From assembly GCA_021234155.1 (NCBI GenBank), contig JAJEKV010000226.1, positions 1 through 64,000 of the forward strand: DNA of 64,000 nt, written 5' to 3'. Within the stretch, counting starts at the first letter, position 1, and each line of letters opens with the position of its first letter. Origin of the DNA: Isoetes taiwanensis (Eukaryota; Streptophyta; Lycopodiopsida; Isoetales; Isoetaceae). The position numbers and the translations under genes are program-made. Positions 1 through 64,000 of this stretch are shown here, piece after piece. The notes beneath the pieces were generated by a model. It ran no database searches and was not told the origin of the DNA. It saw only the letters and a list, made by a program, of their open reading frames with translations.

Positions 1-2336
1 CCTTGGGGCAATCACCCTCCCATTGGGGTATCACAGCAAACCCCTCAGCTAGAATGGATTTAGGACCTCGGTTGCTTCGGGGCAACCACTCTAAACCTAA
101 ATCTTGCAAAACTTTTTCACCACAAGCACATTGATGTACAGCTTTTCCCATTTCAAGAAAAACCTTGTTTCCTCTTTTTCAATACCAAGCACAAATAAGC
201 GGGTGTGAATTTTGCTTGGGAAAAGTATGAGTGTGATCCCAACACTTGATATTAAAAGGGTGCAAAATCCTTTTTGAAGTGGGAACGGAGTTCTAGATAC
301 TTAAAAATCTATGCGACCTAGTCAAAAATTGGTCAATACTCTCTCGTGACGAGAAATTCTCAAATGTTTTGTGAGATATTATTTTTGATCTGGGACAAGG
401 GACTGATCTAATTGTTCTTGTAGGTAAAGTGCAACACCTTTTTGGGATTACTTTGAATCTTTGAAATGAGCAGTAATTTACCAGCAGCCGGTGTGTTTTT
501 GATGGCCGAGATATTTATTTATATGTTTTTTTTTTCACGAGGCGAGAATAGAAGATAATTCTTGAGGTTTTGATAATAACATATGGGGACCTTGCTAGGG
601 GTTTTGCGTGAAGATAGGTTCTTTTGACTCTTATCGGATAGCTAGGACTTAGCTTTGACAAATATTTATATGTTTTATATTTTCCTTGAATGCAAGATGA
701 CTTTCTTATGAAGCCTAAAAGTAGGATCTTTCTAATATCGCGTAGAAAAAAACTAGAACAATATTTAGCGATATGCATAACTTTCTTGAAAAGGAAGTTG
801 AGGAAAGGAAATTTTACAAAAGTCGGATTTTCATTCACTTAACAAATCATCGAGGAGTTCCACATAACTTCAAATAACTCACAATTCAGGAGTCAATAAT
901 ACTTAGGGATGGGACAGGAATAATTGGTCCAGCTTCTTTGCTCAATCAAGTAAATTGATGCAGCAAGGAAGGTCGAATTCACCGAAGATCGTATTGACAT
1001 GTATTTCGCATCCACAATCTCCCAAATGCGCCAAAAAGCCCTTGAAATTTCTGGAGGTGATTTGCCCTTTTTGAAAAATGCACAGTTCGTTCAATTCTTG
1101 CAGATCAACGGATTATCCGTCATTTAATACGGGGTTTGGAGTTCTTGGGATCACTCAAGTTAAATCGGGAGAATGCAGTCATGATTAGGTAGTTCCGGCT
1201 ACTAAAAAATCCGTTTCTTGGCACTGCAATCTTAGGGTTCTTGTTTTTCTTGTGAAAATATCCCACGGGCGGAATGGAAAAAGAAGCCAAGGTATAAATA
1301 TAGATCCATTGACCGGGGTCTTGATTCGTGGTCTCCTCCATAGCTTCGGCTCGTGTTTTCGACTTGGCATGCGGGGGCGCCACTTGGCGAAGGATGAGAG
1401 GGGTAGATAAATGGGGGGGTAGATGTAGGTAGGTTTTATCATTTTTTCAAAAGGCCCCCAAAGAAGGCCATTTAGAAGGTCGATATAACCTCTTTTTTCA
1501 AAAATGTTTGTGCGGTGGTGTGTTTTCATGTGGGCTACCGGATAGTATCATCAAATTTTCAAATGGAATACTTTGATTTTTGAAAAAAAAAATGACTAAG
1601 CATGGGGCTTGGTGAGATGGCAAAATGGTGAAGATGTGGCATAAGGGTTGTAACCATCTTTTTCCCTAGTCAAAAATGATGATTTTGGTGAAGTGGCATG
1701 AAGTATGGATGATATGGGTGACACGTGTGATATGAATGGTGAAGTGGAATTATGATGAAGTGGATGTTTGTATCTTTTTGCAATTTCTTTTGACATGAAA
1801 ATACTACTAGGAGCTCATTTCTTGCATAGTTGGACATGTCTTGCTTTTGTCCTTCTTTTAAGACCTAGTAAGTATAACAAGGTACTTTTGAAATGAATTC
1901 ATGAGGCTCCTAATGCTTGACTTTGGTGAGTGGGTGGATGGAGCATGGGTGTGTGTTTCATTTGACTAGAAAAAATGTTACCAACACCATAGTATGTAAT
2001 GAGAGGAGATGGAAATGTGGAAAAAAAAAGGCTAGGCATGGAATGGAGATTAAGAACTTTAGAATATCAACTTCAATGCTCAAATCAAATGTCATACCAA
2101 GTTGTGATCTTGCAATTCTTCAATAGGGCTTCAAATTTAGTAACTTGCCTTGTGACCTTCCATTTTAGCCAAAATACTCCTTTGATGTTTTCTCAAGTGA
2201 ATGTCCTTCTTTGGTTCTTCAAGTCCTTGTGTCTTTTGTAGCTTTTTGAAAGATCTTCAAGTTGCAACTTCAAATACTCCTTATGTGCTTATTGAACCAT
2301 GTATTTGGAAATGCTAATGGTTCTTCCATGCTGCAC
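1..2336 (-). repeat. LTR of unit A
   Basis: The segment matches 7,139-9,624 and 15,837-18,231 throughout and lies downstream of the truncated integrase. The first 40 bases are a garbled version of the LTR end that reads TGTTGAGGGTAAT at 7,139 on the plus strand. A TATA box sits at about 1,293. The right edge is set by the deletion break next to a conserved hairpin, so the true U3 start is not proven. Confidence 0.6.
1293..1303 (-). promoter_or_regulatory. TATA box in LTR of unit A
   Basis: The minus strand reads CTATATTTATACC. The same box recurs at the same place in the LTRs of B, C, C' and B', which marks the U3/R region and gives the transcription direction. Confidence 0.6.
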
Positions 2337-2399
2337 CATGAGTTTGAGAGTTCTTACTTTGAGAGTTGCTAGCAATGTAGCTATAACATCATTCGGCCC

Positions 2400-2966
2400 C
2401 ATGGCTGCCTCTATCGGATATAAGTTTGAAGGGGACACCAAATCAGCCTGAGATATTTTCATGGATGAACCTAGCGATTGGTATAAGCATTTGCTTGTCT
2501 CGGGGGGTAGCCTTCAGCCCATTTTGTAAATAATCGGTAGCTACTAAGAATATCTTTGGTCTTTGTCGCGAGAAGAAGGTGGATCTGAGGTCCTATGAAA
2601 TCAAGTCCCCGGACTTGGAAGGGGTCTGGAGAAGTTATGGCGATTAAAGGCCGGTGGTTGAAGAATTCTTCTACCAAAAATTTGGCATTTATGGCGGCAT
2701 TTGATTGTTTCATAGCGGTCCTTGAAGAGTTGGCCAATAATAACCAGCCCTCAAGATTTTTTTTTTTCTTTGTAGTATCTGCGACAAAATGTCCATACTC
2801 CTTCATGACATGCTTCTAATACTAACTTAGCTTCTTCTTCATCAACACACCTCAAAATGATACCCTCTTTGTCATACACGCATAACACATTATCTATTAG
2901 CTTGAACTTATTGCATTTTCCTTGAACCTTCTTTTTGGTTGGAGTTGAGTTCTTACGGCATCTCAT
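2400..2966 (-). pseudogene. Integrase, unit A, C-terminally deleted
   Basis: This is the gypsy integrase N-terminal half. A linker rich in Lys and Arg leads into an HHCC zinc-binding region beginning ACHEGV and ending CCHKCQIFG in the better copies. The start of the catalytic core (LDFIGP, where the D is the first catalytic residue) follows. Frames change several times: 2,751-2,966 covers the linker and His pair, and 2,471-2,806 part of the Cys pair and core. The rest of the core and the C-terminal domain are missing because of the deletion at about 2,336. It would process LTR ends and join them to target DNA if intact. Confidence 0.7.
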
Positions 2967-3099
2967 TTGATTCCAAATATCTTCTTATATTAAACTTGCC
3001 AATCGCCTCTGCACAAGGTTTACATTAACACTGCATCATCTTGAACCTCATGAGTCAACCCTTCTTCATCTTCTGCTCAAACAAAATATTAGTCAAATA

Positions 3100-4616
3100 T
3101 GTCTTTGGGATCATTTACCAAATTAATCACTTTAACTTGACAATATCATATTCTTGAATCTTACAAGCCCATCTGCATATCTTGGCCTTAGAAGGCTTTT
3201 TTGAGAACAACAAAGACAAAGGATTTTTGCTTCATATACACTGAGTATATTTGTTTTTGGATAAGATGTCCTTGTCTATCAATCAAAAACATAAGACCTT
3301 GCTGCACTTTTCTCGAGCCTTGGGTACCTCATTTCGAGTATTAGACCAAATCTTGCTAGAAAAAGTTACCACCCCTAGATCTTGCAATAAAACCAACCCT
3401 CTGACTCTTTTTGTTATCTTGATATAAGCTTCAAAAGGTTTAGTTGCATCGGGAGGTTTTAAAAGTGAGAAGTGGAGATGGCTTGTATATATCTTGTCGA
3501 GGCAAGTTGGCAAGTCACGAGTCCACTCTACCATGATTAACTTACTCTCATGCTTGGTGTATTTGCCTACCTTGGTGAGATCGGATATAGGAACTCTGAT
3601 ATTATTAGAAGTGAGGAACATACATTCTTAAAAAACTTACCATACCTAGGAAACTTTTTACTTCCTTAGGTTTTTGGTGATGCAAGCTTTTTTAATGCTT
3701 CCACTTGCTCTCGACCACTTGAATCCCTTTAGAGGAGATCTCATGCCCTAACAATCCTCCCTTAGAGCATAGAAATACACATTTTTTTTAGGGTTTAAAC
3801 TCACTCCTCCCTTCACGCACATGCCACATATCTTAGTTAGATAATTGAAATGATCTCTCAAGGCTGATCCCAAGCAGAGATCATCAAGAAAAACTCTAAA
3901 AAGCGGCGAGGAGGCATATCCTTGAATATAGTATCCATTGTTCTTTGAAAAGTTCTTTGGAGCATTCATCAAACCAAAAGGCATTCTCTTCATAGCAAAA
4001 GTTCCCCATGGGTGATGGCATTTTGTTTTTGGTTGATCTTCTAGCTTAACAGAAATTTGGTTGAATCCTGAGAAGCCATCCAAAAAAGAGTATGTCTCTT
4101 TCCCTGCAACAGCATGTAAAACCTCTTCCAAAAAAGGCAGAGGGTAGCAGTCTTTAACAGTGGCCTTGTTCAAATCTCGTAATCAATACAAATTCGATAG
4201 TTTTTTGTTCTTTTTTCCATGGGCACAATGCATGATAACCATTACGGATTTGAAATTTCGGTGATCACACTGCATCTTTCATTTTTAGTAACTCCTCTCT
4301 AATCAAGTCTAGCAAGGCCACATTAATCCTTCTTAGTTTTTTTTGCATCCGGGGCTGACGCCTTCCTTAATTTTATTTCAAATTCACAAATGTTTTTATC
4401 AACACCAATCAGTTCATTATAATCCCATGCAAAAACATCTTTCCATTCTTTGAAGAAATCTATTACCATGCATTCACTCTTTTCCTCAAACATATCACCA
4501 ACATAAAGAGTTCTTTCTTGTCCATTTTTTTCTATCTTAATTTCTCTAACTTTGTTTTCACTACTAGCATTGATTACCAATATAGGATGTAGCTGTTTGA
4601 GTTCTTCTTCCTCCAA
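3100..4616 (-). pseudogene. Reverse transcriptase with degenerate RNase H, unit A
   Basis: The N-terminal piece (4,616-4,323) is the lead-in to reverse transcriptase. The polymerase core (4,173-3,748) shows YSFLDGFSGFNQI with the first catalytic Asp, MPFGLMNAP, and FLDD in place of the usual YxDD. The following segment (3,621-3,100) aligns with the classical gypsy RNase H position (FEAYIKI, then GLVLLQ, then VTFSSKIW), but the usual first-Asp motif TDAS is not recognisable. This matches lineages where the classical domain became a tether after a second RNase H was gained. Frameshifts separate the three pieces. Confidence 0.8.
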
Positions 4617-4689
4617 TTCTTCCTCCTTGATAGCACCTTACGCCAAATGTTAGAGCAAAACACTCTTACACAAGGTATCAGCCTCTTCA

Positions 4690-5099
4690 TTGAACTTTCT
4701 TGTGACATGAAGTAGCTCCGGGATGCAAATGTTGATAGTTCCCCTAGTGCTTGATCCTAAGCATAATCATCTCTTCATTTTAGTTTGATATTCCCCAAAA
4801 TTTGCTGCATACCTGGTGAGAGTCTCCAAATACAATGATGTCGTTAACACCTAAGTGCCTAGCCTCTTGTAGCCCAGCTATCAAAGCTTTATATTCAGCC
4901 ATGTTAGAAGTAGCGTTTTGATGAATTACGCCAACTTTTGCCATTAGTTTGCTTGACTGTCCTTAAGAATGGCGTGAGGAAGAAGCTATACTCAATTTCT
5001 TAGAGACACCACCATCAAACCATAAATAAGCAAAGTTTATTCCACGGTGTACATTGCATACCTTAATTGGACTTGTGTCCACCCCCATATTGGTCATGG
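4690..5099 (-). pseudogene. Archaeal-type RNase H between protease and RT, unit A
   Basis: The minus strand encodes FAYLWFDGG (first Asp, about 5,020), then MAEYKALIAGLQEA (Glu, about 4,890), then IIVFGDS (second Asp, about 4,825). This D-E-D set with its spacing is that of RNase HI domains gained by plant retrotransposons of the Tat type. It would remove the RNA template strand during reverse transcription. Here it lies upstream of reverse transcriptase, whereas in Tat elements the added domain follows the classical RNase H. The order is repeated in units B, B' and A', so it belongs to the family. Frameshifts interrupt it after the first Asp motif. Confidence 0.7.
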
Positions 5100-5841
5100 T
5101 AACTTCATATACCCCAAGTTGATTGGATATCAACACATCTTCTTCAATGAAGTTAAAAAATCAAACTCCCCAAGCTTGTTGTAGATAACAATTTTTTTTT
5201 CTTCCATCGGTTATGGTACATTCCCCTTTTGACCAAGCAGTGCGGCATCTCTTGTTGTGACCATCTCCTTCCTAAAGTAAATCATAAATATCTGCTTTTC
5301 ATCCATTCCTTCAAATGCAACCACAACAAAATTAGCGACCACAACAATTCCTTCAATATCTATTGGTACTTTACTTACAATCCCTATGGGATTAATTCTT
5401 GAATTAGAAAGATTTCAGTACCATAGGGCTTTCTTGTCTACCTCTAAGCCACATTGTTTCATCACATGATGTGGCATAACATTTAAGGTGATCCCCATCC
5501 AACAATACCTTAGACAAAGCTTTCTTCCCAATGTTGCTGCACATGTGAAGGCACCGGGATCATGTTCATCTTGTACTAGCATTTGCTCCTCAATGTGATT
5601 TGTAAGCATAATTTGTTCCTCTTGTGTGAGACAAACCTGTTCATCTTGAGTCAAGTTAAGCATCTTCTTTCTATAAGTGGGTGCAATCCTTAATAATGTG
5701 AGCAAATCTACACTAACTTTAGAATTTTTCATAAGTACTTCAAAGTCATCACCATCTTTATCTTTTTTAGGAATTTCGACAAGGCCACGGGAGGTACAAA
5801 ATTTGCTTACCATCTTGTGCGGGTTGCTTGTTTTCACTCAT
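5100..5841 (-). pseudogene. Aspartic protease region, unit A
   Basis: The frame opens with MSENKQ at 5,841. It runs through a Gln- and Glu-rich linker (LTQDEQVCLTQEEQ) to a retropepsin-like motif around 5,490-5,505. In the better copies this reads LLDGGSPLN, the DGGS form of the active-site DSG/DTG motif common in plant gypsy elements. The ORF at 5,415-5,837 loses the motif by a frameshift. After the protease the frame continues as an unassigned segment to the RNase H at about 5,100. Confidence 0.65.
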
Positions 5842-5869
5842 TTTACCTTTAACAGCGCTAGCTTCTATT

Positions 5870-7095
5870 TCTTCTTGAGATAACCCCTTGTCTTTCATTC
5901 CCCTTGTATGCCACGACCATAATTTCTTCTGTTCTTCAAATTCTGCATAAATCTGATAGGATAGCTAACTTAGGACAAATATTTGTGATGCTTGATGGGC
6001 TCGGCAGATTTTGGCTTTCTTTGTCTTGCAAAATACTCTTTAACACTACATCGTCTTCATAATGTCTGTAGCTTTACAAAAGGCACAAAGCAGGACACTC
6101 TTTTTCCATAATGGCCTCTCTTGTTGCATTTGAGGCATATCGTACCAACAAACATCGAGGAAGAATGTGTTTCTCTCATACAATGTGCACAAAGGGGATA
6201 GCTTTTTTCTTTCAGGTCTAGATGCTTTCAATTCTTGAAGTTGCTTGGTGACCTCAAGTAAACCTCGACAACTTTGTCAATCTACGCCTTGGTAGTGCTT
6301 GCGATCTTGTCGATTCTTGGTTTGCCTTGGGTTTCTTCTTATCTTTTTGTCGGCATATCTTGGTATAGCATCAGCACCCATATATTCTGTTCAAAATCTG
6401 GGAAGAAAGGATCATTAGTGGTATGAGTATCATCGGTAAATAGGAAAGCACATCAGCAATCTCAATGGCCTTGTTAAAAGCTTTATGGATGGTTGCAAAC
6501 CCCTCTGTTTGTAAATCTTTAGCATCTTCTGTGTACTCTTGATCTACCAGTCGGACCCTTATGAAAGATGCAACAAGGTGTAAGGTATGGTTAGGTACTT
6601 GATTAGTTTGGCATTTTGTTAAGTACACATGAAATCTTTCCACATATTGGTGAGCAGTCTCACCATTTCTAATATGAAAGGTTTGTAATTCAAAATGAGA
6701 TCTTGAGGGTCATAAACCTTACCAAATCTAGATAAAAACCTTTTGACAATTTCATCCCATGTGTTGATACCATCACTTATCACATACTCCAACCAAGCCC
6801 TTACTTCATCATTTTTGAAGCACTTCTTGAATTCAGCAAACTTAGTCCCTTTCTTGTGTCAGTATTCTTGATAATATTCATCAAAGATCTTAAGAAAGTT
6901 GTTAGCACTCATGCTAGAATCAAATGTAGGAGCAGGAATAGGGACATTGAGTTCAAAGTATTGGCGGGCATACTAGCATTGAGATTTCTTGACTTATTAG
7001 GATGTCTGAGGATCACCTTGAGGAGTAGCTTGTGTTTTTGTATTGTCTTGTACCTCGGCATGGTGGGATGTTTGACATTTAGATCTAGGAGCCAT
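5870..7095 (-). pseudogene. Gag, unit A
   Basis: The first ATG after the LTR is at 7,095 (MAPR). The middle part resembles the retrotransposon gag capsid domain: a stretch like FAEFKKCFKNDE, then WDEIVKRFLSRFGKVYDPQ (about 6,850-6,700), then a polar stretch to about 6,371. Near the C terminus (about 6,080) is a possible zinc knuckle, CAFCK with a downstream GHYE, in which the last Cys of CCHC is replaced by Asp in the better copies. At least four frameshifts split it. Confidence 0.7.
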
Positions 7096-7138
7096 AGTTC
7101 CCAAGAACCGGGTTGGATCTCGGTAGGAGCCTCCAAGA

Positions 7139-9624
7139 TGTTGAGGGTAATCTGGCAAAACCCTCAACTAGAATGGTTTAGGACCTCAGGTTGCTTGAGG
7201 GCAACCACTCTAAACCTAAATCTTGCAAAACTTTTCACCACAAGCTTTGTTAGTACAGACTTTCCCATTTCAAGAAAAACCTTGTTTCCTCTTTTCAATA
7301 CCAAGCACAAATAAGCTGGTGAATTTTACTTGGGAAAGTATGAGTGTGATCCCAACACTTGATATTAAAGAGTGCAAAATCCTTTTTGAAGTCAGGGCAG
7401 TTCTAGATACTTGAAAAATCTATGCGACCTAGTCAAAAATTGGTCAATACTCTCGTGAGGCGAGAAATTCTCAAATGTTTTGTGAGATATTATTTTTTGA
7501 TGCGGGACAGCTGGGGACTGATCTAATTGTTCTTGTAGGTAAAGTGCAACACCTTTTTGGGGTTTACTTTGAATCTTTGAATGAGCAAGAGAGTAATTTA
7601 CCTTGACAATTTGTTTTTGATGTGAGAGATATTTATTTATATGTTTTTGTTTTTCACGAGGCGAGAATAGAAGATAATTCTGCGAGGTTTTGATAATAAC
7701 ATATGGGTGAACCTTTGCTAGAGAGTTTTGTAGCGAAAAGATAGGTTCTTTTTGACTCTTATCGGATAGCTAGGACTTAGCTTTGACAAATATTTATATG
7801 TTTTATGTTTTCTTTGAATGCAAGATGACTATTCTTATGAAGCCTAAGTAGGATCTTTCTAATATCATTAAAAAAAAAACTAGAACAATATTTAGCGGAT
7901 ATGCATAACTTTCTTGAAAAGGAAGTTGAAAAGAAATTTTACCAAAGTCGGTTTTCATTCACTTAACAAATCATCTGGGAGTTCCACATAACTTCAAATA
8001 ACTCACAATTCGAGGAGTCAATAATACTTAGGGATCCGGATTAGGGTTTTGAGAATAATTGCCAACTAAGCCAAATGAAGATTTCTTGCTCAATCAAGTA
8101 AATTGATGCAGCAAGGAAGGTCAAATTCGTTTAGTGCAACAAATCTTTCCAACCGAAGATCATTATTGACATGTATGGTTTTACCATTTTTTACTATCAT
8201 CCACAATCTCCCAAATGCATAAAAGCCCTTGAAATTTCTGGGTCGATTTGCCCCTTTTTTGAAAATGCTTGGTTCTGTTCCAATTCTTGCAAGATCCAGC
8301 AGTTATCCGTCATTTCATTTTACGGGTTTGGAGTTCTTGGGATCACTCAAGTTAAATCGGGAGAATGCAGTCATGATTAGGTAGTTCCGGCTACTAAAAA
8401 TCCGTTTCTTGGCACTGCAAATCTTAGGGTTCTTGTTTTTCTTGTGAAGAAATATCCACAGGCGGAATGGAAAAAAAAAGCCAAGGTATAAATATAGATC
8501 CATTGACCAGTCTTACGATTCGTGGTCTCCTCCCCGCCAAGCTTCGGCTCGTGTTTGACTTGGCATGCCGAGGGGCGCCACTTGGCGAAGGAGGATGAGA
8601 GGGTAGATAAATGGGGGTAGATGTAGGTAGGTTTTATCATTTTTTTTTTCAAAAAGCCGCAGCGCCCCAAGAAGGCCATTTAGAAGGTCGATATAACCTC
8701 TTTTTTCAAAAATGTTTGTGCCAGGTGGCATGTTTTCATGTGGGCTACCAGATAGTATCATCAAATTTTCAAATGGAATACTTTGATTTTTTGGAAAAAA
8801 AAAATGACTAAGCATGGGGCTTGGTGAGGTGGTGGCAAAAATGGTGAAGATGTGGCACTTAAGGGTTGGTAACCATCTTTTCCCTAGTCAAAATGATGAT
8901 TTTGGTGAAGTGGCATGAAGTATGGATGATATGGGTGACACGTGTGATATGAATGGTGAAGTGGAATTATGAATGATGAAGTGGATGTTTGTATCTTTTG
9001 CAATTTCTTTTGACATGAAATGCTACTAGGGAGCTCATTTCTTGCATAGTTGGACATGTCTTGCTTTTGTCCTTCTTTTGTAAGACCTAGTAAGTATAAC
9101 TCTAGGTACTTTTGAAATGAATTCATGAGGCTCCCTAATGCTTGACTTTGGTGAGTGGGTGGATGGAGCATGGAGTGTGTGTTTCATTTGACTAGGGAAA
9201 AAAATGTTACCAACACCATAGTATGTAATGAGAGGAGATGGAAATGTGGAAAAAAAGAAGGCTAGACATGGAATGGGACGACTCAAGATATAGAATGAAA
9301 AAAGAATGGCTAGGCAATTCTTTTAGAACTTTAGAATATCAACTTCAATGCTCAAATCAGAAATGTCATACCAAGTTGTGATCTTGCAAATCTTCAATAG
9401 GGCTTCAAATTTAGTAACTTGCCTTGTGACCTTCCATTTAGCCAAAATACTCCTTTGATGTTTTCTCAAGTGAATGTCCTTCTTTGGTTCTTCAAGTCCT
9501 TGTGTCTTTTGTAGCTTTTTGAAAGATCTTCAAAGTTGCAACTTCAAATACTCCTTATGTGCTTATTGAACCATGTATTTGGAAATGCTAATGGTTCTTC
9601 CATGCTGCCATAGTGGCGACATCA
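7139..9624 (-). repeat. LTR of unit B
   Basis: The left edge is TGTTGAGGGTAAT at 7,139; the minus-strand LTR therefore ends CTCAACA, directly before the gag leader. An independent diverged copy of this LTR at 48,741-49,588 stops matching at the same base, which fixes that end. The right edge is placed at a hairpin (plus strand ATGCTGCCA...TGGCGACAT) that would give a TG start on the minus strand; this end is tentative. Confidence 0.65.
8487..8496 (-). promoter_or_regulatory. TATA box in LTR of unit B
   Basis: TATATTTATA on the minus strand, about 1.35 kb upstream of the LTR 3' end, at the same place as in the other LTRs. Confidence 0.6.
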
Positions 9625-10449
9625 TGCTAAAAAAGAAGAAGCTGAGGGCTGGTTTTCCGACTTCTCAAGACATTAATTCCTTCTTGCAGCATGCAGAATA
9701 TTGCCATGATGGATGGAATGAATGGCAATCATGGGAGAAGATGTTTGGAAAGCAAGTTTATATGAAAGCAAGCCTTGAGTGTGTCAGATGATAATGAATG
9801 AACAAGAGGGTGAACCTGTAATGACAGTACAAGAATCAGTTCAACATCTAGCTGCCATGTGGTGATATGGTGGCAGCTTTTTCTGGGATATGAATGTATA
9901 CTCAGGGCAGAGTAGAAAAATGATGAAGTATGAATGGTGGACTACTCTTGAGCAGAATGGAAGGTTTATGAATGAAGAGCAGAGGGTGTACCTGTTATAC
10001 AAAATAAATTAAGGTTAGCATAAAATCTAAATCGGTGGTGGAAGTGGAGGCGGCATGCTCATCAAAGTGAATGGATGAGAAGTGAATAAAAGGTGTAAAG
10101 GTGAAATCAAGAGGGTGGTCTGCATGGCAAAGTATAATATTAGGAGGAACAACACGAGCCTCATGTACCAGCAGCTTGAAATAAACTTTTCTGCAACTTC
10201 ACATTAGAACCAAGGACGTTAATTTATCAATTGCTATAAATGAACTAACTTAAAATAAATCAGCACTAAAGGAACAATTTATCTGACACACTGCCTATTC
10301 TATTTATCAATTGCTATAAATGAACTAACTTAAGATAAATCGATTGCTTTAAGAGTAATGCCTTTGCAAAAACTTTTATCTAACCTGCTTGCCTATTCTA
10401 ACATCTATACAACAAAGTTTATTCAAATAGACTAAGGGCAACATGTTCT
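9625..10449 (-). other. 3' untranslated region of unit B
   Basis: This stretch between the integrase stop and the LTR has no convincing frame. It is AT-rich and contains a repeated block (ATTTATCAATTGCTATAAATGAACTAACTT and relatives) at about 10,217-10,260 and 10,295-10,340 that occurs as a direct pair in every unit. It is the segment missing from unit A. Confidence 0.6.
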
Positions 10450-11690
10450 TTGCCAATACCTCTTAAGATGTAGAATGTTGATAGGATTTGGTAAGATTCT
10501 TCCTTCTGGTATAGACTTCAACCAATATGAATCTTGGCCTCTTTGGTCTGTAACTTCAAAGGTCCTTCCACGACTCTTCAAATTTGCTAGCAGTCTTCCT
10601 TTGCCTTATTCCATTTTAGGACTAGCTCTCCATCTTTCAAGGTACCTTGCAATTTGTGTCTTTGCTTTGAGGCTGCTAGATCTTTAGCCTTTTTAATAGT
10701 ATAGCATTTTCGACTTCATATCTATGCTCTTCTAATTGCATAAGCCGGTACACACCTTTCTTCAAGTGCTTCCCCTATTTCCAAATTTAATTTCAAAGCC
10801 ATTCTCAGGATGGAAGCTCAAGCTCTCTTTGGAATGATAGACTCTATCCCATAAACTAGACTAAAAGGTGTATGTTTGGTGAAGTTTTGGTTGTGGTTCT
10901 GTAAGCCCTGAGGCATCATGCAACCTCAAATGCCAATCCTTTTTTGAGACACTAATAGTCTTTTTTGAGGATAGTTTTGAGCACTTTGTTAGTGGATTAC
11001 GCGACCATTACCTTGGGGATAGTAGGATGAACTCTTAGAATGTCTTACTTTGAGAGTTGCTAGCAATGTAGCTATAACATCATTGGCCCAGGCTGCCTCT
11101 ATGGAATATAAGTTTGAAGGGGACACCAAATCTAGCACGAGATATTTTCATGGATGAACCTAGCGATTGGTATAAGCATTTGCTTGTCTCGGGGAGTAAC
11201 TTGACCCATTTTGTAAAATAATCGTGTAGCTACAAGAATATCTTGGTCTTTGTCTGCGAGAAAAGAAGGTGGATCTCTGAGGTCCTATGAAATCAAGTCC
11301 CAGGACTTGGAAGGGTCTGGAGAAGTTATGGCGATTAAAGCAATTTGGTTGAAGAATTCTTCTACCAAAAATTTGGCATTTATGGCTGACATTTGATTGT
11401 TTCATAGCAGTCCTTGAAGAGTTGGCCAATAATAACCAGCCCTCAAGATTTTTTTTTTTTGTAGTATCTGCTGACAAAAATGTCCCACATACTCCTTCAT
11501 GACATGCTTCTAATACTAACAGCTTCTTCTTCATCAACACACCTCAAAATGATACCCTCTTTGTCATACACACATAACACATTATCTATTAGCTTGAACT
11601 TATTGCATTTTTCCTTGAACCTTCTTTTTTGGTTGGAGTTGAGGTTCTACGGCATCTCATTTGATTCCAAATATCTTCTTATATTAAACT
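10450..11690 (-). pseudogene. Integrase, unit B
   Basis: Full-length integrase region in broken frames. The linker and HHCC region lie at about 11,640-11,400, with GHFLSADT-like and KCQIFG motifs. The core begins at LGLDFIGP (about 11,300), and the GVPFKLISDRG block with the second catalytic Asp lies at about 11,120-11,080. The C-terminal domain extends to a stop near 10,450. Comparison with C' and A' suggests a protein of about 400 residues. Confidence 0.7.
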
Positions 11691-11829
11691 TGCCAATCGC
11701 CTCTGCACAAGGTTTACATTTTACTTTGCATCATCTTGAACCTCATGAGTCAACCCTTCTTCATCTTCTGCTCAAACAAAATATTAGTCAAATATGTCTT
11801 TGGGATCATTTACCAAATTAATCACTTTA

Positions 11830-13330
11830 ACAGCAATATCATATTCTTGAATCTTACAAGCCCATGCATATCTTGGCCTTAAATTTGTTTTTGAGAACAA
11901 CAAAGACAAAGGATTTTTGCTTCATATACACTGAGTATGGTATTTTTTGGATAAGATGTCCTTGTCTATCAATCAAAAACATAAGACTTTGCACTTTTCT
12001 CGAGCCTTGGGTACCTCATTTTCAGTATTAGACCAAATCTTGCTAGAAAAGTTACCACCCCTTAGATCTTGCAATAAAACCAACCCTCTGACTCTTTTTG
12101 TTATCGATATATAAGCTTCAAAGGTTTAGTTGCATCGGGGAGGTTTTAAAAGTGCGAGAAGTGGAGATGGCTTGTATAATCTTGTCGAGAAGGCAAGTTG
12201 GCAAGTCACGAGTCCACTCTACCATGATTAACTTACTCTCATGCTTGGTGTATTTGCCTACCTTGGTGAGATCGGATATAGAACTCTGATTATTAGAGAA
12301 GTGAGGAACATACATTCTTAAAAACTTACCATACCTAGGAAACTTTTTACTTCCTTGTTGAGGTTTTGGTGATCACAAAGCTTTTTAATGCTTCCACTTT
12401 GCTCTCGACCACTTGAATCCCTTTAGAGGAGATCTCATGCCCTAACAATCCTCCCTTAGAGCATAGAAATACACATTTTTAGGGTTTAAACTCCTCCTCC
12501 TTCCTGCACATGCCACATATCTTAGTTAGATAATTGAAATGATCTCTCAAAGTGATCCCAAGCGAGGAGATCATCAAGAAAAACTCTAAAAAAGCGGCGG
12601 GAGGCATATCCTTGAATATAGTATCCATTGTTCTTTGAAAGGATTCTTTGGAGCATTCATCAAACCAAAGGCATTCTCTTCATATAAAAAAGTTCCCCAT
12701 GGGTGATGAAAATTTGTTTTTGGTTGATCTTCTAGCTTGAGAAATTTGGTTGAATCTTTGAGAAGCCATCAAAAAGTATGTCTCTTTCCACCTTGACATG
12801 TAAAACCTCTTCAAAAAGTGGAGGGTAGCAGTCTTTAACAGTGGCCTTGTTCAAATCTGTAATCAATACAAATTCGATAGTTTTGTTCTTTTTTTCCATG
12901 AGGCACAATGCATGATAACCATTACGGATTTGAAATTTGGGTGATCACACACACGCATCTTTCATTTTAGTAACTCCTCTCTAATCCAAGTCTAGCAAGG
13001 CCACATTAATCCTTCTTAGTTTTTGCATCCGCGAGTGGCGCCTTCCTTAATTTTTATTTCAAATTCACAAATGTTTTTATCAACACCAATCGAGTTCATT
13101 ATAATCCCATGCAAAAACATCTTTCCATTCTTTGAAGAAATCTATTACCATGCATTCACTCTTTTTCCTCAAACATATCACCAACATAAAGGTTCTTTCT
13201 TGTCCATTTTTTTCTATCTTAATTTCTCTAACTTTTTTTTTTCACTACTAGCATTGATTACCAATATAGGATGTATTTGTTTGAGTTCTTCTTCCTCCAA
13301 TTCTTCCTCCTTGATAGCACAATACGCCAA
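11830..13330 (-). pseudogene. Reverse transcriptase with degenerate RNase H, unit B
   Basis: The layout matches unit A: polymerase lead-in at 13,330-13,020, the first-Asp block near 12,770, the FLDD block near 12,565, and the degenerate RNase H from 12,315. The frame is broken more often than in unit A, and only short open pieces remain (for example 12,118-12,315). Confidence 0.75.
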
Positions 13331-13389
13331 ATGTTCGGAGCAAAACACTCTTACACAAGGTATCAGCCTCTTCATTGAACTTTCTTGTG

Positions 13390-13775
13390 ACAAGTAGCTC
13401 GGGATGCAAATGTTGATAGTTCCCCTAGTGCTTGATCCTAAGCATAATCATCTCTTCATTTTTAGTTTGATATTCCCCAAAATTTGCACGCATGGAGAGT
13501 CTCCAAATACAATGATGTCATTAACACCTAAGTGCCTAGCCTCTTGTAGCCCGCTATCAAAGCTTTATATTCAGCCATGTTAGAAGTAGCGTTTTGATGA
13601 ATTCTGCCAACTTTTTGCCATTAGTTTTGCTTGACTGTCCTTAAGAATGGCGTGAGAAGAAGCTATACTCAATTTCTTAGAACACCACCATCAAACCATA
13701 AATAAGCAAAGTTTATTCCTGGTTGTACATTGCATACCTTAATTGGACTTGTGTCCCACCCCATATTAGTCATGG
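13390..13775 (-). pseudogene. Archaeal-type RNase H, unit B
   Basis: The D-E-D motifs fall at about 13,700 (FDGG), 13,570 (MAEYKAL) and 13,500 (FGDS), again between the protease and reverse transcriptase. This second copy supports the domain order as a property of the family. Confidence 0.65.
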
Positions 13776-14528
13776 TGGCTTCATATACCCCAAGTTGATT
13801 GGATATCAAAGCACATCTTCTTCAATGAAGTTAAAGAATCAAACTCCCAAGCTTGTTGTAGATAACAACTGTTTTCTTCCATCGGTTATGGTACATTCCC
13901 TTTTGACCAAGCAATTCGGCATCTCTTTGTTGTGACCATCTCCTTCCTAAAGTAAATCATAAATATCTGCTTTCTCATCCATTCCTTCAAATGCAACCAC
14001 AACAAATTAGCGACCACAACAATTCCTTCAATATCTATTGGTACTTTACTTACAATCCCTATGGGATTAATTCTTGAATGAAGAAAGATTTCCATTACCA
14101 TAGGAGCTTTCTAATCTACCTCTAAAGCCACATTGTTTCATCACATGATGTGGCATAACATTTTAAGGTGATCCCCCATCCAACAATACCTTAGACAAAG
14201 CTTTCTTCCCAATGTTGGTTTGCACATGTGAAGGCACCGGGGATCATGTTCATCTTGTACTAGCATTTGCTCCTCAATGTGATTTGTAAGCGCCAATTTG
14301 TTCCTCTTGTGTGAGACAAACCTGTTCATCTTGAGTCAAGTTAAGCATCTTCTTTCTATAAGTGGGTTGCAATCCTTAATAATGTGAGCAAATCTACACT
14401 AACTTTAGAATTTTTCATAAGTACTTCAAAGTCATCACCATCTTTATCTTTTTTTTAGGAATTTACGACAAGGCCGGGGAGGTACAAAGGCACTTACCAT
14501 CTTGTGCGGGTTGCTTATTTTCACTCAT
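13776..14528 (-). pseudogene. Aspartic protease region, unit B
   Basis: Opens at 14,528 with the same MSENKQ start as unit A. The Gln-rich linker is at 14,340-14,260 and the DGGSP motif at about 14,170-14,190, split by frameshifts. The downstream unassigned segment (14,101-13,886) encodes IDIEGIVVVANL and is conserved in all units. Confidence 0.65.
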
Positions 14529-14544
14529 TTTACCTTTAACGAGC

Positions 14545-15790
14545 TAACTTCTATTTCTTCTTGAGATAACCCTTGTCTTTCATTCCCCTTGTATGCTGAC
14601 CATAATTTCTTCACGATTTCTTCAAATTCACGCCATCGATGGGATAGCTAGCTTGGACAAATATTTGTGATGGCGATAGGCTCAGCGGTTTTGGCTTTCT
14701 CTGTCTTGCAAATACTCTCTTTAACACTACATCTGTCTTCATAATGTCACGTAGCTTTACAAAGGCACAAGCAAGGACACTCTTTTCCATAATGGCCTCT
14801 CTTGTTGCATTTTGGGGCATATCACGTACCAACAAACATCGAGGAAAGAATGTGTTTCTCTCATACAAAATGCACAAGGGGATAGCTTTTTCTTTCAGTC
14901 TAGATGCTTTCAATTCTTGAAGTTGCTTGGTGACCTCAAGTAAAAGCCTCGACCAACTTTGTCAATCTGCTGCCTTGGTAGTAGCGGCCGATCTTGTCGA
15001 TTCTTGGTGCCTTGGGTTTCTTCTTATCTTTTTGTGCGACATATCTTGGTATAGCATCAGCACCCATATATTCTGTTCAAAATCTGGGAAGAAAGGATCA
15101 TTAGTGGTATGAGTATCATCGGTAAATAGGAAAGCACATCGACAATCTCAATGGCCTTGTTAAAAGCTTTATGGATGGTTGCAAACCCCCTCCCTGTTTT
15201 GTAAATCTTTAGCATCTTCACATTGTACTCTTGATCTACCGGTCGGACCCTTATGAAAGATGCAACAAGGTGTAAGGTATGGTTAGGTACTTGATTAGTT
15301 TGGCATTTTGTTAAGTACACATGAAATCTTTCCACATATTGGTGAGCAGTCTCACCATTTCTAATATGAAAGGTTTGTAATTCAAAATGAGATCTTGAGG
15401 GTCATAAACCTTACAAATCTAGATAAAAACCTTTTGACAATTTCATCCCATGTGTGTTGATACCATCACTTATCACATACTCCAACCAAGCCCTTACTTC
15501 ATCATTTTGAAGCACTTCTTGAATTGACAAACTTAGTCCCTTTCTTGTGTCAGGTATTCTTGATAATATTCATCAAAGATCTTAAGAAAGTTGTTAGCAC
15601 TCATGCTAGAATCAAATGTAGGAACAGGGAATAGGGACATTGAGTTCAAAGTATTGGCGGGCATACTAGCATTGAGATTCTTGACTTATTCGGATGTCTG
15701 GATACACCTTGAGGAGTAGCTTGTGTTTTACGTATTGTCTTGTACCCCTCGGCATGGTGGGATGTTTTGACATTTAGTCCCAGGAGCCAT
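14545..15790 (-). pseudogene. Gag, unit B
   Basis: ATG at 15,790. Open pieces at 15,646-15,834, 15,057-15,335 (capsid-like, MERFHVYLTKCQTNQVPN) and 14,611-14,913 (zinc-knuckle region). Same features and same breaks in kind as unit A, but at different positions, as expected of sequencing errors rather than shared mutations. Confidence 0.7.
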
Positions 15791-15836
15791 AGTTCCCAAG
15801 AACCCGAGGGTTGGATCTCGGTAGGAGCCTCCAAGA

Positions 15837-18231
15837 TGTTGAGGGTAATCTGGCAAAACCCTCAACTAGAATGGTTTAGGACCTCAGGTTGCTTGGGGCA
15901 ACCACTCTAAACCTAAATCTTGCAAAAACTTTTCACCACAAGCACGGTTAGTGACTTTCCCATTTCAAAAAAAACCTTGTTTCCTCTTTTCAATACCAAG
16001 CACAAATGGCGGGTGAATTTTACTTGGGAAAAGTATGAGTGTGATCCCAACACTTGATATTAAAAGGGTGCAAAATCCTTTTTGAAGTCAGGGCAGTTCT
16101 AGATACTTAAAAATCTATGCGACCTAGTCAAAAATTGGTCAATACTCTCGTGACGAGAAATTCTCAAATGTTTTTTGTGAGATATTATTTTTGATCACGG
16201 GACAAGGGACTGATCTAATTGTTCTTGTAGGTAAAAGTGCAACACCTTTTTTGGGATTACTTTGAATCTTTGAATGAGCGAGAGGTAATTTACCAGCTTG
16301 GCTAATTTGTGTTTTTGATAATGAGAGATATTTATTTATATATTTTTTTTTTTTCACGAGGAGCCGAGAATAGAAGATATGCGAGGTTTTGATAATAACA
16401 TATGGAATTTGAACCTTTGCTAGAGAGTTTTGTAGCAGAAAAAGATAGGTTCTTTTTTGACTCTTATCGGATAGCTAGGACTTAGCTTTGACAAATATTT
16501 ATATGTTTATATTTTCCTTGAATGCAAGATGACTTTTCTTATGAAGCCCTAAGTAGGATCTTTCTAATATGCATTAGAAAAAAAACTAGAACAATATTTT
16601 GGATATGCATAACTTTCTTGAAAAGGAAGTTGAGAAAAAATTTTACCAAAATTCGGTTTTCATTCTTAACAAATCATCTGGGGGAGTTTCACATAACTTC
16701 AAATAACTCACAATTCAGGAGTCCAATAATACTTAGGGATCGGACGAGAATAATTGGTTGACTTCTTGCTCAATCAAATAAAATTGATCACGAGCAAGGA
16801 AGGTCAATTCACAAGCCGAAGATCGTATTGACATGTATTTCGCATCACAATCTCCCAAATGCGCCAAAAGCCCTTGAAATTTCACAGGTTGATTTGCCCC
16901 TTTTTGAAAATGCACGGTTACGATTTCCAATTCTTGCAAGATTGTAGTTATAGTCATTTGGGTTTGGAGTTCTTGGGATCACTCAAGTTAAATCGGGGAG
17001 AATACAGTCATGATTAGGTAGTTCCCGGCTACTAAAAATCGTTTCTTGGCACGCAAATCTTAGGGTTCTTGTTTTTTTTTTCTTGTGAAGAAATATCCCA
17101 CAGGAGGGAATGGAAAAAAGCCAAAAGGTATAAATATAGATCCATTGACCAGTCTTCGATTACGTGGTCTCCTCCCGCGCCTTCGGCTCGTGTTTCGACT
17201 TGCATGAGGGGCGCCACTTGGCGAAGGATGAGAGGAGTAGATAAATGGGGGTAGATGTAGGTAGGTTTATCATTTTTCAAAAGAGCCGCAGCGCCCCAAA
17301 GAAGGCCATTTAGAAGGTCGATATAACCTCTTTTTCAAAAATGTTTGTGCGGTGGCATGTTTTCATGTGGGCTACCGGATAGTATCATCAAATTTTCAAA
17401 TGGAATACTTTGATTTTTTGGAAAAAAATGACAAGCATGGGGGCTTGGTGAGGAATGGCTTAAAAATGGTGAAGATGTGGCATAAAAGGGTTGGTAACAT
17501 CTTTTCCTAGTCAAAATGATGATTTTGGTGAAGTGGCATGAAGTATGGATGATATGGGTGACCGCGTGTGTCTATGAATGGTGAAGTGGAATTGAATGAT
17601 GAAGTGGATGTTTGTATCTTTTGCAATTTCTTTTTTTTTGACAGTACTACTAGGGAGCTCTCATTTCTTGCATAGTTGGACATGTCTTGCTTTTGTCCTT
17701 CTTTTTTGTAAACCTAGTAAAAATTATAACTCTAGGTACTTTTTGAAATAATTCATGAGGCTCCCCTAATGCTTGACTTTGGTGAGGTGGGTGGATGGAA
17801 CATGGAGTGTGTGTTTCATTTGACTAGAGAAAAAAAATGTTACCAACACCATAGTATGTAATGAGAGGAGATGGAAATATGGAAAAAGAAAAAAATGGAA
17901 TGGAGGCACATGGAATGAAAAAGAATTAGGCAACTTTAGAATATCAAACTTCAATGCTCAAATCAGAAATGTCATACCAAGTTGTGATCTTACAAATTCT
18001 TCAATGGCGGGCTTCATTTGGTAACTTGCCTTTGTGACCTTCCATTTGTAAATCTCCTTTGATGTTTTCTCAGTGAATGTCCTTCTTTGGTTCTTCAAGT
18101 CCTTGTGTCTTTTTAGCTTTTTTTTTTGAAAGATCTTCAAAGTTGCAACTTCAAATACTCCTTATGTGCTTATTGAACCATGTATTTGGAAATGCTAATG
18201 GTTCTTCCATGCTGCCATGAGTGGCAGCATC
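15837..18231 (-). repeat. LTR of unit C
   Basis: Left edge TGTTGAGGGTAAT at 15,837 and right edge at the hairpin ATGCTGCCATGAGTGGCAGCAT (18,209-18,230). It matches the LTRs of A and B with many single-base and short indel differences. Confidence 0.65.
17129..17138 (-). promoter_or_regulatory. TATA box in LTR of unit C
   Basis: TATATTTATA on the minus strand, in register with the boxes at 1,293 and 8,487. Confidence 0.6.
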
Positions 18232-19079
18232 CTTATAAAAGCGGTGGTTTTCAAACTTCTCAAGACATTAATTCCTTCTTGTATCTTGAAATATTGGTGG
18301 TGGGTGGGCCAGCAATCATGGGAAGATGTTTGGGAAAGCAAGTTTATATGAAAAGCAAGCCTTGAGTGTGTCAGATGATAATGAATGAACAAGAGGTGAA
18401 CTGTAATGGCCAGGTACAAGAATGAGTTCAACATCTAGGCTGCCATGGTGATATGATGGCGACTTTTTAAAGTGAATGTATGCTTTCAAGGCCCGAGTAG
18501 AAAAAAATGAGAGAAGTATGAATGGTGGACTACTCTTGAGCAGAATGGAGGTTTATGAATGAAAAGCGGAAGGGTGTATTTTGTTATACAAAATAAATTA
18601 AGGTTAGCATAAAATGCGGTGAGTGGTGGAAGTGAAAGCGACATGCTCATCAAGGTGAATGGATGAGAAGTGAATAAAGGTGTAGGTGAAATCAAGAGGT
18701 GTCCCTGCCATGGCAAAGTATAATATTAGGAGGAACAGCACGAGCCTCATGTACCTTAGCCCTTGAAATAAACATTTTACGCAACTTCACATTAGAACCA
18801 AAGGGCGTTAATTTATCAATTGCTATAAATGAACTAACTTAAAATAAATCAGCACTAAAGGAACAATACCTTATTTGCAAAAGAATCCTTTGCCCTATTC
18901 TATTTATTCTATTTTCAATTTATAAATGAACTAACTTAAGATAAATCCCGGTGCTTTAAGAGTAATACCTATTGCCTTTGCAAAAAAACTTTTATCTAAC
19001 ACAGCGCCTATTCTAACATCTATACAACAAAAGTTTATTCAAATAGACTACAAAGGGCAACATGTTAGCATACCTCTTA
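18232..19079 (-). other. 3' untranslated region of unit C
   Basis: Noncoding, the counterpart of 9,625-10,449, with the same duplicated block around GAACTAACTTAA at about 18,830 and 18,920. Confidence 0.55.
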
Positions 19080-20270
19080 AGATGTAAATGTTGATAGGAT
19101 TTGAGTAAGATTCTTCCTTAAGAGTACGGGCTTTGTCCAATGCTCGGAAATTCTGGTCCTTGTAACTTCAAAGTCCTTAGACTCTTCAAATTTGCTACCA
19201 AGTCTTCCTTTGCCTTATTCCATTTTAGGACTAGCTCTCCATCTTTCAAGGTACCTTGCAATTTGTCTTTGCTTTGAAGAATTTCTAGATCTTTAGCCTT
19301 TTTAATAGTATAGCATTTTTCAGCTTCATATCTATGCTCTTCTAATTGCATAAGCCATTGCACACCTTTCTTCAAGTGCTTCCCCTATTTTCAAATTTAA
19401 TTTCAAAAGCCATTCTCAAGGATGGGCTCAAGCTCTTTGGAATGATGGACTCTATCCCATAAACTAGACTAAAGGTGTATGTTTTGAGGTGAGTTTTGGT
19501 TCAGGTGGAATTAAATAGACATCATGCAACCTCAAATGCAATCCTTTTTGAGACACTAATAGTCTTTTTTGAGGATAGTTTGAGCACTTTGTTGGTAGGA
19601 TTAAGGCCATTACCTTAGGGATAGTGGGATGTAACTCTTAGAATGTCTTACTTTGAGAGTTGCTAGCAATGTAACATAGCATATTCGGCTGTTTGCCCTC
19701 TATCGAGATGTCTCTGGTTTGAAGGGACACCAAATCGGCCTGAGATATTTTCATGGATGAACCTAGCGATTGGTATAAGCATTGCTTGTCTCCGAGGAGG
19801 TAACTTCAACCCATTTTGTAAAATAATGGTGGCTACAGAATATCTTGGTCTTTGTCTGAGAAGAAGGTGAATCCTACCGGGTCTGAAATCAAGTCCCAGG
19901 ACTTGGAAGGGTCTGGAGAAGTTATGGCTGATTAAAGGCAGGCTGGTTGAAATTCTTCTACCAAAAATTTGGCATTTATGGCAGCATTTGATTGTTTCAT
20001 AGGTCCTTGAAGAGTTGGCCAATATGCCCGACCCTCAAGATTTTTTCTTTGTAGTATCTGCTGACAAAATGTCCACCACATATATCGCCTTCATACGACA
20101 TGCTTCTACAATACTAGCAGCTTCTTCTTCATCAACACACCTCAAAATGATACCTGCTGTCATACGCATAACACATTATCTATTAGCTTGAACTTATTTG
20201 CATTTTTTTCCTTGAACCTTCTTTTTGGTTGAGTTGAGTTCTTACGGCATCTCATTTTGATTCCAAATAT
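19080..20270 (-). pseudogene. Integrase, unit C
   Basis: Open pieces at 19,663-20,022 (KCQIFGRR, then the start of the core with LGLDF) and 19,118-19,375 (C-terminal part, GVQWLMQLEEHRYEAEK). Compared with unit B the C-terminal domain reads better here, but the second Asp block is damaged. Confidence 0.65.
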
Positions 20271-20439
20271 CTTCTTATATTAAACTTGCCAATCGCCCTC
20301 ACTTTAAAGGTTTACGTACTTTTGCATCATCTTGAACCTCATGAGTCAACCCTTCTTCATCTTCACATCAGAAGCAAAATATTAGTCAAATATGTGGGAT
20401 CATTTACCAAATTAATCCTTTAACGGCAATATCATATTC

Positions 20440-21620
20440 TTGGATCTTACAAGCCCATGCATATCGACGCTGCCCTGGCGGAACAACAAAGAGACCATAG
20501 CGATTTTGAACATATACACCTGTGGTATGACTGTTTTTTGGATAAGATGTCCCTTGTCTCATGCAACCTCAAAACATAAGACCTGCTGCACTTTTCTCGA
20601 GCCTTGGGTACCTCATTTCGGTATTAGACCAAATTACCTTAGAAATAGTAGGATGAACTCTTAATGATGTCTTACTTTGAGCTTTGTTAACTTGATATAA
20701 CTTCAAAGGTTGGATTGCATCGGGGAGAGGGTTTTAAAAGTCGCGAATATTTTGGAAGGATGAAGCATATTTGCCGAGGCTTTCGCAAGTAACCGGCCCA
20801 TTTTCTAAAATAATTAACTTACTCTCATGGAAGAAGGTGTGGACCTTGGTGAGATCGGATATAGGAAAGGGTCTGATTATTATAGCGGTGAGGAACATAC
20901 ATTCTTAAAAATTCCATACCTACCAAACTTTTGGCATTCATGCCAGGTTTTTGGTGATGCAAGCTTTTTTTAATGCTTCCTTGCTCTCGACCACTTGAAT
21001 CCCTTTAAGGAATCTGTACCCTAACAATCCTCCCTTAGAGCATAGAAATACACATTTTTAGGGTTTTAAACTCACATCCTCCCTTCACACACATACCACA
21101 TATCTTGGTTAGATAGTGGAAATGATCTCTCAGAGTGATCCCAAGCGAGATCATCAGAAAAACTCTAAAACAGCGAGGAGGCATATCCTTGAATATAGTA
21201 TCCATTGTTCTTTGAAAGTTGCTGGAGCATTCATCAAACCAAAGGCATTCTCTTCATAGCAAGGTTCCCCATGGAGTGATAGAAACTGTTTTGGTTGATC
21301 TTCTAACACTTGAGAAATTTGGTTGAATCACGAGAAATACATCAAAAAGAGTATGTCTCTTTCCACCTTGACATGTAAAACCTCTCTTCCAAAAGGCGGA
21401 GGAGTACTTGAGTCTTTAACAGTGGCCTTGTGAAATCTGTAATCAATACAAATTCTGATAGTTATGTTTTTTGGATAAGATGTCATGAAATCAATCAAAA
21501 ACTATATAAGGATTTGAAATTTTCTCGGACACTTGGTGCCTCATTTTAGTAACTAGACCAAATCTTGCTGGAGAAAAGTTACCCTGCCGATTAGGGCTAA
21601 ACCCTCTGCCTTTTTTGGAA
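20440..21620. other. Scrambled consensus at the centre of the foldback
   Basis: The sequence alternates between pieces of two different places in the same element. For example, near 20,760-20,870 words from the integrase region (CCCATTTTCTAAAATAAT) sit inside the degenerate RNase H region, and at 21,460-21,610 words from the RNase H region (TTTTTTGGATAAGATGTC) replace the sequence upstream of reverse transcriptase. The orientation changes between 21,480 and 21,610. This is what a consensus of mis-aligned repeat copies would look like. Confidence 0.6.
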
Positions 21621-22640
21621 GAGGCTTCCAAATGTTTGTTGCGGAAAGAGTTTAACTCTTTTTGGATGGCTTCTCAGGATTCAACCAAATTTCTGTTAAA
21701 GCTAGAAGATCAACCAAAGCAAGGTTCAACTCCATGGGGAACTTTTAGATGAAATGTATTTATGCAGATAGATGCTCATCAGTTTGGGGGTATATTCAAG
21801 GATAGCACCTCACTGCTTTTAGAGTTTTCTTGATGATCTCTGTTTGGGAAAGACACTTGAGAGATCATTTCAATTATCTAAGGGGCTAAGTTATTATTGG
21901 CATGTGCAGGAAGGGACTGCTATTAAACAATAAAAATGGCCGCAAATGCCCATAATTTGGGGAAGATGTTTGGGGCAGCTGAGATCTCCCATAAAGGGAT
22001 TCAAGTCTGGGGAGCAAAGTTCCCTGGGACCTGCTTGCATCACCAAAGCGCAGGTATATTCTTGCTAGGTATGGTTATTTTTTAAGAATGTATGTTTCCT
22101 CACTTCTCTAATACTGCTAGCTCTTCATCTGATCTCACCAAGGTAGGCAAATACACCAAGCATGGTTTTAAGGATTATTCATGTGGTAGAGTGGACTCAG
22201 ACTCTCAAACTTAAGCCTTCGTGTTCAGCCATATCCCTTCTGCACTTGCAAAACTATCTGATGCAATAAACCTTTGGAATTAAATATCCTCAAATTATAA
22301 CAAAAAGAGGCATGGGTTTGCGCGGTTTATTGCAAACTACGGGAAAGGGGCTAAAACTTTCGACCAAGACAAAATTTGTTCAATCACGTTATAGAGTTCA
22401 AGGCTCGAAAAGTGCAGGGTCTTATGTTTTGATTGATGAATAGGACACATCTTATCAAAAGCAGTCATACTCAGTGTATATGAAGCAAAATCCTTTGTCT
22501 TTGTTGTTCTCAAAACTGCCTAAGGCCAAGATATGCAGATGGGCTTGTAAGATTCAAGAATGTAATATTCTTTATTAAAGTGATTATTTGGTAAATGATC
22601 CCAGTACATATTTGACTAATATTTTGTTTGGCGGGAAGAT
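21610..22640 (+). pseudogene. RT fragment and degenerate RNase H, unit C'
   Basis: Begins in the block before the first catalytic Asp (CTTTTTTGGAAGAGG at about 21,610). The first-Asp block is at 21,655-21,690 and the DD block at about 21,830. The classical RNase H position follows at 22,260-22,640 without a recognisable TDAS motif. The 5' part of the polymerase is missing because of the fold. Confidence 0.65.
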
Positions 22641-22719
22641 GAAGAAGGGTTGACTCATGAGGTTCAAGATGATCACGGAGTACTAATGTAAACCTTATGC
22701 GGGAAGCGGTGTGGCGAAA

Positions 22720-23900
22720 TATAGAAGATATTTGGAATCAAATGAGATGCCGGAAGAACTCAACTCCAACAAAAGAAGGTTCAATAAGTTCAAGCCGCTA
22801 GATAATGTGTTATCTGGGTATGACAAAAGGAATTATCAATTTTTGAGGTGTGTTGATGAAGAAGAAGCTAAAGTTAGTATTAGAAGCATGTCATGAAGGG
22901 TATGTGGTGGACATTTTCTTGCGGATACTCTGACAAAAAAATCTTGAGAAATTTGGTTATTGTGTAACTCTCTTCAAGGACTACTATGAAACAATCAAAT
23001 GCTGCCATAAATGCCAAATTTTTGGTAGAAGAATTCTTCAACCATTTGCCTTAGCATATAACTTCTCGGGGACCCTTCCAAGTCACGGGACTTGATTTCA
23101 TAAGGACACATAGATCCACCTTCTTCTGCACGACAATTATATTCTTGTATCTTGAGTTATTTTACAAAATGGGCTGACTTCTCCCCTGAACAAGCAAATG
23201 CTTATACCAGCTAGGTTCATCTAGGAAAATATCCATGGTTGGTGTCCCCTTCAAGCTGCTCGATAGAAGCCTTGATTTGAATGATGTTATAGCTACATTG
23301 CTAGCAACTCTCAAAGTAAGACATTCTAGAGTTCATCCTACTATCCCCAAAGGTAATGGTGAGAATCCACTAACAAAGTGCTCAAACTATCCTCAAAAGA
23401 CTATTAGTGTCTCAAAAGTTGGCATTTGAGGTTGCATGATGCTGTGGGCTTCTGAAACTACAACAAAACTTAGACAAACATACACCTTTTAGTCTAGTTT
23501 ATGGGATAGAGTCTATCATTCAGTGAAACTTGAGCTTCCATCATGAGAATGGCTTTGAAATTAAATTTGAAATAAGGGGAAGCACTTGAAAGGTGTGCGG
23601 CTTATGCAATTAGAAGAGCATAGATATGAAGCTGAAAATGCTATACTATTAAAAGGCTAAAGATCTAGCGACCTTCAAAACAACACACAAATTGCAAGGT
23701 ACCTTGAAGATGGAAACTAGTCCTAAAATGGAATAAGGCAAAAGGAAAAGCTGTACTATGGAAATTTGAAGAGGCATGGGAAGGACCTTTTGAAGTTACT
23801 GAGGGACCAGCGAGGCCAAGATTCATATTGGTTGAAGTCTATACAGGAAAGGAAGAATCTTACCAAATCCTATCAACATTCTACATCTTAAGAGGTATTG
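22720..23900 (+). pseudogene. Integrase, unit C'
   Basis: Linker at 22,711-22,896 (MAKYRRYLESNEMP, then VDEEEAKVS). Zinc region at about 22,885-23,040 (ACHEG... and CCHKCQIFG). Core with LDFIGP-like block near 23,095 and GVPFKL at 23,236. C-terminal domain to a stop at about 23,893 after HILRGIGDN-like codons. Frames are broken at CTG/CAG sites and in homopolymers. Confidence 0.7.
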
Positions 23901-24727
23901 GCGACAACATGTTGCCCTTAGTCTATTTGAATAAACTTTGTTGTATAGATGTTAGAATAGGTGATTAATGTTAGATAAAAGTTTTTTTGCAAAAGGCATT
24001 ACTCTTAAAGCACTGATTTATCTTAAGTTAGTTCATTTATAGCAATTGATAAATAGAATAATTATTATTAGGATAAATTGTTCCTTTAGTCTTGATTTAT
24101 TTTAAGTTAGTTCATTTATAGCAATTGATAAGTGCGTCCTTGGTTCTAATGTGAAGTTCTTGAGAAAAGTTTATTTCAAGGCTACAAGTACATGAGGCTC
24201 AGGTTGTTCCCTCTAATATTATACTTTTGCCATGCAGGACCACCCTCTTGATTTCACCTTACACCTTTGTTCACTTCTCATCCATTCACCTTGATGAGCA
24301 TCTTTGTCTCCACTTCCACCACCGGTGACATTTTATGCTAACTTAATTTATTTTGTATAACAGGTACACCCTCGCTCTTCATTCATAAACCTTCCATTCT
24401 GCTCAAGAGTAGTCCACCATTCATACTTCATCATTTTTCTACTGCGCTCGGTATACATTCATATCGAAAAACGCCTGCCATATCACCCACATGGCAGCTA
24501 GATGTTGAAGGCCCGATTCTTGTCTCTTTGTCATTCTGAGGTTCACCCTCTTGTTCATTCATTATCATCTGACACACTCAAGGCTTGCTTTCATATAAAC
24601 TTGCTTTCAAACATCTTCTCCCCATGATTGCCATTCATTCCATCCATCATGGCAATAATGCATCTTTACCAAGAAGGGAATTAATGTCTTGAAATTTGGA
24701 AAAACACCTTAACTCTTCTTTTTAGCA
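23901..24727 (+). other. 3' untranslated region of unit C'
   Basis: Noncoding mirror of 18,232-19,079. The direct block TAGCAATTGATAAATAGAATA / TAGCAATTGATAAGTG occurs at about 24,042 and 24,118. Confidence 0.55.
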
Positions 24728-24730
24728 TGA

Positions 24731-24750
24731 TGCTGCCACTCATGGCAGCA
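24731..24750 (+). repeat. Conserved hairpin at the presumed LTR start
   Basis: A perfect 8-bp stem, TGCTGCCA and TGGCAGCA, with loop CTCA. It recurs at 9,603-9,622 (damaged), 18,210-18,229, 32,567 (damaged) and 41,074. The deletion in unit A ends here. Confidence 0.6.
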
Positions 24751-25750
24751 TGGAAAAACTCTAGCATTTCCAAATGCATGGTTCAATAAGCACATAAAGG
24801 AGTATTTGAGGTTGCAACTTGAAGATCTTTCAAAAAGCTACAAAAGACACAGGACTTGAAGAACAAAAAGGACATTCACTTGAGAAAACATCAAAGGGAG
24901 TATTTTGGCTAAATGGAAGGTCACAAGGCAAGTTACTAAATTTGAAGCCCTATTGAAGATTTGCAAGATCACAACTTGGTATGACATTTCGATTTGAGCA
25001 TTGAAGTTGATATTCTAAAGTTCTTAATCTCTCCATTCCATGCCTAGCCTTCTTTTTCCACATTTCCATCTCCTCTCATTACATACTATGGTGTTGGTAA
25101 CATTTTTTTCTCTAGTCAAATGAAACACACACTCCATGCTCCATCCACCCACTCACCAAAGTCAAGCATTAGGGAGCCTCATGAATTCATTCAAAAGTAC
25201 CCTAAGTTATACTTCTATTTCAAAATGTAATCCTTATGCAAGAAATGAGCTCCCTAGTAGCATTTCATGTCAAAGAAATTGCAAAGATACAAACATCCCA
25301 CTTCCATCATAATTCCCTTCACCATTCATATGCCGTGTCACCCATATCATCCATACTTCATGCCACTTCACCAAAATCATCATTTTTTGACTAGGGAAAA
25401 AATGGTTACCAACATAGTGCCACATCTTCACCATTTTTTTGCCACCTCACCAAAGCCCCCATGCTTGGTTTTCTTTTTTTCCAAAATCAAAGTATTCCAT
25501 TTGAAATTTAGTGATACTATGGCGGTAGCCCACATGAAAACATGCCACTGGCACAAACATTTTTGAAAAAAAGGGTTATATCGACCTTCTAAATGGCCTT
25601 CTTGAAGGCGTGCCTTTGAAAAAATGATAAAACCTACCTACATCTACCCCCATTTTATCTACCCTCTCATCCTCGCCAAGTGGCGTCCCCCGGCATGGCC
25701 AGGCAAGCGTGGGGAGGGAGACCACGTAATCGAAATTTGGTCAATGGATC

Positions 25751-25760
25751 TATATTTATA
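25751..25760 (+). promoter_or_regulatory. TATA box in LTR of unit C'
   Basis: TATATTTATA, sense strand, about 1.27 kb before the LTR end. Confidence 0.6.
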
Positions 25761-27059
25761 CCTTGGCTTCTTTTTCCATTCGGCTTTGTGGGATATTTCT
25801 TCACAAGAAAAAAACAAGAACCCTAAGATTTCTTGAGGCCAAGCGGATTTTTAGTAGTAGAACTACCTAATCATGGCTACCCTCCCGATTTAGCAGGTGA
25901 TCCCAAGAACTCCAAACGTGCTAAATGGCCGGATGTCTGTTGGATCTTGCAAAGTGGAGCAGAACAGGGCATTTTCAAAGGCAAATCGACCCGAGGGGAA
26001 ATTTCAAGGGCTTTTAGCATTTGGGAGATTGTGGATCGAAATACATGTCAATCGATCTTACGCTTGTGGTCGACCTTCCTTGCTGCATCAATTTACTTGA
26101 TTGAGCGATAAAAGGCCCAATTAGTGTCTGTCCAGATCGGAAGTATTATTGACTCACGAATTGTGAGTTATTTGAAGTTATGTGGAACTCGTATGATTTG
26201 TTAAGTGAATGAAAATCCGACTTTGGTAAAATTTCCTTTCCTCAATTTCCTTTTCAAAGAAAGTTATGCATATACGCTAAATATTGTTCTAGTTTTTTTC
26301 CTACATATTAGAAAAGATCTACTTGGCTTCATAAGAAAAGTCATCTTGCATTCAAGGAAAATATAAAACATATAAATATTTGTCAAAGCTAAGTCCTAGC
26401 TATCGATAAAGTCAAAAAGAACCTATCTTCGCTACAAAACTCTCAGCAAGGTTGAGTCCATATGTTATTATCAAAACCTCGGTAATTATCTTCTATTACA
26501 TCCGGGGAAAAACAAAAAACATATAAATAAATATCTCTGTCATCAAAAACGATTAAATGGTGGTAAATTACTCTGTTCATTCAGCATTCAAAGTAATCCC
26601 AAAAAAGGTGTTGCACTTTACCTACAAGAACAATTAGATGGGTCCCGGTTGTCCCAGGATCAAAAAATAATATCTCTCACAAAACATTTGAAATTTGCTC
26701 TCTAGAAGTATTGACCAATTTTGACTAGGTGGGGCATAATTTTTTAAGTATCTAGAAGCTGTCGAGCTTCAAAAAGGATTTTACACTCTTTTAATATCAA
26801 GTGTTGGGATCATACTCATACTTTTCCCAAGTAAAATTCACTGGGTTATTTGTGCTTGGTATTGAAAAGAGGAAACAAGGTTTTTCTTGAAATGGGAAGC
26901 TGTACTAACGGGGCTTGTGGTGAAAGGTTTTTTGCAAAGATTTGGGTTTAGAGTGGTTTGAAGCAACTTTGGAGGTCCTAAACCATTCTAGTTGAGGGTT
27001 TTGCCGGGATTACCCTCAACATCTTGGAGGCTCCCAGAGATCCAGCTGGTTCTTGAACT

Positions 27060-28317
27060 ATGGCTCCTAGGCGAAATTTGAAACATCCAGGACCATCTTT
27101 GAGGGTACAAGACAATCTGAGAAACACAAGCTACTCCTCAAGGTGTATCGTACATCTGAATAAGTGAGTGAAATCTCAATGCTAGTATGCACTGCTCAAT
27201 ACTTTGAACTCAATGTCCCCTATTTCCTGTTCCTACATTTGATTCTAGCATCATGAGTGCTAACAACTTTCTTAAGATCTTTGATGAATATTATCAAGAA
27301 TCAGGACACAAAAAGGGACTAAGTTTGCTGAATTCAAGAAGTGCTTCAAAAATGATGAAGTAAGGGCTTGGTTGGGTATGTGATAAGTGATGGTATCAAC
27401 ACATGGGATGAAATTGTCAAAATTTTTTTATCTAGATTTGGTAAGGTTTATGACCCTCAGATCTCATTTTTTGAATTACAAACCTTTCATATTAGAAATG
27501 GTGAGGCTTGTTCACCAATATGTGGAAAGATTTCATGTGTACTTAACAAAATGCCAAACTAATCAAGTACCTAACCATACCTTACCTTGTTGCATCTTTC
27601 ATAAAGAGTGCATTTGGTAGATCAAGAGTACGGGGAAGATGCTAAAGATTTACAAGGAGGAGGGTTTGCAACCATCCATAAAGCTTTTAACAAGGCCATT
27701 GAAGCTGATGTGCTTTCCTATTTACGGATGATACTCATACCACTAATGATCCTTTCTTCCCAGATTTTGAACGGAATATATGGGTCTTTGATGCTATACA
27801 ATTATATCTTTGTACAAAAGATAAGAAGAAACCAAAGGCGAACTGAAGAATGAACTATCTTCTTTGCTACTACCAAAGCGAGATTGACAAAGTTCTTTGA
27901 GGCTTTACTTGAGGTCACCAAAGCAACTTCAAGAATTGAAAGCATCTAGACCTGAAAGAAAAAGCTATCCCCACTTGTGCACATTGTATGAAGAAAACAT
28001 TCTTGATGTTTGTTAGTACGAGGATATGCCTCAAATGCAACAAAGAGCCATTATGGAAAAGAGTGTCTGTTTGTGCCTTTTGTAAACTACAGGGACATTA
28101 TGAAACAGATGTAGTGTTAAAGTGTATTTTAAAGGCGGAGAAAGCCAAAGCTAGACCTCTTGCTCTTGTCAAATATTTAATGCGAAGCTAGCTATCTATC
28201 AGATTTATCAAGGGAATTTGAAAACAGGGAAGAAATTATAGGTACATTGCATACAAGGGAATGAAAACAAGGGGTTATCTCAAGAAGAAATAGAAGCTAA
28301 TTACTGATTAAAGGTAA
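27060..28317 (+). pseudogene. Gag, unit B'
   Basis: ATG at 27,060 (MAPR). Capsid-like pieces at 27,368-27,562 and 27,608-27,853. The best-preserved zinc-knuckle region of the window is at 27,988-28,191: CAFCKLQGHYETD, which is C-x2-C-x4-H-x4-D rather than CCHC. Confidence 0.7.
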
Positions 28318-28318
28318 A

Positions 28319-29054
28319 ATGAGTGAAAACAAACAACACGCACAAGATGGTAAGCAACTTGTACCTCACGTGCCTTGTCGGAAATTCCTAAAAAGATAAA
28401 GATGGTGATGACTTTGAAGTACTTATGAAAAATTCTAAAGTTAGTGTAGATTTGCTCACATTATTAAGGATTACACCCACTTATAGAAAGAAGATGCTTA
28501 ACTTGACTCAAGATGAACAGGTTTGTCTCACACAAGAGGAACAAATTGGTTTACAAATCACATTGAGAGCAAATGCTAGTACAAGATGAACATGATCACG
28601 GTGCCTTCACATGCACGATAACATTGGGAAGAAAGCTTTGTCTAAGGTATTGTTGGATGGGGATCACCTCTAAATGTTATGCCCTCATGTGATGAAACAA
28701 TGTGGCTTAGAGGTAGAACAAAGCTCCTATGGTACTGAAATCTTTCTCTAATTCAAAATTAATCCCATAGGGATTGTAAGTAAAAGTACCAATAGATATT
28801 GAAAGGAATTGTTGTGGCTGCTAATTTTGTTGTGGTTGCATTTGAAGGAATGGATGAAACGAGATATTTATGATTTACTTTTAGGAAGGAGATGGGCTGT
28901 CAACGGTAGATGCGGTTTGTTTGGTCAAAAGAATGTACCATGGCGATGGAAGAAAAGCAGGTTGTTATCTACAACAAGCTTGGGGAGTTTGATTCTTTAA
29001 CTTCATTGAAGAAGATGTGTTGATATCAATCAACTTGGGGTATATGAAGTTACC
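28319..29054 (+). pseudogene. Aspartic protease region, unit B'
   Basis: MSENKQ start at 28,319. The active-site block lies at about 28,650-28,665 (GATGGGGATCACC in place of the DGGSP codons, so out of frame). The following segment at 28,809-29,000 matches the conserved VVVA-containing region of the other units. Confidence 0.6.
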
Positions 29055-29475
29055 ATGACCAATATGGGGGTGGACACAAGTCCAATTAAGGTATGCAATG
29101 TACACCGGGGAATAAACTTTGCTTATTTATGGTTTGATGGTGGTGTCTCTAAGAAATTGAGTATAACTGCCTAGCGCCATTCTTAAGGACGAGGTCAAGC
29201 AAACTAATGGCAAAAAGTTAGCGGAATTCATCAAAAGCAGCTACTTCTAACATGGCTGAATATAAAGCTTTGATAAATTTGGGCTACAAGAGGCTAAGCA
29301 CTTAGGTGTTACTGACATCATTGTATTTGGAGACTCTCGGCTTGTATGCGAACAAATTTTGGGGAATATCAAGCGAAAAATGAAGAGATGATTATGCTTA
29401 GGGATCAAGCACTAGGGAACTATCAACATTTGCATGCAGGGAGCTACTTCATGTCACAAAGAAAGTTCAATGAAG
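29055..29475 (+). pseudogene. Archaeal-type RNase H, unit B'
   Basis: Motifs at about 29,133 (FDGG), 29,258 (MAEYKAL) and 29,332 (FGDS). It lies between the protease and polymerase regions, as in A, B and A'. Confidence 0.65.
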
Positions 29476-29539
29476 AGCTGATACCTTGTGTAAAGAGTGT
29501 TTTTGCTCGAACATTTGGCCGAGAAAGGTGCTATCAAAG

Positions 29540-30500
29540 GAGGAAGAATTGGAGGAAGAAAAGAACTCAAAGCGACTACATCCTATATTGGTAATCAATG
29601 CTAGTAGTGGGTTACGGGAGAAATTAAGATAGAAAAAAAATGGACAAAAAAAGAACTCTTTATGTTGGTGATATGTTTGAGGAAAAGAGTGAATGCATGG
29701 TAATAGATTTCTTCAAAGAATGGAAAGATGTTTTTGCATGGGATTATAATGGACGATTGGTGTTGATAAAAGCATTTGTGAATTTGAAATAAAATTGGGA
29801 AGGCGTCGACCACTGTGATACAAAAACTAAGAAGGATTAATGTGGCCTTGCTAGACTTGATTAGAGAGGAGTTACTAAAATGAAAGATGCAAGGTGTAAA
29901 AATTCAAATCGGAATGGTTATCATGCAAATGTACTGTTGAAAACTTCTCTAAAACTGTAGCTTGTATTGATTCAGTCTCACCAAGGTAAGGCAAACCCAC
30001 CCTTTTTGAGAGTAAGTTAATCTTGGTGGGAGTGGACTCGGATGGCTTGATTCCAACTTGCCTAGAAGATTATTATAAAAAGCCATCTCCATACGCACTT
30101 TAAAACCTTTGCTATAGCAACTAAACCTTTGGGTTTGAAGTTTCCGACCGGTATAACAAAAATGGATGTAGGGTTGGTTTGCCTCCAGCACTTTAGAGTT
30201 TTTTCTTGATGATAACTTTTTGGGATGATTTGGATCATTTTCAATTATCTACCCAAGAGGCTCGAGAAAAGTGAGTTTTAAAGTCTAAATGTTTTTGATT
30301 GATAGACAAGGACATCTTATCCAAAGCATGTCATACCGGTCTAAGGATTCAAAATCCTTTGTCTTTGTTCTCAAAAAGCGAAAGCCAAGATATTGGGAAG
30401 TAAGTTTCAAGAATATGATATTTTTTTTAAAGTGATTAATTTGGTAAATGATCTGTCATGTTGCTAATATTTTGTTCTCAGCGAGGTGACAAAACAGGGT
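29540..30500 (+). pseudogene. RT and degenerate RNase H, unit B', damaged
   Basis: The lead-in is clear to about 29,900. The polymerase core at 29,930-30,300 is scrambled and shortened, with pieces of the RNase H region mixed in, and the first-Asp block is not readable. The downstream tether region resumes at about 30,290. Confidence 0.55.
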
Positions 30501-30589
30501 TGACTCATAAGGTTCAAACAAGCCATCAGGAGTGCTAATTTAAAACCAATGCGGGGAAGCGGTGTAGCGAATATAACAAAGAGCTGTAG

Positions 30590-31780
30590 GGTTGGTTTCA
30601 AATGAGATGCGGAAGAACTCAGATTTGGTCCATCCAAAAAAGAAGGTTCAAGGAAGAAATGCAATAAGTTCAAGTTTTGATAATGTGTTAAGGACATCTG
30701 ACAAAAGGTTATCATTTGAGGTGTATATGATGAAGAAAAAGCTAAGTTTGGCTTAAAGCATGTCATGAAGGAGTATGTGGTGGACATTTTCTTATGATAT
30801 ACTTTGTTAAAGTAAAAAATTTGGTAGCTGGTTATTATTTGACTAAATTTTGTTTCGAAGGGTCACTAGGGGTTCAATCAAATGCAGGTGCTAATGTAAA
30901 TGCCAAATTTTGGTAGAAAGATTCTGAACCAAGCTGCCTTAGCGCCATAACTTCTCCAGGACCTTCAATCGGGGACTTGATTTCCTTAGGATTACAATAG
31001 ATCCACCTTCTTACTTACGGACCGGTATATTCTTGTAGCTACTGATTATTTTTTACAAAATGGGGTGAAGCTACTCCCCTGAGAACAAGCAAATGCTTAT
31101 ACCGCACTAGGTTCATCCATGAAAATATCATTCAAACTTTTGGTGGCCCCGGTTTGAATGATGTTATAGCTACATTGCTAGCAACTCTCAAAGTAAGGTC
31201 TAAGAGTTCATCCTACTATCCCCAAGGTAATGGCGTGAAATCCACCTGGCAAGTGCTCAAAACTATCCTCAAAAGACTTTTAGTGTCCCAAAAGAGTTAG
31301 CATTTGAGGTTTGGATGATGTTGTAGCTGCATTTACAACCAAAGCCGATAAACTGTCTTTAGTCTAGTTTATGGGATAGAAGTCTATCATAACAAAGTGC
31401 TTGAGCTTCCATCCCCTTGAGAATGGCTTTGAAATTAAATTTGGAAATGGGGAAGCACCTGAAGAAAGGTGTGTGCGGTTTATGCAATTATTGGGCATAG
31501 ATATGAAGCTGAAAATTTAAATTTGGAAATAGGCTAAGATCTACTTGCGGCTTGGCGGACACACAAATTGCAAGGTACCTTGAGAGAAAGATGGAGAGCT
31601 AGTCCTAAAATGGAATAAAAGGCAAAGAGGGAAGAGGCTGTGCTAGCAAATTTGAAAATTTTGTGGGAAGGACCTTTTGATTCTGGACCAGGGTAAAGAT
31701 TCATATTGGTTGAAGTCTATATGGAAGGAATACTTACCAAATCCCTATCAACATTCTACATCTTAAAGAGGTATTGGCGA
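30590..31780 (+). pseudogene. Integrase, unit B'
   Basis: Linker, zinc region (about 30,730-30,920, partly scrambled), core (LDF block near 30,975, FGGPGLNDVI-like block near 31,145) and C-terminal domain ending near 31,780. No open frame above 60 residues survives on the coding strand. Confidence 0.55.
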
Positions 31781-32563
31781 CAACATATTTGCCCATAGTC
31801 TATTGAATAAACTTTGTTGTATAGATGTTAGAATAGAATGGATTATGTGTTAGATAAAAGTTTTTTTGCAAAGGCATTACTCTTAAAAGCTTAATCTTAA
31901 ATTTTCATTTATAGCAATTGATAAATAGAATGGCTGATGTGTCGGATAAATTGTTCCTTTGAGTGCTGATTTTATTGCAAAGTTGGTTCATTTTTAACTT
32001 AATTGGTAAGTGCGTCCTTGGTTCTAATGTGGTTCGCTGAAAAGTTTATTTCAAGGCTACAAAAAGGCTGGGAGTTGTTCCCTCTAATATTATACTTTGC
32101 CATGGGACCACCCTCTTCCAGTTTCACCTTACACCTTTATTCACTACTCATCCATTCACCTTGATGAGCATCGTCTCCACTTCCACCACCGGCATTTTAT
32201 ACTAACAACAATTTATTTTTGTATAAGGGTACACCCCTCGCTCTTCATTCATAACCTTCCATTCTCAAGACAGTCCACCATTCATACTTCATCATTTTTC
32301 TTGCCACGGTATATACATTCATATCAGGAAAAACGCCACCATATCACCACATGGCGACTAGATGTTGGCGATTCTTCTTGTCATTCGGGTTCACCCTCTT
32401 GTTCATTCATTATCATCTGACCTCAGGCTTGCTTTCATATAAACTTTGCTTTCCAAACATCTTCTCCATGATTGCCATTCATTCCATCCATCATGGCAAT
32501 GATGCGCATCTTTTATAAGAAGGAATTAATGTTGGAAAACCAGCCTGCCTCTTCTTTTTGGCA
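31781..32563 (+). other. 3' untranslated region of unit B'
   Basis: Noncoding counterpart of 23,901-24,727. Open frames here (for example 32,097-32,420) follow the repeat sequence in an arbitrary frame and have no counterpart that stays open in the other units. Confidence 0.5.
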
Positions 32564-34880
32564 TGATGCTGCCACTCATGGCGGCACATGGAAGAGCTCA
32601 TTAGCATTCCAAATACATGGTTCAATGGCACATAAGGAGTATTTGAGGGTTGCAACTTGAAGATCTTTCAAAAAAAGAAGCTACAAAAGGAACCAAAGGG
32701 GACTTGAAGAACCAATCAAGGGGGAAAACATCAATTTTATTTGGCTAAATGGAAGGTCCTGAGGCAAGTTACTAAATTTGAAGCCCTATTGAAGATTTGC
32801 AAGATCACAACTTGGTATGACATTTCGATTTGAGCATTCTTTTTTTATTCTAAAAATCTCTCCATTCCATGCCTAGCCTTCTTTTTCCACATTTCCATCT
32901 CCTCTCATTACATACTATGGTGTTGGTAACATTTTTTTTTCCTAGTCAAATGGAAACACACACTCCATGCTCCATCCACCCACTCACCAAAGAGTCAAGC
33001 ATTAGGGGACCTCATGAATTCATTTTTCAAAAGTACCTAGAGTTATACTTACTAGGTCTTACAAAAGAAGGACAAAAGCAAGACATGTCCAACTATGCAA
33101 GAAATGAGCTCCCTAGTAGCATTTCATGTCAAAAGAAATTGCAAAAGATACAAACATCCACTTCATCATAATTCCACTTCACCATTCATATCACATTGTC
33201 ACCCATATCATCCATACTTCATGCCACTTCACCAAAATCATCATTTTTGACTAGGGAAAAGATGGTTTACCAACCCTTAAATGCCACATCTTCACCATTT
33301 TGCCACCTCACCAAGCCCCATGCTTAGTCATTTCTTTTTTTTCCAAAATCAAAGTATTCATTTGAAATTTGATGATATTATCTGGGTAGCCCACATGAAA
33401 ACATGCCCACGGCACAAACATTTTTGAAAAGAGGTTATGTCGACCTTCTAAATGGCCTTCTTGGGGGTAGCGTGCCTTTTGAAAAAATGATAAACTACAT
33501 CTACCCCCATTTATCACCACTCCTCATCCTCGCCCAGGTAAGTCCCCCGGCATGACCGAGTCTTGAACGCGTGGAGGAGACCACACGTAATCAGAAGACT
33601 GGTCAATGGATCTATATTTATACCTTGGCTATTTTTTCCATTCCGGCCTGTGGGATGTTCTTCACAAGAAAAACAAGAACCCAGATTTCTGGGGCCAAAA
33701 ACGGATTTTTGGTAGCTGGGAACTACCTAATCATGACTACCCTCCGATTTAGCAGATGATCCAAGAACTCAAACCTGTGCTAAATGATGGATAATCACGT
33801 TGGATCTTGCAAGAATTGAGAACGAGGGCATTTTTCAAAAAGGAACCGTCGACCGAAATTTCAAGGGCTTTTAGCATTTGGGAGATTGTGGATCTTTTGA
33901 GAAATACATGTCAATACGATCTTACGTGAATTCGACCTTCCTTGCTGCATCAATTTACTTGATTGGCGAGTAAAGTACGACCAATTATTACGTCAGATCG
34001 GGAAGTATTATTGACTCTGAATTGTGAGTTATTTGAAGTTATATTGGAACTCACGTATGATTTGTTAAGTGAATGAAAATGCGACTTTGGTAATTTCCTT
34101 TCCTCAATTCCTTTTCAAAGAAGGTTATGCATATCACACTAAATATTGTTCTAGTTTTTTCTACATATTAGAAAGATCCTGCTTGGGTTTCATAAGAAAA
34201 AGTCATCTTGCATTTCAAGGAAAATATAAAACATATAAATATTTGTCCAAAGCTAAGTCTACTATCGATAAGAGTCAAAAAGAACCTATCTTCGCTACAA
34301 AACTCTCCTAGCAAGGTTAGGTCCATATATTTATTATCAAAACCTCGGTAATTATCTTCTTAATTACCGTCGAGGGAAAAACAAAAACATATAAATAAAT
34401 ATCTACTTTGTCATCCAAAACACTGTTTGATAAATGGGTGGTAAGTGCTCTCTGTTCCTTGCATTCAAAGTAATCCCAAAAGGTGTTGCACTTTACCTAC
34501 CAAGAACAATTAGATGGGTCGGTTGTCCCGGATCAAAAATATCTCACAAAACATTTGAGAATTTACATGCTCTCTGTGAGAGTATTGACCAAACGACTGG
34601 AATTAAGACATAGTTTTTAAGTATCTAAATTTGTCGGCTTCAAAAGGATTTGCACTCTTTTAATATCAAGTGTTGGGATCATACTCCTTTTCCCAAGAAG
34701 TAAAAAATTATTTGTGCTTGGTATTGAAAACAAAATTTTTTTCTTGAAATGCATTTGTACTAGCAGGAGCTTGTGGTGAAAGGTTTTGCAAGATTTAGGT
34801 TTTAGAGTGGTTGCACGAAGCACCACGGAGGGTCCCTAAACCATTCAGTTGAGGGGTTTTGCGAGGATTACCCCTCAGCA
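32564..34880 (+). repeat. LTR of unit B'
   Basis: From TGATGCTGCC at 32,564 to a garbled CTCAGCA at 34,880 (CTCAACA elsewhere). TATA box at 33,613. Confidence 0.65.
33613..33622 (+). promoter_or_regulatory. TATA box in LTR of unit B'
   Basis: TATATTTATA in the sense strand at the conserved place. Confidence 0.6.
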
Positions 34881-34925
34881 TCTTGGAGAGCTCCCTGCGA
34901 GATCCAACTTTGGTTCTTGGGAACT

Positions 34926-36182
34926 ATGGCTCCTAGGCAATCTTTGAAACTTATCCGATACCATCTTTGGTACAAGACAATCTGAAACAAGCTACTCCAC
35001 CAAGGTGTATCGTACATCCCCGAATAAGTGATTAAATCTCAATGCTAGTATGCTGCTCAATACTTTGAACTCAATGTCCTATTCACGATTTCCTACATTT
35101 GATTCTAGCATCAAAGGTGCTAACAACTTTCTTAAGATCTTTGATGAATATTATCAAAATCACAGGACACAAAGGGACTAAAGTTTGCTGAATTCAAGTT
35201 AGCCAAAAAATGATAAAATGGGGCTTGGATTTTGGGTATGTGATAAGTGATGGTATCAACATGGGGATGAAATTGTCAAAGGTTTTTATCTAGATTTGGT
35301 AAAGGTTTATAACCCTCAAGATCTCATTTTTGAATTACAAACCTTTCATATTAGAAATGGTGGGCCCATTCACCAATGTTGGAAAAGATTTCATGTGTAC
35401 CAACAAAATGCCAAACTAATCAGAAGTACCCTACCATACCTTACACCTTGTTTACATCTTTCATAAAAGGGGTCATTTGGTAGATCAAGAGTACCACGGA
35501 GATGCTAAGACCCACAAGCTTGAGGAGGTTTGCAACCATCCATAAAACTTTTAACAAGCCATTGAGATTTTTGATGTGCTTTCCTATTTACCCGGATGAT
35601 ACTCATACCACTAATGATCCCTTTCCCCAGTTTTGAGCGGGAAATATATGAGTCGTGATGCTATGCAGTATATGTACAAAAGATAAGAAAAACCAAAAGC
35701 GGTGAAAAGGCTCGGGCGATGCTTTGCTACTACCAAAGGCGAGATTGACAAAGTTCTTGAGGGCTTTGCCAGAGGTCTAAAGCAACTTCAAAGTGAAAGC
35801 ATCTAGACACGAAAGAAAAGCTATCCCCTTGTATTGCACATTGTATGGAGAGAAACACATTCTTAAAATTGTTTGTTGAGTGCGAGGATATGCCTCAAAT
35901 GCAACCATTATGGAAAAGTGTCATTTGTGCCTTTTGTAAAAACTCTGAGGACATTATGAAGGCAGATCTTAGTGTTAAAGGGTATTTTGCAAGACGGAGA
36001 AAGCCAAAAGCTGGCGAGGACCCTCACTCTTGTCAAATATTTAATGCGAGAAGCTAGCTATCTATCAGATTTATCTGAATTTGAAGAGCGGGGAAGAAAT
36101 TATGCATACATTCATACGGGGAAATGAAAGACAAAGGGTTATCTCAAAGAAGAAATAGAAGCTAGTATTTGTTAAAAATAAA
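34926..36182 (+). pseudogene. Gag, unit A'
   Basis: ATG at 34,926. The capsid-like region runs to about 35,800 and the zinc-knuckle region lies at 35,845-36,057, where frameshifts destroy the GHYE part. Only one open piece above 60 residues remains on the coding strand. Confidence 0.65.
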
Positions 36183-36183
36183 A

Positions 36184-36915
36184 ATGAGTGAAAACAAACA
36201 ACTTGCACAAGATGGTTGACTTGTACCTCCCCTAACCTGATGGAAATTCCTAAAAAGATAAAGACAAATGACTTTGAAACTTATAAAAAATTCTAAGTTG
36301 AGTGTGATTTGCTCACATTATGGGGATTGCACCCACTTATAGAAAGATGCTTAACTTGACTCAAGATGAGCGGGTTTTGTCTCACACAGAGACAAATTGC
36401 GTTTACAAATCACATTGAGGAGCAAATGCTAGTACAAGATAGAACATGATCTGGTGGTGCCTTCACATGTGCAGCCAACATTGGGAAAAGCTTTGTCTAA
36501 GGTATTGTTGGATGGGGGATCACCTCTAAATGTTATACCCCACATCATGTGATGAAACAATGTGGCTTAGGGTAGACAAAGAAAGCTCCTATGGTACTGA
36601 AATCTTTCTCTAATTCAGAATTTAATCCCTTAGGATTGTAAATAAAAGTACCAATAGATATTGAAGAATTGTTGTGGCTGCTAATTTTGTTGTGGTTGCA
36701 TTTGAAGGAATGGATGGCTTGGTGTTGCTGGTTACTTCTAGGAAGGAATGGGTACATCAGCGGTAGATGCCAGGCCTACTGTTTGGTCAAAGGGAATGTA
36801 CCATAACTGATGGAAGAAAAAGGTTGGTTATCTACAACAAGCTTGGGGAGTTTGATTCTTTTAACTTCATTGAAGAAGATGTTGATATCCAATCAACTTG
36901 GGGTATATGAAGTTA
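36184..36915 (+). pseudogene. Aspartic protease region, unit A'
   Basis: MSENKQ at 36,184. DGGSPLN codons are readable at about 36,511-36,532 (GATGGGGGATCACCTCTAAATG). The downstream conserved segment is damaged at 36,720-36,790. Confidence 0.6.
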
Positions 36916-37330
36916 CCATGACCAATATGGGGTGGACACAAGTCAATTAAGGTATGCAATGTACACGGGGAAAAAACTTTGCTTATTTATGGTTTTTGAT
37001 GGTGGTGTCTCTAAGAAATTGAGTATAGCTAACCTGCTAGCGCCATTCTTAAGGAATAGTCAAACAAACTAATGGCAAAAAGTTGGCGAGAATTCATCAA
37101 AAAGCACTTCTAACATGGCTGAATATAAAGCTTTGATAAATTTGGGCTAAAGGCTAAGCACTTAGGTGTTGACAGCATCATTGTATTTGGAGCTCTCGGC
37201 TATGCGCGAGGCAAATTTTGGGGAATATCAAGCGAAAAATGAAGAGATGATTATGCTTGGGATCAAGCACTAGGGAACTATCAACATTTGCATCCTGGGA
37301 GCTACTTCATGTCACAAAGAGAAAGTTCAA
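36916..37330 (+). pseudogene. Archaeal-type RNase H, unit A'
   Basis: First Asp block near 36,990, Glu block near 37,115 and the second Asp block damaged at about 37,190 (GGAGCTCTCGG for GGAGACTCTC). Same place in the element as in the other units. Confidence 0.6.
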
Positions 37331-37379
37331 TGAAAAGAGGGCGATACAGCAATGTAAGAGTGTTTTGCTCGAACATTTG

Positions 37380-38960
37380 GCGAGGAAAGGTGCTATCAAG
37401 GAGGAAAATTGGAGGAAAGAAGAACTCAAGCGACTACATCCTATATTGGTAATCAATGCTAGTAGTGAAAAAACAGGTTAGAGAATTAAGATAGAAAAAA
37501 TGGACAAGAAAAGAACTCTTTATGTTGGTGATATGTTTGAGGGAAAAGAGTGAATGCATGGTAATAGATTTCTTCAAAGAATGGAAAGATGTTTTTGCAT
37601 GGGATTATAATAGGTGATTGGTGTTGATAAAACATTTGTGAATTTGAAATAAAAATTAAGGAAAGCTGGCGTCGACCCCTGTGATGCAAAACTAAGAAGG
37701 ATTAATGTGGCCTTGCTAGACTTGATTAGAGAGGAGTTACTAAAAAAATGAAGATGCAGGTGTGATCAGCGAGAATTTCAAATCGAGAATGGTTATCATG
37801 CATTGTGCTGTTGAAAAAAAGAACAAAACTATCAGAATTTGTATTGGTACAGAGATTTGAACAAGGCCCTTTGTTAAAGGCTACCCCTGCCTTTTTGGAA
37901 GAGGTTTACATCTTTGTTGCGGGGAAAGAGACATACTCTTTTTGGATGGCTAGGATTCAACCAAATTACATTAGCTAGAAGATCAACCAAAAAGCTTTTC
38001 ATCCCTCCATGGGAACTTTTTTGCTATAGAAGAGAATGCCTTTTGGTTTGATGAATCTCAAACAACTTTTCAAGAACAATGGATACTATATTCAAGGATA
38101 TGCCTCCTGCTGCTTTTAGAGTTTTCTTGATGATGATCTGTTTTGGGATCGGCCTTGAATCATTCCAGTTATCTAACTAAGATATGTGGCATGGGGGAAG
38201 GGAGGAGTGAGTTTAAACCCTAAAAATGTGTATTTCTATGCTCTAAGGGAGGATTGTTAGGGCATGAGATCTCCTCTAAAGGGATTCAAGTGGTGAGAGA
38301 GCAAAGTGGAAGCATTAAAAACTTGCATCACCAAACTGTTAAGGAAGTAAAAAGTTTCCTAGGTATGGTAAGTTTTTTAGAATGTATGTTCCCTCCACTT
38401 CTCTATCTTTGTGGCTCCTATGATCTCATCTCTCTCACCAAGGTAGGCAAATACGCCAAGCATGAGAGTAAGTTAATCTATGGTAGAGTGGACTCGGACT
38501 GCCAACTTGCCTTGACGGTATTATACAAAGCCATCTCATACGCTTTTAAAACCTCGATGCAACTAAACCTTTTGAAGCTTATATCGGTATAACAAAAAGT
38601 ACGTAGGGTTGGTTTTATTACCCAAGGCGAAGGGGTGGTAACTTTTTTCTAGCAAAGATTTGGTCCTATCTTGAAATGAGGTACCCAAGGCTTTCGAGAA
38701 AAGTCGTGGCGGAGTCTTATGTTTTTGATTGATAGACAAGGACATCTTATCCAAAAGCAGTCATACTTTCAGGTGTATATGAAGCAAAAATCCTTTGTCT
38801 TTGTTCTCAAAAAAAGACCTAAAGGCCAGGAATATATGGAAGATAGACATAAGATTCAAAGAATATGATATTGCTGTTAAAGTGATTAATTTGGTAATGA
38901 TCCCGGTACATATTTGACTAATATTTTGGCGGGGAAGAAGATGAAAGAAGATTTGACTCA
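37380..38960 (+). pseudogene. RT and degenerate RNase H, unit A'
   Basis: Lead-in 37,380-37,690, polymerase core about 37,870-38,220 with the first-Asp block damaged and the DD block at about 38,130. The open piece 38,254-38,592 covers the thumb and start of the RNase H-like tether (LGHEISSKGIQVV, then FLGMVSF). Confidence 0.65.
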
Positions 38961-39029
38961 TGAGGTTCAAGATGATCACGGTGCTAATGTAAACCTTGTC
39001 TTAATGGGGAAGCCCGAGATTTAGCGAAT

Positions 39030-40265
39030 ATAAGAAGATATTTGGAATCCGTAAAGTGCAGGGAAAGAACTCAACTCCAACCAAAAAAGAAGGTTCAAGG
39101 AAAAATGCAATAAGTTCAAGCTAATAGATAATGTGTGTTATCGGTGTATAGAAGGGTATCATTTTGAGGTGTGTGTTGATGAAGAAAAAGCCCCAAGTTA
39201 GTATTAAGCATGTCATGAAGAATTATGTGGTGGACATTTTTCTTTGCCGGATACACGGCAAAAAAAATCTTGAGGGCTGGTTATTATTGCCAACTCTCTT
39301 CAAGGACTGCTATAGAAGCAATCAAATGCTGCCATAAATGCCAAATTTTTGGTAGAAAATTCTTCAACCATTGCACTTATGCTTGCCATAACTTCTCCGG
39401 GACCCTTTTAAGTGCAGGGACTTGATTTCATAGGGACGTAGATCCACCTTCTTCTGCAGCACGATGCTATTCTTGTAGCTCTTGCGATTATTTTTACAAA
39501 TGTTTGAAGCTACTCCCCACGACAAAGCAAATGCCCCATACTATGGTTCATCCATGAAAATATCGTACCCGGTTGGTGTCCCCTTCAAACTTATATCGAT
39601 AGAGGCTGACCGGTTCGAATGATGTTATAGCATTGCTAGCAACTCTCAAAGTAAAGACATTCTAAGGTTCATCCTACTATCCCCAAAGACAATGAGTCCG
39701 AGGCCGAGAATCCCACTAACAAAGTGCTCAAAACTATCCTCAAAAAGACCTTAGTGTCTCAAAAAAGGGTTGGCATTTTGAGGTTGCATGATGCTGCATT
39801 GGGCTTCTGAGAACTACAACAAAACCCGACCAAACATACACCTTTTAGTCTAGTTTATGGGATAGAGTCTATCATTCAGTGAAGCTTGAGCTTCCATCCT
39901 TGAGAATGGCTTTGAAATTAAAATTTGGAAATAGGGGAAGCACTTGAAAGAAAGGTGTCACGGCTTATGCAATTAGAAGAAACATAGATATGAAGCTGAA
40001 AATGCTATACTTATTAAAAAGGCTAAAAATCGCAGCCTTCAAAGCAGCACACCACAAATTGCAAGGTACCTTGAAGATGGAGAGAGCTAGTCCTAAAATG
40101 GAATAAAGCAAAGAAGGCGTACTGTAAATTTGAAGAGGCTGTGGGAAGGACCTTTTGAAGTTCAAAGGACCCGGCCAAGATTCATATTGGTTGAAGTCTA
40201 TACGAGGAAGGAAGAATCTTACCAAATCCTATCAACATTCTACATCTTAAAATTATTGGCGACAA
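39030..40265 (+). pseudogene. Integrase, unit A'
   Basis: Linker, zinc region (39,225-39,425, CCHKCQIFG readable), core (LDF block near 39,422; GVPFKL near 39,570) and C-terminal domain to about 40,260. This is the counterpart of the region deleted from unit A. Confidence 0.65.
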
Positions 40266-41480
40266 CATGTTGCCTTAGTCTATTTGAATAAACTTTGTTG
40301 TATAGATGTTAAAATAGGCTGATGTGTTAGATAAAGTTTTTTTTTGCAAAGCATTACTCTTAAAGCGATTTATCTTAAGTTAGTTCATTTTATAGCAATT
40401 GATAAATAGAATAGGCGGAGTGTATTAGGATAAATTGTTCCTTTTAGTGCTGATTTATTTTAAGTTAGTTCATTTATAGCAATTGATAAGTGCGTCCTTG
40501 GTTCTAATGTGATTCGCGAGAAAAAAGTTTATTTCAAGGCTACAAGTACATGAGGCTCAGGTTGTTTCCCTCTAATATTATGCTTTGCCATGCGGACCAC
40601 CCTCTTGATTTCTTACACCTTTATTCCTTCTCATCCATTTCACCTTGATGAGCATGTTGTCTCCACTTCCACCACCTGACATTTTTATGCTAACCTTAAT
40701 TTATTTTGTATAGCAGTACACCCTACTGCTCTTCATTCATAAACCTTCCATTCTCGCTCAAGAGTAGTCCACCATTCATACTTCATCATTTTCTACTCTG
40801 CCACGAGGTATGCATTCATATCGGAAAAAAGTTACGCCACCATATCACCACATGGCGACTAGATGTTCAGCTGATTCTTGTCTTGTCATTACGGGTTCAC
40901 CCTCTTGTTCATTCATTATCATCTGACACACTCAAGGCTTGCTTTCATATAAACTTGCTTTCCAAACATCTTCTCCCGCGATTGCCATTCATTCCATCAT
41001 CATATAATGCACTCTTTGCCAAGAAGGAATTAATGTTTGGAAGGCTCCAGCACGCCTCTTCTTTTTAGCATGATGCTGCCACTCATGGCAGCATGGAAAA
41101 ACTCATTTATTTCCAAATACATGGTTCAATAAGAGTCAAAACGGGTTACCATCTTTTTGCTACAAAAAAAAGGACTTGAAGAACAAAAAGGACATTCACT
41201 TTGAAAACATCAAAGGAGTATTTTGGCTAAATGGAAGGTCCTAAGGCAAGTTACTAAATTTGAAGCCCTATTGAAGATTTGCAAATAAACTTGGTATGAC
41301 ATTCCATTTGAATAGATGTTTCTTAGTTCTTAATCCATTCCCCTTTCTTTTTTCCAATTTCATCTCCTCTCATTACATACTATGGTGTTGGTAACATTTT
41401 TTCTCTAGTCAATAAAACACAAGAAAGATATTTTTAGTTTATTTTCAACAAAGGATTTTTGAGCTTATTAGGGAGCCTCA
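40266..41480 (+). other. 3' untranslated region and start of LTR, unit A'
   Basis: Noncoding; the duplicated block around TTAAGTTAGTTCATTT occurs at 40,374 and 40,461. The hairpin at 41,074 marks the LTR start. LTR similarity fades after about 41,400. Confidence 0.55.
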
Positions 41481-41704
41481 TGGAACATGTTTGTCCTTCA
41501 ACTCTTTACGACTACCTCCACGGAGTTGATTTCCATAGTCCAAGATGGGCTGAATCACTCCAATTGTCTCTGCCGCGGCCCCACTAGTTCTTTTCGTGTG
41601 TTCACCAGGAAATTGGGCAAAGGTGACGCAAACATCCAACTTCATGTCATAATTCCACTTCACCTTTCTCAATCTTTATGTCACCCATAACATACTTCAT
41701 GCCA
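41130..41704. other. Scrambled junction between gypsy array and duplicated segment
   Basis: LTR words (for example AATTCCACTTCACC at about 41,650) are mixed with unrelated sequence (41,480-41,620). No gene is supported. Short frames here are products of the mixture. Confidence 0.5.
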
Positions 41705-42258
41705 TCCTTCCCTTCCGGCTCATTTTGCATATCAGTCAAGAAATGCCCTTTCGATTTCTGTCCCTTCAATGCCACGCCCTCACCATTTCCTTCGATCTTG
41801 TACCAACTGTCAACTCATTCCTATTACCTTTTCCCAAGATCCGTCCTCATCGTCCTTTTGTAAACCCCGAGGTGGAATTCCCTCCCCTTCACGGCGGTCC
41901 CACATTCCATTTTTAATATTTTTTCCTTGACAACACAAACCCTACCACCTTACCGAGCACCACACAAACAATTTTACACAAAAACTTTAACCAAGATCCT
42001 GCCCTGAGACCAAGAACAGAATGGGTTGAACACCCCCGCTGCAGGGCTGTTCCTATCACCTACAAATTCACCTAGCCAAGCCTCCACTACCTGAACTTCA
42101 AGATCTTCCTCTATTATATGAGAAGGGGAGATAGGATGAAAAGATCATCACGGGAAAAATTGGTGGTAAACCAAGCTTTTCCACAAGACCGCATCATCCC
42201 CATCTAACCATCCACATGAGATCTTCCTTCCTTCTGCAAGAATAGCAAAATATCTCAT
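41705..42258 (-). pseudogene. Unknown ORF, error-rich copy 1
   Basis: Copy of 48,088-48,663 with extra indels. The start is at 42,258 (MRYFAIL). See the clean copy for description. Confidence 0.4.
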
Positions 42259-42335
42259 GTTCCCAGATTAGGGTTCGTGCGCCCTCCTCCCGCCAGCGCC
42301 ATCGTCGCCGCAATTCGTCGTCCAAAAGTTCGAGA

Positions 42336-43182
42336 CTCCTGTTATGATTGTCAAGTGAATGAAAATCCGACTTTGGTATAATTCTCTTTTCTCAACTTTC
42401 TTTTCAAGGAAATTTATGCATATCTGCTAAATATTGTTCTAGTTTTTAATCCCATTGGATATTAGTAAGATCCTGCTTAGACTTCATAGGAATAGTCGTC
42501 CTGCATCCAAAGAAAACAGAAAAATATAAACATTAGTCAAAACTAAGTTCTAGTTATCTGATAAAAGTCAAAACCTATCTTTTCGCTACAAACTCCTTAA
42601 ACAAAAAGTCCAGTCCATCTATTGTTATCAAGATCCCAGTAAGTCTCTTTTATTTTGTCTCAAGAAAAGCAAAAACATCTAGATAAATATCTCTATCATC
42701 AAAAAACACCGATCATGGGTGGCAAATTACTCCTGTTCATCCAAAGATTCTAAATAAATCCAAAAGAGGTGTTGCACGTCATCTACAATAGCAATTTGAT
42801 TAGTCAGCTTGTCCCAGATCAAAAAGAATATTTCACAAAACATCTCGAGAATTTGCTCTCTGCCGAGGGTATTGACCGAGTTTTTGACTGGTCTGGGGCA
42901 TATAATTTTCAAGTATCTAGAATAGTCCTGACTTCAAAAAGGTCTTGCACATTTTAATACTATTTGTTGGGATCATATTCATACATTCTTCAAGATAAAA
43001 CCTCCGATTATTTGCACTTGGTATTGTAAAAGAGAGTACAAGGTTTTTCTTGAAATGGGAAAGTCTGTACTAACAGGCTTGTGGTGAGAAGTTTTGCAAA
43101 ATTTAGGTTTGAGTGGTTGCACGAAGCAACCTGGAGGTCCTAAACCATTCTAGTTGAGGGTTTTGCGGGATTACCCTCAACA
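42336..43182 (+). repeat. 5'-truncated gypsy LTR, copy 1
   Basis: Matches the 3' third of the LTRs of the array (for example 34,060-34,880) but with real divergence, and ends at the same CTCAACA. It lacks the part with the TATA box. Confidence 0.65.
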
Positions 43183-44905
43183 TTGTGTCAAACATGAGCA
43201 AGCATATCTGTCTGAAAGGTCTTCAATGATATGAGGAGATCCCTACATGTTAATTGCACTTGTCACTGCTGCGATTGTGCGGCATCCGGCAGACAAAACA
43301 ATGGAGTATGTCAAGCAAACAAGAAGACTTTTGATAATGTTAGTATCTTGTGGAGGTCAACAGGTTTTGTAGAAATATGTGACGGATGAATGGCATAAAC
43401 TAAAATGCATCAAAGGTGAATGTGATGAATGTGGAGTGAAGAAATTAGACATTTGTCCAAACGAGGAAGATGGAATTCAGAATGTGGACTGGCAAGTATA
43501 TGCATATGTCAATGAGCCATCCAAAAAAGGTACATCCGTAAGGCTTAGATTAGTTGATGAATGACAAAGCATCTGTTTTGTTAAAGAACATGAAAAATCA
43601 GCTTGCTAAATTTCTGAGATCATAATTTTACAAAGCCCTGGCAAGAGCAAAAGCAGTTTAAAAGATGTGTTGAGAAACTCCGGATAATAGTGTGTTGTTA
43701 TGCATTTGTTGACTTTGCAGAGAACTACACATTGAAACCAAGGGGACGAAGTGCAATCCGAGCATTGGAATCTGATCAAATTAGTATTTTGGTCCATATT
43801 TCAATGATGAAAATAGAAGGTAAGCTTAAAAAAACAGTGCATTTCTATGTTTCAGATGACAGGAAGCATGACACTCATTTTGTGCAACATGGTTTTAAAT
43901 TACATTTGGGGTGGCTTAAGAATAATGGAGGTGGACACATAAACCTTCATTATGTGTGGTGGATGGTTGTGCATCTCAATTCAAATCAGACGGGCATGGT
44001 ATGGAATCTGTAGATACCATGTTGAAAATAAAATTCGAGTGATATGGAATTTCTTTGGATCTGGCCATGGGAAAGGCACACATGATGGCGAGGCTGGTAT
44101 AGCAAAGTTGTGGCTTGAGAGTGAGCAGAGAAAACAAAATGGCATGCCAGTGACAAAAGTGGTAACTTGTCTGGGTTTAAGGGTCAAGGAATCGGATTGT
44201 GAAAGGGTGTTTTTGGGAGGTTGGAAAACAGATGTGAACAGGCAGCAAGCATTCAATTGCAAGACTTTATCCGGTACTCGCAGATACATTCTCATGTGTC
44301 AACTATAAACCCAACAGATCCAACAAAGTTGCTATTGAGACCACTCTCGTGCTTTTGTGATGCTTGTATGAACTTCAATTGGTTGAATTGTGAGAACATT
44401 AAACATTGTGGAGAATGGTCTCTAAAAAGTTTGGAGCCCATAGATCATATTGCCTCTCGTGTTGAAGCTGAAAATGATGTGGATGTTTTGTATCTGAGGA
44501 GGATGGGTGGTTTAGATGACACCGTAGTTTGTTTTGAGATGTATTTGTGTCTTTTAAAAGACCGCAGACAATGTGGAAGGTGTTTCATACTATGTTCTCA
44601 TGTGCACCAGGGGAAAAGTATGCATTGGAAGAAGATTCAATTGATGACTATAGAAATGAATACTCTGCTGGCACTAGTGTCATTGAAGGACAATATTATG
44701 AACTAATCCCGGGGCTGCCACAATAAGTATAAACTGCTTCCTACTAAGAATGTTTTGGTACTTGGGGAACCTGTGATTGGGGTTGAATCCCATTCAAGAA
44801 AGTAAAACACAAGCTGAAGGGGGCAACAAACATTTCACTTGCCGGATGAAGTCCATGAGACATTGTTATCAAAACTTCCAAGCAATTGTAGATGACATGG
44901 ACTAA
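43183..44905 (+). pseudogene. Transposase-like gene, error-rich copy 1
   Basis: Duplicate of 49,560-51,306. It has many indels, but reads correctly across one frameshift present in the clean copy: around 44,020-44,100 the codons for ENKIRVIWNFFGSGHGKG stay in one frame. The last stop is at 44,903. Confidence 0.6.
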
Positions 44906-45004
44906 GTCGGATCTGTAGTACTTTCGAAATATTGTAATACTTTGTTCATATAAAGATAAGAACTGAAGAACTGGACTACTTCGAATGCATTATGTACATC
45001 AATG

Positions 45005-45054
45005 TACATAAGATGTACAACGAGATGTACATCTTATGTACATCCATTGTACAT
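45005..45054. repeat. TGTACA hairpin cluster, copy 1
   Basis: Damaged form of 51,405-51,460. The first hairpin is intact apart from one inserted base in the loop; in the second, CAG became CGAG and CTG became CCA. Confidence 0.5.
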
Positions 45055-45242
45055 TCTAGAAATATTATAAAAATTTCTCAAGTGTAAGTTGATTAGAATT
45101 GAACACAAGAAAGTTGAATTGCATAAACATTAAAAATAGTTTCAGTCATGGCAAAAGATAAGAAATGGACAGGTTTTCATGTACAAATGGTTGATATATT
45201 TATATTGTGGACATAAATACAACACACCCAGAAAATGAGCAT

Positions 45243-48087
45243 GGCTCATAATTCATGACCAAGCTTCAAAATGTCGGTTAGGAGCCCGATATCTTATGAC
45301 CATTGCATCATGTCTTCCAGCCCGTAGAAATTTGAAGAGATAACCTCTAAAGCGTTAGTCCATGCGGTTTCTATAGCACGTGCATTTGGCAAACCTTTCC
45401 ATCCTACATGGCCTGCATCTTCCAAGACCGCGTGCCTTCCCCAAGGGTTGTGCAACAAGTGATTTCTTTGCCAATATACATTTCATGGTTGCTCGTTTCT
45501 CATAATTTTCAATTTGCTCAACCTTTTCCCAAAGTTAGAAGAAGAAGATATATAGGCGATAATCGGTCCCCAACCCTATGTACTTGCGACTTGTGTTGGT
45601 TTGTATTACCTCTGGGTGCAGTGAGAACTCTATCTCTTAGTTTCTTAATAGTCTTTTGTGTTTTAGGTCCATTCATCTACAAAGCAAAATGAAGATCACT
45701 TAATTATGTATACACACTCATAATTGTACCAATAAGAAAGACAAGAAAAAAGCAGTACTCAAGTGCAATGAACAAAAACTTTGATACATATATTCATAAC
45801 ATTTGAATTTGTACATCGGTCAAAGCCTGTACCAACAATGGGCGGTCGAGAGGCCAATAACATGATGGCGATTTCTCCATTCCTTGCTCCATATATTGAC
45901 TAAATTTAGGCAAAGAGCACCCAAGTTGCTGCCATAGTTTGCCGAAGAAAATCTTTTCCACACCTGCTTGATATGCTATGGGCCGCATTAGTCATTGGAT
46001 GCTCTTTCACATAAACTATACCATCTTTGGCCATTTTGAATCCATTAAGCCATGGAATGAGCTCCATGACAAGTAATCGTCACCGGCTAATATCGGTGTC
46101 CAAGAGAAAAAGGACATATGTAGCTTCCTACGAGGATTCAAAGTGGATTTGTATCTTTTCGTCATCATCGTAATCAGGATGTATGTCCATAGTACTCTGG
46201 GGTACTCTTTCCATACCACGACTAATGGTTTCACAAAACAACCCCTTTTGAGGTTCAAGAGGGTGTCCGTGTGGCGAGTCCAACAACTTGCTCCGGCTAT
46301 AAACAAACTTCAGCTTTATGGAAAAAGCATCACAAATATGTTCCACAATTGGGTGAAGATTTTTAGAAGTGAGTGAAGACCAGGATGGCAACATCAAACC
46401 CTTACATTACAAATGCTAACTTGATGATGCTAACCACGGCCTGCGAGAAAAAAACACATTTCCTATATTAAATTGAAGCTCATCTTTACGGATCTGTTGG
46501 TATCTTGAGTTAATATTTTCATTCTTGTGCACACTCTTGCCCAACCATGAATTTAAGTCAAAGATAATGAGCTTTCTCCCTGAATTAGATGATGATTCAC
46601 CAAAAGAAAACACTTGAGATTCACAATTTATAATTACATTTCAGATCACACAATTGAGAAAACACATTGATAATTACACGATTGTTATTTGCACAGGTGT
46701 AAGTGAGACAAGTACCCAGGTATCCAGTTAGGGAATGTAGATCTATGCCCAAAAAAAAGCACATATATGTAAAAAATGCACATACTTATGAATCCATCTA
46801 CAGATGCACTCTAAAGATAAATGCGTGTACATCTATTTTGCAGATGTAGACTCCATTAGAGACATGTACAAGCCGATACAAGCAAAGGTCAAGCTCAAAA
46901 ATAAAAGCATCAATAAACAAGCAAATATATGCCTATGTACCTACCTCGCTTTGAGATGTACACTAAAAGTTATACATGTACAAGGAATAGCAATGCCTTT
47001 GAAAGCCATACATGTAGAACTATGCAGATTACAATAACAAATATGAATTAAGAGAAATATAAGTTTAAATTAGTTGAAAGCAATGCATACCTTTCACAAA
47101 GAGGGAAAAACCAAGCTGAATTCGAATGCCCTCATCCCGGATGCAACCTTTTATGCAATTACGTCTTTCATGGACGAGATAACACAAGCGAGAAGAGGCA
47201 ATAAGCATCTACGCATGGAGCTAGCGAACAACAAACCCAGTTTGCCAAAGCCTTGGCCACAACAGTACATGAACCGAATGTGATGAACTGCTCTATAGAA
47301 GTAGCTCCTACGAGGGGTAGGGCCTCGGGTGATGTTAACAATAGGTCTGCTCTCCCCATGAAATCCAAAATCATGGAATGCCTTTGCTGAACCAATTCAA
47401 TGCAATTAAGTTTTTTCCTTTGCTTGTTCAATTGAGATTTCATGCCTTTCAATTTCTTTAGTTGCTTCCGCAAACCAATTTTCTAACTTAGAAGAGTGCG
47501 CTCTTTATCATGTCTACTCATAACCAAGTCTTCCAACTTGTACTTCAACACTCGAAGATAACTTGATTTTCAGCCCGGGATTGGGACAATTTGTCAAATT
47601 CTGTTTTGTCTCATCTATTTTTGAGCAGGTCTGCGCAGATCTTGGATAAGCGTATCCTTTCTACCCTCAATCCGGTGATGACCTTCAATGCATCCCTCCT
47701 TTTTTCTTCCAGTGCTTCTACTTCATTCAATAGGTTAGTTTTCTCCTCCAACCCATGCTTAAGTAACTGCTTTATTGTGTCAACATCTGATCTAGAATAA
47801 CCCAGGGCTCTAATATTCTGCTGCAATACGATGTCCTGTTTGATAGTTGAGGATTTACCTGTTGTAGGGTCCTCTGTAACGTCTGAAATGAGGGTTTTGG
47901 CAAGATCTTTAGCGGTCCTAGCCACGTCCATCCAATCAACAAGCCGTCCCTTCAAGTGAAGAGCAAATGCTCTGGCAAAATAGGTAGAAATATAATGGTT
48001 TGTAACCTGTTTCTTGCCATAAACCAATTCATAATATTTGAAAAAATCATCTTTCCATGCGTTCTAGATTCTCCCTTCCTTGAATCC
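45243..48087 (-). pseudogene. Coiled-coil/FCP1-like gene, error-rich copy 1
   Basis: Duplicate of 51,649-54,470. Exon 1 is 48,087-47,091, exon 2 about 46,600-45,800 and exon 3 about 45,675-45,243. The 5' end of the gene is missing because the copy stops at 48,087. Near 48,040 it keeps a run of six A that leaves the frame open, where the clean copy has five. Confidence 0.6.
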
Positions 48088-48663
48088 TCGTCTGTTTCAA
48101 CTGATCCTTCCCTTTCCGGCTCAGCTTGCATATCAGTCCAAGAAATGCCCTTTCGATTTCTGTCCCTTCAATGTCTGCCCTCTCTGTTCCCTTCGGTACT
48201 GTACCAACTGTCAACTCATTCTTATTACCTTTTCCCAAGATCTGTCCTACTGTCCCTTTTGCAAACCCCGAGGTGGAATTCCCTCCCCCCTTCACGGCGG
48301 TCCCACATTCCATTTTTTAATATTTTTTTCCTTGACAACACAAACCCTACCACCTTACCGAGCACCACACAAACAATTTTACACAAAAACTTTAACCAAG
48401 ATCCTGCCCTGAGACCAAGAACAGAATGGGTTGAACACCCCCGCTGCAGGGCTGTTCCTATCACCTACAAATTCACCTAGCCAAGCCTCCACTACCTGAA
48501 CTTCAAGATCTTCCTCTATTATATGAGAAGGGGAGATAGGATGAAAGAGATCATCTGGGAAAAATTGGTGGTAAACCAAGCTTTTCCACAAGACCGCATC
48601 ATCCCCATCTAACCATCCACATGAGATCTTCCTTCCTTCTGCAAGAATAGCAAAATATCTCAT
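48088..48663 (-). CDS. Unknown protein fragment (MRYFAIL...)
   Basis: The open frame 48,663-48,379 encodes 94 residues that begin MRYFAILAEGRKISCGWLDG and contain an acidic stretch (HIIEEDLEVQ). I do not recognise it. A second minus-strand frame (48,313-48,047) runs across the duplication junction and so is partly artificial. Upstream at 48,675-48,712 a GC-rich stretch encodes MALAGGGRT in another frame and may be the real start with a frameshift. An ORF1-like protein of a LINE is one possibility; nothing proves it. Confidence 0.3.
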
Positions 48664-48719
48664 GTTCCCAGATTAGGGTTCGTGCGCCCTCCTCCCGCCA
48701 GCGCCATCGTCGCCGCAAT

Positions 48720-48720
48720 N
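48720..48720. other. Single ambiguous base (N)
   Basis: The only N of the window, in a GC-rich stretch of the clean copy; the same place in copy 1 reads T (42,315 region). It marks unresolved consensus or a join. Confidence 0.9.
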
Positions 48721-48740
48721 CGTCGTCCAAAAGTTCGAGA

Positions 48741-49588
48741 CTCCTGTTATGATTGTCAAGTGAATGAAAATCCGACTTTGGTATAATTCTCTTTTCTCAA
48801 CTTTCTTTTCAAGGAAATTTATGCATATCTGCTAAATATTGTTCTAGTTTTTAATCCCATTGGATATTAGTAAGATCCTGCTTAGACTTCATAGGAATAG
48901 TCGTCCTGCATCCAAAGAAAACAGAAAAATATAAACATTAGTCAAAACTAAGTTCTAGTTATCTGATAAAAGTCAAAACCTATCTTTTCGCTACAAACTC
49001 CTTAAACAAAAAGTCCAGTCCATCTATTGTTATCAAGATCCCAGTAAGTCTCTTTTATTTTGTCTCAAGAAAAGCAAAAACATCTAGATAAATATCTCTG
49101 TCATCAAAAAACACAGTCTGTCAGTGGCAAATTACTCCCTGTTCATCCAGCATTCTAAATAAATCCAAAAGAGGTGTTGCACGTCATCTACAATAGCAAT
49201 TTGATTAGTCACAGTTGTCCCAGATCAAAAAGAATATTTCACAAAACATCTGAGAATTTCTGCTCTCTGCCGAGGGTATTGACCGTTTTTATTTGGGTGG
49301 GGCATATAATTTTCAAGTATCTAGAATAGTCTGACTTCAAAAAAGGTCTTGCACATTTTTAATACTATTTGTTGGGATCATATTCATACATTCTTCAAGA
49401 TAAAACCTCCAGTTATTTGCACTTGGTATTGTAAAGAGAGTACAGGGTTTTTTCTTGAAATGGGAAAGCTGTACTAACAGGCTTGTGGTGAGAAGTTTTG
49501 CAAAATTTAGGTTCAGAGTGGTTGCCTGAAGCAACCTGGAGGTCCTAAACCATTCTAGTTGAGGGTTTTGCCATGATTACCCTCAACA
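48741..49588 (+). repeat. 5'-truncated gypsy LTR, clean copy
   Basis: 848 bases matching the 3' part of the array LTRs, clearly diverged from them, ending CTCAACA at 49,588. Upstream sequence is unrelated. The frame of the transposase-like gene stays open across the last bases of this LTR, so an LTR-driven transcript is possible. The segment lacks the TATA box seen in complete LTRs. Confidence 0.65.
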
Positions 49589-51306
49589 TTGTGTCAAACA
49601 TGAGCAAGCATATCTGTACAGAAAGGTCTTCAATGATATGAGGAGATCCCTACATGTTAATTGCACTTGCTGCTGCAGTGTCTGTGCATCCCAGCAAAAC
49701 AATGGAGTATGTCAAGCAAACAAGAAGACTTTTGATAATGTTAGTATCTTGTGGAGGTCAACAGTTTGCGAGAAATATGTGACGGATGAATGGCATAAAC
49801 TAAAATGCATCAAAGGTGAATGTGATGAATGTGGAGTGAAGAAATTAGACATCTGTCCAAACGAGGAAGATGGAATTCAGAATGTGGACTGGCAAGTATA
49901 TGCATATGTCAATGAGCCATCCAAAAAAGGTACATCCAGAAGGCTTAGATTAGTTGATCAGAATGACAAAGCATCTGTTTTGTTAAAGAACATGAAAAAT
50001 CAGCTTGCTAAATTTACAGATCATAATTTTACAGCACACTGGCAGAGCAAACAGTTTAAAAGATGTGTTGAGAAACTCCCGGATAATAGTGTGTTGTCTG
50101 TTGTTGACTTTGCAGAGAACTACACATTGAAACCAGGGACAGAAGTGCAATCCGAGCATTGGAATCCTGATCAAATTAGTATTTTGGTCCATATTTCAAT
50201 GATGAAAATAGAAGGTAAGCTTAAAAAAACAGTGCATTTCTATGTTTGGATGACGGGGAAGCATGACACTCATTTTGTGCAACATGGTTTTAAATTACAT
50301 TTGGGGTGGCTTAAGAATAATGGAGGTGGACACATAAACCTTCATTATGTGTGGTCGGATGGTTGTGCATCTCAATTCAAATCTGCACGGGCATGGTATG
50401 GAATCTGTAGATACCATGTTGAAAATAAAATCGAAAGTGATATGGAATTTCTTTGGATCTGGCCATGGGAAAGGCACACATGATGGCGAGGCTGGTATAG
50501 CAAAGTTGTGGCTTGAGAGTGGCGAGAGAAAACAAAATGGCATGCCGATGGTGGTGCGAAAAACGGCTTGTGCGGTTTTTAAGGGTCAAGGAATCGGATT
50601 GTGAAAGGGTGTTTTGGGAGGTTGGAAAAACAGATGTGAACAGGCAGCAAGCATTCAATTGCAAGACTTTACCCGGTACTTTTCGGCAGATACATTACGT
50701 GTCAACTATAAACCAGCCAGATCCAACAAAGTTGCTATGCGAGACCACTCTCGTGCTTTTGTGATGCTTGTATGAACTTCAATTGGTTGAATTGTGAGAA
50801 CATTAAACATTGTGGAGAATGGTCTCTAAAAGTTTGGAGCCCACGAGATCATATTGCCTCTCGTGTTGAAGCTGAAAATGATGTGGATGTTTTGTATGAG
50901 AGGATGAGGTTGGGTTTAGATGACTTCGTAAATTTTTGGATGTATTTGTGTCTTTTGCGACACCGGACAATGTGGAAGGTGTTTCATACTATGTTCTCAT
51001 GTGCACCCGGGGAAAAGTATGCATTGGAAGAAGATTCAATTGATGACTATAGAAATGAATACTCTGCTGGCACTAGTGTCATTGAAGGACAATATTATGA
51101 ACTAATCCTGGCGCTGCCACAATAAGTATAAACTGCTTCCTACTAAGAATGTTTTGGTACTTGCAGAATCTGTGATTGGGGTTCGAATCCCATTCAAGAA
51201 AGTAAAACACAAGCTGAAGGGGGCAAGCACAGCATTTCACTTGCCAGATGAAGTCCATGAGACATTGTTATCAAAACTTCCAGCAATTGTAGATGACATG
51301 GACTAA
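49560..51306 (+). pseudogene. DDE-like transposase-type gene with Cys-rich ends
   Basis: The N-terminal part is Cys-rich (CTCCCSVC; KCIKGECDECGVKKLDIC). The core shows VVDFAENYTLK (49,638 frame, about 50,100), QISILVHISM, then WSDGCASQFKSARAW (about 50,355) and FFGSGHGKGTHDGEAG (about 50,450). It is followed by a Cys cluster CFCDACMNFNWLNCENIKHC (about 50,757). The tail ends LPAIVDDMD with a stop at 51,304. Asp of DFAEN, Asp of SDG and an acidic residue after HGKG could form a DDE/D catalytic set. Uncharacterised animal and plant proteins with the same motif order are known to me as transposon-like, but I cannot name the superfamily. The clean copy has frameshifts at about 50,430, 50,600 and 50,755 and a stop at 51,123, so it is broken as written. 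Confidence 0.55.
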
Positions 51307-51404
51307 GTCAGATCTGTAGTACTTTCCAGAAATATTGTAATACTTTGTTCATATAAAAGATAAGAACTGAAGAACTGGACTACTTCAGAAGTGCATTATG
51401 TACA

Positions 51405-51460
51405 TCAATGTACATAAGATGTACAACAGATGTACATCTTATGTACATCTGTTGTACATT
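51405..51460. repeat. Two overlapping alternative hairpins made of TGTACA motifs
   Basis: Hairpin 1: ATAAGATGTAC (51,414-51,424) pairs with GTACATCTTAT (51,432-51,442), 11 bp, 7-base loop. Hairpin 2: ACAACAGATGTAC (51,423-51,435) pairs with GTACATCTGTTGT (51,443-51,455), 13 bp, 7-base loop. They share bases and cannot form together. The cluster lies 100 bp after the plus-strand gene and 190 bp beyond the end of the convergent minus-strand gene. Confidence 0.8.
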
Positions 51461-51648
51461 CTAGAAATATTATAAAAATTTCTCAAGTGTAAGTTGATTA
51501 GAATTGAACACAAGAAAGTTGAATTGCATAAACATTAAAAATAGTTTCAGTCATGGCAAAGATAAGAAATGGACAGGTTTTCATGTACAAATGGTTGATA
51601 TATTTATATTGTGGACATAAATACAACACACCCGAAAATGAGCATGGC

Positions 51649-54600
51649 TCATAATTCATGACCAAGCTTCAAAATGTCAGTAGGAGCCTGATATCTTATG
51701 ACCATTGCATCATGTCTTCCAGCCCGCCGAGAGGCTGAAGAGATAACCTCTAAAGCAGTAGTCCATGCGGTTTCTATAGCACGTGCCACTGGCAAACCTT
51801 TCCATCCTACATGGCCTGCATCTTCCAAGACACGTGCCTTCCCCCAAGGGTTGTGCAACAAGTGATTTGCTGCCAATATACATTTCATGGTTGCTCGTTT
51901 CTCATAATTTTCAATTTGCTCAACCTTTTCCCAAAGTTCAGGAACAGCAGTATAGAGGCGATAATCGGTCCCCAACCCTATGTACTTGCAGCTTGTGTTG
52001 TTTTTTATTATTACCTCGGGTGCAGTGAGAACTCTATCTCTTAGTTTCTTAATAGTCTTTTGTGTTCAGTCCATTCATCTACAAAGCAAATGAAGATCAC
52101 TTAATTATGTATACACACTCATAATTGTACCAATAAGAAAGACAAGAAAAAAGCAGTACTCAAGTGCAATGAACAAAAACTTTGATACATATATTCATAA
52201 CATTTGAATTTGTACATCAGTCAAAGCTGTGTACCAACAATGGGCGGTCGAGAGGCCAATAACATGATGGCGTTTCTCCATTCCTTGCTCCATATATTGA
52301 CTAAATTTAGGCAGTGAGCACCCAAGTTGCTGCCATAGTTTGCCCGACAAAATCTGTTCCACCGCCTTTCGATATGCTATACACGCATTAGTCATTGGAT
52401 GCTCTTTCACATAAACTATACCATCTTCGGCCATTTTGAATCCATTAAGCCATGGAATGAGCTCCATGACAAGTAATCTGTCACCAGCTAATATCGGTGT
52501 CCAAGAGAAAAAAGGACATATGTAGCTTCCCTCTGAGGATTCAAAGTGGATTTGTATCTTTTCGTCATCGATCGAGCTGTATGTCCATAGTACTCTGGGT
52601 ACTCTTTCCATACCACGACTAATGGTTTCACAAACAACCCCTTTTGAGGGTTCAAGGGGGTGTCCGTGTGGCAGAGTCCAACACTGCTCCTGGCTATAAA
52701 CAAACTTCAGCTTTATGGAAAAAGCATCACAAATATGTTCCACAATTGGGTGAAGATTTTTAGAAGTGAGTGAAGACCAGATGGCAACATCAAACCCTTC
52801 TGTTACAAATGCTAACAGTGATGCTAACCCTGGCCGCCAAGTAAAAAACACGTTTCCTATATTAAATTGAAGCTCATCTTTCTGGATCTGTTGGTATCTT
52901 GAGTTAATATTTTCATTCTTGTGCACACTCTTGCCCAACACAGAATTTAAGTCAAAGATAATGAGCTTTCTCCCTGAATTAGATGATTCACCTGTCAGCA
53001 AGAAAACACTTGAGATTCACAATTTATAATTACATTTCAGATCACACAATTGAGAAAACACATTGATAATTACACGATTGTTATTTGCACAGGTGTAAGT
53101 GAGACAAGTACCCAGGTATCCAGTTAGGGAATGTAGATCTATGCCCAAAAAAAAGCACATATATGTAAAAAATGCACATACTTATGAATCCATCTACAGA
53201 TGCACTCTAAAGATAAATGCGTGTACATCTATTTGCAGATGTAGACTCCATTAGAGACATGTACAACTGATACAACTGCAGTCCAAGCTCAAAAATAAAA
53301 GCATCAATAAACAAGCAAATATATGCCTATGTACCTCTGCTTACAGATGTACACTAAAAGTTATACATGTACAAGGAATAGCAATGCACTGAAAGCCATA
53401 CATGTAGAACTATGCAGATTACAATAACAAATATGAATTAAGAGAAATATAAGTTTAAATTAGTTGAAAGCAATGCATACCTTTCACTGTGAGGGAAACC
53501 AAGCTGAATTCGAATGCCCTCATCCCGGATGCAACCTTTTATGCAATTTGTCTTTCATGGACGAGATAACACAAGCGAGAAGAGGCAATAAGCATCTACG
53601 CATGGAGCTAGCAACAACAAACCGGTTTTTGCCAAAGCCTTGGCCACAACAGGTACATGAACTGAATGTGATGAACTGCTCTATAGAAGTAGCTCCTACA
53701 GGGTAGGGCCTCGGGTGCAGAACAATAGGTCCTGCTCTCCCCATGAAATCCAAAATCTGTGAATGCCTTTGCTGAACCAATTCAATGCAATTAAGTTTTT
53801 CCTTTGCTTGTTCAATTGAGATTTCATGCCTTTCAATTTCTTTAGTTGCTTCCTGCAAACCAATTTCTAACTTAGAAGAGTGCCGCTCTTTATCATGTCT
53901 ACTCATAACCAAGTCTTCCAACTTGTACTTCAACACTCCGAAGATAACTTGATTTTCAGCAGGATCCTGGGACAATTTGTCAAATTCCTGTTTTGTCTCA
54001 TCTATTTTCCTCGGCGGTCTGGCTGCAGATCTTAGGATAAGCGTATCCTTTCTACCCTCAATCCGGCTGATGACCTTCAATGCATCCCTCCTTTTTTCTT
54101 CCAGTGCTTCTACTTCATTCAATAGGTTAGTTTTCTCCTCCAACCCATGCTTAAGTAACTGCTTTATTGTGTCAACATCTGATCTAGAATAACCCGGGGC
54201 TCTAATATTACTGGCTGCAATACGATGTCTGTTTGATAGTTGAGGATTTTGTTGTAGGGTCCTCTCGTAACGTCACGAAATGAGGGTTTTGGCAAGATCT
54301 TTAGCGGTCCTAGCCACGTCCATCCAATCAACAAGCCGTCCCTTCAAGTGAAGAGCAAATGCTCGGCAAAATAGGTAGAAATATAATGGTTTGTAACTTT
54401 GTTTCTTGCCATAAACCAATTCATAATATTTGAAAAATCATCTTTCCATGCGTTCTAGATTCTCCTTCCTTGAATCGTCTTTTTTTTGGAGCTTCACCCC
54501 ATACCTCGTTCATAACCATCTCTAGGTTGGGTATATGGGCCTCTGCATGTTTATCACAGAGAGGTCTTTGGCTTGGATCACGAGAACCCAAGCGTAAACT

Positions 54601-54692
54601 CCTTGGGGTAAAATTCCACTACCGGAGGCAGCGGCTTCTTGCTTGGGCTGTGGTGATGAGCAAGCACTCATCAGGGGACGTTTTGGGGCCAT
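51649..54692 (-). pseudogene. Coiled-coil, Cys-rich and FCP1/HAD-like protein, three exons
   Basis: The start is ATG at 54,692 (MAPKRPLMS) in a good context (GCTATGG). Exon 1 (54,692-53,481) encodes a basic region (EAPKKRRFKEG), a coiled coil from about 54,190 (LNEVEALEEKRRDALKV and further heptads) and a Cys pair CTCCGQGF near 53,640. It ends at a GTATGC donor (53,480). Exon 2 starts after TTGCTGACAG (52,992) and encodes an FCP1-like phosphatase fold: KLIIFDLNSVLG, with the second Asp of DxDx replaced by Asn, then FTWRPGLASLLAFV and FDVAIWSSLTSKN. Exon 3 (52,078-51,649, after TTTGTAG) encodes an unrecognised C terminus. Frameshifts lie near 54,600, 54,437, 53,590 and 52,060. The protein would bind phospho-peptides or act as a scaffold; catalysis is doubtful without the second Asp. 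Confidence 0.55.
52992..53480 (-). other. Intron 1 of the coiled-coil/FCP1-like gene
   Basis: GTATGC at 53,480 to TGACAG at 52,992, 489 bp, AT-rich. It contains at least four more TGTACA/GTACATG motifs between 53,220 and 53,410, the same word that builds the hairpins at 51,405-51,460. Confidence 0.6.
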
Positions 54693-54920
54693 AGCTTCGA
54701 TGAAGAATTCGTGATCGAATTCAAGTAGAAGAAGGGGGGATAGTGAGCGAGAGGCAAACCAAGAAAGAATTTGGGAAAGAATTTCAAAATCCGATAATTG
54801 CGGGTTCAGAGTAGTGGATAGCCATTAATCATGGCAGTTACTAGCAGGTCATGATGACAGTTATTCCAAAAATGTGCATTCGGTACATATGTATATGTAC
54901 AAAAAGGGCTACATTTATAG
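54693..54920. promoter_or_regulatory. Region between divergent genes, with GTAC palindrome
   Basis: It separates the minus-strand ATG at 54,692 from the plus-strand ParB/methyltransferase-like frame that opens after a TAG at 54,918. It contains a near-perfect palindrome GTACATATGTATATGTAC at 54,883-54,900 (8-bp arms), related to the TGTACA words of the neighbouring gene pair. No clear TATA box for either gene. Confidence 0.4.
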
Positions 54921-55409
54921 ACACCCTTTCATGCTTTTACCCCTGAAGGAATTTACCAGGCGGGTATCGTTGTGAATATGAAGAAGGTTCTCAAGAACTA
55001 TCGCAATGATTGGCTCCGTGTGGTTCTTGAGGACATGAATGAACAAAGGATAATTATCTACTATGTGGACTGGAAGTTTTATGACCCCAATCTGATGTCT
55101 GCTAGTATTGCCAATGTACCTAGTTCGGCCAAGAAGCAAGGTTGAACGCTGCCTTCTTATAACAACTTTGCGGAAGCAGACATCAAAGGACCAGATGAAA
55201 TCTTGAGGGGCTACAATATTCTTCGTAAGCGTATGAACGAGTCAAAAAACTCGTCTTCATTCGTTGTTAAGGCATTAGCCTCTCAGAAACCTCCCGTCAT
55301 TGTGGACACGGTCTGGCTTCGGACAGTTACCAAGAAGAAGTCAAGACAAACTAAAGAGGCTATTGCAGCCGAAAAAGACTCCTCTTCTGGTACTGAAGAT
55401 GTTGGCCAA

Positions 55410-55660
55410 GAACTAGAGGAAGGAAAAGCCACTGGCAAGGATAAAGGTAAGAGGAAGAATCACAAAGATCCTGATAAAGAAAAGAAAGAAAGAAAAGATA
55501 AGAAATTGAAGGACAGGGAAAGGAAGGAAGGAAGAGGGCATAAGGAAGGAAGGGCAGCACAGAAAAAGGAAGGAAGGGAAGGTGACAGAAGAGATCGAAG
55601 GAAAAAAGAAAAGAAGAAGAAGCACAGGCTAGAGACCTCTGAGAAGGCTAGCACCCCTAA
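55410..55660 (+). other. Charged low-complexity stretch
   Basis: Purine-rich DNA encoding mixed Lys, Arg, Glu and Asp (for example KEKKERKDKKLKDRERKEG). It links the N-terminal part to the ParB-like domain and would be disordered and DNA- or RNA-binding. Long frames on the opposite strand here (Phe/Leu/Ser-rich) are its shadows. Confidence 0.7.
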
Positions 55661-56489
55661 AAAAACAATAGAGAGAAATTCAGACTCCTAGCCCTGTGCA
55701 AGTCCAAGCATGATGGAAATGAACAACGCGCAGGCGACTGGAAGTGGTGGTGACAATCCTGCAAGCCCATCACATACTAAGGATTTTGCAGGCACACCTG
55801 CCAGAAGGGTTACCTCTGAGCAGCCTAAAGAGCATAGGCTAACATTGAGAATAGCCCAGCACTTGCTCGAAGTGCCTTCGAATCTTAAGGTGGAAAGGTC
55901 AGAAGAGGAAAAGATGGCAGAAACAACGTTACAGAAGATCTATGACCACCGCCATCTTTTTCCTTTGGGCATCACATTCATCAAACGAATAAACATGTTC
56001 CAGCTATACCAAGGGCCACCAAATCTAACATCTAGGCCAAGGAATATGGAGCACGTGAAGACGTTAGTGGATTCCTTCCAGAGAGACCCACATCCTGTGT
56101 TTACTCCCGCGGATGTGATTCTATTTCATCCCCTCACAAACAAACTGGTCCCTTGGAAAACTGAGAATGACCTCATGGGGATGCACTATTATATAGTGAA
56201 TGGCAATCACTCAGTTTTGGCTGCTCAGCTTATATGTAAAAGACTCGGTACACCAAAGTCCCAAGAACAGATGGCAAAGATTTATGAGTTTCGATTTTGC
56301 GGAGTCTTATCTGGTACAATCAACGAGCAAGAATGCCTGCATCTTAGTTGTGAAGTCAATGACATCGCTGCCAAGACTATCTTCAAGGAGCCTTACATTT
56401 ATAAAATAACCCACCTGCGGCACCAGTATGCTCTCTGAGGGAAGCCTGATCCATCGGATCGTGGTCAATCACGATCAGAACCCTATAAG

Positions 56490-56790
56490 GTAATTAGTGT
56501 CATTTGTTGGCTTTTTTATTATGAAATGGTGCCGTAATGCCATTTGGCGAGGAAATGGCGTCGTGGCGGGATACCAGAGCATAGTAGCACTGGCATCCTG
56601 CAGGCAGCTAACTGCATGCAATACAGGTCCCGAACCGAACTGGCTAGGAAGAGGGGAAAGCAAGCAATGCCATGTGATCTAATGACCTAATCGGTCAAGT
56701 ATGCGCCATGACGCCATTTCCTCACCAAATGGCGCCACGGTGCCATTTCCTTCTTATTTGCATTCAAAACTGAATTCTTCTTGTTTCCAG
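56490..56790 (+). other. Intron in the ParB/methyltransferase-like gene
   Basis: AAG|GTAATT donor at 56,490 and TTCTTGTTTCCAG acceptor ending at 56,790. The frames on both sides (GQSRSEPYK before, RYLALAEVTMRG after) join without a shift. Most of the intron is a MITE-like inverted repeat. Confidence 0.7.
56523..56749. mobile_element. MITE-like inverted repeat inside the intron
   Basis: 227 bp with terminal arms of about 47 bp: GAAATGGTGCCGTAATGCC... at 56,523 and the inverse of GAAATGGCACCGTGGCGCC... ending at 56,749, with about seven mismatches. No coding capacity. Target-site duplication not clear. The same core word, ATGGCGCCA, recurs at 58,542 and 58,588. Confidence 0.6.
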
Positions 56791-58358
56791 CGTTATCTGG
56801 CTTTGGCTGAAGTTACCATGCGTGGTAAGCAACTGAAAGATTTTAACCAGTGGGTCTTCATGCCTGAAGATATTTTTTAGCTATTCCTGTCCCTATGGAA
56901 CTTGTGGAAGGCTAGCAAGCTAAAAGATAACAAGGGACAAATTATCATCTGTACCTGGGCAAAAGACAGTGACTACTTCAGTCAGACCTACCTGAGGTAC
57001 ATGAGGGGTCTCGACTATGAAGACAGCCGGGTTTTGTTCTAGGAAGTGCTGGATGGGAAGACCTACGTAAAGGTCACCAGTGATTATACAGGTGAGCACT
57101 TCTTCAAGACAAGGGCAAAGACACTAAGATCTATAGCGTTCTTGAAGAAGGAGATTTTTGATTATGTGAATGAGAATTTCCCGAAGAAGTATACATCCTT
57201 CACAGATTTGAGGACTGTCGTGCCGGGCTTTGACGATGCCGACTTGATTTCCATGGCCACTTTGCATAATAAGTGGGTTACAGAAGGAGTGACCAAGGAA
57301 GGAGTTTATGGTAACGTGCCGCCTGCATTGGCAAGATTTATACGCAATGCTGTCTTGCAGAGAGAGGATATTGAAGACTTTCGTTGCGAAGTTGAACTGA
57401 CAGATAGCAGAGGGCAAATTGTTTGCACTCCTGTACCAGTATCCTTGATTGTTTTGGACACTAGAGGCATAATCCAATGTGGGACAAAACCACACTATCT
57501 AATTTTTTTAATACAGTTGTAAAGACACCACATCTGATTCTTTTTGGATAGTGCGCTTTGCAAGGCCAGAGCATAATTTCTTGCTTTCTTCTGTGTTGGA
57601 TAAGCTGGACTCCAAGTCCAGAGTTTATATTGGCATATATGAGGACGAATATAAGAATCCGCCTGCCACAAGGATTCAAGAGCCACATGCACTTGTATAT
57701 GTCACAAAAATTCAGCCCACTGCTGTCTCTGTCGAAGAAATTGATCTCAGATTCTCGTTTGCCAGTCATCCTCAAGAACTGCCACCAATTCCAGCACGTA
57801 ATAAAGAAGAGGCAGATGGGAAGAGCGAGGCCATGGCGCAGAAACTCTTCAACAGCAGATTTAGGTATAGCTGGCAAGGCTTGCTAGGGGACGTAATCAT
57901 GAGAAACCAGCTGGGGCCTGCCACATGTTCTTATCTCGTGCAGAAGCTGGTACCGCCAGGAACAGGAGTGTTTGATTACTTCTCATGTGGTTCGTTTGGT
58001 CGGGCTGTATTGATCCATAAGAGATTTTGTATTGTGTTCGAAAGTGACCCGGCTAAGTGAGTGCCTGCAAGGCATTCTTGATAGGCTTGACCGCCTCCTG
58101 AATCCTATCATCGCTGCAGTCCCTGTGACCGAGAAATAAGGTGCTGTTGTTGAAGAAGCTGTAGATCAATCAAGTCATTCGATACCTGAAGATGTTCTCG
58201 ATGTTGACTATGATGTGATCAAGAATACTGAATTCAATCTGGACATTCTCAATGACCCCAACTTCATTGCCACTAGATTTGAGACATTTCAAGAAGATCC
58301 TATGGCCAGGCCATCCAGCCATGGCACTGGCGCTGGGGAACCTGATCCTACTGAGTAA

Positions 58359-59611
58359 ACTGAATTCTCTCCAGAAATGGAAATGTAAATTGTACAATAA
58401 TACTTTTGTTTATAGACTCTCTCTTCCAAGTCTTAGCTTGTGTGGCAAATTTATGAATATACAAATATATGAATATACAAATTTTGCTAATTTTGTAATC
58501 TAATGTTTCTTTAGCTCCATTATATGCACTGTCAATAATTTTAATGGCGCCAAGAAATGTCACTTTAGATACATTTTTTAACTTAATGGCGCCATAATTG
58601 GTCAAAAATTGGTCATAAAATGGACTAAAAAGTAATTTCGTCCCTAATTGGAATCATGAAATTTCTCATTTTAATGAAAATGTGCTTAACAAGTCATAGT
58701 CATTTGTTTCAGAGGGTGTGTTAGAATGAATGAAACATATGATTATTTAGGACACATGTCATCATAGTAGAGACATGTATGTGTCAGTGTAGAAGTGTGC
58801 ATGGGATCTACTAGAAGTGTAATCAGGTCACTTCAGTTTAATCTAAGTTTTATCTCGTTTGCCCTCTTTGACATTTTTGCTTCTAGTGCTGATATCTTCT
58901 CTGAGATCATCAATTCTAATAATATCATGGTTCTGTGCTTAGAATAGGTCTGGCCTTTTTAGTATATGACAGAGTTAGATGCTGCTTATGGGATGATTGC
59001 TTTTTGCTTTTTGTCTCATATAGTCATTGACTTATGTTTTCATAGTTAAAATGCTTTGGTCTTCTACTAGTTTGGATGAAATGGCCAATTGCATATACTT
59101 TTACTATTAACCAAGTGAAGCTGCTAATTGCTAAAATAGTAATTGGTTACATGCATATGGATTAAATGGCCAAGTGCATATGCTTTTAACTATTAACTGA
59201 GTCTACAGGGAAAGACTTATGGCATACTAGCTGATACATTTCTGAAAATTTAGTGTATCAATTGGGACTAGCTGCGCATGTGCTAGGTATAAATGTATGG
59301 ACTTATGTACGCTTGAAGTTAGGCATATTTTCAACTTTACCCTCATAATTTTCACAATTCCTTAAATGCCAATACTTAACTACGATCTAGCTAGTTAAAC
59401 AATAAAAATTTCCATTCTCTGATTATTGTATCCTTTATCTTTGACAAAGGATTGATTATGAAGCCAGAGGCAAAGTTCCATAAAAATCCTTATGACACTT
59501 CCAAAAACATTATTTAAACATCGGCATGCCAAACAAAATCCTTACAATATGTAAACTTAGACCCTTTCAAATGCAATAATTTATTGTGCATGGTTCAGCT
59601 CGAATGAGCAT
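58359..59611. other. AT-rich noncoding stretch with a candidate LTR start
   Basis: No supported gene. CAGAGGGTG followed by TGTTAGAATGAATG at 58,710-58,732 looks like a purine tract plus LTR start in the plus direction, about 360 bp after the methyltransferase-like gene, and TATAAAT occurs at 59,288. No second LTR copy is visible in the window. Two ATGGCGCCA words at 58,542-58,600 could be a small remnant of the MITE family. Confidence 0.3.
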
Positions 59612-59966
59612 TTAGCACTTCTCTTCAATATGCTTTGTCACAGTGATCGTCCATCTATCTTCACTGCAACTAACACCCCCCAATGGAAACCCAAGGAAGT
59701 TATCTAGCAATGCTTCGACCAATGCCACATTTAGCGTCTTGCATCCAATGTCAACATCACCAGACATTGTTAACTCTTTCATCATGTCGTTCTTCCCACA
59801 CTTCTTCGCAAATACTATCCGCTGCTGCCCACGCTTACTATTTTCCTTGTTTGGGTCCCATAAGCCAGTTGGTCTTTATGGAGGATAAAATAATATTCTT
59901 GCAAGCAGTGCACATCTTCATGATCTTGTTGCCGCCAGATGTATTCAATTTTAGTATCCCAGACAC
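59612..59966 (-). pseudogene. Broken last exon of an unknown gene
   Basis: On the minus strand TTTTTATATGCAG (acceptor, 59,967-59,979) precedes an exon. It starts VSGILKLNTSGGNKIMKMC and contains a CxxC (MCTACK). After a one-base shift near 59,845 it continues as KRGQQRIVFAKKCGKND, DIGCKTLNVALVEALL and a stop at 59,612. The protein is not recognised. Upstream exons are not visible; the LTR at 60,098-60,645 lies there and may have interrupted the gene. The plus-strand frames over the same bases look like shadows. Confidence 0.35.
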
Positions 59967-59979
59967 CTGCATATAAAAA

Positions 59980-60097
59980 GAAAAAGTGATTAGTTGGACT
60001 CCATAAGGAAAAAACAGGCAAGGAACAGGAAGTCAACGAGTTAGGTTTAGTAGTTGTTTGGGGTCTGGGTTCGGGAACTCCTGCAAGACAGCCCTCT
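59980..60097. other. Short noncoding stretch between broken exon and LTR
   Basis: No frame or repeat is supported here. It would contain the intron upstream of the acceptor at 59,967. Confidence 0.4.
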
Positions 60098-60645
60098 GTG
60101 AGGACCCTTGGATCTAACAGGAGAATTTGGGAGCTATGTCACGCGGGATTTGCAAGAAAGGAACAAGGAAAAGAGAACAGAACCAAAAGAGAACAATGAG
60201 ATCATAATGAGAATAACTTCCTTGATGTCAATGAAGATACATGAGCTCTCGAAATCGAGAGAAAAACTGATGTGAGACAAGACTCAAAAAACTCATCTAA
60301 AAACTAGAGCGCTAGCTCTACTCATATATATAGTACAATGGCCTTTGGCCCAATATAGACACTCTGACTGATTTCGGTGCCGACTCCTGGAAGGAGGCCT
60401 GATTTTGAGGAATCTTTGGCGGTGCCTCTTGAAGTGCTGAAATCACGCCGACGCTGGCGGTGGATGTGAGCCGTCACTGTCTGGGAAGCCTCCTCCCTAC
60501 CCGCCGCGTGGTCTTTGTCTGCGTGGTCCGCTTGGTCTTCTTTTGGGCCTTTGACTGACTGACCGTGCACGGTTGTGGATCCTTGGCCTTGACTTGTTCC
60601 GTCGTATGCATGAATAGTCCCTGCACCGGGAGGGCAGGACTAACA
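60098..60645 (-). repeat. 3' LTR of a non-autonomous retrotransposon
   Basis: On the minus strand it starts TGTTAGTCCTG at 60,645, directly after a polypurine tract, and ends CTCACA at 60,098, so it has TG...CA ends and nearly inverted terminal hexamers. Length 548 bp. The start is well supported by the purine tract, the end is chosen from the TG/CA rule only. Confidence 0.65.
60325..60332 (-). promoter_or_regulatory. TATA box in the LTR
   Basis: TATATATA, 313-320 bp from the LTR start on the minus strand, which is the expected place for the U3/R boundary. Confidence 0.65.
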
Positions 60646-60658
60646 CTCCCCCCCACCA
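60646..60658 (-). other. Polypurine tract
   Basis: The minus strand reads GGTGGGGGGGGAG immediately before TGTTAG. This is the plus-strand primer site of LTR retrotransposons and fixes the LTR start and orientation. Confidence 0.75.
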
Positions 60659-60973
60659 AACGACACTGAGAGTGAAGAAAGGGAGGAAGTGTTCCGAGGG
60701 CGGAAGCCGCTAGTTTGAAAGTGATCCTCACGTGAATGAGGACGGGCGCCATTATGGTAATTGCCAATGAGGTCTGGCGTGTTTGAAGAGCGCCAGGGTG
60801 CCGGGAGCCCAAGGGGCGGGATCTCGCATCAATGAGGAAGTGAGAGCACCATGTCTTCGTGGCAGCATGTGCGTCCGGAAGGAACGAACCGGCACTCCAT
60901 GAGGAGACAGTCTGGAGTCCGGAAGGCACCGACGCCGGCATTCGGGTTGCAATAAAAATGGGCGGCCGCCGAT
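60659..60973 (-). other. 3' untranslated region of the non-autonomous element
   Basis: GC-rich stretch from the TAA at 60,974 to the purine tract. No reverse transcriptase, integrase or protease coding sequence fits between the gag-like frame and the LTR. Confidence 0.6.
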
Positions 60974-63643
60974 TTAAGGAGCCGACGAGGATGCACTTAA
61001 GAGCAGCAATTGCCGCCGGCGAACTGCCGGCCCTGGTGAAGTGGCAGCATTCTGCAAGAAGGTATCAAGGCCATGAAGAGCATCAGCGGGCTTTTGCCAA
61101 CCACGCTCATTTGCAATATAAATATTTGAGGTGTTGTCCAGGGTTGCACCATCCTCCCAATTGGAACGTCGGACAAAACGGGGATCCCACCGGAGATCCG
61201 TCGAGATCTGAGGCGGAGTCCATCCAGCGTGGCCATCCATCACCTTCGTCCAAAAGGGAAGACGCCAGTCAGAAGAGAGAAACCGGGGGCGTGGAGGCAC
61301 TCCTAAGGAAGCATATGGAGAGGGAGCCATGCCCGTGGGCGTGGGTTGCTGAGCCATGTCCTTGAAGGCATGAACAAGATCCTGATCAAGAGCACGACAC
61401 CAATGGTCCTACTCTGAAGCAGAGAGTGAAATATAGACAGGAGGATTAACCCAACCGGTTGGAATGGTCTTGCTGTCCAAAAGGCCACGCAGTTGATTGT
61501 AGCCTCCCAAGTGTTGCATATAAATTTGTGCAAACTCAAGATCCTCAGGATGCGCTAAATTTCTTTGTACCTGTTCCAATGTTTCGGCTTGCCACAGCGG
61601 TAAGTGCCGAGCAAGTTCCGGCATGTACTCCTGTTCAAAAGCCTGTGACTGAGCAGGATCCTTGAAATACGGGTTGGTTGGCACTAACAACCAAGCAGCT
61701 TGGGAGTTGCCTCGAAAAACACGATGGGCTTCATCTTGGAATTTATCGTGGAGATCAGCCAGATAGAAGTCATGAAAAACATAGGCCATGGGCTGAACAA
61801 CGCGGAAGGTGACTAAATCGGGATCTTCAGAATTTAGTTGATCAAAGACTAAGAGTGCACAAAGTAAACCCTTGTCTTCCACAGAAAGATCCGGCCAGAT
61901 CCGTAAAAAATCCGAACTGCGGAGTGGCTGTTGATGAACGTTGCCATTTGCCGCGTACCACTTCAAAAGGAAAAGGTGCCGTCAGGCCACCACATAGTCG
62001 AGATAACTGGAAGGAGTAGAGAAGTCCAGAGGGATGTTGGTGGCAATATCAATATATCCCTCCTGTTTGTTTTGGGCTTCTTCGGCGGATTGAACAGCTT
62101 GCTGGAGCTGATGTTCAAGGTCACGGATCCGGTTCTCCTTTTCTAACAGAAGACGTGACTGATCACGGACCTGTTTATGAGGAAGCGTGGCATGTGAAGA
62201 GGATTGCCCCGGAGTATGGAGTCGAAGCGTGGCAATCTCGGCGTCATCGATGACCTTTTGTTTCTGAGCCTCCAAAAGCTGATCCTGGAGAGACGTTAAC
62301 TGAGTGGTCAGCGTGGAAATCTGAGCTTCTAAGGAGGTGAGTCGAGCATCATGCTCGGTAAGGTCATGAACTTGAGTGCGGTAATTCTGAGAAAGCTCTG
62401 TGTACAAGGTGTCTAGCTGAGCAATGTCTTTCTCCTTGTCACCCAGGAGGGTATCCTTTGTCTTGTTCTGCTCCAGCAATTCCTGAATGGTGGTTTGTAA
62501 CTGAGCCTGTTGATCTTCAAGCAGGCTGGTCTGATCCTGAGCATTTTTGAGATCCACACGGGCCTGTAAAAGAGCCTCGTGCTTTTCTTGAAGTTTGGCC
62601 TCCAGATTTTGAACTTGCGTGGTGGCAGCGTGCAGGTCTCTGTGAACCGCTTCCGAGGCCTCCAGGGACGCTTGAACACCATTCATGAGAGCATCCTGTG
62701 ATTCTTGTAGCTTTAGGGCTGCGGCCTGAACATCCTGCTGGTATTGATACAGAAGCTGGCGAGGATGTGGAGGTGCAGGGCCCTGTTGCGGCCTTGTCTG
62801 AGATGTTTGAGAGACATGACGGGAAGTGGAGGGCGCGGTTTCAGTGGAGGAAGAGGAGACTGTGACATGCGTGTCGTTTTGTTGAACATGAACAGGGGAA
62901 GAAAGGCGTGAAGTTCCCGCCTGTTGATTGTGAGGAACAGAATGAAAAGATTGATGAGTGGTGGTGCGAGATGTGGTTGAGGACCGCAGATGAGGAAGAT
63001 AATGACAGATTAAACTTGCAGATGGCCACCTACAGAGGCTTCAAAGACAGAAGAGGGGGCAGCGATCCACTTCATGAAGGAGGCGGTAGAACAACATCTG
63101 TGGCCAATCAATATGGTGATTGGAGCGGATGGCAGTGATCACCATATTATAGAACGGCTTATTGATATGGGTGTTCTTGATAGACTACCCAAGCAATTTG
63201 CGCCACAGAAACTTGACAAAAGTGTCGTAGCTCTTTGCAATGTTGGTGAGGCGATGCATGTTTGCTTGATAAGTAGGAGCGCCGAACTCAATGACATCTA
63301 TGTCCTGTAAGGCAGCCCAAGATAAAGAAGGTTTTTGCAAAGGAATATGGAATACCTCAGAAATCAGGGGCTGTGTAAGCAAAATGGTGGTGTCATCGAC
63401 CACAGTAGTATAGCCTTCTGGGCTGTTGACGATATGAGCAATGAACTGCCTCAATTGTTCCGGATTTGGGGCAGGGAGTTCCAGCTGGGAGAATTCGTAA
63501 AGCGCCTGACGTTCCGCCACTTCTCGACTCGGACCAACAAGGGCCTCGCGAAAGGTGGGCGTCGAGAAACTCACAGACTCAAAAGCAGTCGGATCCCGTG
63601 GAGCAGAAGCTTGAAGTGTAGGAAATTTTGGTGCAGTAGCCAT
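60974..63643 (-). pseudogene. Gag-like coiled-coil protein of a non-autonomous LTR element, 890-codon frame with four stops
   Basis: A single frame from ATG 63,643 (MATAPKFPTLQ, context GTCATGG) to TAA 60,974, interrupted by TAG 63,185, TGA 63,041, TGA 61,982 and TAG 61,409 with no frameshift. The first 150 codons resemble N-terminal domains of plant gag-like or putative transposon proteins (GYTTVVDDTTILLTQPLISEVF). A Ser/Thr/Gln/His-rich stretch follows (63,000-62,760). Next comes a long coiled coil (62,686-62,050, for example LEAQISTLTTQLTSLQDQLL), then a folded region with many Trp and Tyr (61,966-61,412, DFYLADLHDKFQDEAH) and a Pro-rich tail. It probably formed the particle that packaged the RNA, with enzymes supplied by another element. 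The 5' Met at 63,937 is in frame but in the leader. Confidence 0.6.
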
Positions 63644-64000
63644 GACAAAGAGCGTCGGAAAGGAGCAGGAAGAATTCGCTGGAGAAGGCGGATTGCGGAG
63701 AGCGGAAGACGAAAACGCAGATAGGCGAAAAGGTTTTAGGGCGCACAAGTGTTGGCGAAGGTGCATGATGAGGATGAACCAGCAACCGTTGATGATGCCA
63801 GGTGGCAACAGATGCGAAGGAGGCGATTGAGAGGCAAAATTTTGGCCAAGTCCCCAAACGGTAAAGGGAGAAGCAAAGAACGGTGGAGATGAGACGTGAG
63901 AGAATGATCGGATGTGACAGCTGGCAAAAGGACGCACATTAATGTTCGACGGGCGTGAAAAGAAGGAATGTCATTTAATGCTGGCAACTCGAAGTGGGAT
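63644..64000 (-). other. Leader of the non-autonomous element
   Basis: Upstream of the gag-like ATG. The frame stays open to 63,937 but the codons (Ser/Phe/Pro-rich) do not look like the protein that follows. The 5' LTR and primer-binding site are not in the window. Confidence 0.45.

Follow-up and report, generated by a model that had tools for sequence, protein, structure and literature searches.

A ParB- and methyltransferase-like gene with matched palindrome arrays in DNA transposons of Isoetes taiwanensis

Herein, we report that positions 54947–58687 on the forward strand of the window (the whole stretch of Isoetes taiwanensis DNA analysed, 64,000 nucleotides of contig JAJEKV010000226.1) are the 5′-truncated, decayed right part of a DNA transposon, designated family I. 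The element encodes a protein of ~1,090 aa with a ParB-like domain followed by a permuted N4/N6 methyltransferase-like domain, and the genome also contains a second family, family II, which has the same layout with canonical methyltransferase motifs. The 24-bp perfect palindrome differs between the two families and forms arrays at two places, upstream of the ParB gene and inside its intron. The explanation that we favour, with modest confidence and from sequence comparison, is that the window holds a decayed fragment of a transposon whose ParB-like protein would bind the element's own arrays and regulate the transposon. A bacterial-style DNA-binding and methyltransferase-like gene lying beside its own candidate binding-site palindromes suggests a means by which elements of this kind may achieve self-recognition and self-regulation.

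The extent of the window copy was determined by comparison with six other copies of family I (L009–L014). In five of these copies, the similarity began at 54947/54948 (the exception, L013, began at 55008), and in five it extended to 58687/58688, L012 being rearranged. A preliminary description had placed the locus at 54921–58358; homologous sequence does lie inside that span, but it starts at 54947/54948, and the right terminus of the element is at 58687. The motifs named there were found where they had been placed, VILFHPLT...YYIVNGNHS in 55692–56438, LDTRGI at the motif IV position and FSCGSFGRAVL...ESDP within the motif I block (Table 1). The copy was clearly decayed, with in-frame stops in both exons and the frame broken between 57472 and 57554 and again after 58060. 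When the genome was searched for paralogs, the window ParB reading frame had 150 matches including itself (next best E = 1.4e-142) and the motif I reading frame had 151, indicating a family of many copies. A chance origin of the motifs was ruled out by copy number, collinearity, and shuffles.

Table 1. Features of the family I copy in the window, with positions counted along the whole stretch
Feature	Position	Strand	Basis or remark
Family I transposon fragment	54947..58687	+	Collinearity with L009–L014
Exon 1, ParB-MTase-like gene	54948..56489	+	5′ end missing; stops at 55143, 55689, 56436; frames against open copies
ParB-like domain	55962..56435	+	Z against family II ParB; A1 alignment; without Pfam match
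Intron, phase-0 GT-AG	56490..56790	+	301 bp, GT at 56490, AG at 56790; decayed palindromes inside
Exon 2	56791..58358	+	Methyltransferase-like region and acidic tail; stops at 56878, 57040; broken frame
Motif IV position	57454..57471	+	LDTRGI instead of DPPY
Motif I block	57968..58057	+	VFDYFSCGSFGRAVL...VFESDPAK; altered glycine loop
C-terminal acidic tail	58140..58358	+	NTEFNLDILNDPNFIATRFETF...
Right terminal inverted repeat	58658..58687	-	AAGCACATTTTCATTAAAATGAGAAATTTC on minus strand; matches right ends of L007, L009, L010, L011, L013, L014

In L009, the protein of 1090 aa is encoded by two exons (553 + 537 aa) separated by an intron of 97 bp (exon 1 end 4420, exon 2 start 4518). The GT-AG intron proposed earlier between the ParB and methyltransferase parts of the window copy fitted its borders in phase 0, and its splice sites are kept in other copies: the donor GT was present in all five copies printed (L010, L012, L017–L019) and the acceptor CAG in 9 of 10, with CAA in L018. 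In L009, L011, L013, and L014, the frame runs on with V as the GT codon at the donor. Two inverted arms in the window intron (56523–56568 and 56704–56749) were 85% complementary; an unrelated MITE was rejected as their origin because the arms bear the element's own palindrome motif. The acidic C-terminal tail might act as an activation domain.

The Pfam searches by which the earlier assignment was to be checked returned neither a ParB nor a methyltransferase match for the window reading frames; the assignment depends on relatives. For the ParB part, the window sequence aligned with three family II ParB sequences at Z 7.1–8.8, a score reached by 0 of 1000 shuffles each. Between the two families generally, Z was 5.2–10.1 in eight of nine pairs and 3.5 in one, and the score of L018 against L031 was reached by 9 of 1000 shuffles. 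Alignment of the ParB profiles of families I and II with hhalign, from very shallow alignments, gave P = 0.0028, and family II weakly matched ParB-like partition proteins in PHROG (0.018, 0.031, and 0.29). Neither family matched Pfam ParB_N in the searches made, and a whole-genome search with ParB_N gave 0 matches (2 candidates scored). There was no ParB among the matches of the PDB sequence searches, and the single protein P0003 matched other PDB proteins at E of 0.39 and above. An AlphaFold model from a single sequence was uninformative (mean pLDDT 41.8). An old horizontal transfer, as put forward earlier, would have come from a phage or bacterium; viral and prokaryotic contigs scanned with back-translated patterns confirmed no relative, and tblastn in phages found none for ParB. 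For the methyltransferase part, 151 phage records had an E of 10 or below, the best of them weak (E = 0.5); among the best 20 of the 151, 15 were annotated as DNA methylase or methyltransferase.

The methyltransferase-like part of family I has the order IV–X–I of permuted N4/N6 DNA methyltransferases (PF01555) by similarity and spacing, as the preliminary description had recognised together with the ParB-like domain and a mobile setting. The distance from motif IV to motif I was 172–174 residues in five family I copies and 174 in Mx8 Mox. Pfam N6_N4_Mtase was matched, with E up to 10 allowed, by three of ten family I members (best E = 0.0038) and PHROG DNA methyltransferase by four of ten (best 1.5e-4), and the best PDB match of the family I profile was the RsrI methylase (E = 0.09). 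In shuffle tests, the methyltransferase part of L020, a sister copy, aligned with four phage methylases at Z 8.7–11.5 and with four family II sequences at Z 7.7–10.6 (0 of 300 shuffles in each case). L009 scored Z 8.9, 9.0, 5.2, and 2.9 against the phage methylases, the last reached by 4 of 300 shuffles, and L018, which stops short of motif I, scored Z 5.1–8.3. Against family II, the result for L009 and L018 was not clear, as the score was reached by 6 to 29 of 300 shuffles; hhalign of the methyltransferase parts of the two families, again from very shallow alignments, found nothing.

The catalytic motif IV, (D/N/S)PP(Y/F/W), is lacking in family I. It had been suggested that intact relatives be inspected for DPPY or DPPW; DPPY occurred in 0 of 15 readable family I copies (L007 and L020 being unreadable at this site and outside the 15), and 14 carried LD[TSA]R. 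Considering that the first pattern required LD, 18 loci were then searched in six frames for [DNS][PL]P[YFW], which matched nowhere at the motif IV site and only elsewhere. Motif I also departs from the SAM-binding FxGxG, reading FSCGS or FSGGA (VLDFFSGGAF in the sister subfamily). Family II, in comparison, matched Pfam N6_N4_Mtase above the cut-off (E = 2.9e-17), with motif IV ADLPY (ADLPYGF) in the three loci that have that exon intact and motif I FSGSG in four of four (VLDAFSGSGTT). Judging from these motifs, the family I branch is probably a pseudoenzyme, and the family II protein could methylate. For the ParB exon, every one of the 19 pairs whose dS exceeded 0.3 had a dN/dS of 0.11–0.22, and close pairs reached up to 0.55; for the MTase exon, six pairs gave 0.28–0.50. 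The values of family I are thus well below 1 despite the lost motif IV and the altered motif I.

Two full copies of family I were 11.3 and 11.8 kb long. All three elements for which both ends were available showed short inverted termini and target site duplications of 4 bp (ACTT, GAAA, and TACT, read by eye). A genome-wide search that allowed up to 2 mismatches gave 461 left termini, with 0 for the control. An antisense DUF7869 gene (PF25273, E = 1.3e-29), the presumed transposase gene, lies upstream of the ParB-MTase-like gene and diverges from it. Across the genome, the positions of 150 DUF7869 and 149 ParB matches were compared: 41 of the former had one of the latter no more than 30 kb away, where uniform placement would give 0.8. 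Among these 41 pairs, 38 were on opposite strands, 40 had DUF7869 upstream, and 27 were 5.4–6.9 kb apart. A DDE_1-like reading frame near element B, named by eye, was discarded as its transposase because it lies outside the element. Family II also has a DUF7869 match (1.7e-35); no pair of its methyltransferase and DUF7869 matches was within 30 kb among the matches listed, down to C1083:1797024, and no consistent TIR or TSD was found at its termini.

The palindromes of families I and II have 649 and 1,474 exact copies in the genome, respectively. Over the first 1 kb upstream of the gene, 61 were counted across 14 of 14 loci, with 0.47 expected, these loci being related copies of two families and not independent. 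Of 11 family I copies, 8 had palindrome I no more than 6 kb away, compared with 0 of 10 family II copies; for palindrome II at the same distance, the counts were 6 of 7 family II copies and 0 of 6 family I copies. Among the matches listed, each palindrome lay near its own family and never near the other. As a dimer, the ParB-like protein would bind its own palindromes, and once bound, it would control the element promoters, whether through autoregulation, through activation, or through protection against host silencing. The methyltransferase fold of family I would be no more than a scaffold that binds DNA or a cofactor; that of family II may also methylate bases at or near the palindromes. A wider reading, which we hold more tentatively, is that these eukaryotic transposons possess a self-recognition system of a ParB-like reader and matched promoter palindromes, in which the writer is canonical in one family and dead in its sister, where the protein is now purely a reader and regulator, and reader and palindromes have co-diverged within one genome.

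Other roles were considered. The ParB-like part could be a nickase or a nucleotide-driven nuclease that aids excision, replication, or copying of the transposon, as the ParB-adenine methylase Bce_0392 of Bacillus cereus is reported to nick DNA non-specifically (PMC5512222). However, the arrays are located upstream of the gene and in the intron, not at the left terminus, so regulation fits better, and we consider such a nuclease unlikely. It is quite improbable that the DUF7869 protein or a host factor binds the palindromes and the ParB-MTase gene is a passenger. In family I, arrays are also found past the antisense reading frames on their upstream side and thus face both genes, so that their position is silent on which protein binds; but in both families, whose palindromes differ, arrays are kept directly upstream of and inside the ParB gene, and dN/dS is below 1. 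Very doubtful is an active self-marking enzyme, one that would find the element through ParB and write N6-methyladenine or N4-methylcytosine on it through the methyltransferase, as proposed for similar Ectocarpus proteins (PMC12477816): domain order, motif spacing, and the two family II motifs fit it, but the window's own family lacks DPPY in 15 of 15 readable copies and has an altered glycine loop. The earlier idea that an intact relative is a transposon marking its own DNA therefore holds in part: relatives with long open frames do sit in a transposon, but family I itself is unlikely to mark DNA, given the missing DPPY, whereas family II could.

Under regulation by a self-binding ParB-like protein, the locus would show a way for a mobile element to tell which copies are its own and to escape host silencing or turn it to use. 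It is disputed whether the nuclear DNA of plants contains functional N6-methyladenine or N4-methylcytosine, and what the writer would be. Isoetes offers a natural comparison, as a vascular plant in which abundant transposons encode a canonical methyltransferase of bacterial type alongside a catalytically degenerate sister family, and the palindromes are a cheap, concrete handle on what the ParB-like part binds.

Among known systems, TnpA of En/Spm offers a parallel: it too is the second protein encoded by a DNA transposon of plants, and is presumed to target clustered short sites within that element. It is an unrelated protein with subterminal sites, whereas the Isoetes sites are mostly in the intron and upstream of the gene. 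Bce_0392 has the same domain combination as the Isoetes protein, and in Mx8 Mox motif IV likewise precedes motif I, at a similar distance. Unlike these and RsrI, family I lacks the catalytic motif IV, has eukaryotic introns, and resides in a transposon. The viral mariner elements Mariner-2_PGv and Mariner-1_OLpv are DNA transposons with a methyltransferase gene (PMC3627910), but theirs are of Methyltransf_26 or C5-cytosine types, and a ParB part is not mentioned in the relevant portions of that paper. Sola elements can exceed 15 kb and are present in Physcomitrella (PMC10741241), and a Sola1 element of S. rosetta has 4 in the TSD column (PMC6875170). Family I shares 4-bp target duplications and TIRs with Sola, but its presumed transposase is recognised only as DUF7869, for which no literature mention was found. 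Close in layout are algal transposons with ParB-methyltransferase accessory proteins, namely Sola1-1_Ec32 of Ectocarpus and green and red algal cases cited with it (PMC12477816). As there, both domains are in one protein (1104 aa, versus 1090 aa in Isoetes), encoded opposite to the transposase, presumed in Isoetes, within a large DNA transposon. The portions of PMC12477816 describing Sola1-1_Ec32 mention neither methyltransferase loss nor arrays, and our literature search found no report of vascular-plant occurrence, a degenerate branch, or matched palindromes. Compared with the algal elements, those of Isoetes occur in a vascular plant, in two families and many copies, with motif IV lost in family I and with matched arrays of 24-bp palindromes.

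The preliminary description had placed a ParB-like signature, a motif IV position, a motif I block and an intron in the window, and all of them were found there as described. The copy in the window shows decay in the form of five in-frame stop codons and a broken frame. It is truncated on its left at 54947 and reaches the common right end of its family (family I) at 58687. When the genome (1,658,258,908 bases in 1,110 contigs) was searched, there were at least 150 matches to the ORF at 55692-56438 and at least 151 to the ORF at 57554-58060, itself included in each case and with the best 150 of 4,439 and of 2,278 first-look candidates scored, respectively. For a number of these matches, the surrounding frame is open over 400-600 codons. 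The reading VLDTRGIIQCGTKPHYL, hence the frame break, is identical in the relative L006 (contig C179) and in the window at ~57454-57490, and the two copies may share descent from one already broken copy.

Six 10-kb pieces, two of them extended by 10 kb on the upstream side, and five more pieces from the left side revealed the element, of which A and B are full copies. Its left end is AAGCACAATTTCATTATAATGGGAAAATTT and its right end, read inward, is AAGCACAATTTCATTAAAATGAGAAATTTC. A 4-bp flank duplication (ACTT, GAAA and TACT) was seen by eye in all three elements with both ends in hand, namely A, B and a copy at 7.25 Mb of contig C1034. With up to two mismatches, the left end occurred 461 times in the genome, versus 0 for the reversed control.

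A minus-strand gene of element B matched Pfam DUF7869 (E=1.3e-29), and its product is presumed to be the transposase. For two antisense frames further upstream, the best Pfam match was not significant (E 0.053), and they were assigned to this gene by position only. Among the 150 DUF7869 matches listed, 41 lay within 30 kb of one of 149 other listed ParB matches, compared with 0.8 expected under uniform placement. In these 41 pairs, DUF7869 was on the opposite strand in 38, upstream in 40 and 5.4-6.9 kb away in 27; thus, the association is not accidental. Short AGATCAAGTAGC- and AAGTAGCAAG-like repeats, present in 9-13 copies each in A and in B and absent from the rest of the window, could be transposase sites. 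Pfam also recognised an NLI-interacting-factor (CTD phosphatase-like) domain (PF03031, E=2.4e-8) in a minus-strand ORF of the window, likely a host gene or host-gene relic adjoining the element.

Features of the elements, their palindromes and neighbouring sequences
Feature	Location or sequence	Remark
Element A	C1030	full copy, 11,324 bp
Element B	C1079	full copy, 11,831 bp
Palindrome words, family I	CAAATGGCGCCATGGCGCCATTTG	
Palindrome words, subfamily 2	CAAATGGCGC-4-GCGCCATTTG	
Palindrome words, family II	AAAGTGTATTCCGGAATACACTTT	
A, palindrome cluster	element position 5372-5715	
A, palindrome cluster	7030-7501	just ahead of ParB gene (start ~7.6 kb)
A, further sites		one in ParB gene intron; two half-like near right end
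B, first palindrome cluster	5783-6116	just past upstream end of antisense frames (reach ~5.7 kb)
ORF with NLI-interacting-factor domain	window 52195-53016	minus strand
Long imperfect palindrome	window 51407-51460	AATGTACATAAGATGTACAACAGATGTACATCT...
90-bp repeat	window 46616-46705, 53012-53101	two copies
90-bp repeat	C1030:18433210-18433293	outside element A
Open frame, 352 codons	L012 7372-8430	downstream of rearranged family I copy
DDE_1 transposase-like ORF (Pogo/CENP-B-like)	L032 7188-7469	by eye; near ParB-MTase element
DDE_1 transposase-like ORF (Pogo/CENP-B-like)	L016 ~1804-3072	by eye; near ParB-MTase element, outside element B

With the methionine of MLTDRNW taken as the start, the protein of the family I copy L009 has 553 + 537 = 1090 aa, and its gene has a single phase-0 intron of 97 bp. 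In family I, an N-terminal region, a lysine-rich linker and the ParB-like domain precede the intron position, followed by the methyltransferase (MTase)-like region (motif IV position, motif X-like, motif I) and an acidic tail. L017-L020 form a second subfamily, whose ParB part shares 55% identity with that of the window copy. Its motif IV is LDAR, and its motif I is VLDFFSGGAF, where the first subfamily has FDYFSCGSF (FHYFSCGSF in L010). Motif IV was readable in 15 distinct copies (window, L002, L003, L004, L006, L008-L014, L017, L018 and L019; L007 and L020, not readable there, were left out). The site was LD[TSA]R in 14, the frame of L019 being lost just after LD, and DPPY in none of the 15. 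The motif IV-to-I spacing was 172-174 residues in five family I copies, like the 174 of Mx8 Mox; in two methylases of mycobacteriophages it was 283 and 291. For the ParB exon, each of the 19 pairs with dS > 0.3 had a pairwise dN/dS of 0.11-0.22, and closer pairs ranged over 0.13-0.55; the MTase exon gave 0.28-0.50 in six pairs, and dS was saturated between the two subfamilies. These values suggest that the degenerate MTase part is still constrained, although less than the ParB part. DNA methylation by this protein is not plausible.

A second family (family II) with the same layout came from a genome scan with PF01555, in which at least 150 loci exceeded the curated cut-off (150/150 of those scored, out of 1,443 candidates); four of them were read. 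The family's ParB-MTase protein, encoded by a multi-exon gene, contains VLGGNHSF in its ParB part. Motif IV is ADLPYGF in all three loci with that exon intact (it is absent from L032), and motif I is VLDAFSGSGTT in all four. The MTase part matched Pfam N6_N4_Mtase (2.9e-17) and a PHROG DNA methyltransferase (1.2e-19), and matches to the PHROG ParB-like partition protein were at 0.018, 0.031 and 0.29. Judged from these motifs, DNA methylation by family II is plausible. Both loci extended upstream had an antisense gene there, one being DUF7869 (1.7e-35) and the other showing the same residues by eye. The termini of family II were sought and could not be resolved. Near its right end, a palindrome ACGGGAGTGCTGCAGCACTCCCGT (exact at L031 5987, variants at L032 6304 and, flipped, L033 6673), with TTTGCAA a few bases past it, marks a possible terminal hairpin.

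Family II appears to provide the bridge from the ParB and MTase-like parts of the window to known domains. Compared with three ParB sequences of family II, that of the window scored Z 7.1-8.8 (0/1000 shuffles reached each). For the L020 MTase part, Z was 7.7-10.6 with four family II sequences and, with four phage methylases, 8.7-11.5 (0/300 shuffles each). Weaker scores came from the L009 and L018 MTase parts against family II (only Z 1.5-3.1) and from the L018 against the L031 ParB (Z 3.5).

Each family has its own 24-bp perfect palindrome. With at most one mismatch and overlapping half-sites included, ATGGCGCCAT was found at 30 places in A and 36 in B, versus a Markov expectation of 0.4 for A and one occurrence in the 60 kb of the rest of the window. 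A motif-free scan gave 110 24-nt palindromes in 14 loci, and 101 contained the half-site words of the respective family. Directly upstream of the ParB gene, whose start is approximate in several loci, a stretch of 1 kb had 61 versus 0.47 expected, with at least one in all 14 loci, which are related copies rather than independent cases; of 54 background bins of 1 kb in the window, 6 contain such a palindrome. Exact genome copies numbered 649 for palindrome I and 1,474 for palindrome II (reversed controls, 0). On the listed contigs, palindrome I lay within 6 kb of 8/11 family I copies (the window copy being among the other three) and 0/10 family II copies, and palindrome II within 6 kb of 6/7 family II and 0/6 family I copies. 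Of the 50 palindrome I sites listed, 36 had a listed terminus or match of family I no more than 15 kb away.

With at most one mismatch, the first 5 kb of A and of B had no ATGGCGCCAT site. Because the arrays lie upstream of the gene and in its intron, not at the left terminus, their placement speaks against simple sites of transposase binding and in favour of operator sites. The ParB-like domain is the obvious candidate for binding the arrays, since a single ParB-like protein goes with a single palindrome in either family. The protein would dimerise on its own family's palindromes and, once bound, might bring about activation and anti-silencing; the acidic tail could, as a guess from composition, be an activation domain.

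Algal cases of ParB-methyltransferases are reportedly covered by Iyer et al. 2011 and Petroll et al. 2025, which the Ectocarpus transposon paper cites. A search of open-licence literature in partial texts found neither elements of this type described from a vascular plant, nor a branch with degenerate catalytic motifs, nor palindromes matched to such elements. According to excerpts of the respective papers, viral mariner elements carry other methyltransferases (PMC3627910), a Bacillus cereus ParB-methylase was reported to nick DNA (PMC5512222), and Sola elements have 4-bp TSDs (PMC10741241; PMC6875170). The Sola TSD agrees with the 4-bp duplications of family I, and the DUF7869 protein might be a Sola transposase.
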